From the NCBI GenBank assembly GCA_903813345.2, contig CAIIXF020000005.1, forward strand, positions 37,451,375 through 37,515,374: 64,000 bases of DNA, in the 5' to 3' direction. Below, piece by piece: positions 1-64,000 of this stretch. Within the stretch, counting starts at the first letter, position 1. Each line of letters begins with the position of its first letter. The DNA comes from Owenia fusiformis (lineage: Eukaryota; Annelida; Polychaeta; Sabellida; Oweniidae). The notes under the pieces were generated by a model. It ran no database searches and had not been told where the DNA came from. It saw only the letters and a program-made list of their open reading frames with translations. A program made the translations under genes and the position numbers.

Positions 1-2572
1 AGCCTCGAGTTTATATCATTGGTTTTTCCATGACAGACACCTTTCCTATTTGATGTCTTGCTTCAATTGATTGGAAAGTTTCAATGGGAAATATTGTTTT
101 CATAGACATTAAGATATATGTTGAGGGATTGGGCGTTATATATTTTGTGATGACGTAAATTTCTTATGGTGTATCATTTAACAACATAGAAGATTTCACA
201 TTTAGGGAAGATAATTTGGAAAGAGTTAATTCCACTTTTTTTACCCATAAGAAATCAACAAATAATTGAACATAAAATATCATGAAATCATTTGGCGTTC
301 TTTAAAGTAATTGTTCCTTGGTTGCCATTATGTGATTTAGCGTTTTTTTGTTGGGACTAATTTGGTACAATCGTAACTTAAGACTCCTAAAGAATTTAAG
401 GTTATGGCTGTAATCTTTTATTTAGCCGATTAATTACTTTTATCCAATCTGAAGTTACTATCGATTTTGCATTGACGTTGTCTCAAAAATTAATAGTTTA
501 ATTCATTTGTAACATGGTTTCTATACCAATAGAGTTAGAGTGGCTGTGGTAGGAGGGTAGCCTGCACGTAGCTTTGCCTATTTATGAGTCAGGCCGACAG
601 GTCAGAGCGTCATTCACATCTACAACCACCACGCAGTCAGAAGAGAACCAAGTGCTCATATATTTTATAGATAGCTTATATTATGCTAGCACGTTTCTAA
701 ATAAAACATATCAAATATTAAAAATAAACATAAACCATGAGGTTAGTTTATAACTTCATTGTTGATGCCACATGCATGCTAAGATTAGCAAAACAGAAAC
801 AATTCTTGTATGTTCATTCTGTTAAACCAGTGTATTCCTTCAGTCGTATGTAATAAATACACTGATATCAAAATGTTCAAAATTATCATTACCAGCAATT
901 GATGTCTTGGCATGTGTTTGAACAACATGCTATTCAAACGTGATGCTGAATTAAATCTGAATTTAAGAAGGAAATGAATTTGTTTTCTTAACCTCTTGAA
1001 TCCCAGTCTCTAAAATCGGTTGAAACCAGAGATATTTTTCATTTTTGCCACCTTTTAATATTTAACTACATTCATATACAACTTTAGAAGCTATACTTAG
1101 TAAAATCAGAAGGCGGAGATCATTTCTACAAATTCTAAAACAAGTTTTGTTTAAATTGGATGAAAATTGTTCAAATAAGAGCAATTTTAGTGAAAAATTT
1201 TGTGACGGATTTTCTCGTCACCCTGGGTTTCAAGGTCATTTCTGAGGTGACGAGATATCTCTTCACTCCAGGTAGTCAAGAGGTTAAAGACATTATGAGC
1301 ATAGAATGTCATAGATTGCCCATTTTGTAAAACATACATTCATCTTTGACTTAACGCAGTAGGCATCAATGTCTCCAAAATTGCATATTTGAGGTATTTT
1401 TCTTTCTTGGTATGTTTACTAAGAGAATAATATTTGCATTTCATCAGAGTGTCTGGGTAATATTATATGTACTATGGTACTTCATACTTCGAAAACACAT
1501 GATGAGAGAGATAAATCCCAGCTCTGTCCCAAAAAATGACATGTAACGTCTTATATCTCTTGCAAAGTGCTATTTGCATATTTTCTCTTCGTCTGGATAT
1601 GAATGTATTATTGTTGCAAAGCTTCATGGATAAAACAATTAATATAGTACAATAGACAGGATTTCAAAGATATTCTGAAGAAGCATCCTCGTTGGAAGGT
1701 TTATAAGTAGCTAGGGCAAAGGGCAATGTCATAAAGGTTATATTTGTTCTGATTCCCACTAAGAGAGGTTAGATTCATGACGTAATTAGGGAATTTCAGG
1801 GTGGCACTTCAGGTTAGAACGTGCTGCTTTATAGCTTTTTTAGATATTTGAGATTTAACCAGTTATAAACAACATGTCTATTCTCTTTGTAGCGAGGACA
1901 TTGCCATAAGAGAAAATTGATTTGTTCGATTTTGGCGTTAGCTGTTATTGCTACAAAAAGGACGGGTGTCATTAAGGGCCCTTTTTAGCCCCCAAAGATA
2001 TCTGATAATAATGCATATCATATTGAAGAAAAATCATTTGTGCTTTATAAAAATACAATTTCAGCGAATTTTGACCTTTGATGTTCACACAACAGTCATT
2101 TAAAGATCATATACCATTTTTGGTGTTTTTACAAAAAATTCTTTATTTATTGTTGTCTAAGTAAATAGTATTTAAATATTAGCCAATATAAATATATTAA
2201 AATGTAATATATGAAATACTGAAGAAAAGATACGATTAAAATTATTTTCATGGAAAAGCACATAGGGCAATATTGACAAAATGCAAATGCTATTTTGGTA
2301 GGTTCTGGGCTGGCAATGGGTACATTTCAATTGTGACTGTAATGGATTACTATTGACTTTTATCAACATCACAGGGCAACATTTAAGCAACTTAAATACA
2401 AGGAAAATCAAAGATTTCCTCTCATTTCTAAAACGAGGAACAAAAGCATGAATTCAAGGAAAATAAATGATGGCCTGTGCCAAAATATATAACATATGAG
2501 AAAGTTGTGGCACAGTAAAGGATATGTATAGGATATCATCTGATTTTAAATGATTTTATCTTTATCTCGAAG

Positions 2573-2629
2573 TTGATATCAATATCTTGCCAAGTTAGCA
2601 TAGCGAATTAGCGCAGATATTGATATCAA
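2573..2629. repeat. Perfect 15-bp inverted repeat
   Basis: TTGATATCAATATCT at 2573-2587 is exactly complementary to AGATATTGATATCAA at 2615-2629, with a 27-nt spacer. It is AT-rich and looks like a relic foldback. No flanking duplication was recognised. Confidence 0.7.
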
Positions 2630-2810
2630 TGAGTTGGATTAACACAATATCACGAAAATTCATAGGATGTTCTACTTTTCCCATAATTCACCTCTAAAAC
2701 TAAACAAAGCATATCAAAACAACATCCATTCATTCATTCATCCCCGTGATGTCATGAAATCAATATGTAACAAAACACATTATATTGGTAGTAGTTTTCA
2801 AATCCCTGCC

Positions 2811-2861
2811 AAAAGGTGATATCTGTGAAATATTTTCCGTATTCCACAGATATCACTTTTT
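2811..2861. repeat. Foldback hairpin
   Basis: The arms at 2811-2831 and 2841-2861 share the core GTGATATCTGTG and its complement, with one or two mismatches and a loop of about 9 nt. It is a small foldback in unannotated DNA. Confidence 0.65.
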
Positions 2862-5079
2862 CCACGCATTTGCAAAATATCATAAATATGTTTTCATGTT
2901 ACCTAACAGAGTGGAACAGAGTTCAACTATGGGATAAAGAATAAAAATAGGTACATAATTGAATTACCACTCCAAAAATATTAAATATGAGGGTTTAAAG
3001 AAAGAATATTGAATATGAGATTCAAAAAGACAAGTGGCCTCATGTCTCACATTACCCAAACCCCAGATCCTCGATGTCATATACTGTACACTATATATCA
3101 ATGTTATTTACTGGGAGGATTGAATATGGAGTGTATAGCAATGGTCAATACGATATTTCCAGATGGATATTTTTTCCCTAGAAGCGGAACCCAAACTCAG
3201 TCATGACATAGAAGCTAACTTTTGCAATTAATAGAAACTTGTTTTTTATTATATTTTTGTGTTCTATATTTGAGATGAAATAATATGAGATTCATTTCTA
3301 CAAGAGGATGGAACGAATGTGAACTTGTATATTGAACTATACTCCTTTTCTGAATAAACAGAACAACATTTTATCCAAGCCAATTAAGAAAACCAAGGCC
3401 ATTCCAGTTAAACTAACACAATAACAACTTTTTGTCTGGACTCACTTATTATGTAAGAATGAAATGTATTACTGTTTACTGCATTAAATGTCAAGTATAC
3501 TATCTGTATTTAATTTCAAATGCCTATCTCACTTATCGAAGGTATACAAGAAATGTTATTTTGAAACAAATTCAGCACAACCAAAACCATGTCCACATAA
3601 TATGACAAATCCAAGATGGCTGCCACAATTTTAGATCCATGCACATGTGAAGAAGTTAGAAATACACATGGTCCACAAGTTCCATCCCCAATAAAATGGG
3701 AAGTTTAAGGTTTTCACACATATCAACTCTATTCCTATATACTTTATATTTGTGGTAAGGCTTGTGATCTAGGTAAACTTAGCATGTACATGTACCTCCT
3801 ATCCTCTGAAGCTAAAAACAGAAATAGTGACTTCAATTGAGAAAAATGAATCTTATGGGCTCCATATACATTTTGAGTGGCTGTCCGGCTAAAGTTAGAT
3901 ACTACTGATAATCTGAGATTGAAAATTATGTCAAGTTTAGTCCTCAGCCTCTCATAACGGATAACTTCAAGGTAATTGTGTTGTTACTGCAAAAACCTCC
4001 AACTATTCATCACAAATCTACCATATTTTGCATCTGTCAAAACCCTTCATTTCATGTTAATTTTCAGACTTTTGCTTGTGCCATCATTAAATATATATAT
4101 TCAACTTGTTATTCAGAATATTTTAAGAACTTTTCATGAATTTTTTTATTTTCACACTTTTGAAAAAATGACTAAGTCAGAGAATGGCCTCTTAATGGCA
4201 TGTCCCCTTTCTGTAAAAACATGTTTCATAGACATTATTTTTGAAAATGAAATCTGTTCTTTTGGTTGATTTTGAGAGTGAAATACTTTGTTGTTATGTG
4301 AGGAGGTGTTCTTTATTCATTAAGAAGCCTTAAAAGATCAAGTAGTGTCTTGGTATGATTATCTAGATTAGTGCTCAACCTCCGTTTGCCGCTTTGTTAT
4401 ATTGTCTAATCAGGAACTAAGAACATTGTTGACCTATCCAAGTTAAACACGCCTAACTGTGTGGTTAGTCGCTGTCTGCATCAGTCCTTGAAAGGTCAAT
4501 TTTCTTTTTTAAAGTGATTTTTCATGACAGGAAATACATTTGTTTATTTATGTATTATTAATGTTTTCTTGAGCTGGGATATTTACAGAAAACAATGTTA
4601 GAGTCCAAGGCTAATGACTAAGAATTACAAATTAATTTAAAAATATTTATTTAAATTAGGAGATTTGAAGCTCAAGGTTAAAGATTAGGCTATATTTAAG
4701 TTTTTACCCAAATACATATGTAAATAATGACATATATATGTTTATGTTTGCCTTGAGGTTCCAAAACTAGATAATTATATTTAAAGATTAAGTTCTTTTA
4801 CAAAAAATGAAAAAGTAGAATGCTGAAAAAAGAATTGAAAATTAAAAGATTCGTTGCCATCCGTGGAAGATGTCAGATTTCATGTATTATGTCACAATTA
4901 GGGGTGATATCAAAAATGTCAACAACGGTTGTAGAAGAACAACGTTATTATGTTGGGGAAGGTTTTTTAATTCAGATTCAAGAGAATATTTTCAATATTT
5001 CAATATTTTTGCATTATAGTGATGTGTGAGAGGGGTAAAACAATAATGAAATTAACTTTGTTTTTGTCTAACTAGAATA

Positions 5080-5270
5080 ACGGCATCTCATGCCATCTTA
5101 TTATTTTATTTACATCTTTCGCCAGAGAAGTAACAACCATCTACATTTGCTACAAGTGCTGCCGTCTATACACTAGTGAAACATCTCATATCATCTTTTA
5201 CATCTGTCATCAGGAGAGCTAAGAACTGTCCACATTTGCTTTCAGGTGCTGCCATCTATACAAGTAAAAT
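5080..5270. repeat. Imperfect tandem duplication next to RPL29 start
   Basis: Two units of about 95 bp repeat in order: a CATCT(T/C)AT segment, TTTACATCT, a purine-rich GAGA stretch, ACATTTGCT, then GTGCTGCC(G/A)TCTATACA. The second unit ends just before the RPL29 ATG and contains a good acceptor (TGCTTTCAG at 5237-5245). In the first unit the corresponding position has lost the AG context. The duplication may therefore include the 5'UTR exon boundary. Confidence 0.6.
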
Positions 5271-5279
5271 AAAGACAAA

Positions 5280-7585
5280 ATGGCAAAGTCAAAGAATCAC
5301 ACCGCACACAACCAGAGTGAGTCAAATTATATTATATCAAATATTTGTTGTAAACACTCATTTTTGAACATTCAGATCTATTTAGAGTTTAATCCCGATC
5401 AACTTCTGTATATGACATCCAATGATTCATATTTGAATTTAAGGTCTCAGAATCTTGCACAGATTAATAAGAATAAGAAATATAAAAACACTTATCTGTT
5501 GTAGTATAACTTTTGACCAATTATTGTTGTTATTTTAGACCGCAAGGATCACAGAAATGGACTTCCAAGGCCCAAGAAGCAACGTTTCCCATCTCTCAAA
5601 GGAGTAAGTATCGTTTCAAGTAAATAACATGGAACACCAAAATAAAATTTTGCGGAAGTCTGTTTTACAAAAGTCTATAAATACGGCAAAAGTACAAACC
5701 TGTTTTTCCTTGAAATAATAAGTCTCTGTTGAAGGGTTAGAATAAACTTTCTCTGACCTATTTACACAATTTATGATATGAAATATCAATACAGTATAAT
5801 ATATCAATTGTTTTGTTCAGTGATATTAGAGAAGACTTAGGCAACACCTATGGTTAAAAACTGGTCTGTTGGTATTGATTTATAATCAAAAAAATAGTCA
5901 GGAGTTTTGATTGCATGATCTCATGATCAAATAAATAATTCACTTATGAAAATATTTATATAACATTGCTCATGACATTAGATGTTTTTTCTGGAGAACA
6001 CAGTTGAAACAATCAATAGAATATGATAAAGTAGGTTGGAAAGTAGGAAAAAGACAAATACTTGGAAATACTTTAATGTTATTAAAATAGGGTGGTAGAG
6101 CATAACATGTATTGGAAAACCTGAAGCAGTAGGATAAAATCTTTCTATGATATATTAAAGCTGAAATAAGAAATGAAGAGGATGGATGACAAATGTTGTG
6201 AGCTGCAACATTATTTTTCTAAACAATCAGATTCACCTTACCAAATATTAAAAAGATCCATGGTGGCCTTTAAAATGGTGTTGTAATTGAAGATGTGCAA
6301 AAAAAGTAAAAAACACACGAAAAGTTAAGAAACAAATTCCAGTAACAATGAATAATGAGCAAATACCTCTTGTAAATAGCCATAAACATTTAGGCATCAT
6401 TTTAGACAAACACCTTAGCTTTGAAGAACACATTAACTCAGTGATTACTAGGTGTAATAAAATGTTAAATCCATTAAAAGCACTCAAATTTTCAGTAAGA
6501 TCAAAACACTTACAGACAATTTACATGGCATTCATTCTCCCACATCTCGAATATGGCAATATTATTTTTGACAGCGCAAATCTAAACCTCTTAGCAAGTT
6601 TAGATAGAGTCCAATATAGAGCGGGTCTTATTGTAAGTGGTTGCATCCAAGGGTCAAACTCTGAGAAGGTGATGGCATGTCTTGGATGGAGATCTTTATC
6701 CAATCGAAGAAAAGAAAAAAAACTAGTTTTTATGTTTGATTTTGTAAATAATTATAAGATGCCTTCATATGTTTCAAATGTTTTTGAACAGTATAAGAAT
6801 CAGGTAACCCACCAAAGACTTCGTCGTAGCAATGATTTTAAGATCCCATTCAAAGCATCTGCTAAACTTAGAAAGTTTACAGCTTTATCCAGTATTAAAT
6901 TATGGGATAATTTACCTGATGAACTGAAACAAGCAAACTCACGCAACTCATTTAAGTATAAAATTAGAACATTTTTGAATGGGAAAAAGAAAGAATTCAC
7001 AACCCCAAGATTAAACCTATCCAGAGATAAAGAAATTGTCTTAAATAAAACGAGATGTGATCTCATTTTTAGGCAGCATCTTTTTACACATAACTTCAAA
7101 AATATTCCAAATGCCAAATGTAAATGTGGTCACTCTACTGAATCAACCAAACACCTATTGCTCCATTGCCCTCTTTTTAACACTCAAAGACTCAATTTTC
7201 ACAGAGAACTAGGGGGACTGCCATCCTTTAATTTAAACTCTTTTAATAATAGAAAACAGGAGGACAGGGTAGACTTTCTACTTTTTGCAGATCCTTCTCT
7301 TGACACAATTACAAATAAAAAGGCTATTGAATTAACAGCCGAGTTTTTACACTCTATTGTCAAGGAAGTTAAATAGTCCAATATTCATTAATTTATACAT
7401 ATATCTCTGACCTGTCTTCATGTTTTCAAGATTATTTTCATGTTCATAAATATGTTTTATATCTATCATTTTTACATTATGACCTATTTTAACTTATATT
7501 GTAACTACTTCAACAGGGCCAATAATGCTTCGGCGTAGGCCCTGTATCTGTTTGTATGATGTATTATGAAATAAAGGAAATATAA

Positions 7586-7616
<31 letters not shown>

Positions 7617-10600
7617 TGTGCAAAAATTGTGATTGTTTTGACATTTAAGTTAATAATCTGCACCATCATTCATTAAAAGCTAAGACAAAATAATTTAAGT
7701 ACTAGAAGATATCATCAATGATTTAATGAGAACAAACTTTTTCCATTTTTCGTGAGATTAAATGAGAACTTTATGATCAATCCTTGTATTCATGCATTGC
7801 ATCAAAGATTTGTGCACTATAAATGTTATCATAAAATAACAGAAAAATCAATGTTTCGTATTGTGTCAGGGTTCTGTGTAGACATTTAGACTGTAGAAGA
7901 GTGCATCGTCTCCAGCTCCACCCACATCTTATAGGCGGCTTATAGACGAGCCATGATTGTAAGCAATTATGCAAATGATCCCTATATTGCAAAGTATATA
8001 TATTTTAGCAGTATTCCAATGAGTAAGTTAATAGGTGTGTGAATGTAAATTTCCAGTTTTTAAGTAATCTTTAATGTCACAATTTTGTTGTGATTTTAGC
8101 TATGCCCCACATATTTGAACCAGATGGATGTCTGAAAATAGGCTATCAGAGAGATATGTTACTTCAACTATTGAAATTCATACATGTATTTTTGTTCAAA
8201 ATTGGAACATTTGAAGTGTATTAACATGATTAAGGATGATTGTTTCCACATCAAGAAAACACAATCAGTAACCAAATGCCGAAAAATATGAGGCTGATTT
8301 TTCAACAACTATTCTATAACTATAAAGGATTCAGATCCCTACTGTCAACCTTTCTTATCGAGATACCCCCAAATATTTATTTTGGCTTTTATTTACCAAG
8401 CAAGATTCCTGCATATCCCGTAATAAAATTTTTTAAGAAATTATGCAATTGCATGTATTTCTAAAAATGTTACTAAATAAAAGAAAATGTAGTTGTCGTT
8501 AGCTCACCCTGTATATTTTATGAGTCCAAAATATGTTCTATAATATATAGAGTTCAAAGTATGTTCTGAACTCAGTTGATCTCTAATCAATGAATTCCTA
8601 GAAATGAATATTATTATTTTATGTATGGATGTGACACATGGTATCACCATCAAAGGCACATGACACATCTTATCTTGAAGTACAACAATTGAATATTGTT
8701 ATAAAATGAATTTTAATTAGAAGAAAAATAGTTACAGTTCACTGTCCAGAAAAAGTTTTAATCCTTAGGGAGACACTTATCTACATTATTTTATTCAATT
8801 AATATGATTTATTACTTGAAACGTATTATTTTACAAAGAAGCCATCCATCGTCCATTTATTTGTCTGTTTGTCTGTGTGGGCCATAACTCAGATACTGGT
8901 TTTCGGATTTTGTCCAAATTGTTTAGGCTTATCTTTTATGGGCATAGGAACGGACCTTCATGGGCATAGCAAGGGGGTGCGATAGGTACAAAAAAGAAAG
9001 AAAAAAAGCAAATCTGTAGAATTTGTGGAAATTCTGGTTTGAAATGCTTAGAACGCACTGTATACAATGTTGATTTTGAAAAAATCTGGGATGAACCCCC
9101 GTACCCCACTTTTTGGTGCTTGCTTTGCTGGCAGTTTAAATTTTATAGTCTAATGCCCAAGGATGAAGAATGATGGTTCAAGAAGAAATTATTGATATGG
9201 TTGAATGCAAAATGGGGCCATTTTTTCAGTGGTGGTTGGATTTTGTACAAATTTCATTTGATGATATCTAAGGAATAATGGCACTTAAGCTCAAGAAGAA
9301 ATTCTCAAGATGGCCATTGAATTCAAAAAAGTTCTAAGGAAGGAATTTCATGTCACATCATGGGTTTAGATTTAGCCAAATAAAGACAAGACCTGTCACC
9401 ATTCCATTGATCTGTTTTGTGAAATGATCAAAATGTTGCGTGGTTTGATAAAATGTTTTGTTCATTGGGATTTGTTACTTCGGGGAGTTACTGTGTTTCT
9501 AGAAAGTGTATATTTGAGTGGAACAATCCAGGGCAGCATGTACAGCCCGAGGGATGTTAAAAAATCAAATATGGTGTACTTTTATAATAATGAAAATAAT
9601 TCACCTTTTGAACTCATAAACTTACTAAGCCTCAGGATGCCTGTGCTCATAAAGCTCATCCATATATATTTAAATGATATCTGTTAAGATATTTTAGATT
9701 GTGATAAACCTACTATTATTATGCATATTAATGTGATTTTAATAGATAAGATATTTATTAAACAACAGAAGTAAGAATGTCGAATTTAGTATGGTGGCAT
9801 TATATAATTTGCCTTATTTGCACAGACAACAAACACCTACAGCCTAAATGGAACACACTTATTGAATTTATAATGTCATTTTAAGATATAACTGGTTACT
9901 AACCTTTAAGGAAACCTTGGGGTCATCTAGGGAATGACCTTTTTAGACTGTTATAAAGGAAATGTGTTACGCCAAAATCCTGAGGAAAGGCTATAAGGCT
10001 AACAGTCTACACATATTACACCCCTTACAAGGAATCTGGGCAATGCATATTTCTAAGCCCCTGTGATATAATGAGGGTGATTTTGTGGTCGTTTATGTGG
10101 TCGTTTATGTTTTTTGTTTTTTATCATACTTCATAATTCTGCTTGTTAGGCTGTTTAAATATACCAATCTAAGAGACAAACATATAAACTCAAAGTAAAG
10201 TTGAACTTGTATCATGTTGGGGTTGAAATTCATACTGTGCCTATTTTAGCAGTCATTAGTGGTGATTAGTAACATAAGCCCAATGTTTATTTTTTAGATA
10301 TCATATGTAGACTATCTATCAAGCTTTATTACATACTATATTACACCATTTGAATGTTCTATACTGTTACAGAATGAAATATTTGAAAGATTTAAAGTAA
10401 AATGACATTAGTCCAATCTAAAGAGATAAAATAAATTATTTTTTGAAATTTTTGGAACGCCACACATTTTTACATAAATATTTTATAATTTTGAACTTTC
10501 GAATAACAAATGTGCTCATTGTATTTTCAGGTTGACCCCAAGTTCTTGCGTAATCTGAGGTTTTCCAAGCGCCACAACAAATCCCAGAGCCATCTTTTGG

Positions 10601-10617
10601 GTGGAGACAAGAAATAG
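5280..10617 (+). CDS. RPL29: 60S ribosomal protein L29 (eL29), three coding exons
   Basis: eL29 is a small basic protein of the large ribosomal subunit. Coding exons are 5280-5316, 5539-5603 and 10531-10617 (TAG stop). Both junctions are GT/AG (gtgagt...tattttag; gtaagt...attttcag) and the frame is kept, giving 62 residues. The N-terminus MAKSKNHTAHNQ, the middle HRNG and PSLKG, and the start of exon 3, VDPKFLRN, are the conserved eL29 core. The protein ends soon after KRHNKSQSH with LLGGDKK, so it is close to the short yeast and insect forms and lacks the long lysine-rich tail of vertebrates. An acceptor at 5244-5245 suggests an upstream noncoding exon, not located. A LINE occupies 6304-7615 of intron 2 in the same orientation. 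Confidence 0.93.
6304..7615 (+). mobile_element. 5'-truncated LINE (non-LTR retrotransposon), copy 1
   Basis: The element carries the 3' part of a LINE ORF2 (6348-7376, continuously open), a 3'UTR with a stem-loop (7513-7545), AAATAAAGG and a pure A tail (about 7591-7615). It is flanked by the 11-bp target duplication ATGTGCAAAAA at 6293-6303 and 7616-7626. The duplication, tail and intact reading frame point to a fairly recent, target-primed insertion that lost its 5' end. It sits in RPL29 intron 2. Clade assignment (CR1/Jockey-like) is tentative. Confidence 0.93.
6348..7376 (+). pseudogene. LINE ORF2 fragment, C-terminal reverse transcriptase region
   Basis: The 342 residues begin after the reverse transcriptase catalytic motifs. 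KHLGIILDKHLSFEEHI and MAFILPHLEYGN are the thumb-region blocks typical of invertebrate LINEs, followed by a linker rich in K/R. A C-terminal cysteine/histidine motif follows (CKCGHSTESTKHLLLHCPLF), as found at the end of many CR1/Jockey-like ORF2 proteins. The endonuclease and the catalytic FADD box are missing, so it cannot mobilise itself. The first ATG is internal and the true protein start has been lost. It is a paralogue of the fragment in the element at 43.9-45.1 kb. Confidence 0.9.
8838..9400. repeat. Probable old dispersed repeat with GGCCATAACTCAG core
   Basis: A CCATCCATCGTCCATTTATTTGTCTGTTTG-like degenerate T/C-rich lead-in is followed by GGCCATAACTCAGATACTGG and several hundred bases with no coding potential. 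The core resembles a repeat common in marine invertebrate genomes; that comparison is from memory and was not checked. Confidence 0.35.
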
Positions 10618-10677
10618 ATGTGAAATTTAGAGACTTTGGCAAACTGCTTCAGTTCCTATGTAAATAGTAAGCTGTGG

Positions 10678-10683
10678 AATAAA
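10678..10683 (+). terminator. RPL29 polyadenylation signal
   Basis: AATAAA lies 61 bp after the RPL29 stop codon, the distance expected for a compact ribosomal-protein 3'UTR. Confidence 0.75.
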
Positions 10684-11845
10684 TACATGCCGTGCGCAAC
10701 TCAGTTCGATGTTTATTGTTCAGTTATTTATGTTGATTAGTGTACTGTATTTGTCTTTAATTTGATGGGCATTTGCATATGGTGGCCAATCAAAAAAATC
10801 ACCAAATTAGAAACTCGCCGAAATCCCTGGGAATTTGATGTTTTTTGTTTGGAACACTTCCAGAAATATATACCAAGATGGCCGAGGCCGTTTAAATTAA
10901 GAAATATTCGAAGAATCAACAAAACTGACAATGACTATCTCTAATTGAGTTAGACACCCAACAGGATAGGTTGGCTAATGATGTAGCATCTTATAACATT
11001 AGGTATCAGTTGTTACACAATGTTACAAGTCAGAACAGAGGTTCTTATTAAAAAAATGGGATAATGAAGACAAGGCCATTATATCTAAATATGCAATTGA
11101 ATATGAGAATATGGCAGCTGCTTAGGGTGGTAAAAATCATAGATTTGAATGTACAAATATTCAACTCACATTACATCTCATCCCCTTGAAAAACTGCCAA
11201 ATTAAAGAGACGCCAACATTTAGTCTGATATCCCAAAAATCACCAAATTAAAGATAAATACACTATACAACTACTTTACAGTAATATGCAGATATAGAGA
11301 AGCCCTCCATCAGTCAGTCAGTCAGCCAAGGAAGTGGTTTACTGGATAAAATATGAGCATTTAGCATTTATTTCAAGTTTTCTGCCAGACCCATAAGTTT
11401 CCATTGATTTTGAGATCTCTCTAAAGTATTGTTTTATTATGTTCAACTAAAGGTATTAAAGAGAGAAGGGGGGGGGGGGTGCAAAGGGGGTACTGATGCA
11501 AGACTATGTTAATAGGTTGAAATAATATACCATTACATGAACAATAAATAAATATTATGAAATAAATATTTAAGTTTCATTTAACTGGCCTTTTACCCAA
11601 ATTCTATCTTACTGGCAATAAAAATAAAAATGTCTTGGACTGAATTCTCTTAACCACTCCAATTTTCTGGCTGGAGTAAACATTATGAATCCAAACGAAT
11701 GTATGTTTAGGGATGAGAGTGCACCTGAATATATAATAAATACATAATGTTGATTTATATCCATGTTCTAGGCATCATTAATCCATTTATACATTTTGAT
11801 TGATGAGAGATATCCCACCTGAGGTAACAGGGAAATAACCTATGT

Positions 11846-12027
11846 CAACTGAATACCTCATCAACTGAATCAGTGAATAACCTCATCAACTGAATCAGTG
11901 AATAACCTCATCAACTGAATACCTCATCAACTGAATCAGTGAATAACCTCATCAACTGAATACCTCATCAACTGAATCAGTGAATAACCTCATCAACTGA
12001 ATCAGTGAATAACCTCATCAACTGATA
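11846..12027. repeat. Compound minisatellite
   Basis: Two related units alternate: a 25-bp unit CTCATCAACTGAATCAGTGA plus ATAAC, and a 17-bp unit CTCATCAACTGAATACC. Units are nearly identical, which suggests recent expansion. No gene overlaps. Confidence 0.92.
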
Positions 12028-14341
12028 TCTGATATTACAAAATTAAATTGCAACATGACCTAGGATTCCAGTATGATATAATAAAAAGTAACAAGGAAAC
12101 AATAGACTATGAATAGGTTCATACCACACCATTAATTCTGCTTATATTTTTCCCTTGAGCCCAGTAGAGAATCACTCATGAGATTGATAACTGTATAGAA
12201 TATAGGAGATGCAGGATGATGGAACGCAGAATAACTCTATTTTGTTGCTACTATATATAGTTTAATGTACTTATCATATAGAGAGGAGTATAATTCTATT
12301 TACTGAGTTGATTAAAAGGTATTGTGTTGAATATTATGGATATTGCGATACCAATCTGATTATTTTGATAAAAGTACATGTAATATTGTAAAAGTAGTTA
12401 TTAAACATGAGACTAGTGCTGAATGCTTTTACATCAATGAGTTATGTTTTAATCATTCATTACTTCCCATGAGGAATACATTAAATAACTTTATAAGCAG
12501 CACTTTCTGCTTGTTGATTTATGCTTCATATGTGTTTTATGAGATCTGCAGTCATATGTGTTTAAAATGCCTTAAAGCATAATGGTATAAACAGCCATAA
12601 AAAAGTCAAATGGAAAACTGAATAATCTATTACTTGTATTAGTACTAGATTTTGAACAAACTATTTCTGTTATTATCAGATCTTAAGAAAATGCTCAGAG
12701 TAAATGAATTAAACACGAATTATGAAAGGGCCGAGCATAGATCTCTTTATTTTCACAAGGTATGCTACTTAAGTTAATACTACGTGAGCAATCAAGCATT
12801 GTTATTTTCAAGAAACCTTATTCTGTTGCATATCATCTTTTCTGTGGGACATACTTTAATCCCTCTGTCCTTGTCCCGTCATGTTTATTCTGTTATATCA
12901 TTTTCTACCATAAAAGTTCAATAGTTCTATTACATTGGTTTGATTTGGTTTGTTTTTCCAGAGTAAGTCAATCACATTATATTTTTGAAGATGTACTCTA
13001 AAGTAGTGTGTCATCAATCATATTAATTGAATTCTCTAAATATATGGGAATCTGCGAAATGTCATTTAACACTTTAATATGCACTTTGGATGTACTCTTA
13101 GTGAGTGTTTTAGGAATCTGTTATTTAGTAATATTACAGTAAAAGCTGTGTTGTCGAACCAATTTACAGTATCTGAATGTATTTGTGCATTTTTGTTTGG
13201 TGGTATTTCCCCGCATTTTCATTCAGCATATTATGCAGACTACTTCCAATCAAAATGTGCGGGACATTGTGCTCTAAAATTGCTCAGAATGCACCAAATG
13301 ATGACAAGTTGTAAGTGTAACTTATGCATTATCAGATCGCAACATCTTACCAATCATTTGGCAAGGGGGTCTTTTTCATAAAAATGTCTAAGTTGGTACC
13401 TTGCCCGCAGAGTTTAGTTACAAACTACCCTCTGCCTAGTACATGTAGTATAGACTATATTACAGTTTAGCAGCCCCACCCCCAAAGATTGCCAATCTTA
13501 GATGCCATCTTAGCTCTCTATTACGAACTGAAGTTGAACTAATACAAAGGGTATTAAGTTGGAGGCCCTGGGTCACAAATCGGATGAAAACGATTTCAAA
13601 TAACCTCCCCTTTAATCATATTAGATAATACGTGCTGGCATGGGCAGCGTATCTTCTGAACAAAATGTGAACTTTCCTGTTATTAACTTTTCACTTTGTC
13701 TCTAGCGAAAAAAATGTGCTAATAGTGCACTTCTGGGATCTTTTTGATAATGTACTCTTAGTATTGATTTCTTGTGATGCTGTGTAGTGGTAATTGGCAT
13801 GAATGTAGCACATTTAACAAAAAATATCCTTGGCAATCTTAGGAATTTTATTCCCATTGGCAATTCTCTAGAGTTTCATAATCATTTGAATTAATCCTAT
13901 CGGTCTATATATGAAGTTTCAGTGAAAAAGTTTGGGTGAAATAAAGCCGGTTATTCGTCTTTGCTGTCCTTTTAACATACAGTAATGGCATTTGAGCATG
14001 GTATGGAATGTACTCCCAATGGCCATCTGTTAAGATGTCAATTTACGGAGAATGACTGACAGGGCAACAGTTCATTATCTCTTAGTACAAAAAGTACATA
14101 TTACTTATCGATTCTCTTTACTTGATCTTGTTACAAATGGTTTATTGTTGTACTTGACACTGTTTACAAGACACAATACTAGGTAATAGAATCTATATAG
14201 GTGTTTGCAGAGAGGAGTTGTCAGTTTCACATGGGGACAACAGTGGGTCACATATATTGAAACTAACAGATATTTGAGATCAAGGATTATGAGAATGTAA
14301 TGTAACCAGAATTTGCCCTTGGAGAACATATTACTAAGGAT

Positions 14342-14849
14342 TTCTCCATCTAAAATGTCACTCGACTTTTTGGCAATTAAAAGTCACTGCCTGCATTTAG
14401 TAGTCATATATTGTCATGTGCATAATTTTGAAACCATATCCTAATTATTTCACAAACCCTTTGTTGATTCTGCCATAGTTTCCAATTTGTAAACAGCATT
14501 TAGCCTTTTTAATTGGGAACTTTTTTGAAATTTCCAAAATGGCTGCCATGTGATTCAAGAATTAACATGAGTGTGACGTGACATCACACTTGCTCGTTCC
14601 TAGGTAACAACAAGATCACAATTGCTCGTTTCTAGATAGCAACAAGATTTTTGATAAAATGGCACAGAATTACCCTGATTAACACCCTTAAAATCCGATT
14701 TTCAAGGAATATATTTGGAGAAACAATAAAAGGTAAGTGGAATAAATTAGAAGATGGTTTCAAGTTACCACAGAAGTCAATTTGAAACTCAAGAATGCTT
14801 TCTTTGACTCATAATCACAAAAAAGTCGAGTGACATTTTAGATGGAGAA
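14342..14849. mobile_element. Non-autonomous TIR element, 508 bp
   Basis: The ends are 30-bp perfect inverted repeats (14342-14371 and 14820-14849) beginning TTCTCCATCTAAAATGTCAC. The interior has no transposase frame. The flanks read ggat and tttc, so the exact end and target duplication remain uncertain (a 3-bp ATT is possible if the element starts one base inwards). Superfamily not assigned. Confidence 0.85.
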
Positions 14850-15639
14850 TTTCTTAGCTTCATTTCAGCCCATTACATTATAAAATTCTCCCTTAGTTTA
14901 ACATTATGAGTTTCACTTTTCATTTCCAGAATTTGAAAAGTGCCTCACAATTTTAAAATAAAATGCAGTACTTAATGTACTCATGAACTTAAAGACCTAA
15001 TATTGTTTTTTGCAACCATACCTTGTTACCATATAATAGCACATGATTAAGATACCCCTATAAGGGTGTTGCCATTAATCATTGATGATATTCAAATGAA
15101 GGCTCTTTAATCGATTTTAAATATGATATTGCCTTCCACACTTGTGCTATTTTCTAACATATAGTTCAGGTTAATACTTATGGCTTTGTATATAACTGGA
15201 AAATGAAAATATTTATGACAACAAACATCCCTTCATAGAAATCAATACATTGTTTTTTTATCTTTGTACATTTGTGTAGAGTCTGAAGATCCCTTGGTAC
15301 ACTTCCTAGTAAGCAAATAATTCTATAGTCTCTTTGTGAAATCAGACTTCAAAAATATAAACAAAAATAAACACAGATTATGTTATATGAGATAAGCCAA
15401 AGTGCTTAATGCAAATCTAAAAATAAAACTGATTCATTGATCCTTATACTTGAGGCAATCAAATTAATAATTCATCCATTGTAAACATAATTTTAAAAAT
15501 TGTCATGTTGTTCCCTGTCAACACCCGACTAAATCAAGGCCTATGGGAATGCTATTTAACAGAAAAGGGCTGGCAGGCTCATTCAAAGAACATACAGTTA
15601 CGCTTGCCTTATTTAAACTCTACTAGGAAAGAATTAAAG

Positions 15640-15778
15640 GGAATATATGAAGAGGTGTTCACATTTCAAGGTTTCTTTAACATGGTAGTGAATGAGAGAT
15701 TTGAAACTTGGGCGGAAAAAGTGTTCACATTGAGAGGTGATAAGATTACAGAGGTGTTCTTATATACGAGTTTTACTG
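15640..15778. mobile_element. pogo/Tigger-like MITE, partial copy
   Basis: GAGGTGTTCACATTTCAAGG at the left and a right end of GAGGTGTTCTTATATACGAG followed by TTTTACTG and TA match the family described at 26110-26292. The left terminus is not recognisable, so the copy is truncated or diverged. Confidence 0.6.
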
Positions 15779-15924
15779 TAGTCACCTTCTTAAACTAAAA
15801 GCAACTGAAAATTGCACCCACCCTGAACATTACTTTTCACCTAATTGTAACAACATAACACCTTCAAATATTACACTATTAATGGCAAAAGTGATATATC
15901 AGATGCTATATTCTGAAGAACCTT

Positions 15925-16092
15925 GAGGCATGTAGCCAGTTTTTTCCAAGGGGGGGGGGGTCACTTTTTAAAAAATTCCAGGGGGCTTCACATTTGACAA
16001 CTATGGCCCAAAAATGAAAAAAAAAAAGAAAAGTGCTCAGAATGTTCAAAAAGTGCATGCTTTAGAAAGAATGTTTGGCCGGGCAGGGGTAC
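15925..16092. repeat. CATAGCCAGG-type repeat, relic copy 1
   Basis: TGTAGCCAGTTTTTTCCAAG, a G10 tract, GGGGGCTTCACATTTGACAA and AAAGTGCTCAGAATGTTCAA share order and wording with the copies at 22.6 and 47.1 kb. Confidence 0.5.
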
Positions 16093-16116
16093 AGACCTTT
16101 TCTGAAAACTCCATAT

Positions 16117-16290
16117 ATAGTAAAACCTGTTATGTGGAACATCTCTGTAAATAGAACACATCCATATGTGTAACACTTCTGTTGCCCATTAACTTAATGT
16201 GAAAGGTGCCTCTGTCAGTGAAACACTTTCTTAATCAAACACTATTTTGAGAAATAACCAAAGCTGTTCCACTTACTAAGGTTTAAGTGT
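16117..16290. mobile_element. pogo/Tigger-like MITE, degraded copy
   Basis: It starts TATAGTAAAACCTGTTATGT and ends near CTAAGGTTTAAGTGTA, both degenerate versions of the CAGTAAAACCTG terminus. Internal GAACAC/GTGTTC words are eroded. It appears older than the copy at 26.1 kb. Confidence 0.5.
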
Positions 16291-18262
16291 ATCAGGATAT
16301 CTTGATAATGTTTTGATTTGATTTAATTTCTTGATTTCTTGTCAAATATCTTGATCAGTTATGATTTCCCTCATTTTTTTAGCCATTCAAAGTTAATTAT
16401 ATGTTGAAGGGCCCTATTTCATGTTAGTGGGAAGTGAAAATCAGACTTTCAAAAATCTTTTTTTTGTTCTACTTAATTATTATGATTTAAGCAGAAAAAT
16501 ACTATAAAAATACAAAAAGGGCGAAAAATAACATCATAGTTACATAACCTATTTAACGAAGACAAAACTGAAGCTGGGATATATCTAGCTTTATAATGTT
16601 ATGTTTTGAGGGCCTCGGTAAAATGCCTTGTTAATAAAGATGGCGTTCTACATTTTCAACATTTCTTCTTATAGTTTTGTGATTGTGTATTAGGTTTGTA
16701 TCAATATTTGGAGAACTTTATTTCAAGTTAGGTTTTCCCTCTTGAGGCACTTGTAGTAAAATAAACTATTTATCTTGAAATACTATGATTTTCACAATCA
16801 AATTAAAATAGAACTAATATTTACACCATATCCTAACAAAATTAACATTTGGGGTATTAGTATTATTACTGATTAGCTCTAGTAGATTTCCAATCGTCTT
16901 ACATGCGTTTGAATGATTCAAATAGTTTTCCTGTTTTAATTGCTAAAATCTAAAAACAATTGGTTGATATAGTGATATAAAAAGAATATTAAAATTAAAT
17001 GATTATAAGATTTATTGTTAGTATGACCCCCCCCCCCATATTGACTTCAGTTGTATTTAAAAACATTTCAATTTCAGCGTCATGACAAAATCAATGTGCA
17101 ATATTTGTTTTACTCTTATCTTGTCAAGATAAGCACTCGATAAGTATAACTTATATGTATTTGCCTTCTGATAAAAATATAAATTCAAATATAACACAAA
17201 TGACATTGAAAGTAGAATCACTGACTATAAATAGCCTAACCCTTCTTGTTTGATATAATACATACATATATAATCACATAAACTTCATGTGGATTAGCAA
17301 TATGACTAATGTGTATTCAGAATTCTCACCCCAACTTTAATGATACTTTAATTTTTTTCTAAATTGTCATGATAACTCAATTGAACACCCACCTTTTTCT
17401 GAATAACCCTTGTCTATTGTTTTTTATAACAACAGGTGACATTTCTATATTTCAAGATTTAAATTCCAAAACTTTCAGTATAAAATTGGTCAAAAATGTG
17501 ATACAAAAATACATTGAAGTCCAATAAGATAAAGAATTCATTGAAGCATGTTATTTTTCAAAGTACATGTATGACTATATTCTGAAGTTTTTAACATGTA
17601 AAACAAAGTATTCAATCGTTCAATGGCCTTAGTTGGTAATACCGACATGAATTTACACACGTTTTAATTCATTGTTAAATAATAGTTCGTGCTGTTGAAC
17701 ACGTGTACACATGGATATATTACAACTTAAATAAAAAATGAGTTGGCGATAATTTAGATAAGATTTGGCATGACACATATGTTGTACTATAAAGCCTAAC
17801 AAAATGAATTTCCAAAAATTCTAGAATCTTCTCTGTTGGTAATTCGAACAAGTGAAAATTTTGTTTAAATCCTTCATTTTGGTTGTTATCTACAATTAAT
17901 GTACTAAAATATTTTTGAAGTTATTTTTTCTCTGATATACGCAGGCGATAATATGACAACATTTACAGTACTTTATATCTGAAGGGGCTTTTGAAAAATT
18001 GATTTACCTTTTTTAGTAGATCTATCATGTCAAATCGTCTTATCTCAATCGACACTTGTGTACACATGTGACGTCACAAATCTTGAACCTTAGACTGCAA
18101 TAAGTGACTCAGTTCTCGACATTTCTAAAGATTGATTTAATATAGGACAGGACGATATTGATCATTGGGAAATCGTAACATTTTCAGAGAAGTCATTTTC
18201 AGCACTACAATTTTAATGTATGTGGAATTGTAAGGCGATTTCTTTCTTGAAATAGATAAATA

Positions 18263-18621
18263 CAGGGTGTGACACAAAAAATGCCACCTTCTAATTTTGG
18301 TATAACTCTCTCAATTATTAAGGAATCTTTGTAATTTTTTGTGAAATCTTCAAAAAATGTTCAAAAATTTAATTTTCTGAAATTGAGATTTCTCTCTTAG
18401 CCATTATATGTAGTGATTTGTTGATTGCTTTCACGAGCTTACACTTATATATTATTTATAGTGTTTCATATCTACCCATTTTCCTTGATAATGTCAAATT
18501 TGATGAACCGCTTATTGGGTAAATTTCCGCACTCTATCTACTCATAAAATATTATGAAGATTCCTCAATTTTTGAGAAAGTAATTCCGAAATTAGTGCAT
18601 GTTATTTTTTGTGTCGCCCAG
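18263..18621. mobile_element. Tc1/mariner-like MITE, 359 bp
   Basis: The left end CAGGGTGTGACACAAAAAAT is matched in inverse by the right end ATTTTTTGTGTCGCCCAG. Both sides are flanked by TA (18261-18262, 18622-18623). The similarity continues inward for about 90 bp (CTCTCAATTATTAAGGAATC against the complement of GATTCCTCAATTTTTGAGAA). There is no transposase frame, so it is non-autonomous. TA duplication with CAGGGTG ends is typical of mariner-type elements. Confidence 0.85.
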
Positions 18622-19481
18622 TACCTGCTAAAATATGGTCGTTTTCTAATCCAGTAGTTTCCCAATAATTTCGTCTTGAACACAGCATTTTTTATAAAGA
18701 TTATACTGTATTATTGAATAATGGTTGAATTGTCCTTTGGTAGTTTTTAAAGAATAATGGAATTTCTGAGAAACTCTTAGTTTAATAGTAGAGAAGATCT
18801 GCGGGATGATTGGGTATAAAAAATATATTTTTCAGGTTTTATTCAGCTCTAAAAATGAAAATATTCAGAGTGTAAGGTCCATCTTTACAGTTTATGCCCA
18901 TGGTTTTGCCTCCATTGTCTTGGAGAATAAAATGAAGCATAAACTCGTGATTTTGTATTATTTCTACTTCTCCAGCAGTAGGTGTGTCCATCATGTTCAT
19001 TTACAACAGGGTGTGTCTATATTTATGATGTGAAGCCAAATAAGTTCTTAATCATGTAGGTTAAGAAGCCTTGGCTGTCTCTTGAACAAAGACATCCTTT
19101 TTTAACCTGTGTCATGTTTTTTTCTTACACTTGAAACCTGATGAAAGAAATCATGTAACATCTCAGTCTATTGTTTCTGGCTCACAATGTGAGCCTATGG
19201 GGTAATCCTCTTAGTCATTTTGTTTATTTTACACAAAATTCTGCAATCCATTCAAATAATGGTTATATGATAAGCTAATTCTACTGATCATATTAAGTTA
19301 TTGTGTATTGTTTAGATTGTATGTTATTTATTTGTAGATTTAGCTATACCTACTTTTGCAACTTCATGTTTCAACTTAATGAAAATATGACAAAAGTTCA
19401 AAAAGTATATCGGTACTCATGCCAAAATTATTGGTCACTTGTTCATTAGTATTGCTTTTATGGCAATGATTTTTTTTTTAT

Positions 19482-19610
19482 TATGTCAACACCAGAAGTG
19501 TTGACAAGTTGTCTCAAACATTTTTTGCTGGTGTTCAACGGTTTGTGTTTGATGGTTAGTGTTTGGTGGTTGGTGTTTGGTATATGTTACAGCTTTGTTA
19601 TTAGTATTTA
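19482..19610. repeat. Dispersed repeat copy (CCAGAAGTGTTGACA type)
   Basis: GTCAACACCAGAAGTGTTGAC forms a small hairpin and is followed by reiterated GTGTTTG(G/A)TGGTT words. It resembles the copy at 23.83 kb and, less closely, segments at 54.85 and 56.16 kb. Confidence 0.55.
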
Positions 19611-19735
19611 TCTTGGATTGCAATGTTAGCAGTATCAAAATTACAGTAAATCTATAGTTATTTGTGCTCTATGCTCAGTATTTGTGGACTTAAACAAGTA
19701 GTATGAATTTTTCACATTCTTAATATTTTCTCTAG

Positions 19736-19813
19736 TTGGGCCCATACTGCCAGAGCAATGACAAAACCGTAGGGTGCCACACGATACAGCCAAAAAGGAA
19801 TGCTGAAGAATAG
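19736..19813 (+). CDS. Candidate terminal exon of an unidentified gene
   Basis: A pyrimidine-rich acceptor (ATATTTTCTCTAG) precedes 25 codons and a TAG. The product reads LGPYCQSNDKTVGCHTIQPK followed by RNAEE. An AATAAA lies 300 bp downstream (20113-20118), compatible with a short 3'UTR. I do not recognise the peptide and found no upstream exon joined to it in the preceding 9 kb, so the gene body and frame are unproven. It could be chance. Confidence 0.3.
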   Translation: MGPYCQSNDKTVGCHTIQPKRNAEE

Positions 19814-20164
19814 AAAGTTATGGTGACTGTGAGGAAAGTTGTATGACTAATGATATTTAAAGTAGTCTGTACAATGTACTATTGATAAACTCTGTTAGAC
19901 TGTGTAACTTGTAGAACTCTTGATTAGCTTAACCACAAATCTGATTGTATTATCATTGCCTATTGTGAAATCATTAATCAGTGTCTTCAGTCCTATTACA
20001 TATCTTGTTGGCCTGTACGTAATTTTGTATTAATTTGTAAACTTGGTCATTGGTTATCTTTAATAACCAAATAATTTAATATTTGAATGGTGGTTTATAA
20101 CATGATAAATATAATAAAGACATTGGATAGAATCTTTCAAAATTGTGGCAATGTTGGCAGGAGT

Positions 20165-20392
20165 TGTATCGTGTTAATCCCTTAAAGGAGTTGTACAGTG
20201 TATATTCTTAAAGGAGTTGTACATATAGTGTATATCCTTAAAGGAGTTGTACAGTGTATATCCTTAAAGGAGGTGTGCAGTGTATATCCTTAAAGGAGTT
20301 GTTCAGTGTATATTCTTAAAGGAGTTGTATTGTGTTAATCCCTTAAGGAGTTGCACAGTGTATATCCTTAAAGGAGTTGTACAGTGTGTGTA
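20165..20392. repeat. 26-bp minisatellite
   Basis: About eight to nine copies of a unit close to CTTAAAGGAGTTGTACAGTG plus TATATC run across this stretch, with small length variants. Confidence 0.9.
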
Positions 20393-20554
20393 CATCACTT
20401 AAAAGAGAAGTATGGTGTACAGTAGTACAGTTTAAAGTGTATTTTGAATTATTTTTGTATTCAAATAGGTCAAACCATTAGGAAATAGTGTGTCTAAGGT
20501 ATAGCAATATAAAATATATTTTGGCATAACTTTCCTTTAAAACTCATGTTAATA

Positions 20555-22097
20555 CAGGGTGGGCCAAAAAAAAACACCCCCCTAGCCAATATTTTTGATA
20601 AATATTCAATTTTTAACATGCACACCAACAATGATATATCATTTTAAAGATAATTTAATTTGCAACAAAATGATATATAATAGAACAATTGTTAACAACT
20701 CTGGCTCGAGATATAACCATTTATGTGACATGGGGGTCAAAAAACACCTTTTCAATTTTCGTCTATTTTGCGAACAATTGCCTATTTCTACCAAATTTTA
20801 GTATATTACAACATTGTCATGAGTCTTTCATAATTGGATATTATATATTGTTTTCATTCAGTTTTTGAACCTTGCATGCTCAATATACATGTGTATGCTT
20901 ATAAAACTAATCCATTTCTTCTTCAGTCTGTCCAAATATGGCTCAATAGACTCACCCCCGGACCAAACTTCTGATTTGATTTCTCGCTTAAAACGCGAAA
21001 GCCATTGTTATAATTGATGGACCTCTGCAGAAGTACCATCCAACACCTAATTATTCATTCTTTCAGTATGTCTACACCCCTGATGGGCTAGGGATCTCCA
21101 TAGGCCAACTGTTCTAAATGCCCAAAGTACTATATATGTAATCAAAAGGCTATACTCTATATCAGTAAGCAAGAATAGTGACATTTGCGACAAAAGGCTA
21201 CTCAAATCGAGATGACATTTTTCTGAAAGGTAGGTGGTGTCCACTAGGTGTTTCCCAAAAAGGAAAGACCATACAGGCCCTGTTTTTTGAACCAGGAGCA
21301 AAAATAAACTCTGAATGTTAATGACATGAGGTGGTAAAAAGGACTCCTCAAGAATATAAAAAACGTGTGAAAGAAATTTCGTTTTTTGATAGAACAGTGC
21401 TCCATCACACAGGTCCAATGCTACCCTTGAGTTTTTGGAGATTCGAAATATCACCATCTCTAGCCCAGAAAATGGCTTACTGGCAGTCCAGTTGCCAATA
21501 ATGTTGATTACCATACCTAGGGGCATCTAGAACAGTTGGTATTTAAATATACCCAGCCTATCAGGGATGTAGAGGAACTAAAAGAAAGAATAACTAGCAG
21601 TTGAATGGTACTTCCGCATACATCCACCAATTATGCCATCAACCAATGGCTTCCGCGTCTTAAGCGAATAATCCAATCAGAGGATGGGTCCGGGGGGTGG
21701 GTCTATCGAGCTATTTTTGGACAGACTGAAGAAGAAATGAATTAGTTTTATAAGCATATACATATATATTGAGCATGTGTGGTTCAAAAACTGAATGAAA
21801 ACAATATATAATATCCAATTATGAAAGACTCATGACAATGTTGTAATTTACTAAAATTTGGTAGAAATAGGCAATTGTTCGCAAAATTGACGAAAATTGA
21901 AAAGGTGTTTTTTGACCCCCATGTCACATAAATGGTCATATTTCTGTATGGGGTTGTTAAAAATGGTGCTATCATATATCATTTTGTTGCAAATTAAATT
22001 ATCTTTAATATGATATATCATTGTTGGTGTGATTGTTAAAAAATAAATATTTATCAGGAATATTGGCTAGGGGGGTGGTTTTTTTTGGCCCACCCTG
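20555..22097. mobile_element. Tc1/mariner-like foldback element with very long TIRs, 1543 bp
   Basis: The element starts CAGGGTGGGCCAAAAAAAAA, ends with the complement, and is flanked by TA on both sides. The inverted arms extend roughly 500 bp (about 20555-21060 against 21590-22097), far longer than ordinary mariner TIRs, and differ by scattered substitutions. The central segment of about 500 bp has a 159-codon frame on the minus strand (21047-21526) with no transposase signature, so I treat the element as non-autonomous. The ends are similar in style to the MITE at 18.3 kb. Confidence 0.88.
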
Positions 22098-22594
22098 TAG
22101 ATTACAGTGTAATGTACACAAAATCCATTTTGTTTTCCTTGACCCTTATATCTCATTTGCAAGTATTGGTTGCATGCATATAGTACATCAAGAGCAGATC
22201 AATTCCCTTTGTTAGGACAAATTAAATAAAGGACATATTTTATACAATACAAAAGAAACACGTCAATTGCTGGGAAGTAAGAAACTATGTAGGATTCATG
22301 TCCCGATATGCCCACAAGATGCATCGCAATCAAAAATACAATAGCAATTATTGCGAAAACAATACCCATCTAAAGGTACATGTACTCAGCCTAAGAATTC
22401 AATAAACTATTTTGAGTGAAAAATGGTACAGCAAATCAATTTTCTTTGAGGATTCATCCAGGGAATTCTTTTGATCTTTTATGACGATCTTGATCTGCTG
22501 GTTATTATATAAAATCTTTATTATTTTGTATTGAATGCAATGAACACCTGGGGGCAACCTTTGATTGGATTCCTTCTTATTTTATTGTAGTTCG

Positions 22595-22718
22595 GGCCCA
22601 TAGCCAGGGTATTTTCACCATTCTGAGCACTTTTAAGTGATTTTTCAAATTTGTCAAAAGTGAACCCCTCTGGATTTTTCTAAAAAGTGAATCCCCTTGG
22701 CAAAACTGGCTATGGGCC
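22595..22718. repeat. CATAGCCAGG-type inverted repeat element, copy 2
   Basis: A perfect 13-bp inverted repeat GGCCCATAGCCAG (22595-22607) and CTGGCTATGGGCC (22706-22718) bounds a segment with GAGCACTTTTAAGTGATTTT and GTGAACCCCTCTGG. Related copies lie at 15.9 and 47.1 kb. Confidence 0.7.
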
Positions 22719-23828
22719 TGTACTTGTAACTTTAATTCTGCTTGCTTGCACTCTATGTGGTTCCAACAGCACATTTGGCAAGGTCATAGTCAATGAGTCA
22801 ACAATCGGCAAATAAGAGGGTACAGAAAACTGTTCAATAATGAAATGAGAAAGTTGGATACAAAACATGATTTTTGCCCAATGGCAACATTGGATAACAC
22901 TTATAATACTTATAGCATCTTTCTTGCTGTAAGACTAGAGTGAGTATGAAATACACTCCCCTCTATAAATTTGGCAATTGGAAGTTTTCATCTGGGAGCA
23001 TAATAAAAGCCTGTCAATGTTTGAATGTTAATTATGTTCTTTAATTACTAGAGTTAGAAAAATTGATGATTTCTCTTAAATCACTAAATCTTAACAGGGT
23101 CTGATAAGTGATCCAAATGGGGGGGGGGGCTTTCACTTGCCAAACTTATGGAGGGGAGTGTAAATCACAGAGAAGGAATTTAGATTCAGCAAGACATATG
23201 ATTCACAAACAGGTTTCATAAGGTTTTTCTAATCACCCATTCTTGTGTTACAGATTTGTGGTTTTGGAGTTTTTTTAATTTCATGTTATTAGGCTTGATG
23301 TGTCAAAAAATGAATTCATAACTTTTTATCTCATGTATCCAATGCTATTCATTTCTAAAGGTGTATATAAAGGGAATTTGCTTCCTTTCTCTTTGTTTGA
23401 GCTTATTCCTATCAGACTATATTTCACTTCTCACTTTTATGCTTTCATGTTGAATACCAAAATCAAATAAATTCTGCAGTAGCAGTATCTAAAACACCAT
23501 TGACCTACACACAACATTGCATGTTATCTACAAAACTAATTATGAATTAGATATTTTTATTAGTGAGCAGAAAGTCTTGTTAATCATTGCATGTCTCATT
23601 CTGTCAATCATAATATACATTTGTACTTTATAATTAGTGACATGGGAGCCTGAAGTTGCCTGATTGTAGGTCAAATGGCAAAAGTAGGTCAAATTTCAAC
23701 GATTTCATGGATAGGCCAAAATATAACCCACATAAATACTTGTACAATTGGATAATTGAATATAATTAATAAAATGAGCTCATCTTGAAACCATTGTGCA
23801 GTTGTGTGAGGATACATTATAAAATGTT

Positions 23829-23960
23829 TATGTTATCACCAGAAGTGTTGACAGTCTCTAATTGTTTTGTGAATGGTGTTTGACAGTTGGTGTTTGATGT
23901 TCAGCATCTGTAACAAATGGCAGGTGGTGACATTCATGTTAATGCCTCGTTCTGAAAATA
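23829..23960. repeat. Dispersed repeat copy (CCAGAAGTGTTGACA type)
   Basis: ATCACCAGAAGTGTTGACAG, GGTGTTTGACAGTTGGTGTT and CTGTAACAAATGGCAGGTGG appear in order. The last word recurs upstream of and inside the TRIM-like gene (54.92 and 56.18 kb). Confidence 0.55.
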
Positions 23961-25016
23961 CAGTCCAACCCTTTATGCCCTGAAAATGTAAACTTAAATC
24001 GATTTGCCTGTTCAAATAGGCCTTCACATTGAATTATTCAATGGTTGGTCATCCCTTATTTTTACCATAAGCTGATTTGATTTTAAAATATGATAAATGC
24101 CAACCTGTAAATGATTCTGTGATCCTTTTCAGGGGTAAGAGAACTAATTGCCTAGATAGGGATATCAAGGTCAAGTATCTCTCCCCCCTCCCTATAGGTC
24201 AAGTACACTCCTCCCCCCTCCCCCAATAACACCATTAAAGCAGTAAGGAGGAACAGAGGTTTGATGCAAGACTAGCCCTATACTTTGTTTTGTTTATGTT
24301 TACTTCTATTGTTGAGGTTACCATATGTTGTCTAGTTGTTACATATCTATAAAAAATTTTGTTAAACTGCGAGTATGTTGATTATGTACTTCCTGACAGC
24401 CTTCCCCTAATGAACCTTATGTGTTACACTACACACCAGTCAACACATTCCAACGGAAGATATCAGTTTTGAATATGTCACCCACAGGTGAGGTGATTGA
24501 GCAATATTTTTTTTGAACAATCATTCAAAGAACAGTGTATGTTTTATTTGATACAAGTATTCAAGACACCATTAAGGAAGTTAAATTGTTAAAATCAAAA
24601 ATATGTAGAAATTTCGAGTTTGTTAAGTAGTAAGGGCAGTATGAAGTTTTGATTTTTGAAAATAGGCATGTCAGTGGCCTATATGAAGTTTTTCTCAATA
24701 TTTGTCTACTCTTATAGAAGAACAGATTGGGAGGAGTCAGTGACTTCTTTTATAAGTTTACCCTTTGAATTTACATTTTGGGTTAGTACGTTCATTTGTA
24801 TTGTTATTCTAAGTCATATACTGCAATGTGATATGCGATACTACATCAACAAATAGTTTAAATGTAAGCTGTTCATTTTTAAATAGTAAGATAAAAAGTA
24901 GTCGAATCAGTAAGAACATGTTGAAGGGGGTGACTTGGGAAACATCCAATTCTCCAGCTGCTTGTCTATATAGAACAAGCTCTTCTTGAATATTTCCAAG
25001 TTTTACTTGAACTCAA

Positions 25017-25408
25017 ATTGTTTTTTTGTAGTTCTTTCATTTATGTGTGTTCAATCTCATCTTTTATGAATTTACATTGTGAATAATATGAATTCATATT
25101 TTATAATTATTTTGATAACTGAATAGATATAGTTCATGTGGTTAAACTTAACTTGCTTTTGTAGTTTTATTTCGTTTATGTGTGTTTAATCTCATCTTTT
25201 ATGAATAATATGAATTCATATTTTCTATTTCTTTGATAACTAAATAGATATAATTCATATAGTTTGACTTAAACTCAACTTGCTATTTATAGTTTTTTCG
25301 TTTATGTGTGTTTAATCTCATCTTTTATGAAATTACATTGAGAATTAATATGAATTCATATTTTCTATTTCTTTAATGGCTGAATAGATAGAAACAGTTC
25401 ATGTGGTT
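25017..25408. repeat. Three tandem copies of a ~130-bp unit
   Basis: Each unit contains GTGTGTT(C/T)AATCTCATC, TTTTATGAA, AATATGAATTCATATTTT and a GATAACT/GGCTGAATAGATA segment, in the same order and direction. Units start near 25017, 25154 and 25276. They are AT-rich and non-coding. Confidence 0.85.
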
Positions 25409-25791
25409 AAACAGTCTATGTGTTAATTGATTCAGATGTTGTAGTAGCTAATGTTAGTGCAATATGTGAGCCACGCATGATAATAACATAAAACAAGTAT
25501 TTGTTTATTTATAAAATGTAGCTCATTTTTATTTACACTATCTATACATGTTTCTTTTTTTATTGACAATATGATAAGGCACCTTATTCCATACTTTTTC
25601 ATGACTTCCTTAACACAGTTACGGAACAAACTTTAAATGAATTTATATCTGAAACTTTTTCTTAACTTTAAGTATATGTAATGTAATATATAAGGGAGGT
25701 TAAGCTACACGTTTTTTAGAGAACTTGTGCATGAATGTGTAATATTGCCTCTATGAACACTGTCCCCCCCTTACAATACTGTTTTTTTCAG

Positions 25792-25849
25792 GGACCTAAT
25801 CATGGCTGTTTTTTATACCTTTACACTCAAGTGGACAAGTACTGTGATG
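25792..25849 (+). CDS. Candidate orphan internal exon
   Basis: A strong acceptor (CTGTTTTTTTCAG) and donor (GATG|GTGAGA) enclose 58 open bases that read GPNHGCFLYLYTQVDKYCD. No partner exon was found, and I do not recognise the peptide. It may be a chance combination of splice-like sites. Confidence 0.22.
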
Positions 25850-26109
25850 GTGAGAAATATTCCATAGAGGACCGTCATTCTAAACATTCATGTATATGTT
25901 CTCTTAGTTCTCTAAGAAAACATGAAGCTTAACATCACTATATTGTGTCAGTAATGAAATGCCCTGCACTAATCTTTACTGAATTTGTTTAATAAAATAA
26001 CTGTTATTAAAATATAATTCTCTTTAGAGTTAAGTTCTAGTTCTCTCCATATTGTCACCGGGAACCTCTTAACTTGGCAGTTCCATAAAATATATTACAA
26101 GGTGAAATA

Positions 26110-26292
26110 CAGTAAAACCTGTCTTATCCGAACACCACAAGGACTGGCCAAAGGAGTTTTGATCGACAGCTGTTCACATTTCAAATTTTTCATACATGGC
26201 AGTCAATGGAAAATTGAAAAAGGGGACATAAAAGACATTCACATAGAGAGATGTTCAGATGTGAGAGGTGTTCTAATATACAGGTTTTACTG
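26110..26292. mobile_element. pogo/Tigger-like MITE, intact 183-bp copy
   Basis: CAGTAAAACCTGTCTTATCC at the left is inverted at the right as ATATACAGGTTTTACTG, with TA on both flanks. CAGTAAAACC termini and TA duplication are typical of pogo/Tigger relatives. The interior has no coding frame. Related copies are at 15.6, 16.1, 32.4 and 39.8 kb. Confidence 0.85.
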
Positions 26293-27009
26293 TACATAAT
26301 TTTTTTTGGTAAACTCTTAATATCAAATCACATAATGTTATGTACATATATGTATTTTACTGAGAAAACTGTAATCTTGAGTTTCATGGCTGATATGACT
26401 CAGTTGGACAGTGTTTCAATTATAAACACCAGGGCCTTCTTATAAGAGGGCAAAGACATCAACAGGCCATAATGAGCTATATTAGAGAATTCATCTTACA
26501 TCAGGAGAAACCCTTTGTAATTAGCCAAATTGAAAAAATGATTGATGTTTCAGATAATACATCTAAAATGCTAAATGATGGCAACAAACTCATTCCATAA
26601 AAAAATCTAGGGCATACAGTTTGGATGTTGCTTGCCGATTCTAAGGTAGCATTTACATAATGTTAACCTTTCTGTACAGTGTACTTGAGGGGTACAGTAG
26701 ACATTATGTTTGATCACTGTCATCAGTAGCATGCCATATTAGTAAGGATACAATTACTTGGACAACACTTCCATCCTTTACACTGAACATGTATGTTCAT
26801 AAAAATGTTTAGAAAATGTCAAAAACTGATTTCAGATTTGCCATACTTCAACTATTGTGATATAATCAATATGTTTATGAATTACGTGATACACCTCTGC
26901 TACCATGTTGAAAACAGATTATAACATAAAATTATCTCCACACTCTTTTTACCAATTATACCATAGGAATATGTTACACCATACTATTCCTAAAAATTAA
27001 GAAACTCAT

Positions 27010-27115
27010 CCTCGGTAGCCAGTATGTATATGCCATGAACACTTATTACAGTTGATCAGTAAATATGCCATGAACACTTATTACAGGGATCAGTAAATAC
27101 ATCATGAACACTTTA
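27010..27115. repeat. Short direct repeats
   Basis: The sequence ATGCCATGAACACTTATTAC with a GATCAGTAAATA lead-in occurs twice, followed by a third, diverged copy (ATCATGAACACTTTATAA). Unit length is about 40 bp. Confidence 0.7.
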
Positions 27116-30100
27116 TAATATTATTGCAGCTACAAATAATTGTTGCATATTGGCCTTAATTAATAATACGTCATCCTGATTGACAAAAATATATGTAAGC
27201 TTACTTACAAAAGTTGCCAAAACTTTTATTAAATAAACTGGCCTACATAGCAGTTGCTTTGAAATGCTCAAAAAAACTTTGACAATTTTTGTAAGTTCAT
27301 GATAAAGCTATTAAGCCAATAAAAATGTTAGCAGTAAGCGATCATAAGTATGCCATTTTTGTATCAACTTTTCACTTTTCCCTGATTGAAAGTTTACAAA
27401 AAATAAAGTCGTGTAAGTGATACTAAACAAAAAGGCAAGTCGATTTTTAAAACATTTACAGTTAACAAAACATTTGTCAGATTATTTGGCAAAGTGATGT
27501 CACAAATGTTATATGGAGTTACTATATACATTATTTACAATATGGTACAATATGATAAACTAGGCTCAAAATTGAATATATTTTGTCAAATAGACCTAAA
27601 CATATACTGTTGAAAAAAGCACCATAAAACAAATAACAAGGCACACATATGCCTTTAAAATAGTGATGTGAATGTCTGTTTAACTCCTACGCAGAAAAAT
27701 GATACCATTCAACTGTACAAATGTATTGAATCACCCCATCATACCCATATATAAGATTCATTATTGGCCCTAATTGGTAAGTTGGGCCATAGAATACTAG
27801 AACTGCTTCAATAAATTCCCATGATTGAGAATTTACAGCAAAAGAGGCACATAAAACTTCAACTTCTTAAAGTTTCATGTCTCGCATCATACTGAGTAGA
27901 TGGTTTACAGACATCAGATCTACATGAAATCATCATATGGAGCCAAAAATAGATTTTGAAAATGAAATATTGTACAGCAATGGTACTTGAAGATATTGAC
28001 TTTGCAGTTGGGTCTTTATGATAACAAGCAAGTATACAACTTGTACTGTATAGCATACATTTCAAATCATTTCATGTCTACACTTTTCATACAACACAAA
28101 CACCTTTGGACTTCATATAAATCGGCAACACATATCCGAAAATGTATTCAATATGTTAAATTGAGTAAACTCAAGAGGGAAGTAAAAAATATTGCAATCC
28201 CCATGGTAACACAGTGAAAGGTTCATGTTAACACAATTAAGAGAGCGAAAAGTTTATTACTAGGGAACTCATGGCAGGAAACGTCCATCATTTTAGATAT
28301 CTAAATGATGTTATACATATTCAGGGCCAGGCTGAGAATTGTGACAATAAAAACATGTGTTCTAAACCAAGAATCTATACATAGGTAAAAAGGAGTCAAA
28401 ACAGATGATCAACAGCTTAGAAAATATTGGTTACCATAGCAACCAATTCAACATCAGTTTTCCATTGCCACTCTTCTTGGTGATTTCTAGTCCAAAATAT
28501 CCTATTTCGATAAATGTAAGGTATTTCTATGAAAAACCACAATATGACAATAAATTGACTTTATACAAGGCATTCTGTGAAACAATCAACCACAAAGGAT
28601 CCAGATATTAATTTGAAAATATTAAACACAAAGTTTAGCATGGGTGATTAAATGAGGTAACCTTTATATTTCAGGCAACTATGATGGGAAAACTGATTTG
28701 AGATACTTCACATTTTCTTCTTGATTCTTTAAACAGCTTGAGACTATCTCTTCTTACCGCACACACTGACTGGAAATTTTTCAACTTCCAGATTTTTGAT
28801 CAGTTATATGGGTTATGTTGTACTGCTCAAGTGAAAGTAAATTTGGCCAGATTTCCTCCTCGGGTAAAGGAAATATCATATTTTGGAACAATTACAAATC
28901 AAAAATTATCTTCTATTTAGACTGGTTGCTGACGTCAAAATGGCAACCATTTGTTTTATCTTAACAGGGCATTTCCGGACTATTTAAAACATCAGACTGA
29001 AGATCTATTTACAGAAATGGCCAGATCGTCTACCAATTAACACATATGAATGTTATGAATTAACTTTAAACTAAAAATAAAAGTTCAAGATAAACAAGAC
29101 ACTGAAATATGAATGGTTTGGCTACTTCTAAGAGTTTGTATCTTCAAGTAGATGGACCTTTAACATTAAAGTTGTGAAACTAGATACAGTGAATATTGTA
29201 ATTCTACCAAGAGAAGATTCCCTTGAAGAGAGATGTAAATTTGTAAAAATGCCCAAAAGAATTTCCCAAATGTCGAATATATTTCAGTTAATAGAACAGC
29301 ACTGGGAATGAGCCTAACATGTAACATGAAACCTAATGTAGGCTTGTACTGTTTGTCTTTTCATAGTGGTTCATCAAATTGAAGAAATCTGACTTTAAAA
29401 GAGGAAAGGTAATTTTGGAATCTAACCAAGGTTCTAGAGAGAAGTGATGAAAGAAAAGATTGAGATACGGATTCATGTTTCACTGATTTCCTACTTTGAT
29501 TAGCATGATATTTGCTGCTGTAAATAACATTTCCCGGTCAACAGCCCATAATGTAATCACACCCACACTTAAGTCTATTTTAAAACAAGAACCCATCTAC
29601 AACCTTGAGCATACTCAATTTTAGCATACAACTTATCAATTTTATGGAAATTATGAGGAAATACTCTCTTAGTGAGGTACATCAACTGTTAATTTTACCT
29701 TCAGAATATCAAAAATACGTTTTTGTATTCAGTTGATATCCTTTCCTGAAGTTAGTAAATAAGTGTTTGACGTCACTAACACATGTCTGGAAACCACAGA
29801 TGTTTGAGGAACCACCAAAACTAGATGATGTTTGGACTGCGGTTCACCTTTTCACACAAAAACAAAGTAAGAAGTAGAACCCACATCCTTCGCCAGTGGT
29901 TTTCAAACATCTGAATTGTCAGTAATTGCAGCATATGATTTATGATTCAAACTGACATCATTCCAGAGCAAATCTGGTTGGCTACATAATTGGGATATCC
30001 CGCAAATTTCTGATTTCCACATGTTGAAATCTCTTCGCCATATTTGCCTAACGCACTTATACAAAGACCAACTTACTCAATCAGACTGCTGTATTGCTTA

Positions 30101-30350
30101 GTATATTTACATTACTGTTGATTTAGTTGAAAAACTTCAATGATAGCCAATGTGTAATATGAATACAGATTGTGTGCATGTGTGATTACGTTCCGTCATA
30201 TCATAATAATAATTTTGAACTGAAAAATACAATTGATTGTTTTATCATACATATATAGAAGCTACAATGGCTTATCGTGTTGATTATGCTGTGTTTAATG
30301 GCTTTGTCAGATCTTAACTGCCAGTTATGACTATGTATTGGCAATATTCA

Positions 30351-30356
30351 TTTATT
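30351..30356 (-). terminator. Possible polyadenylation signal of the phosphatase gene
   Basis: TTTATT on the plus strand is AATAAA on the coding strand, 216 bp beyond the stop. Other candidates occur further downstream, so the true 3' end is uncertain. Confidence 0.35.
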
Positions 30357-30571
30357 GCAGCTCACTCCCACCTCTTGTTCCCTTTCATTACCTGAGAGCA
30401 TACACATACTCTGTGTGTATATATATACAATTTATGGTGGGGTTCCTGCAATGTTTTAGCATATCAATCGAACAGAATGTTATCTACTCTCACCACCCCT
30501 TGAAAAGACGAGGAAGAAATGCCATCCCTGTGATTTCACAATGATTTCTCCTGAGTTGTCAAACCCTGCTT

Positions 30572-33500
30572 TCATGAGACTTCTTCAAGGTCAAAACCTC
30601 CCTGTGTCTTGGTCGGAGTCATAAAGTACATTTTTGTTTCACAACACGTACACACAACTTCATCTTTACATGTACATTCTTCTGGGGTCCGTGCTCCTGA
30701 CAGGTGCTGCTCAAAATCAAGTAACTGTCCCATGAAGTTGAAGTTCGGTGATATGTTTGGTTTGCACTTTTTCACATAGTCATACGCATCATTGAGAGAT
30801 AGCGACATCTTTGCCATTAGGTAGGCTACCGTCACAGTCACGGAGCGACTGATTCCTGCGAGGCAGTGGACCAAAACACCACTCTTCTTGGCCCTAGCTT
30901 CATCTGAAACACATACAATAAAAACACTGTACATTACATTTTCCCTGTATATATCTTTAAAATGTTGTTTTTAGTTTTCACGGTGAATCCAACACCTTCT
31001 TGTTACATTATAACAGCTAACCACTGATGAGCAACAAGGGGCAACATTTGAGAAAAATCTTGAAATACCAATTTTGATCTGGAGTAGAGTGTTTTAAATG
31101 TAATAATCGCACCCTTGTGACTATAATTATATCTACCTCTGTTTATCACATAGTTTTATTTTTTAAACAGTTGACTTTTTGGGGTATGGATGTGTCAGTG
31201 TACTATGTCTTAGTTAATAAATGATGTTTGGTATTTTATTATTACTAGATATAATTTCTAATAATGTTAGATATTAATTACTGAGTAGGAGTAAGAATTT
31301 TTTTTTTCTATACTGTTATTACTAGCCATCTGACATTGGCTCAGGGAAATTGAGGAAATTAACACAGAGAGTTCTTTGTTTACGTCATGGGCCTTCATTA
31401 GAGCCCATGTTTACGTCATACATTTTGGTTACTTGTTATTGTGTCTGTGCGTCTCAATCCAATTTTCAATCTGCTTACGCTCATAATCACAAACTTCCAT
31501 GATCCATTATTCTTATAAATACAGGTAAAGGTAAGTTTATTGCGTTGGCGTTGACCTTAATGTGAACATTGAACCAATCAATAGGAAGGAGTCTTAGGAA
31601 CACATCATATAAGCCTTGTTATACAACTCTGAATCAATCAGTCTTGATCTAATAAACCTTAAGTTGTAGGGTTTAAGTTACTTGCTAACTTTCTCATTGA
31701 TCTGCCTAGATTTTAAGTTTACTTTAACCATAGTAAAATCATAGTAAAAGACACGCCTGATACTTATGTTTTCTTAAATACAGAACAACAACAATGGCTT
31801 ATCTCAAGTTGATTTTGGCAAATTGGTTCTTTGATTAAAATCAACTATAGTTAACACACAACAAGTCAGTTAGTTCCATATTTAAGATCTATTGAAAAAT
31901 TCAATCCATCTGCCAAGAAAAATAAATGTTATTTTGATAGGAAGTTTATACTAAAGTACTGTACACGTAAAATGTATAACTACTCCTATGTTAAAACTTT
32001 TCTTTTAGAACATGAACCTGTTTTCATGAAAATCTACATTTTGTTTTTGGAGAGTTAAGACTTCCTGTTTTGTCATTAATCTTGTATTGATTTTCAACAT
32101 GGTAGAAAGGGAATAAACATGTACATATATTGATATGCCTAACAAAGTAGGGGGTAAAATCTTAAGATAAATATGCCGTTAACGTGTATTTAGAGATCAA
32201 CATTGATCTACGAACAAATAATGATTACCCAAGAAGGAAATGAAAAATCAACCTAAAATAATATTTCACAAAGACCAGGGTATATTTTTATGTAATAAGG
32301 TGATTGAAGAAATTAAGTTTCTTACAGGTGTGTGGGAAGGGGGATCGATGCTGATGTTCTTTAAAAGTGAAACCTGTATATTGGAACACCTCTCTCAATG
32401 TGAATGATCTTTTCACTCCCTTTTTTGATCTGCCATAGACTTCCATGCTTAAAAACCTTGAAACGGGAACATCTTGCCAATCTGAATACTGTACGCCCGG
32501 TATTATTCGCGTGCGATTAACTTTCGCGCTTTTAGCGATGGTGTTAAAATCGCGAAAAATTATCGTCGCGAAATTGCTAATTAAATCTCCGGGAATTTGT
32601 TTTTACCCGGGGCTCTGATGCATTTCGTCAACTTCTGATCCCTCCATTCCTACGTCTGTAAGAAGAACTACAAAATGCATCTCGTTTTGTGTAAAACGTT
32701 TCGTCTAGTGTTATTGGGCGATAATTGGATGATTTCCACCAACATGTCTATTTTACGTTGGCTAGTCAGGCCAACTACTACCAATGGGCCTAGGCTTAAT
32801 AATGACATCGACGATATTATAGAAACTGAAGTTCAAATTGCTAAAAATAACATGAAGTCCAAGGGTGGAACATATAAAGTGTACAACGACGCAGAAAGGG
32901 CAAACATAGCCCGGCACGCACTTCTGAACTTGTGAAATTAGCGAAATTTAATAGCTGCGAAACCGTGTTTTCGCAAAATTCGTGAAATTAAAGCTCGCGA
33001 ATAATACCGGGCGTACAGTACTCTAAGCTGGTCAGTAGGGTTCGGATAAGAAAGGTTTCACTGTATAATACAAACACATCATGGTCTTGTTTTCTTACCA
33101 ACACAAGTATAATTTTAAATGTTTCTTTGTTTTTAAATACTTGGGGCCTCTTTCTGTGCCTAAAAAGTCATTCAGGCAATTATGTCTTTGGAGAATACTT
33201 TTTTCTTAGACAACCGTGCTAGTGATCAACATCCATTTAGGCAGGTTTTCTACTCATGTGACATGGAATAGATTATGTCTGCACATATAACCAGAATAAA
33301 GGTAAAAAGACAAAGCCTTTGGTATCATTATGGTTAAGTATTATATCACCAGATCAGGTGGGCTATGATGACTGGGATCACATAATAAGAAGAGTGCATA
33401 TGACGTCAAACACACGCATCCAGCCTACGTGGATTAGGCCCATTGAGCCATCTAACCAATATTCAATGTGCCCCTATCAGGATTTTCAATAGAATCACCC

Positions 33501-36500
33501 GTCCAGTGGATGATTAAAGCATGATACAATCAAAGATTTTTTACACTTAATCATACTCTCCAATTGATTATGTCTGTCTCTCCCATTACTGATAAACACT
33601 CAATCAACACCACTGAGACCTTGCCACATTCTCCATGGATTTCCTTTATATTAGCTGAATCTCAAACCATTGTTCCATTCATCAATATACTGATTACCAT
33701 TAATCATTTCAATTTCATTAAGATCTCTCCCCAAAAACAAATCTGTGAACACAGAAGAGACCCATAAGGACATGAAAACTTCGCTTTATGAATCACTAAA
33801 CAATTTTAGGGGTGGTAGTATTACACAAAAACTGAAGTGCTGAGCAGATAAGTAAATTCAAGTTCTAGAGCACTACATATCACATTTCTATATACTTTGA
33901 AGTAGTGACTGTTTTAGAATCGTACATATGTGTACATAAGGGTTGAGTAAGTAAAACCACATGCGTTCAATAGCTCCCACTTGTTCAATGACTATTGACT
34001 CTCCTATTTTTTATATTCCCTGAACATTATGTTGAAACTACTTCATATGACCATGTCAAATACTGAACATATAACATGGCAATGGGCCAGCCTTTTTGAT
34101 ACAAAGGCATTCACTTGAAATGTTTATGTGTTCACAAAAAGCAATATAATCGTAGTTTCCTCCTCTTTACAATGTGTTACAAAAGATAGTTTCATTAATG
34201 AAATGTTTTGAAAAGATGTTTCATCAGGTGTTAAAGCAGCTCCTCTAAAGGTTATGAATAATTACTTTTTTAATAAAGATTAAAAAGTGGCCTGATCTTA
34301 AAAAATTTCCATGTACACACGAATGATCTAATCTCAAAATGGAAACTTTATGATGATTATTAATTGATTGATCAATTGAGGAACTTAATTGGGAGTTTCA
34401 CCATCAATGAAACATCATCATGTGCAATCAATCATCGTCAAGGAAAACCCTTTTTGGCATTGGTATATTTACATTTACCTCCTACACAACTTTACAGTCA
34501 TCAACTATTTCTATGCATTTTTTCTGTTCACAGATTGTGTTCATCTGTTCTGTCTGAATAAGAACCCACAAAGGATATAACCAGTTGAAAACTCAAAGCA
34601 TATGTATACTTGACAATTTCTAACTAAGAGTTAAAAGTTTACTATAACCATAGAACAAAAACGTTTTTGAAAAGAACATGTTTCCCTTCAAAAATGACTA
34701 AAATGTGGCATGTATTCAACTCCTTTTATACTAAAAATACAAGAGTGTCAAAAGCAACTAGTGTACAGGACATCACAGTATAAATAGAGAGTGACATGCT
34801 GATCTACTTTAAACATCCTTGTATTGATTTTTACTTATCTTTGGCTTGAACTCAAAGCAATCGTTGACAAGAAGGATAAGAAATTGGAAAACAAAGCTAT
34901 TCTGATGTTCTAAATGTGAAAAAATATAAATTACTAAGTCGATTCATCCTTTTTTGATCTAAAAATATAACAGATAAAGTACTTAGTTCTTATCATATTG
35001 GACATTAAAAGGTTCAGTGACATGTCTCTATCTACTCATACTTATCAACAGCATAGAAAGTTTATAATTAACAGAAAAATACATTAATTTGGTGATCAAA
35101 GTAAGTGGAAGCGATTATACACAGTGAGCTCATTTTCCTCTCATACTGTCACACTGAGATCAAACATAACTGACATCCTATCCACATACCAATTTCCAAA
35201 TTACCACCAAGATTAATGAGTACATTATCATGGATTAAGTCAGCTGTGGTCATAACATACTGACTTTGCCATCTACATCCTGATTAATCAAGCCTCAAGG
35301 GAATTCCTGATAGAGAAGGGGGGGGGGGGGAAATATGCATTAGTTAATAAAAGCACAGAAATCCTGTGCTAAGGAAAAAGGTCAGTCCATATACCTGTGA
35401 CTTGAGATCAATCCAGGATGTTCCATCACTTTAACACACTCTTTCATAGACTTGAACTTCCTTGGCAACATAACAAAATAAATAAATGAAAAAACTGCTG
35501 GCAAGTATAGTAATGCCATCTTGAGAAATGTCCCTTGATTGACATTTGTGTTACTAAAAGTGTTTAAACATTGTTTTGAAAAACCACAGAGACAATCAAT
35601 ATGTCAGAGCACTGAAATTTATTCTTTAGTTTATCAACGTAAGAACACTAGGCTTTAAGTCCACAAAACTCCTTTTGGTAAAAACGAATGTAAACTTTTC
35701 TTGGCCTTACTTGAGAGGATCTATATCATTAACATGACATTTATGTAGTCACAAGAATGTGAGATGATGAAACCAACTTACTTTTAGTAAACTTCCAGTA
35801 TGTAGACTTCCTTTAGAGCTGGGTAAATTAATTCATTTAGATATCATGTATTTCAATAGGTCCATATAGATAGTAATTTAATTAGTTAAGGCTAGGGCTC
35901 TAAATGGAAACTACCAGTCATGTTGCTAAGTTGAAATTTTACAGCTCTTGGCGTAAATATTTTAATCCGAAGTAACTTGAATTGGTATCTGGTAAAGTGA
36001 GGTGGGGCGGTAAAGTGAGGTAGGGCTTGGTGGAAACTGGGGGATGGGAACACCTTAAGCCCCAGGTGACATTTTGAAATAGCAACACTAAACCATGGTT
36101 TACCCTTTAAAAATGACTGCCACCTAGCATAGCTAATAAAATAAAAGAATTTTGAATTAAAGCTGAGTCAAGAATGTTGATAGTTCTGATTGTCTCGATT
36201 GTTTCCATTGCCACCCCCTTTCATTATTGTTTCTCTATCTGTATATATAAATATATAACAGGACAGTAAAGATGACCTTAAAGTAGCCCAGCTTCAACAG
36301 ATTATGAAACAGTGCAAAAAATATTCAATGCCTCTTGTTGGTGTTTTTCTGCTTTAGCCATTCATGTTAGTTATGTTAGTTACAGGTACACATCTGTTAA
36401 TGACATGATATGGAAATGTACAAATGCACTAACAACATGTGCAATTGCCATTATCAAATGTTCTATAAAAGAAAACTAAAATAAACAAGCGATCAGAGAA

Positions 36501-39500
36501 TGTTTATTCCAAGTGTACCTCATCCCAGAAACTCTCATTGTTTACTGCCATATTTCTTTCATTCCTGCACTTGCCTATTTGAGAATTGACACAATTCATT
36601 GATAAAAGTGTTGCATACAAGCAGAACCATTCAAATTGAATATTAAACTCCATTTGCTTCAAAAATACCAAAATCGCCATATTTAGCGAACACCCCCAAA
36701 TACTAGTAATCGCTCATCTTGCTTCGAAAAACTCAAAAGATATGTTGAAAATAAATGACCATACATGAAATCCCCAGGGAATTTTGACTTCTTTCATGTT
36801 TCATATATGGGTGCTTATTAGAATGATCTGAAGGGAGTATTCTGAATTTTCTAAATTCCCAGGGTGCTAATTATAGAGAATACGGTATTCTCTGTAGGTT
36901 TGTTTTATTCAGATAAGAGTGGAATAACCAGGAAAAAGTTGTAAGTTTATTGACACAAATGAAAGCTTGTATATATACAAATAGAAGGTCTTGAGATGGT
37001 TGGTGAATTAACTCTTCAGGCGACTGCTTAACATATTACATCCGTTCATTGATTGATAATATGAGAGCTAAAGGCAGCGAGAAAGCTGTGTGGGGTTTAT
37101 CACAGCAACACAAGACATTCTAAGAATGAACGGATAAAATCACTCATTACAACGAATGTGATGTTATTTTCAATATGAGCTCTTGCAATCATTCTCACAT
37201 ATAGAGCATGTAGATGAATACAGACAGGGTAGTCTTGTTTCAATACCCCAGATTATCTACTCTAACAACTGGGTTCATTTTATAGGATGTGGGCCCATTA
37301 AGAAAGCAGAGATGGCAATGTTAGTTAATAATAAATGTCACATATGTCAAGAGATAAAGATGTACAACCTTAATTAATCCAGAATGGATATCATTATGAT
37401 CACAATACCTTCATGAAAGCAAAGCAATAAGCCTGCTATTTTGTATCAATACACTGCCAGTACAGGAAGTACTCTTGTACCAGTTTCCACTGTTGCAATA
37501 TGTAATTCCAAGACTGCATTATTTGACACTCAAGTGTCAACTCACTCACTTCCTCTACATCCTCCGAACGCAGGACTCCTGACATCATCTACTATGCTAT
37601 CATACACCAAGGAAGGAACATTGTAGATGATGTCTGGAACCCAGTGTTCAGAGGCTGCTTCCTCCACCAACCATTACAATAATAAATCCCCATGAAAGTG
37701 AACTAAGCATCCTTTTAATTGAATTTCGAAATTACCCAAATATGGTCATCTCTATTCTCTATATCACAATCTTGGATTTGAGTGTTTCGTAGTTTTGACT
37801 TGAGGTTCATTATAATATAACTATGATCTAGAAATAAAACAGTAAGTTGTAACTTTCTAACACTAACAGGTTGATTGAGACCATTGAGAAATAAACATGA
37901 GTGAAACAGACCTATTGATATTTTAGGCCTTTCCCAAAATGGAACTGTCAAGAGCTTCAAGAGATGATTTAAAAAAAACAGAATGAATGAATCATAAGAT
38001 GCTTAAGTGTTAAATGAAGTGAAGCCGAAGACTAGTAAACCTCATAATTACAGCGCTGTAAAAATCTATATTGGCGTAATCTCCCTTCAACATCCGTTCA
38101 TCGATTTTTCCTTACCACACTAAGTTATATTCTTTCATTCATTTCCTGCTTAGGGGTACATGTGGACCTCCACAGAGGCTTAACCCTTTCATGTTAGGTA
38201 AAATTGGATTCAATCAAACCTCACACCACATGTTAAGTCATTGACTTATGCCCTTTTGACTTGTGGCATCATTATCATGACCATTTATCAAAAGTCTGTG
38301 TCATTGATAAAATGTAAATGACATTTTCATGTTAATATACCTCTTTTACTTTTCACGATTTTTTGTTCACATTTTTTAACTGAAGTAAGTACCCATTCTC
38401 AAATTGTAGATTAAGGATTAAGAATTTATAGGTTTTCAGCATTAAGCTTGTAGAAAATTATACATTGAACAAATGCCGAATGGTAAATCTCACAATACTT
38501 CACTTGGGCCCTCTTGTAATATATAGCTACCATAACATTTGTCAAATAAGTATTTTAATAGGCTTCATGTAAGAAACGGGTGGTTGATTAATATATTTTG
38601 AAAGGGTCAGGCTACTATTGGGTATTGAATGTTAATGTTGCTACCCTTTGTTCTTTCTTATGATAACACTATAACTCTTAGTTCTTCTTACCAGCTTACA
38701 CTTTGTTAAATGTGCTACTTCGAAGACAGTATGCATGGCAACCTAGGTAAACTGTAGTAAACAAGTGACATCAATTGATTGAGCTATTAACGCTATGTCC
38801 AGCTTCCTGTTTACTACATATAATGTTGAAGCTTATCATTATCAGCCATTAATTGCATCTAGTATTGTAACAGGTGATACTTATATACATACAACACAGG
38901 ATCAAAGAGAGGTCTTGTCATGGCTTCATGACATGCATAAATATCAACTGGGATGAGGTCCATATATATATATGTAATAGGTCCATATATATTGTACTCC
39001 CACTAATATTTGACACTATTATATTTCGCGTTTTTGCGATATAGAAATTTCGCGGCTATTATATTTCGCTAATTTTTAGTTTTTAGAAGCGCAAAATATA
39101 GTAGCACGCGAAAATTACCGGCAGTACAGTATATATGTAGTTAAGGTTATAATTCATTTAAATAGTAGGGGTGGTAGGGTAAAAATATACTTGATGGTAA
39201 AAGTAGGAAAATAGTTGCTCAGAAGCAAGTACAAGTTAAGTAGAGACTCGATGAACATGGTTCATAGTGAAGTCATTCTGTGTTTATTTATTAGTATCAT
39301 ATTAGCTCAGCGGATAAGTTGCTCCTTTCTAAGCTTTTTAACCCAAAGTAGTTATTGTTTGGGTTTATGACTTTCCAGACTTAAATGTAACAAAAGCGAG
39401 ATACATATCAACAACATAACATGGTCTGGACACTAAACACAGCACGCCACATCCTGATTAAAAACATTCACTTGCCAACATTGCCAATATGCATTATAAA

Positions 39501-41131
39501 TGTGGAGTTAGGTCATCCAACTGAGTTTGGTCATTGGTACAGTGATGGATAACTTGCCTTGCCATGTTTAGTCTCTCGGTTACATCTATCTATTCACAAT
39601 TCCATTATATGTTAATGAACCATTCACTTATACCTGGCATGTTATATAACCTCAGTGTCAAATATTATCAAATAACAAACATATGCCAAGAAAATGTCAG
39701 GAATCCAAAGGGGCATTATTTGGCAAATATATTTGTGGTAAAAAAAACAGATACATGTACAACAAGACATGTCTAATCTGAACACTACTGAGACTGGGAA
39801 AATGTGTTAGATAACGAGGTGTTCACATTTCAAGGATTCTTATATGGATCAATGGGAGATAACAAAATTGGAACTGAGAAAAGTGTTCACATGGCGATGT
39901 GTTCAATATTCAGATTAGAAGGGTGTTCGGATATACATGTTTTACTGTAGTACCAAAACAACAAACTGCAACTAACTCACCTATAAACTTGATCGCTTGA
40001 GGGAAATGAACAGACAAGTTCTGGGACCAGTGATCGCTAATGGGGATTCTCTTGTACTCAATGAAGTCCTCGTCTTCAAACACGTTTGGTATATTTGGAG
40101 TGACATTAAGTATATATTGAATTCCATGCTTTTTTAAGGTGTCTTTATCCGCAGATGTTTTCGCATTCCCTAAATACAAATATGGTAGCACCTCTACGGG
40201 AAATGTCATCGAGTTCATACCGATTCCACTGTCTGGATTTTCCACCTCAGATATGGTTATATTTTTTAGGCCTAGTATTGATTCATCTTCTTCTCGCATA
40301 TTGTTTGTGCGACAATACTCAGGATAAAACTTGTGAAAAGTTTCAAATCCACCTAAAAATAGTAAAGTAATAAAGATTATGACAAAACGTACAGTCGCAG
40401 GAGCCGAAGCCTTTGGTGTCATAAAATTAAGTCACTTTTAAATTATATGACACTTTCAAAACAGAAGGAATTTGATATTCTTGTGTTAATGTCATCAAGA
40501 AAGCTTATAATGTTTTCTTTAGATTTACATGCTAAAGGTTAACATGGGGAGTTAGTAACTAGAACACATTCAAAATGGCCGACTTCAGCAAGTTAATAGT
40601 ACCAACACAGATGTTATTATATTGTGTTTTGAGACGTTGATTCTTCAAGCTGAATAGTACATCTTAAATCTAATGGAATATTTTAGTTGTCTATTGAAAA
40701 ACTGAATCGATGATTTGTTTACAAATGGGTAAAATGACAGGCTAATGTTTGTTGATATTACCTTCTAAAATTTCGACTCTGCAGCCATCTTCCTTGAGGC
40801 GATGAGCAAGTAGGCAAACTACACTGTTTTGATTCAAGTTACTATCTTTACAATCATCGTAGAGGATGATCTTGTGGGTTTTTGATGAACTTTGGAACTT
40901 CTCCTTGCCATCGTTACTTTGTATGACGGATGATATACTCAAGTTGCCCTTTTTTAGTCGGCGAAGCATCAGTGAAGGAAGAGTAATGTTGATGGCAGAA
41001 TCAACATGGGATTCTGTGTACTCGTTCTGTCCTCGACAATCCAACACTAAAATGTCTCCAATTTCACTTTTAAGCCGGTCAGGACTGCACATCTCAGCCA
41101 TTCTGTTCTCAATGATATCTCGACAAGGCAT
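30572..41131 (-). CDS. DUSP6/7/9-like: Dual-specificity MAP kinase phosphatase, MKP-3 type (DUSP6/7/9-like)
   Basis: It dephosphorylates threonine and tyrosine in the ERK activation loop and provides feedback on RTK/FGF signalling, usually in the cytoplasm. Coding exons on the minus strand are 41131-40762, 40352-39981 and 30903-30572. Both introns are phase 1 with GT/AG ends, and the joined frame gives 357 residues (vertebrate relatives are about 380). Residues 20-125 form the rhodanese-like domain, with the ERK-docking basic cluster [11 protein letters not shown] at 54-64. Residues 175-320 form the phosphatase domain: [14 protein letters not shown], the general acid Asp230 in [11 protein letters not shown], and the active-site loop HCLAGISRS with Cys261 and Arg267. 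All key residues are present, so it should be active. The start codon is the first ATG of the frame and may not be exact. Confidence 0.93.
32366..33063. mobile_element. pogo/Tigger-like MITE split by another element
   Basis: The two halves 32366-32486 and 33021-33063, read together, align with the 26.1 kb copy on the opposite strand: a GTGAAACCTGTATATTGGAA end, TTCACTCCCTTTTTTGATCT, CTTCCATGC, and a final TTCGGATAAGAAAGGTTTCA ending CTGTA. The CGCG-rich element 32489-33018 interrupts it. The host copy is therefore the older of the two. Confidence 0.75.
32489..33018. mobile_element. CGCG-rich TIR element, ~530 bp, TA target
   Basis: The termini are perfect 23-bp inverted repeats (32489-32511 and 32996-33018) starting CTGTACGCCCGGTATTATTC, flanked by TA. 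Sub-terminal TCGCGAAA and TTTCGCG words recur. The interior holds an 86-codon frame (32675-32935, + strand) ending [20 protein letters not shown]. That end resembles a short helix seen near the N-terminus of transposon-linked proteins, but the resemblance is weak and no transposase catalytic motif is present. It lies in the large intron of the phosphatase gene. Confidence 0.82.
33064..38991. other. Phosphatase intron 2, no further feature recognised
   Basis: This part of the 9-kb intron shows no coding frame with family resemblance and no element with clear ends. It includes a G-tract (35.32 kb) and short AT-rich repeats only. Confidence 0.5.
38992..39131. mobile_element. Short CGCG-rich TIR relic related to the 32.5 kb element
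   Basis: The right end reads CGCGAAAATTACCGGCAGTA plus CAG. Its complement, CTGTACTGCCGGTAATTTTC, matches the terminus of the 32.5 kb element in pattern (CTGTAC, two bases, CCGGTA). TATATTTCGCG words are repeated inside. The left end is diverged. Confidence 0.55.
39755..39947. mobile_element. pogo/Tigger-like MITE, diverged copy
   Basis: GTGTTCACATTTCAAGGATT and GAAAAGTGTTCACATGGCGA match the family interior; the right end reads GTGTTCGGATATACATGTTT then TACTG and TA. The left terminus is degraded. It lies just beyond the donor of phosphatase exon 2. Confidence 0.65.
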
Positions 41132-42335
41132 CGATATGAGATTACAAAACTTTATGAGACCAAGTTTGGTCGATTTACAACTCCCAACTCAAAATCGAGA
41201 TTATCGTCAGTTTACTACTCAGCCTATACCGATCAAACCTGTGATATTTTCATCGATTCGATAAGAAAAGTATGTTCTTCTGACGACAAATCTAGTGACT
41301 TTGTACTCCTGTTCGTGAACTACCTAAACAAAGTTGTAAAAGAAGTACTGTTTCACTAACTTTGAGCTTCCATCTTGGAGTGTTGGCGCCGTCTCAATGA
41401 AGTGCTTAGGGGCTACACATCCGGTCATATTGACATGTACACGTGACATGTGCCGACCAATCACCGATCGTATTTTAGATAAACGTCACTTTTAGCCACA
41501 CCCCTTAGTTAATTATCATAATTTATCAATTATATTTATATCATCAACGTAAATGTGAATGAACGGAAAACAAAACAAGATGGTTTGTTTCAATGATGCT
41601 AACAATGAATAAGTATTCGACCGTAATACATGTAATATCCAAATAGATCGAAATCACAAACGAATCACAAAACAAAAGTGCGAGGGTACACTGGCATGTA
41701 GCGGCCCTGATATCGATAAATTCTACACGCAATATAACCCGATTTTAGATGCTTGGTTAAAACTTTACACGAAAAAGCCTCGATATCCGGGCATTTACTC
41801 TTACACTGAACTGAAAATAGCATCGTCTAAACGTGTATGTCTTGGCTTCCGGGAAAGTTTATCAACATTTATACTCAATTGAAAGAGCAGTCGTGCTTAT
41901 ATCGTGTACCAGTTTGATTGTTTTATATGTGTGTGTATTTATAATATGATAGCCTAGTAATACCGTGTCGTTAGAACAAGTGCTAGATATCGAACTGATG
42001 ACCTGAAATTAGATTATTGGACTGATCGCGCATCTGATATTAGATGATTAATTTGCATTGAATCTGATATTAACTTGCAACCCAATACCACAATAAATAC
42101 CATGACTTTACATTAGAATGATAACACGGCCTCATATTCTAATTCATTATACGCCCATTGCAGGCCAAAAATGTTTCAATGTGGATATTGTAATGCACAC
42201 GAGAATACATTCGATTCGTATATATTGATCATACATCAATTGAACATGGAGATTTTCCTGTACACTTTTCCCAAACATGTGGAATAGACTAGATGCGAGT
42301 AGAAATTATCTTGATTTATCCTATGCCAAGTAGGG
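41132..42335. other. Upstream region of the phosphatase gene
   Basis: No coding exon was seen. The first few hundred bases should contain the phosphatase promoter and 5'UTR, but no TATA box or other element could be placed with confidence. Confidence 0.4.
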
Positions 42336-42812
42336 TTTTAGGGAGATAAGTTGGTAAGATATATCCCGTATCCTGATTTTGAGGTTTCCATATCAAGAAC
42401 CTCCATATCTCCCGTCAAATCTCCCGCTTCGGTGCATATCTTCCCGCTTCGGGGCATATCTTCCCGCTTCCAAAAAAGTGGAAATGCAATAAAATGACTT
42501 TGCATATGAATGATTTGTTTATTTTTTACATCTTGTACTACTGGAAACTCTACTTGGTATAGGATAAAGCAGTTATGTACGGTCGGTTTGGATATTGGGT
42601 TCATCCCTCGTGAGATATGCACATCTACTTTCTGTCCCTACGGTCCCTCAGGTAGATATGCATATGTCCCTCTGGAAAAACCCCATATCCAAAACCTCCC
42701 AGTACACAACCCTTATTTATTCCATGGTTACAAGGATAAAGATCGAATATCACGTGAAGATATAATTGATACGTGGATGAAGATATCATATTTTAGCAAA
42801 AAATTCCCAAAT

Positions 42813-42892
42813 CATCGAATATCACTTTTGAAACCATCGAATATCACTTTTTGAAAGGTGATATTCGATGGTTTCAAAAGTGATATTCGATG
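42813..42892. repeat. Perfect 35-bp inverted repeat, 10-nt spacer
   Basis: The arm 42813-42847, itself two copies of CATCGAATATCAC joined by TTTTGAAAC, is exactly complementary to 42858-42892. On ssDNA or RNA it would form a long uninterrupted hairpin. Confidence 0.9.
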
Positions 42893-43140
42893 GTTTTGAT
42901 TTTTTCAATTTTTTTTATTAATTCAGCAAAACGATTGTTTATGTATTTGTTATATATTTTTATTTTTTGGGATCTTGTTTTTACGGCGTTCGCATTAAAT
43001 ACAAACCACTCTGTTACGTCACGTATATGACGTTCGTTGAATTATCGCAATCAAAATGTCAGACGAAATGGAATTTCCATTGCAATTTATCTGACTATTC
43101 AATGTTCGCTGGATAATAGTTCCCAATGGGATAAACGGAC

Positions 43141-43277
43141 AATCCTATGGTTTTTCAAAAATATCACTTATATCCACTCATGGATATCAGTATCTTCACT
43201 CATTCGCTGCGCTCACTCGCGAAGATATCAATATCCACTCATGGATATAAGTGATATTTTTTCAGAGCCATAGGATA
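43141..43277. repeat. Foldback element A (about 137 bp)
   Basis: The arms contain ATCCTATGG, AAAATATCACTTATATCCAC and TCATGGATAT and fold around the loop CTCATTCGCTGCGCTCACTC. It shares plan and loop with foldback B at 43.6 kb. Confidence 0.85.
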
Positions 43278-43576
43278 TTCCTACATTATTCCATACTAGT
43301 TAGCATGATATCCATAGGATAACATGTCAAAATAAAAACGGTATTTTTGAAATCAGTGGTAAAATATGATATTTTTGGCAAATTTTCACTTAACCATAGC
43401 ATACGGTGTTTTAGCCATGACATACGGCGCCGTATGCCATGGTTTATGGATTTTTGCTACTTCAGACTCAAAACGAGGCTAAGTGTCAATATCGCCGTAT
43501 CGTTTGGAAAATACGTTTTAAATCACTTAATTCCCGACGATTCTGATGATGACTTTAACTATGGAATATAAAGAAC

Positions 43577-43710
43577 ATCCTATGATTCACTCGTGATATG
43601 ATTTTAATCCACTCATGGATGTTGATATCTGCACTCTCTCGCTACGCTCACTCGTGCAGATATCATATCCATTTGTGGATAAAAATCATATCACTCATAA
43701 ATCATAGGAT
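43577..43710. repeat. Foldback element B (about 134 bp)
   Basis: ATCCTATGATT at the left and AATCATAGGAT at the right bound arms with ATATGATTTTAATCCACTCA and GATATCTGCAC. The loop CTCTCGCTACGCTCACTC is nearly the same as in element A, while the arms have diverged together. Confidence 0.85.
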
Positions 43711-43861
43711 ATCCTCTATTTAAGATGTGATATTCGATAGTTTAAAAGTAATATTCGATGGTTTGTAAATTGTTTGCTAAAATATGATATCTTGATCCAC
43801 ATATCAAATATATCATCATGTGATATTCGATCTATATCCTCCTTGCAACCATGGGATAAAG

Positions 43862-44925
43862 AAGAAGGAAATAGAAGACTATTACAAGAGCCAGTCCCTT
43901 TAAAACTAGGAGGAGATGTGATTCCTAGTTGCACCAAACACAAACACCTGGGCTTAGTACTTGATCAAAATCTAAACTTTAATTCACATGTTGACCAACT
44001 CATAGAGAGAGTAATCTCTCTCATGAGACCATTGAAAAAGTTAACTAAAATGCTAAACAGTAAATACCTAGAGAATATATATAATTCATTTATACTACCA
44101 CATTTCGACTACTGTGATACAATATATGATAAGGCATCAACTTCAAAACTATTAACATTGGATAGACTTCATTATCAAGCAGCTTGCCATGTGTCAGGAG
44201 CAATACACGGTTCAAACACATCGAAAGTTTTATCATTACTCAACTGGAAAACGTTAGCTTCCAGGAGAGAAGAACATCTTAAAATTTTTGCTTTCAAGGC
44301 TAGATACCATTGTTTCCCTCCTTTCATTTGTGATTTAGTTAGTTCATACGAGAATATTCCAAATCGGCCCCTAAGACAACCAAGGCATTATAGAATACCC
44401 TTTCCAATCAGTAATTCGTTCAAAAAGTCAACCATTATCAGGGCTATGACCCTGTGGGATGATATACCATATGAGGACAGGAAAGGCCAACCAATATCTA
44501 GATTTAAAAGGTTAGTAAGAGGAAATATGAGCCCTGACTCCAGAGTATCCACTACTAAAATGAATATGACAATGCCAAGGAAAATTGAAATTCTGTTCAA
44601 TAGATTTAGAGCTGGACTGATTCTAAAAGCACATTTATATTCCCATAACTTTGTGACAGTAAATGACCCTTTCTGCGTATGTGGTGACATACAACAAACA
44701 ACGCATCACTTTTTATTAAACTGCCCTCTGCTGCAACAAGAAAGATGCACTCTCCTAGCAGGACTAAAAACCTTAGGATTTTTCAATCGTTTCCAAAATT
44801 TAAACTCTCATGAAAAAATTCAATTTTTATTATTTGGAGACAGAAATCTCACTGTAACTGATAATGAACAAATTATTCATATAGTTAGCCATTACATCTG
44901 CCAGGCTCTTGATATTTTAGATTAA
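43862..44925 (+). pseudogene. LINE ORF2 fragment, C-terminal reverse transcriptase region
   Basis: The frame is open from the junction to TAA at 44925, and its apparent start at 43774 lies in flanking foldback DNA. KHLGLVLDQNLNFNSHVDQL, YNSFILPHFDYCDTIYDKA and RLHYQAACHVSGAIHGS are the thumb-region blocks, and CVCGDIQQTTHHFLLNCPLL is the terminal Cys/His motif. Catalytic RT motifs and endonuclease are missing. Colinear with copy 1, but only about half of the residues in conserved blocks match by eye. Confidence 0.9.
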
Positions 44926-45116
44926 CCCCCCCCCCCTGAAAGCCTCTAACATTCCCTGCCATTAATATTATGTACCTTATCTATTGTATTTTCATTGTTT
45001 CCATTTTTATATGTTTTGTATATTGCCGACAATGTTGAAAAACGTAGGCAATAATATTGTAATGTATTTTATGTTATATTCGGAATAAATGAGAAATGAA
45101 AAAAAAAAAAAAAAAA
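43862..45116 (+). mobile_element. 5'-truncated LINE, copy 2
   Basis: It is flanked by the perfect 15-bp target duplication AACCATGGGATAAAG (43847-43861 and 45117-45131). It contains an open LINE ORF2 3' part, a 3'UTR with a stem-loop (45021-45053), GGAATAAATG and an A tail. It has inserted into the right arm of the foldback cluster. The perfect duplication and open frame indicate a young insertion. It is a diverged relative of the element in RPL29 intron 2. Confidence 0.95.
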
Positions 45117-45680
45117 AACCATGGGATAAAGCTTTACGTCCCGCTCCAAGCGGGCAGATATAGTATATCTGCCCGCTACGTCATAATCGCCGCTTGTATA
45201 TTTGTTCATAATTTGTAACGTTCGCGGAATGACTGTAAACGGCAATGGAGAAAACACAGACAATCAGGGTCTGTTTTATAGTTAAAAAAGGGGAAAGAGC
45301 ATCCACTTAATCAATAAAAAATTCGAGAAAATAAATATGGGAATATTTGAGAGAACATGAAAATCCGCCCACGGCCAAGAAAACAAAACTGGACATGAAT
45401 ATTCTAAAATGTTTCCACGATTTAACAATGTGAACCAGATGACCAAGATTGGTATGGGATAAACATATTATCCTATAGTCGCGGTTCAGGATATTGGGAT
45501 TATCCCTTGGCCAATATATAGGGGTTCGGTCCCTCGGGAAGATATATTATATATCCCTCGGGATATTCCCTGTATCCAAAACCTCCAAGTGCATAACTGT
45601 TGTATATAGTTTACCATGATATGTACTTTTTTCTGTAACTGGAATACGATTCTAATATACAAGCAGCACATACGTATTCC
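45117..45680. repeat. Continuation of foldback DNA beyond LINE 2
   Basis: A perfect 14-bp stem around one base (AGCGGGCAGATATA at 45149-45162 and its complement at 45164-45177) is followed, at 45488-45605, by a block reading GGATATTGGGATTATCCCTT, GGTCCCTCGGGA and TATCCAAAACCTCCAAGTGC. This block is a direct relative of 42588-42710. The arms were presumably one element before the LINE inserted. Confidence 0.7.
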
Positions 45681-46439
45681 CGGGGAACCATAAATATTTT
45701 GTGTAGGGTGTGGACATTTTTCTTTTCATTTCTCTAAAATCAGACTATTCTCATAAAATTCATACAAAGTTGGGCCTAAGCCTCTATTTTCGTATTCTGC
45801 ATGTTAAGATATTTATAATGTAAAACCTAAGAGAAAAATTCAATGTCTTCAGTTGAGAATAAGTATAAGGTAAATGTGTGAATTCTGCTTGTTGTTGCAC
45901 TATTTTTATAATAAACAAGGTTTGATACGCAACACTGAATAGACTGCAGTCATAGCTTAGTTGTAAAGAAAACAAAAGAAGTTGGGACGTGGTCATGCTT
46001 GAATACGATTTTAAATATATCGCCGTTTACATTTGTTGAAATCGGCCTGTATTAATTTCAACGGGTGATCGGTGTACAAGGGCATATATTTGAGTTATTG
46101 GTTTAACGATAAGTATGACCTATGAGTGGGTAATGTTTTACAAATGCATGAAACAAATACTCCAATGGCCTAATCTCAATTTTCCTGCATAAACTATTAC
46201 ATTAAAATGATGGTCATTTGCTCTCTAACTTCCGCACCGCATACGTAACTTCGTAACAATTCAATAAGCCAAGACAGGACCGCTATAATCGCTACATGCC
46301 AGTGAGGGTAGGCCAACTGAGGTTTTTAGAAGTAATAGTGTACAAAATGGTTGAAAGCCCATGGTTTATAGAATCATTCTAGTCATGCCAGTAAAACCTA
46401 TATTTGTGAGCTTGTCTTACTACTGGGGCCCACTACTCA

Positions 46440-47060
46440 CGGTTCCACAACGCACTGGCGGATCGGGGGGGGGGCAGGGGCCAAAGAGGCCTTATGGTCC
46501 CTAAAAGTGGGCCTTTTTGGTCATTACTAGGACGATTCTTCGGGTTTGTGTAAAAAACCGGGTAACCGGGTGACCGGGTACTTAACGTTCCTAGCAGGGT
46601 TAGGAATTTTTTAATTTATAACGTTGGATCTGGACGATACATGTACGTTATTTTCGACCTCATGTTTTGAGGTTATTTCACATCGTAAGAACGTTTTGAC
46701 AACGTTAACTTTTAACGTTAAAATAACGTCGGTAATGAACCGATTTAGTGAGAACATATTGACATCATTGTAACGTTTCCTTAACTCACAAATATTTTGA
46801 AGCCATTTCCACAATGTTGAAATTCAACCATCCATCGACGTTTTGCTGAATATTTGAATAACGTCAGATCAAAACGGTCCATGAACGTCATTATTGATGT
46901 CACGTTTTGAGGTTATTTCAAATCGAAAAAACGTTTCGACAACGTTAAATGTTAACGTTAACAATACGTCGGAAATGAACCGACTTAGTGAGAACACAAA
47001 GTTTTTGTCATGTTTTTTTCCACTGATTAAAAGCCTGTTTTGACAACGTTGAATTTTAAC
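46440..47060. repeat. AACGTT-rich diverged tandem repeat
   Basis: The block GTTTTGAGGTTATTTCA(C/A)AT, TTTTGACAACGTTAACTTTT, AACGTT and GAACCGATTTAGTGAGAACA occurs at about 46.66 kb and again about 241 bp later. A partial third copy (TTTTGACAACGTTGAATTTT) lies near 47.04 kb. CpG is well preserved in these units compared with the AT-rich surroundings. Confidence 0.8.
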
Positions 47061-47119
47061 GTTTGAGTTACGTCACATATGGACCAATGTAGTAAAAAAT
47101 CAAACGTTCCTGTTCCAGG

Positions 47120-47255
47120 CCAATTTTTTTCAAAATCATGCACTTTTTAAGTGATTTGGGCCAAATTTGGACCAAAATTGTCACAATTGAATCCCCCCTT
47201 GAATTTTTCAAAATGTGATCCCCTTGGCAAATCCTGGCTACGCCGGGGCCTTAGT
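47120..47255. repeat. CATAGCCAGG-type repeat, copy 3
   Basis: CACTTTTTAAGTGATTTGGG, CCCCTTGAATTTTTCAAAAT, GTGATCCCCTTGGCAAATCC and TGGCTACGCCGGGGCC follow the same order as in the 22.6 kb copy. Confidence 0.6.
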
Positions 47256-47659
47256 CACGTTGCGGATTATCATTTGGCATAAAGTAAGACCACAGTCCAG
47301 CTTTTAGAAATGCTCTTGGTTTGGAGTTTGGTTTGTAAACCCCATGACTATTCATTGGAAAAGTTGTCCTGTTCCAGCAATAGACACGGCTGTACTGTAA
47401 TGCGCCAAAACAGGTATAAATGCATCTCAGCACAGTCACTGGTCAGTATCAAGATACAGTAACGGCCGTTACTTTCTCATCTAAGATGGCGGAAGGAAAG
47501 TGTCGATTTCGATATTTTGGGTTTTCGTCGAATTGAACTACTTTATAATTGACGTAATGCTTAGATATTTGAACTTGATAAGCCTTACATATAATGTAAA
47601 CTTTGGAGTATGACCATTTGTTCGTAAATCATACGTGGATGCCATAATTCAACAATACG

Positions 47660-48070
47660 TATGTTTACAGTTGTACAGCTCCATTGGCAGCTCCCAGGGG
47701 CAGCTCTACTTCAACATACTAGTAATCGGGCAAAGTTTATTATTCTACAATGCGCTATGGGCACAATTTTGAACACAATTGTACTGCTCTACTAATAATG
47801 GCCATTGGCCACAGTTGTTCTAGATCTATTCCAACATAATCATATAATGGGCAAAGTTTATTGTTATACTGCATTGCACAATAATGGGCACACTTTTACT
47901 GCTACACGTATGGGTAAAAATGCGCTGCTCTACTATAATTGACAAAGTTGTTCTGTACCATAATGGGTAAAGTTAATTGTTCACCAGAATGGGCACACTT
48001 TTACTGCTCCACTATCAGAATTGCAATGCTCAACTATAATAGCTACAATTGTACCACTCCAATATAGTGA
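47660..48070. repeat. Degenerate ~38-bp tandem repeat
   Basis: Variations of TGCTCTACTATAATGGGCA followed by AAGTT(T/G)A and CACACTTTTACTGCT recur about ten times with many substitutions. The array is old and non-coding. Confidence 0.7.
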
Positions 48071-48548
48071 TGAAGATTATGTCGGAGAGTACATCAAGAT
48101 AAAATATTGCTTAACAAAGGGCCCCAAAATGTATTCTGCCCAAGCGTGGATATTTATTTTTTCACATGATTTTTTTAACCCCCTCCCTCTTGATTTCTAG
48201 ACCACCCCTGTTCTACATATGCGAAATATGTGAGTTACCGTTAGAGAGCTTGTCAAAGTATGTCAATGTTTCAATCTTAATTGTCCTCAACCACAATGGT
48301 TCGGAAATGAGAGTTGATGATTCAATCGCCAAGAACAACAGACTTTGATAAGTGATCAAAAATGGGTGTCGACTTTTGCCAATCAACCGAAGATACCTCA
48401 AGAAAAGCCGGAGATTGCCGAAGATTGCCAAAGCTTTTCTTCAAGTTGCAAACGAAGTTGGCCAAGGGAACCACGAATGTGAAGAGGACGTCTCTAATTG
48501 GTCAAAAATAGGGGCTCGGCATTCTCCGTCAGATTGAATCTGCAAAAT

Positions 48549-48610
48549 TCGGTTGTATGGCTTACCTTCGGTTGTATGGCTTACCTTCGGCTGCATGGCC
48601 CAACCTCGGT
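48549..48610. repeat. Short tandem repeat (CGGTTGTATGGCTTACCTT)
   Basis: Three consecutive units of about 19-20 bp, the third diverged (CGGCTGCATGGCCCAACCT), precede the candidate first exon at 48.64 kb. Confidence 0.85.
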
Positions 48611-48640
48611 TGATTGGAAAAGATGCTGTCCCGATAAAAA

Positions 48641-49445
48641 ATGGCGCTCTCCTTTACAAGCAACAGTAATATCCGAATATGCCAGCTTGAATACAGAGAC
48701 ATCTTTTTAACTATAGGAAAGTAAGTTCAAGTTGTTCACCCACACTTTGTTTTACCTCTAATAAAAATCAATTTGTTCATTCCAGCGGTCCGCGTAGAAA
48801 TCATCAGGCCGTTGCCAGAGGCCGTAGAAAGTTCCCACGGTGGCTGTATATCGGGCTTACATTGACCTACGTCTGCTGTAGTGTTTTGATGGGTAATGTA
48901 CCTTGGAAACAGTTTTTAGATCAGAGTGCTGTCATATCTTTGCGGACGCAAGATACCAAAGGAACATATATATCACCTGCAAAATCCGACCGTTTTAGAA
49001 ATGGTAGCCATTTTTATGTGTGTTATTTTACGATTTTTGCGATAACCGCAAAAGTAGTAGAGGGATTTTGTAAAATTGGCAGCCATGACTGTTCGATGGG
49101 ATTTGCTACGGCATGGCGTTGCTGTTATCTATAGGTTTTGTGTAGTCTTCATTAGGATACTAAAAAGAATGCCTGAACTGCTGAATTGTATATTGAGGTT
49201 TGTTTCTTTTCTGTATTTTTCATAATTTGCACTAGTTTTTTGTTTGGTAATATCTAAACCCCTTTATACTCGTACACACTAATATCCAATTAGGCGCACA
49301 TCTGCACATAACACAACACAAGTAGTTTTATGTATTGGTACCCTTTTCGTGGTATCTCTGAAGTATCATTTATTGGAGCTGCATGAAAATGACATATCAG
49401 TCACTACAGAGTATATTACTCAGCGTCGGGAGCTATTTGAAAAAG
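48641..49445 (+). CDS. Candidate 5' exons of an unidentified membrane protein
   Basis: Three phase-compatible exons can be read: 48641-48720 (ATGGCGC start, donor AAA|GTAAGT), 48786-48892 (acceptor TTCATTCCAG, donor G|GTAATG) and 49323-49445 (weak acceptor CACAAG or AGTAG three bases later, strong donor AAAAG|GTAAGA). The encoded segment has a basic stretch (RGRRKFPRW) followed by about 30 hydrophobic residues (LYIGLTLTYVCCSVLM, then VLCIGTLFVVSL). It ends with a polar region containing TTEYITQRRELFEK. This resembles a type II signal anchor. No family was recognised and no later exon joins in phase; the exon at 54490 is phase 0 and would need an intermediate exon. Confidence 0.3.
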
Positions 49446-49835
49446 GTAAGATTGTATGATGGTATTTGTGAAACAATGCATGTTGTTGTTTTTTTAACTG
49501 TATAATTATATGTAAATGTCTTGTAATTGATTTTGTGAGGAAACCAAGTGTTTGGTTTGAAACACAATAAAATCTTGAATCTATTAAATAATACAATACA
49601 AAATTGAACTAAAGCTAGACTAAGGTAACTACAAAATTCAAAAATACAATTATGATCATGCAAAATTCATGAAAAAATAAGAAAATCGACGCGATGTGGC
49701 ATTGGCACAATGTTGATCTAATTTTTTAAATGAATTCGAATTGTAGTCTTAAGCACTACATTGTTATTCTAAACTTTGTTGAGATCGTAAAGATGGCGAG
49801 ATTTTTAAGTTCGTATACTAGATATACTGAATTAT

Positions 49836-50697
49836 CTATTTTCCGTTCCAACCGTAGCTCAGACATTGTCCACATCTATTTTCTCTTGTGCTTGGGCATC
49901 TTAGGTGGTTAGGGCACGACCAGCATCTTGGTGAACACCCGCTTCTGCAGCACCTCGAACCAGAATTATCTGAAACAACAAATACACGTGTAGGAAACCA
50001 GAAAGGTGTCATGAGAGATATGAAATACTCAGATACTGCATATCATTAAAGGCATATTTTGTTATCGTTTACTGAGTATTTGAGATACTAATTAAATCTA
50101 ATAATTATCCTTTGACTAAAATCTGTAGCCTATCACATGGTGGAGTGGTGGGGGGGGGGTAGATGTTGTTTGTGAAGTACAGTACATATCAAACATCAAA
50201 TTGCTCCTTACTTCTTGGTTTGCAACCACACGGCTTCTCGCCAGGGACCCCGCAATCACATCCACCACTTGACAGGGGACACCTAAACGTAGATGGTCGA
50301 CATTGCCAGTTGCCACTGCAGTTACACTGGAAATAAGCGGCTGCAATACAAATAACATTGTTCATATTAACCATTTCATAAGCTTAAATTTCCTTCATAC
50401 AGAACAATATAGTTATCGAAATTGGAGTAAAATACATCTAAAATATAGTGTCCACTTGTGGTGGTGACGCAATTTTGTTTAACATAATCTCTTCATGGTG
50501 TTTAAGGCATTACAAATCAAGCCGACTTTCCCAATCTCCAGACACCCGGTTTTCCCACACAAAATTATCTCGTCAGAGTTTTAATACATTTGTTAATACA
50601 TCTTGAATACTAAAAAATAAAATTATGCTGTTTTTTACTCACCTGATATACAACTTGCAATAGCAAGAAGAACCAAGATTCCGATAATGCTCTTCAT
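49836..50697 (-). CDS. Small secreted cysteine-rich peptide, three exons
   Basis: Minus-strand exons are 50697-50643, 50340-50212 and 49969-49836. Both introns are phase 1 (G|GTGAGT...TTGCAG; A|GTAAGG...TTTCAG) and the joined frame gives 105 residues. Residues 1 to about 18 are a signal peptide (MKSIIGILVLLAIASC). The mature part of about 86 residues has 16 cysteines spaced C-x-C-x5-C-x6-C-x6-C-x-C-x7-C-x-C-x9-CC-x3-C-x3-C-x2-C-x5-C-x7-C-x2-C. It contains motifs such as GGCDCG, PCGCKPR and RCCRSGCSPRC. It is basic and glycine/proline-rich. A TATA box lies upstream. I do not recognise the family; the even cysteine number and phase-1 modules are typical of disulfide-rich secreted peptides. Function is unknown. 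If intron 2 is retained, the frame ends after SKEQFDV. Confidence 0.75.
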
Positions 50698-50755
50698 TTT
50701 TTATTTTTGTTCGCAGTCAATTCATGAACTGATACAAAAATCGTCAAACAACTAC

Positions 50756-50763
50756 TTTTATAC
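50756..50763 (-). promoter_or_regulatory. TATA box of the cysteine-rich peptide gene
   Basis: On the minus strand the sequence reads GTATAAAAGTAG, about 60 bp before the ATG. A start site some 30 bp downstream (near 50728) would leave a short A-rich leader. A strong TATA box is typical of inducible or tissue-restricted secreted-peptide genes. Confidence 0.65.
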
Positions 50764-51098
50764 ATTTCTGTACACATATTAACCTCAAACAACTGTGCTT
50801 ATCTTTGTCCCGATTCAAAGAAATTCGGTCGTCTTAAGCTGCATTGGAAATGGTTTAATTAATGGATCCTCCTCTGATTGGTCGTATGCTATCTTACATC
50901 CTAAGGCGTCCTTTGACGACCAGGATGTTTTTGACGTATACTCAAGGCAGCATTTCTTAACCACTAGGAGACGTGTCATCACAGAGATATATGATATCTG
51001 ATATCGTATTGTACTCTAAACAGTAAACATTGCGAATTAGGGTTTTCTGTTAGGCTATAACATTTAACAAATTCCAAGTCGTGATTTTTAAACCATGT

Positions 51099-52366
51099 CA
51101 GACTTGCCAACCTAAAATGAAAATTTTTCGGGAGATATAAAAAAAATTGCGGTACTTTAACGGGAGTTTTTTTCCAAATCCGGTAGTTTTTGCGGGAGTT
51201 TTTTGAAAAAAGCGGGAGTTTTTACGGGAGATTTTTGAAAAAACGGTAGTTTTTACGGGAGATTTTTAAAAAAACAAGAGTTTTTGCGGATATTTTGAAA
51301 AAAACGGGAGTTTTTACGGGAGATTTTTTAAAAAAGGTATTTTTCGCGGTAAATTTAAAAAAACGTGACTTTTTTACGGAAGATTTCAGAAAAAACGGGA
51401 GTTTTTGCGGTAGGTTCTGAAAAAACGGGAGTTTTTACGGTAGGTTTTGAAAAAACTGGAGTTTTTGCGGTAGATTTTTAAAAAACGGGAGTTTATACGG
51501 TAGATTTCTGAAAAAACGGGAGTTTTTACGGTAGATTTCTGAAAAACGGGAGTTTTTACGGTAGATTTCGGAAAAACGGGAGTTTTACAGAAGATTTCTG
51601 AAAAAACGGGAGTTTTTACGGTAGATTTTGAAAAAACGAGAGTTTTTACGGTAGATTTTGAAAAAACTGGAGTTTTTACGGTAGATTTTGAAAAAACTGG
51701 AGTTTTTACGGTAGATTTCTGAAAAACGGGAGTTTTTACTTTAGATTTTGAAAAACGGGAGTTTCTACGGAAGATTCTGAAAGAACGGGAGTTTTTACGG
51801 TAGATTTCGGAAAAAACGGGAGTTCTTACGGTAGGTTTCTGAAAAAACGAGTGTTTTTACGGTAGATTTTGAAAAAAACGTGAGTTTTTACGGTAGATTT
51901 CTGAAAAAACGGGAGTTTTTACGGTAGATTTTGAAAACGAATTGATCAAAGCTAAGTAAAATGTATATGTGGCGTTCACTATATGCTAAGGGCAATCTGC
52001 GTGAGGTTCCATTTTTAGGTTCGGTTTTTCGCGCATGAGCATTAAATCCAGCGATTTAATTACGGGAGATTTTAAGGGAGTTATACCAGAAAACGGGAGA
52101 TTTTACGGGAGTTATACCAAGAATACGGGAGATTTTATGGGAGTTATACCAGAAAAATGGGAGATTTTACGGGAGATTTCAGCAAAAATACGGGAGATTT
52201 TACGGCCATATTTTTAAAAAAAATTACGGGAGATTTTAGTAGAAATACGGTACGGGAGTTTACGGGAGTTTTTACGGGAGAAAACAGTACGGGAGTTTGG
52301 TATTTTTTACGGAAAAACAAAAAATTTACGGAGATTCCCGTAAAAAACGGGAGGTTGGCAAGTCTG
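51099..52366. mobile_element. TIR-bounded minisatellite element, 1268 bp
   Basis: CAGACTTGCCAACCT (51099-51113) is exactly inverted at 52352-52366, and both sides are flanked by CATGT (51094-51098, 52367-52371), a 5-bp target duplication. Inside are about 25-30 units of roughly 30 bp close to ACGGGAGTTTTTACGGTAGA plus TTTCTGAAAA (51120-51940). A unique segment of about 110 bp follows, then a second array of ACGGGAGATTTTACGGGAGT units (52060-52350). There is no transposase. Open frames in the array are artefacts of its periodicity. Confidence 0.85.
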
Positions 52367-52639
52367 CATGTGTAATATTAGTCCATAGATATATATGCGC
52401 ATTGAATATTATTGTCTGTTCTGAACATTTGTCAAGAATCAGGCATAGGCAGCTGCGATAGTATAATCTAAATGGTAACTTTTCAGCTTTTGAAGCGACA
52501 TTATGACATTTGGTGCGAAAATAAAGGGATTATATATTTCACTTATAGTTTTCTCAGCGTGTCCTTGGAACGAAAAGGGGGAAATATTTTCTTAACTTTC
52601 TGAAGCATTTTTACTTTTCCAGGTATTTTTCTTTTACAA

Positions 52640-53390
52640 AATTACCTCATAAAATTACTGTTAACATCGACAAGGGGCTTTAACAATGGAGGACACCTGA
52701 AATTATTTATCAGTTTGTTAAAGCTTCTAAATGATGAAAAAGTCAAAAACTGAATTTCCCTCGATAAAAATGGCGGTCATTTTGAAATAGGAGGGGGATT
52801 TCTTGTATTCGTAATAAACAAAAGCAACCTAAAACTAGAATCATATTGACAGAGGTTTGGCTCATTTCCTGTACACAAGTCTCCATAGGCAAGATTTTAG
52901 GATGGAAAATCCCAAAATGGCCGAAAATCCGACAATAAAACTTGCCAATTTTTTTTTACAAAATTAAAAATTAACTACTGTTAACAGTGCCATGGGGTCC
53001 AAAAGTGAATTTTGCACGACAAAACTGGCGGCCATTTTGGAAATAGTCGAGCTTTTGTATTAAAGTAACCTAAATCTAGAACCCCATCGACAGAGATTTT
53101 AAAAAGTGGCATTGTAGTTGACACGGACAGAATGGTGATAGTGGTGAATGATCGCTAAAATGGCCGACAATAAAAAAGCAGATATAAATTTTGCCGAATT
53201 CTTTGTTATTAAATTACTTTATAAAAATACTGTTTACAGCCACATGGGTTTTTACCATGCAGGACACCTGAAATTATTGATAAAGCTACTAAATGGTGCA
53301 AAATTACATGTAGATGTTGCGTTGAATAAAAATGACTTAAAATGGAAATCCTATAGACAGAGGTTTTAAAAGTGACACTATTTGTTTAGA
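52640..53390. repeat. Three diverged direct repeats (~220-280 bp)
   Basis: Each unit carries TACAAAATTA or ATTAAATTACTTTA, an ACTGTTAACA/ACTGTTTACA word, CATGG(G)GT, an AAAATGGCGGTCATTTTG-like stretch, and GACAGAG(G/A)TTT near its end. GGACACCTGAAATTATT appears in the first and third. There is no coding frame. Confidence 0.65.
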
Positions 53391-54489
53391 GACGGACAAG
53401 TAAGTGATTGCTAGTCTGATAGCTTACCATGTGAGCTAAAAACTAAGAATCTCTCAACTTTTCGAGACAGGTTTAAGTTGAACTGGTGTAACAGAAATAA
53501 TGGTCCCCTGGGTTATGTCCGCCATTTTTGACAACGGTATCTGACTTTACCGTTGTCAGGCTATTCCGGTGTGATAATAGGGCCTGTCTGTACATTCACA
53601 TTCAATAACCTTGATTTAAGAAATAGCGTGCCGAAATACAGGGGCGTTCCCTGGCTCGAAAAAGCCCCCTCCCCCTCCTTCAGAAAATATGAATACAAAA
53701 TTGGCACTAAATAAGATAAACCTTGTGTGTCACGTACGTAAGTTGATTCTTCTGCGAATTCCTGAATGAATTGACGGGTGCCAAGTCTACGAAAAACGAA
53801 GTCTAGTGTTCTTCGAGGAAATATCCTTGATCATGTATTGTTTATAATTGAATTATTTCCACCAAACGATGATCTCTTATCTAAAAGCGAGGGGTAAGTG
53901 AGGGGTGGAACTTGATACAGAAAAATCCACCCGCTCTCTAGATACACAATGTACCTAGAACCTCCGTAAGTATGAAATATTGGAGTATTGAATTATATAT
54001 ATCGTACTGCTTGATCGATTAATCGATTAAACTGTGGACTTCTGCGAAATTCTATATTGACATCACCGTTGTGGAACACTTGAAGTCGCAGAGATTGGAG
54101 TTAAAGGCCCCATATAAAGTTTAAACTAAGGTTACCGCGAGCGCTCAAGCAATTAATACCCGTTACGAGCTGTATCAGTACACAGGATGAATATCGTATC
54201 GGTTTTCGAAATGAATATACATAATTTCAAGTTTTCGAAGCATTAATCAGGTCAAAAAATAACAAATGACCGAATGTTTTGATCTGAAGTTATAATAACT
54301 TACTTGTCAATACATAATGAGCATAGTATCAGTTGTACGGGGGAGATTCAATCAAATAAACGAGAGAGAAAATGCTTAATCTCAGTATTGCTTGTACGTT
54401 CTCTTGATGTGAAAAATTTCTCAGGTGGTTTTTCAAGTCTTGATAAGTAATATTTAAATGCTTAGACTTTATTTTCAAACTTAACACAG

Positions 54490-54564
54490 GGCCTTTTGAT
54501 ATATGGATGTGACATCAAGAACCATTCAACTCTAGATGAGCACCTGTGGTATGAACTGGATCAG
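54490..54564 (+). CDS. Candidate orphan exon (phase 0-0)
   Basis: The acceptor ACTTAACACAG and strong donor GATCAG|GTAAGA enclose 25 codons that include LLIYGCDIKNHSTLDEHLWY and ELDQ. Only one frame is open. Splicing to the acceptor before the TRIM-like ATG would hit TGA at once, so it is either 5' leader of that gene or part of another, unidentified gene. Confidence 0.35.
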
Positions 54565-54844
54565 GTAAGAATGTGGTAAATCATGTTCAACATAAAATAA
54601 AGGTTCAAAATTATCAGTTGTTAGTAAAAGAAACAAACGAATGTTTTAAAATAGTCTATGTTCCAAGGTTCAATTAAATGCAACTCAAGTTCTGTGAAGA
54701 CATATACTTACGATGACAAACCCTTTTATATACTGTATTTGCTTTGCGATTCTTCAGAAATTATAATGACTTCTGCGACATGCGCCGATACATACAAAGG
54801 AATATAATACAAGGTGAGGGGTATTCGCCTGTATTATTATAGCT

Positions 54845-54973
54845 ATAGGCTTAGTCTAACTTTTTGTGGGGTCGGCGGTTGGTGTGCGGCGGTTAATGTT
54901 CAACGTTCTTCGTTGGCGTCTGTAACAAATGTAAAGTGGTCACATTTTGCATGTTAATGCCTTGTTTTTTCAG
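54845..54973. repeat. Dispersed repeat copy in the TRIM-like leader intron
   Basis: GGCGGTTGGTGTGCGGCGGT, GTTCTTCGTTGGCGTCTGTA, ACAAATGTAAAGTGGTCACA and TTTGCATGTTAATGCCTTG match the order of words in the 23.8 kb copy. The repeat runs straight into the acceptor (GTTTTTTCAG) in front of the TRIM-like start, so it may have supplied that splice site. Confidence 0.5.
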
Positions 54974-54988
54974 TGAACTTAGACAAAC

Positions 54989-57900
54989 ATGGCGGGTGTG
55001 ATTGAGGGACAAATTAAAGACACACTTACATGTAAAGTCTGCTACCAAGTGTTCAATAATCCTAAAACGCTACCATGTATGCACATGTATTGTTGCGGCT
55101 GCCTTGATAAACTGGCTATCAAGGAATCAGATGGAAATAAAGTGAAATGTCCAGAATGCAGGCAAGTACACGTTGTGCCTGAAAAAGGAGTTGAGGATTT
55201 CAAGGTCAGTTTTACGACTAAGACATTAGTGGAGATTTTCACTGCAGTTGACACAGAAAACACGCCACGGTGTGAAAGATGTAGAGTACAAAAGGACACA
55301 AACGCTGTTTTCAAATGTTTAGAATGCAACAAGGCATTTTGCAAATCCTGCATGAACAATCATGATGAATTCATTACGGGCCATACAATCGTTGATCTTA
55401 CAGGCAATGAGTCTCACGACATGCGGAGGGCCCTCGAGACGGTGAAGGATCGTACGATTAACTGTTCGAAGCACAACATCCCTTTGCAGATTTATTGCAA
55501 GATCGATAGGTGCGCCTTGTGCGCTACTTGTTACGTAATCGATCATTCAGGGCACGATTGTATGGACATAAACCAAGCTGCCCAGGCCAATGTTAAACAA
55601 ATTGGGGAAGTACTAATACACGGTCATAATTTGCTGAAACATTATGAAGCTGCTATACACGATACCCATGAAACAAAAGACGCCATGGAGACAAAGATGG
55701 ATAATGCTGTAGATGAACTGACTAACGATATGAATGCGACAATCCAACACATCCGTGATACATACACACATGATATCAACACTATACAAACGAACAAAGA
55801 CACGTGTACAAAGCAAACGATCGCACACTTGGGGTTTCTGGAACTACAGAAGAGTCTAATTGAGAGCACGATGAACCAACTGTCCACTGTGAAAGAGTAT
55901 GGTCACAGTGCGGAACTTGCTAACATGACTCCGGAGATTGACTCAAAGCTCGAGATATGGAAGAGTGTTCCAGATCTTAGATTTGATTATACAGGTAAGC
56001 TGTTTGGACATTTATGATATTTCACATCTATTCCATGTGCATTTTCTTAGACTTATGGAACTGATACACGGTTTTAATTAAAAAAATGTCGTTGGAATTA
56101 TTGGAGGTATAGACCTTGACATAATGATACAGGATGCCATGTTCCTTAGTTAGGCGCTCGCCGTTCGGCGTCTGTACTAAATGGCAAGTGGTGACATTTT
56201 CCTTGTTTATTTATGTGTAACACTTTGTTTGTCTACACCAATTAGATCTACTCAAAATAGAATTCAATAGTCACATGGAATTTTTAGATTTAGACAACGT
56301 CCTGCGAAGACAAGCTCAAAAAGCACTCAAGCTCGAATGGCAAACATTAGATTTAAAGGAACCAAAGGTGGAAAAAGAAGTTGAGGAAGACACAGATGCA
56401 GATTATGTTAATCCATATGAGGTAAATGACATTGCTCACTTTTTAAAGTTAGTTTCCATGCGATATACAAAAAATAATCGAAATAAATTAATGTTGGATG
56501 GAGGGGGGAGGGGGTGGATGGAGGGGGGGGTGGATGGAGGGGGGAGTTATATGTCTTTACGATGGAACAGATTCACAAGAACTCGTGTATTTGAAAAAAC
56601 TAAACTCAGTACCCCAGTAAGAAATTGGATATTATATCTCTGGAGAATGAAAAATGGGACAATTTTGAGTTATAAGAATAAATTCAAGTAGCATGTCTTA
56701 TCATGTCTTATATACACGTTACTCCCCCCCCCTCCATCCACTCCCCCCCTCCATCCAATATTATTTTATTTCGATTATTTTTTGTATAATGCGTGGAAAC
56801 TAACTTTAAAAAGTGAGCAATGTCATTAGTATTGTGATAATAACGTCCCTTATACCTATTTATTACAGGTCGTGTAGACCATTGTTGCCTGATTTATAGC
56901 AAAAACATTGACTTTTGCACGTTAGTGATGATGCGCCTTTTTAATAGATCTCATATCTTAGAAGCGTATCAGTTCAAAACAAAAATAGTAGAAGACCTAA
57001 CATATTTAGCCATGCACTGCGCCTATTCATTAAGCAATTCAGTTGTATGTTAATTTTCTCTTAAAAGTATAAAACTTCCAAATTTGTTGAGATTTCTTGC
57101 AGAAACCGCCCATTCCCCCCCCCCTCCATCCATTTTGTACGATCACCGGGCGTGCTTTTAGTAATTTCCATATTATAGTAGACGCGATTCCAATTATCAA
57201 TTAGTTATCAATTTTTACTTGATACTTAATGTGAATTCCCAGAACTGCCCATAGTATTGACATATTGAACAGTCATGTAAAAATAAGACTGATCTATAGG
57301 TACCCTACTATCGCCATCTTTAATTTTTACAAATAACAGTGCTACAGTGCCTCGGGATGTCATCGCCTAATTTGGTAAACGCCTAGGTTCAGGTCGTTTT
57401 AGATTAGAACAAGTTTTTTACAATATTTATTTTAAATTCAAATTCTTCCTCTTTTCACATCGAGCCACCACATGCAATGACAATGTCAATCATGCTTCTG
57501 TACGAAATTCGCTAAATATAGGAATACGATCTCAAAGGAAGTTTGACATCCTAAAAAGGCACAGACATCCTGCACTCGGGATGATGGTTTTTCCATTTAA
57601 ATATCACACTTTTAATTAATTTGCACACCCTAGCCCCTGTTCATGTATGAATGTATCTCTACTATAGAATGTAAAATTCGTCTTGTCCAGAGATCAATAT
57701 TTGTTCTGAGGTATTCAGCTTCTGAGAATTTCTGTGTTTAAAGTTCCCTGGTACGTGTAGGTTTTCCCACCTCTTTTGTTTTGTCGTATTGGATTAAGTT
57801 GATACGTATATTCTGAGTATGGTTATTGTGTTTTTCGGACTAAGCAACCACAAGAAAAGGAATACAACATGTGGGGTTCCAACCATGATGATGTAAATAT

Positions 57901-59022
57901 GGCGTCAGATGAGCGTAACGATTCTCGAAACGATCGTGACGTCCGACCCATACTAGCCGACGAACAGCCTCATGGGCCTATCCAATGTCCCGGACCTCCT
58001 GAAATCATCAAAAACACTGTATCTTCATGGCCAGAATCACCCAACAGTACTTCGTTTGAACCAATTCGAAATGCTTCAAGTATTTGCCAATCCCCACCGC
58101 AGGAGCATAGCATAACGGACATTCGTCCAAATCAGGCATCTCCCCACTCGACAACTATTGACTATGGACATTTGGCATCATTTACAAATCCTTCAAGTCA
58201 AATTCCGGCTGCTCTTTTCCAGACTCCCCAAAAACCACCTGACCATATCTCGGGCTACTCGCCACATGATTCACAGGGGTCTTTCTCTGGTATAAGACTA
58301 GGGGAACCAAACCAACGTATGATGCAGGGAGATTTCAACGGGAATCCAAGCTATCAATGTCCTGGCGGCAACATTGGATGGGCTCAACCACAGCCTCCTC
58401 CTGGGTTTCATGGACCAATGCAACCTATACAAACCGTAAGAATTAATTTGTATCAATCGTTTTGACCGAATTGATCGTTTTAGTTTTTTCACTTTATTTA
58501 ATAGAACCTCATTTTTTAAAAGCAGAATCAAAGTTATAGGGATGACAAAATTGCAAGCAACATTCCAATAGATTCTTTTAATATCTCAAATAAATATAAT
58601 ATCTCTCTGTAATCGCATGTAACCACAACTATAGAGAAATGAACATTATATTATAAATAGCTTTAGTTTTACTCAAATAAAGTATGCATTATCATGGGAT
58701 TAATAGAAAATAGACATGACAAGGATTGGCATTTACGATATTGTAAAATTGAGGAACTGTTTTGTTGAGGTTGCTCGCTAGATCTGATACTATAGTATCG
58801 TGAATACTTCATTAGACCGTTTAATTACTTTTTTAGTTCCCAGCTGCACAAGCGTTGCCAACGAGTAGCTCACAACCAGATATGATACAAGAGATGATGG
58901 AACTGATGAAATCACAGGCGGAGAGACAGAAAGAACAGGACGAGAAACAACAGGAGCTTCTCAAACAAATTGAAGAACTGAAACAGTCAAAGAGCCGGGA
59001 CCAACTCCAGTGTATCATATAA
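54989..59022 (+). CDS. TRIM-like RING / two B-box / coiled-coil protein, 3' end truncated by an LTR
   Basis: Probably an E3 ubiquitin ligase. Exons are 54989-55994, 56246-56421, 57845-58435 and 58837-59022, all phase-compatible, giving 652 residues. The RING is C3HC4 at 15-57 (CKVCYQVF...LPCMHMYCCGC...CPEC). A B-box1-like zinc site spans 95-132. A canonical B-box2 uses C159, H162, C170, D173, C178, C181, H186 and H189. Residues about 195-310 are probably coiled coil. Exon 3 encodes a low-complexity Pro/Ser/Gln-rich tail, and exon 4 a second short coil (EMMELMKSQAERQKEQDEKQ). There is no B30.2 or NHL domain. An acceptor (TTTTTTCAG at 54965-54973) before the ATG implies a 5'UTR intron. The last three residues and the stop lie inside a retrotransposon LTR. 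Exons 1 and 2 are secure; the link from exon 2 to exon 3 is phase-supported only. Confidence 0.72.
56423..56836. repeat. Foldback with GGATGGAGGGG tracts at a splice donor
   Basis: The left arm starts inside the donor GAG|GTAAATGACATTGCTCAC and runs through TTTTTAAAGTTAGTTTCCAT to a GGATGGAGGGGGG tract. The right arm (about 56715-56836) is its complement, ending GTGAGCAATGTCATTA. Arms are about 120 bp each and separated by about 170 bp. A further CCCCTCCATCCATT tract occurs at 57.12 kb. The foldback occupies the start of TRIM-like intron 2. Confidence 0.85.
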
Positions 59023-59161
59023 CAAAACAGCATTTACAAGTGTTACAACTTTGAGATTGTTCTATATTCTTTTAAACCGGATGTCGCACATGTATGTATA
59101 TGGTAAAACTCCACGGTTATCAATAAAGGTCTCACCACTAAATACATATAATCATATGACA
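59011..59161 (-). mobile_element. LTR of the Ty3/Gypsy element (3' LTR)
   Basis: On the minus strand the 151-bp segment starts TGTCATATGATTATATG and ends TTATATGATACA, i.e. TG...CA with short inverted ends. It directly follows a purine-rich polypurine tract (59162-59175, AAAAGGGAAGA on the minus strand) and the integrase stop codon. On its plus side it abuts TRIM-like exon 4 (CTCCAG at 59005-59010). No second LTR was found, so ends and length come from terminal motifs, not pairwise comparison. Confidence 0.68.
59122..59127 (+). terminator. AATAAA inside the LTR, usable by the TRIM-like gene
   Basis: A plus-strand AATAAA 100 bp after the exon-4 stop lies within the antisense LTR. It could end the TRIM-like transcript. 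Whether it is used is unknown. Confidence 0.4.
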
Positions 59162-59183
59162 TCTTCCCTTTTAAGATACTTGT

Positions 59184-60014
59184 TCACAAATCAAGCCTTG
59201 TAGGAGGCTTCCTTAGTCTTTGAGGATATCGTCTTTCTGGCGATACAATTGATGACGGCTGTGCATCAATTACAGAAGGAACAGTTCCTATTGGTTCTAC
59301 AGCAGCCATAGGAGTGTGATATTTGTCTCTAATCAGTGTGTTTACTACAGATGTAGTTACATTGTCAGTTATCGGGTTTTCCACACTTGAATGTCTTGGG
59401 TAATCCACAGTGTTGAATACAGGCAAGTCACTTGGTGGTGATTCAACACTTGGCGTATGTCCAGTTTGCTGTAAATGACGACGATTACGTCTATATAATG
59501 TCTCGCCTTTTTGAACCAGATATGATCGATTACTGGAATCTGGCTGACTTTGAACTACAACAGCCGGATGACTCCAGAGTTTTTCCTGATCACTTTTAAT
59601 TCTCACATAATCACCAGTATTCAGTGGTTTCAGTGGTTTCGCACCATGGCGCCTATTATAGTATTTTGCATATGATGCGTTTGCATGACTGTCTGAAAGC
59701 CGAACTTTGGACTCTATTGGCCAATTAGGCTCAAGATTTTCAGGGAGGGTTGGAAGATTAGTCCTAAGCTCCCTACCCATGAGTAGTTTAGCAGGGGAAA
59801 TCTTTGTTGGGGTTGTGGGTGTACTATGATAACTAAGTAAAGCTAGCCATGGTTCAGTCTGTCTAAGCATTCGTTTAGCAGTCTGTACAGCCCTCTCTGC
59901 CTCTCCATTTGCAGATGGAAAGCGAGGACTACTGGTCATGTGCTTTATGTCATACTGTTCACAGAATACATGAAATTCATGAGAAGAAAATTGCAGGCCA
60001 TTGTCTGATACCAA
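59184..60014 (-). pseudogene. Ty3/Gypsy integrase, C-terminal part
   Basis: VSDNGLQFSSHEF contains the second catalytic Asp of the integrase core, and PSANGEAERAVQTAKRML the catalytic Glu. Downstream are the K02A2.6-style YHSTP and LLMGRELRTNLP motifs, a GDYVRI SH3-like C-terminal domain and a low-complexity tail ending YPQRLRKPPTRLDL. The ATG is internal; upstream codons in this frame continue to about 60.06 kb and are cut off from pol by the frame break. Confidence 0.9.
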
Positions 60015-60090
60015 TACCTCAGGTATGCCATGACGGGCAAAAAGTGCCTTGAGTTTACGGATGATCTCAAATGTAGTAGTTAAGTACGGG

Positions 60091-62376
60091 CTAATTTCTG
60101 AATTTCAATAAATCGCGAGAAATAATCGACAGTAATTTATTCTGTTTAGGTTTCTCAATTTGACATTCAGAGCAAGATTTAACTTTGTCCTGTATTTGTT
60201 CATTTATACTAGGCCACCACACGGACATGCGAGCACGCTCCCTACATTTATTCATACCCAAGTGACCATCATGAATTCTCTCCAGAATTTCAGAACGCAT
60301 ACTTTCGGGGACAACAATACGACTTCCAAAAAGTATCAAATCCTGGACAGTGCTAAGAGAATCACGATACACAAAATATGATTTTGCACACATTTTTACG
60401 CTCGATATACCACTAGGCCACCCATGTATGATATATTGCATTACAACCTGCAACGTATCATCGGAAAGTGTCGCCACACGAATCTTGTCAAGTTTGTCAT
60501 TAGACACTGGCTTGGTTTCCACAACTGACTCAACATATGCTGAAACTTCATTTTCCAATTCATGATCTTCGCGACTTTGTTTTGGAATTGACTTGGATGA
60601 TGCACGTGACAATGAATCTGTTACAATCAGTGATTTCCCTGGGACATGTACAGCCTTAACATTAAATCTCATCAATCTGATAAGGAGACGCTGACACCTT
60701 ACCGGGGCTAAGTCAAGATCTTTACTGTTGATGAGAGGAATCAGAGGTTTATGATCGGTTTCTACAATAACAGTATCCATACCTGTGAGGTATCGACCAA
60801 ATTTCTCACATGACCATGTAATACCCAGACACTCCTTCTCAATCTGTGCGTAGCGCGTTTCACTATCAGACAAAGAACGATGACAAAATGCTACAGGTTT
60901 CCACTGATTTTCACTATGCAACTGCCATAAAGCGCCGGCAATAGCATGACTCGATGCATCTGAGCTAACTCGCGATTTTTTCTGAGGGTCATAATATGCA
61001 AGAACTGGGGCGCTACATAATTTTCTTTTCACTGATTCAAATGCAGACTCCTGAGATGGTCCCCATATCCATTCTGAATCGGATCTCAATAACATGTTCA
61101 TTGGGTGACAAATGTCCGACAAATTGGGCACATACCTTCCCAAATAGTTGATCATTCCTAACATCCTTTTCAATTCTGTTACATTTGTCGGCGGTGCATA
61201 CTCATTTATTGCCTTAACCTTTTCTGGGTCCGGTTTAACACCAAATTCACCGATGACATGACCCAAAAACTTCAATTCCGTTTTCCGAAATTTGCATTTT
61301 GACTTGTTCAAACGTAGACCCGTTTTTCCGATGACTTCCAACACATTTCGGAGATTTCTGTCATGGGAGTCCGTGTCTGGGCCAAAAACGACAATATCGT
61401 CCATGAAGACAGCTACGCCATCTATATCGCGCAACATTTCTGACATTCGCGACTGGAAAATCTCTGGCGCAATTGTGATGCCAAAAGGTACACGACAATA
61501 ACAATACCTACCCCAAGGTGTAATAAAGGTAGTTAACTTTTGACTTTCATCATCTAAAGGCAGTTGCCAAAATGAATTTGACAAATCAAGTGTAGAAAAT
61601 ATACGTGCGTCCTTCAACTTAAATAGCATGTCTTCTAATGTTGGAAGTTGGAACCGCTCACGCGCAATACACGGGTTAAGCTTACGTAAGTCACAACACG
61701 TTCTTATGGCACCCGAGTGCTTCTTTACATTTACCATAGGCGCACACCACTCTGTTGGTTCATTGATTTTACGAATTACTCCTAAATCTTCCATCTTTTC
61801 CAAGTTTTCTTTGACCTGGGGCAATATTGGGAATGGTACTCTACGTGGAACAGGCGCATTATACGGCTTCGCATCCCCAGTAAGCTTAATTTTCACAGGA
61901 GACGTTTTCATGATACCTCCTTCCCCAAACACAGAATCTACAGCTTCAACGCGTTTAACAAGATTCATAGCACTACAGACTGATCTGCCCAACAGGTTAA
62001 CAGTATCTTGTTCAACTACATGTACACGATATTTGTATTCACGACCATTGTACAGAGATGTGGCCATAAAATAGCCTAAAACATGTAACTTACCTCCAGG
62101 TGAATGGAACTGAACAGTTTCCTGACACAAACTTGGCCTCGGCTCAAGACCTTCATAAGTTTTCTCTGATATTACCGTACTATCCGCACCGGTATCTATT
62201 TTAAAACATAGTTTAGATTTTTCGACGGGCAATACAATTTTCCAAGCCGAAATTTCTTCCACAGTGTTTGTTTGTACATGACCAATAAACAACTCTGAAC
62301 CACTGTCATAGTCATTGTCATCGTCAAGGTCATAATCTGTCTGTCTATTTGGTTGGTCTGATTGGTTGCAGGACAA
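60091..62376 (-). pseudogene. Ty3/Gypsy pol: protease, RT, RNase H, integrase zinc finger
   Basis: The 761-codon frame contains an aspartic protease site (DTGADS at 61-66) and reverse transcriptase with catalytic Asp264 (TLDLSNSFW) and FMDD at 324-327. RNase H residues include SSDASSHA around 473, Glu515 and Asp541. An HHCC integrase finger uses H702, H705 (HDGHLG) and C735, C738 (CSEC). It stops after KFRN because an internal deletion removed the start of the integrase core, including its first catalytic Asp, and shifted the frame. All parts up to the zinc finger look intact, so decay is moderate. Confidence 0.92.
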
Positions 62377-62966
62377 CCGCCATCCCTGCTTTTATGCTTA
62401 GTATACCCACAATATTGACAAGGCTTAACAGGGACGAAACGACGTCCCGATGGGGATTTACCAGGTTTGGGCTTAAATTCAGGTTGGGGCTTAGGCTGGT
62501 GTTTTACTGATGGGTTTTCAATTTCACTGTAGTTAGGCTTTCTTGACACTGCATCAACATTCACATTGCAATTCTGACTCTTAACGAGCTCAGATTGGCG
62601 CATTTTTGCCACTACATAATCAAGCTCTAATTTGAACTTATTTTCATTCATTGAGTCCATCTGTAATTTCTCGGACAGTTTACAGTCTGCCATACCTGTG
62701 ACCAGTTGATCTCGAATCTCTTCAGTTGGCTTGTCATATTCACAATGTTCAACCATATCATATAAGGCACGTATGTACGCTTCAGCTGATTCACCAGTTT
62801 CTTGATTCCTTTTACGGAATTTGACACGATTGTTCAACACATTTCTCTTTGGAACGAAGTGACTATCAAATTTTTCCAAAACTTTGGAATATACCTTTTT
62901 GTCATCTGGGTTTTCGAATGACTTCCCCATGCTTATTGATACCAGGTACATGTATAATACTATCAC
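62196..62966 (-). pseudogene. Ty3/Gypsy gag, N-terminally truncated
   Basis: Residues about 10-130 match the capsid region of K02A2.6-type elements (KFDSHFVPKRNVLNNRVKFR; EAYIRALYDMVEHCEYD). A basic linker is followed by a zinc knuckle CQYCGYTKHKSRDGGC with spacing CX2CX4HX6C, two residues longer than the usual CCHC box. The capsid start is lost, and the opening residues (MIVLYMYLVSIS) come largely from sequence at the break. The frame overlaps pol by 181 nt, pol being in the -1 frame, as expected for frameshift expression. Confidence 0.85.
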
Positions 62967-63014
62967 AACTAGAATTGCATTGCATGTGAAAAATATTTCT
63001 TATATTTTTTACAG

Positions 63015-64000
63015 TTGCGTCGCGAGTGCTAGGTAAACAATTGAGAGAAGTATTTCAAACTCAAATAGAAGTCTCAGCTTATCCTCTAAGGAAAATCTCT
63101 AAAATCGAGAGGAAGTTGAACAATAATTGCATATGCATTAAGGGAATACCGACGTCTGCTTCCAAGGAGACAGTTCAACTATTCGTTGAGAGCATGAGCC
63201 AGCAGAGTAATCCAGAGATACATTATGGTTATGAGCCTGAGAGAGCATTGGTGAAATTTCAAGAGCCAATAGGTAAAGTACATATGAATCGCTCATGTAG
63301 TAAGCTAGGCTCTAACGTTTTCTAGGGTATATCATTGAAACTTGAGTATAAACTTAAGTATGCATTTTTACATATGGTTACTAGATAGGTATCCGTTTCA
63401 GATGATTTTGAGCCGCTGGAGAATTTCACAAGGAAAAGGAAACTAGAAAATTGTGTTCTGAGTCTGGAGAAAATATTTGAGTCCAATGCTATCCAAGTGT
63501 ACAACATAAATGAGAGAACCACTGAAGACTGTCTAGAGTTGTATTTCTCTTGTCCTAAATGGAGCAGAGGGGGCGATGTTGAGAAGATTGATTTGAAGAA
63601 AACTGAGCAACTAATTGCTATTGTCTACTTCATGGATTACAGAGGTAAATATTGAGTCAGAGAAATAATTTTCATGAAACTGTTAGTCACGTATGATAAA
63701 TAGTTGTAATGTAGTTCATGTTTATTTTTTCAGTCGTAGCTAATGTGACAAGAAAGCAAACCCATACTTTGAATGGTAACAATATGACAGTGAGAGTGTA
63801 TCACGCTTTCCTTGGTCCTGTTGATGAGGACTTCAATACATCGACTCCCCATCTCAGGTTGCCCAAACCACTTGTCAAACCACTAGAAAGAGAAAGGAGC
63901 ATTGTATGTGAAAAGGTGACAAATCTCAAGAGTTGGGAAACGAGATTCTTACTCATGAACAGGTTCATAGCCACCCTTAATGAAAAATTCCAAGATTTGG
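63015..64000 (+). CDS. PARP14-like protein, RRM-repeat region (partial gene)
   Basis: Exons 63015-63272, 63402-63644 and 63734-64000 (open at the window edge) are joined by phase-1 introns with GT/AG ends. The peptide shows repeated RRM-like units: CICIKGIPTSASKETVQLFV in exon 1; AIQVYNINERTTEDCLELYF, GGDVEKIDL and QLIAIVYFMDYR in exon 2; then VANVTRKQTHTLNGNNMTV and RVYHAF in exon 3. Tandem divergent RRMs of this style with LELYF and GGDVE words are found in PARP14/PARP10-type mono-ADP-ribosyltransferases. The macro and ART domains would lie beyond the window, so the family call is tentative. The first exon begins with an acceptor, so 5' exons lie upstream, perhaps across the retrotransposon. 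Confidence 0.48.

Follow-up and report, generated by a model that had tools for sequence, protein, structure and literature searches.

In a 64,000-nucleotide stretch of Owenia fusiformis DNA (the window; C5:37451375-37515374 in genome coordinates), three short minus-strand segments can be joined into one cysteine-rich reading frame, and this raises the question of whether the segments form a genuine gene and, if they do, what the product would be for. The three exons spliced in phase into 105 codons plus a stop codon, the joined frame ending at 49836, and both introns had GT-AG boundaries and lay in phase 1 (Table 1). The donor of intron 1 follows 50643 (CAG/GTGAGT) and its acceptor precedes 50340 (TTGCAG), and the donor of intron 2 follows 50212 (GAA/GTAAGG) and its acceptor precedes 49969 (TTTCAG). 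A sequence-only reading of this locus had claimed these exon and splice coordinates, the 105-residue in-phase product, phase 1 for both introns and a TATA box at the right distance from the gene. The coordinates and the product stood as claimed, and a paralogue retains exons 2 and 3 together with their splice sites and stop; the intron phases were correct on re-reading of the sequence; and the TATAAA element, starting at 50762, lies at the appropriate distance from a TCAGT initiator. A scan of the window for open segments in which 42 amino acids include 8 or more Cys returned three, two of which are exons 2 and 3, the third lying at 58836-59033. In 40 Markov-1 random sequences equal in length to the window, the same count was zero in 34 and one in the remaining 6.

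Table 1. Features of the peptide gene and of the first exons at the paralogous locus; positions are those of the window unless preceded by C5.
Feature	Position	Strand	Remarks
TATA box TATAAA	50757..50762	-	about 32 bases upstream of the initiator A
Initiator-like TCAGT	50728..50732	-	putative transcription start at A 50730, counted on the sequence
Exon 1, coding part	50643..50697	-	signal peptide MKSIIGILVLLAIASCIS and first base of codon 19
Intron 1	50341..50642	-	GT-AG, phase 1; unalignable at the paralogue locus except for bases flanking the splice sites
Exon 2	50212..50340	-	first module, 8 Cys; paralogous exon C5:37631427-37631555 (+)
Intron 2	49970..50211	-	GT-AG, phase 1; unalignable to paralogue intron 2 except for bases flanking the splice sites
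Exon 3 and stop	49836..49969	-	second module, 8 Cys, short C-terminal tail; paralogous exon C5:37632079-37632203 (+)
Nearest canonical AATAAA 3' of the stop	49369..49374	-	461 bases downstream; candidate only
First exon A	C5:37613325-37613379		47/55 identical to window exon 1; peptide MKSFIGIFILFAIASCIS
First exon B	C5:37615889-37615943		52/55 identical to window exon 1; peptide MKSIIGILILLAIATCIS

A search of the whole genome (498 Mb in 525 contigs) revealed a second copy of the gene about 130 kb away on C5, on the opposite strand, with both mature exons present (Table 1). With the single protein as query and E values up to 10, the search returned the two gene copies and one weak double match, the tool scoring only its best candidates, so that diverged copies may be missed. 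The double match (C10:7343023-7343189; 38%, E 0.87 and 3.95) sits by eye in a short-period tandem repeat and was dropped. Between the window gene and its paralogue, the aligned stretches, which take in the splice sites, were identical at 131 of 156 bases (84%) for exon 2 and at 106 of 134 (79%) for most of exon 3, and the similarity ended near the splice sites, the introns being unalignable. The paralogue retained every one of the 16 mature cysteines, along with the splice sites and the stop. When the single signal-peptide cysteine is added, 17 of 17 Cys codons were retained between the copies, three of them with synonymous changes, and 17 of the 67 aligned non-Cys mature residues differed, the unchanged positions including Trp, Phe and Tyr. 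The sole difference in coding length was an in-frame 9-nt indel (W-N-G) adjoining the conserved stop. For exons 2 and 3 together, the two-sequence comparison gave a dS of 0.60, a dN of 0.13 and a dN/dS of 0.22 (bootstrap 2.5-97.5% range 0.10-0.44), the ratio being 0.23 for exon 2 and 0.21 for exon 3. This comparison, made between two copies within one genome, shows that the mature exons of both copies are kept by purifying selection, and at the level of the codons such a pattern of conservation is characteristic of a translated, disulfide-bonded protein. Because conservation in the second copy is limited to the exons and the introns have diverged, the gene appears real beyond chance, and we consider it nearly certain that the three exons constitute a genuine protein-coding gene.

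Upstream of paralogue exon 2, at 15.5 and 18 kb, we found two candidate signal exons (first exons B and A, respectively). Both end in CAG/GTGAGT, in the correct phase for paralogue exon 2, and searches of the whole genome with DNA and with peptide listed three first exons, the window's own included. The alignment of the first exons extends into the promoter, where TCAGT is present in all three copies and the TATA region reads TATAAAAG in two of the three, the window gene and first exon B, and TATTTAAG in first exon A. Another first-exon candidate, within 11.4 kb upstream of paralogue exon 2, was unconvincing and had a poor donor. Since no Cys-rich segment was found between A and B, these may be alternative starts of one gene, or one of them may be a remnant, perhaps of a third gene. 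We infer the join of paralogue exon 1 to exon 2 across an intron 1 of about 15.5 kb. This presumed intron contains a recent tandem duplication (C5:37617831-37629854, with a unit of about 5.5 kb), of which there are two full copies, with 99.45% identity, and a third that is partial (1.0 kb, 100% identical), and the duplication accounts for part of the presumed intron length. Between window 50643-50697 and C5:37615889-37615943, there was 1 synonymous change in 12.5 sites, compared to 22.3 in 54.2 for the mature exons, the signal exon being too short for a firm difference; the lower figure hints at gene conversion or at DNA-level constraint of exon 1 and its promoter.

The predicted product consists of a signal peptide followed by a mature part of 86 residues with 16 Cys, a seventeenth (C16) lying inside the signal peptide, and cleavage probably occurs after the alanine encoded across the first exon junction. 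The cysteine framework of exon 2 is C-x-C-x5-C-x6-C-x6-C-x-C-x7-C-x-C, and that of exon 3 is CC-x3-C-x3-C-x2-C-x5-C-x7-C-x2-C. The earlier description of a clean signal peptide, of 16 cysteines in about 86 residues, of CXC pairs in the first half and of a CC-x3-C-x3-C-x2-C cluster in the second agrees with our count and with both exon patterns; the signal peptide is typical as judged by inspection, and its exon is conserved in three copies. The mature peptide has 12 Lys or Arg residues and 3 Asp or Glu, and the paralogue has 12 and 1, with computed pI values of 8.96 for the window peptide and 9.16 for the paralogue. Single-sequence AlphaFold models of the exon 2 and exon 3 products, which are weak (mean pLDDT 74.3 and 72.4, respectively), had no helix and were built from short beta strands, of which exon 2 has four and exon 3 one pair, placed terminally. 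The two exons did not appear as duplicates of one module, the BLOSUM62 score of 36 between them being reached by 635 of 2000 shuffles with cysteines fixed and by 752 of 2000 full shuffles. On these features, the product is very probably a secreted, disulfide-rich peptide.

The sequence-only reading had also claimed that the cysteine pattern matches no known family, and this held across the Pfam, NCBIfam, PDB sequence and Foldseek-PDB searches. Neither the whole product nor the separate exon products matched any of 24,736 Pfam families at E values up to 10, in a HMMER search whose filters can drop very weak matches, and NCBIfam likewise gave no match. PDB sequence searches (phmmer/hmmsearch) returned nothing better than E 1.5, the best being LDL-receptor-type chains aligned mainly by their cysteines, and Foldseek against the PDB at E values up to 10 returned no match for either single-sequence exon model, a result of little weight given the quality of the models. 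Patterns derived from exon 2 gave 125 matches in viral contigs, of which none was confirmed, and 133 in prokaryote genomes, of which one was confirmed. The latter, a frame of a bacterial MAG (L008), showed 38% identity over query residues 23-68 with poorly aligned cysteines, and we attribute it to chance. In the literature searched, judged mostly by titles and the starts of abstracts, no description of this peptide was found. The gene may already have a model among the 26,966 genes published for Owenia (PMC9977687).

The surroundings of the gene were surveyed in the window and beyond. Six of the 16 ORFs listed for the window were scanned against Pfam profiles: four gave TRIM-like, dual-specificity phosphatase or rhodanese matches, one gave nothing and one gave a sub-threshold DM9 match. 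The DM9 repeat match lies just downstream of the peptide gene (48691-49131, + strand; E 0.18, 12.2 bits against a cut-off of 26.2). The TRIM-like ORF, with RING and B-box, spans 54983-56014 (Pfam zf-RING_UBOX, E 1.4e-7; B-box, E 4e-7), and two dual-specificity phosphatase matches and one rhodanese match fall at 30572-30967, 39910-40428 and 40742-41185 (- strand), which is consistent with MAP-kinase-phosphatase-like genes. An ORF of repeated KTPVFSKSTV-like units, a little upstream of the peptide gene (51386-51856, - strand), is most likely a minisatellite read in frame. Long frames at 59184-62999 (- strand) contain gag-, protease-, reverse transcriptase- and integrase-like stretches, which we take to be a Gypsy-like LTR retroelement, and by eye the frames at 6291-7376 and 43741-44925 (+ strand) resemble the C-terminal part of non-LTR retroelement reverse transcriptases. 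A dispersed repeat, unrelated to the peptide gene, is common to window 56425-57154 and C5:37636620-37637580, with 79-97% identity in both orientations. Elsewhere in the genome, the erythrocruorin linker C-terminal domain (PF16915) was matched three times within C6:27033687-27048438, and a stop falls inside one of the matched stretches; erythrocruorin linkers have been reported in ten phyla (PMC6400237), and the domain was therefore not taken as specific to annelids. A COX1 search of the genome gave nothing. Of four primers published for Owenia fusiformis syt1 and elav1 (PMC8111721), compared after removal of the 5' adapters from the reverse ones, three had exact matches: both syt1 primers on C11, oriented towards one another at a distance of 32 kb, the forward one within a frame that reads as the synaptotagmin membrane region, and the elav1 reverse primer on C1. 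The elav1 forward primer had no exact match, possibly through an exon junction or a polymorphism, which speaks against the identification; on balance the primers agree with Owenia fusiformis or a very close relative. From the neighbours scanned in the window (6 of the 16 listed ORFs), no hint of the function of the peptide was obtained.

What the peptide does was approached through its form. Our overall reading, which we favor tentatively, is that of a cationic, disulfide-locked secreted peptide acting in defence, and we hold a shade more tentatively that the role would be host defence at an epithelial or mucosal surface. The signal peptide of exon 1 would very probably direct entry into the secretory pathway, and the 16 cysteines would be expected to pair in the endoplasmic reticulum into up to eight disulfides, giving a compact, stable and strongly basic secreted product of about 9.4 kDa. 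In sea water or in mucus the disulfides might protect the peptide from proteases, and its basic surface, together with Trp, Tyr and Phe, might allow binding to anionic microbial envelopes; the TATA/initiator promoter would fit an expression that is strong, confined to certain tissues or inducible. A small, cationic, secreted peptide rich in Cys is a usual form of antimicrobial in annelids, as described for macins and BRICHOS peptides (PMC6780910). Because this form is shared with several annelid antimicrobial peptides, and because of the TATA-initiator promoter, the signal exon and the absence of known relatives, defence seems the likeliest role. Against it, protease inhibitors, toxins and cross-linked structural peptides are just as often cationic and rich in disulfides; the mature region evolves slowly (dN/dS as given above), where arms-race peptides often evolve fast; and we found just two copies that have both mature exons, fewer than antimicrobial families often comprise. 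Of the functions proposed in the sequence-only reading, the antimicrobial, signalling and other disulfide-rich ones remain candidate readings, while a shell-matrix role is ill-suited to a shell-less annelid.

The chief rival to defence would be a structural one, with inhibitor or ligand next. Owenia is a tube-dweller, and the peptide could be a product of epidermal glands that forms disulfide cross-links in the lining of the tube, in the cuticle or in mucus, its many cysteines joining it to other matrix proteins. Besides the tube-dwelling habit, the very high cysteine content, the basic charge and the slow evolution would suit a matrix component. The last common ancestor of annelids has been described as tube-dwelling on account of the position that oweniids occupy (PMC6417257). 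The even number of cysteines per exon (8 and 8), with spacing conserved in both copies, points instead to a defined intramolecular fold; internal repeats, Tyr-rich stretches and long Gly/Ser-rich stretches were absent by inspection, and just two gene copies were found. On balance, we consider such a structural role unlikely, if still worth weighing. The two modules, on separate exons with phase-1 introns, could alternatively make up a secreted protease inhibitor or signalling ligand, in which two small disulfide modules bind one target protein, and the fixed cysteine spacing and the purifying selection on exon 2 and exon 3 alike would agree with this. However, Pfam, whose library includes the common inhibitor and growth-factor domains, gave no match at E values up to 10, the best PDB sequence match was the one at E 1.5, and a reactive-site loop was not evident; we regard this reading as rather unlikely. 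A secreted toxin-like or feeding-deterrent peptide, delivered in mucus, is improbable: signal regions of toxin families are better conserved than their mature parts, and the low synonymous divergence of the signal exon would be in keeping with this, but that exon is too short to make the difference firm, the mature region is under purifying rather than diversifying selection, there are two copies only and a Pfam match is absent. That the exons are a chance assembly of open frames without a transcript is extremely improbable in the face of the exon-bounded conservation, the 17 of 17 Cys codons, the in-frame indel and the conserved splice sites and promoter elements.

Oweniids and magelonids together form the sister group of all other annelids. 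It is possible, but rather doubtful, that these two genes represent a new family of secreted peptides, perhaps restricted to oweniids, in which two unrelated-looking 8-Cys modules adopt a fold absent from the structure databases and serve a specialised role in surface defence or in the tube. Short multi-exon Cys-rich genes without homologues are readily missed or left unnamed by annotation pipelines, and here the reality of such a gene and the selection on it could be established from sequence alone, for a cysteine framework that neither Pfam nor NCBIfam matches. Compared to the earlier reading of the gene, the advance lies in the selected paralogue and in the alternative or duplicated signal exons. 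The finding is a modest, possibly lineage-restricted novelty, 'lineage-restricted' referring only to the absence of Pfam and PDB matches, and it introduces no new kind of system or biology. It concerns a possible lineage-restricted secreted peptide in an annelid with published developmental RNA-seq (PMC9977687).

Among known systems, the macins (theromacin, neuromacin and hydramacin) resemble the window peptide in being annelid, secreted, cationic, Cys-rich and longer than 60 residues, and have four or five disulfides in a CS-alpha-beta knottin fold (PMC6780910). In size and charge the window peptide agrees with them (signal exon by inspection, 86 residues, 12 K/R against 3 D/E). Unlike macins, it has 16 mature cysteines and CXC pairs, fails to match the macin profile in Pfam and shows no helix in its weak exon models. 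The BRICHOS antimicrobial peptides (arenicin, alvinellacin and capitellacin) are likewise annelid, secreted, beta-sheet and cationic, and are described as having a BRICHOS-containing precursor and one or two disulfides (PMC6780910). In contrast, the window peptide has no BRICHOS Pfam match, and all 86 post-signal residues form the Cys-rich part. Metallothioneins, which are cytosolic and nearly without aromatic residues, share with it a high cysteine content and CXC pairs, and the window peptide differs from them in its signal exon, conserved in three copies, and in its Trp, Phe and Tyr. By the features tested, the peptide is not a macin, a BRICHOS peptide or a metallothionein. WAP, granulin, antistasin and VWC-type modules are small and secreted, contain 8-12 Cys and often lie on phase-1 exons; the modules of the window peptide are likewise small, secreted, Cys-rich and encoded on phase-1 exons, but gave no Pfam match at E values up to 10, and their cysteine spacing differs from the spacings typical of those families. 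The cysteine framework thus appears to be a modest novelty, without a match of its own, yet within a broad and well-known kind, the secreted Cys-rich peptides.
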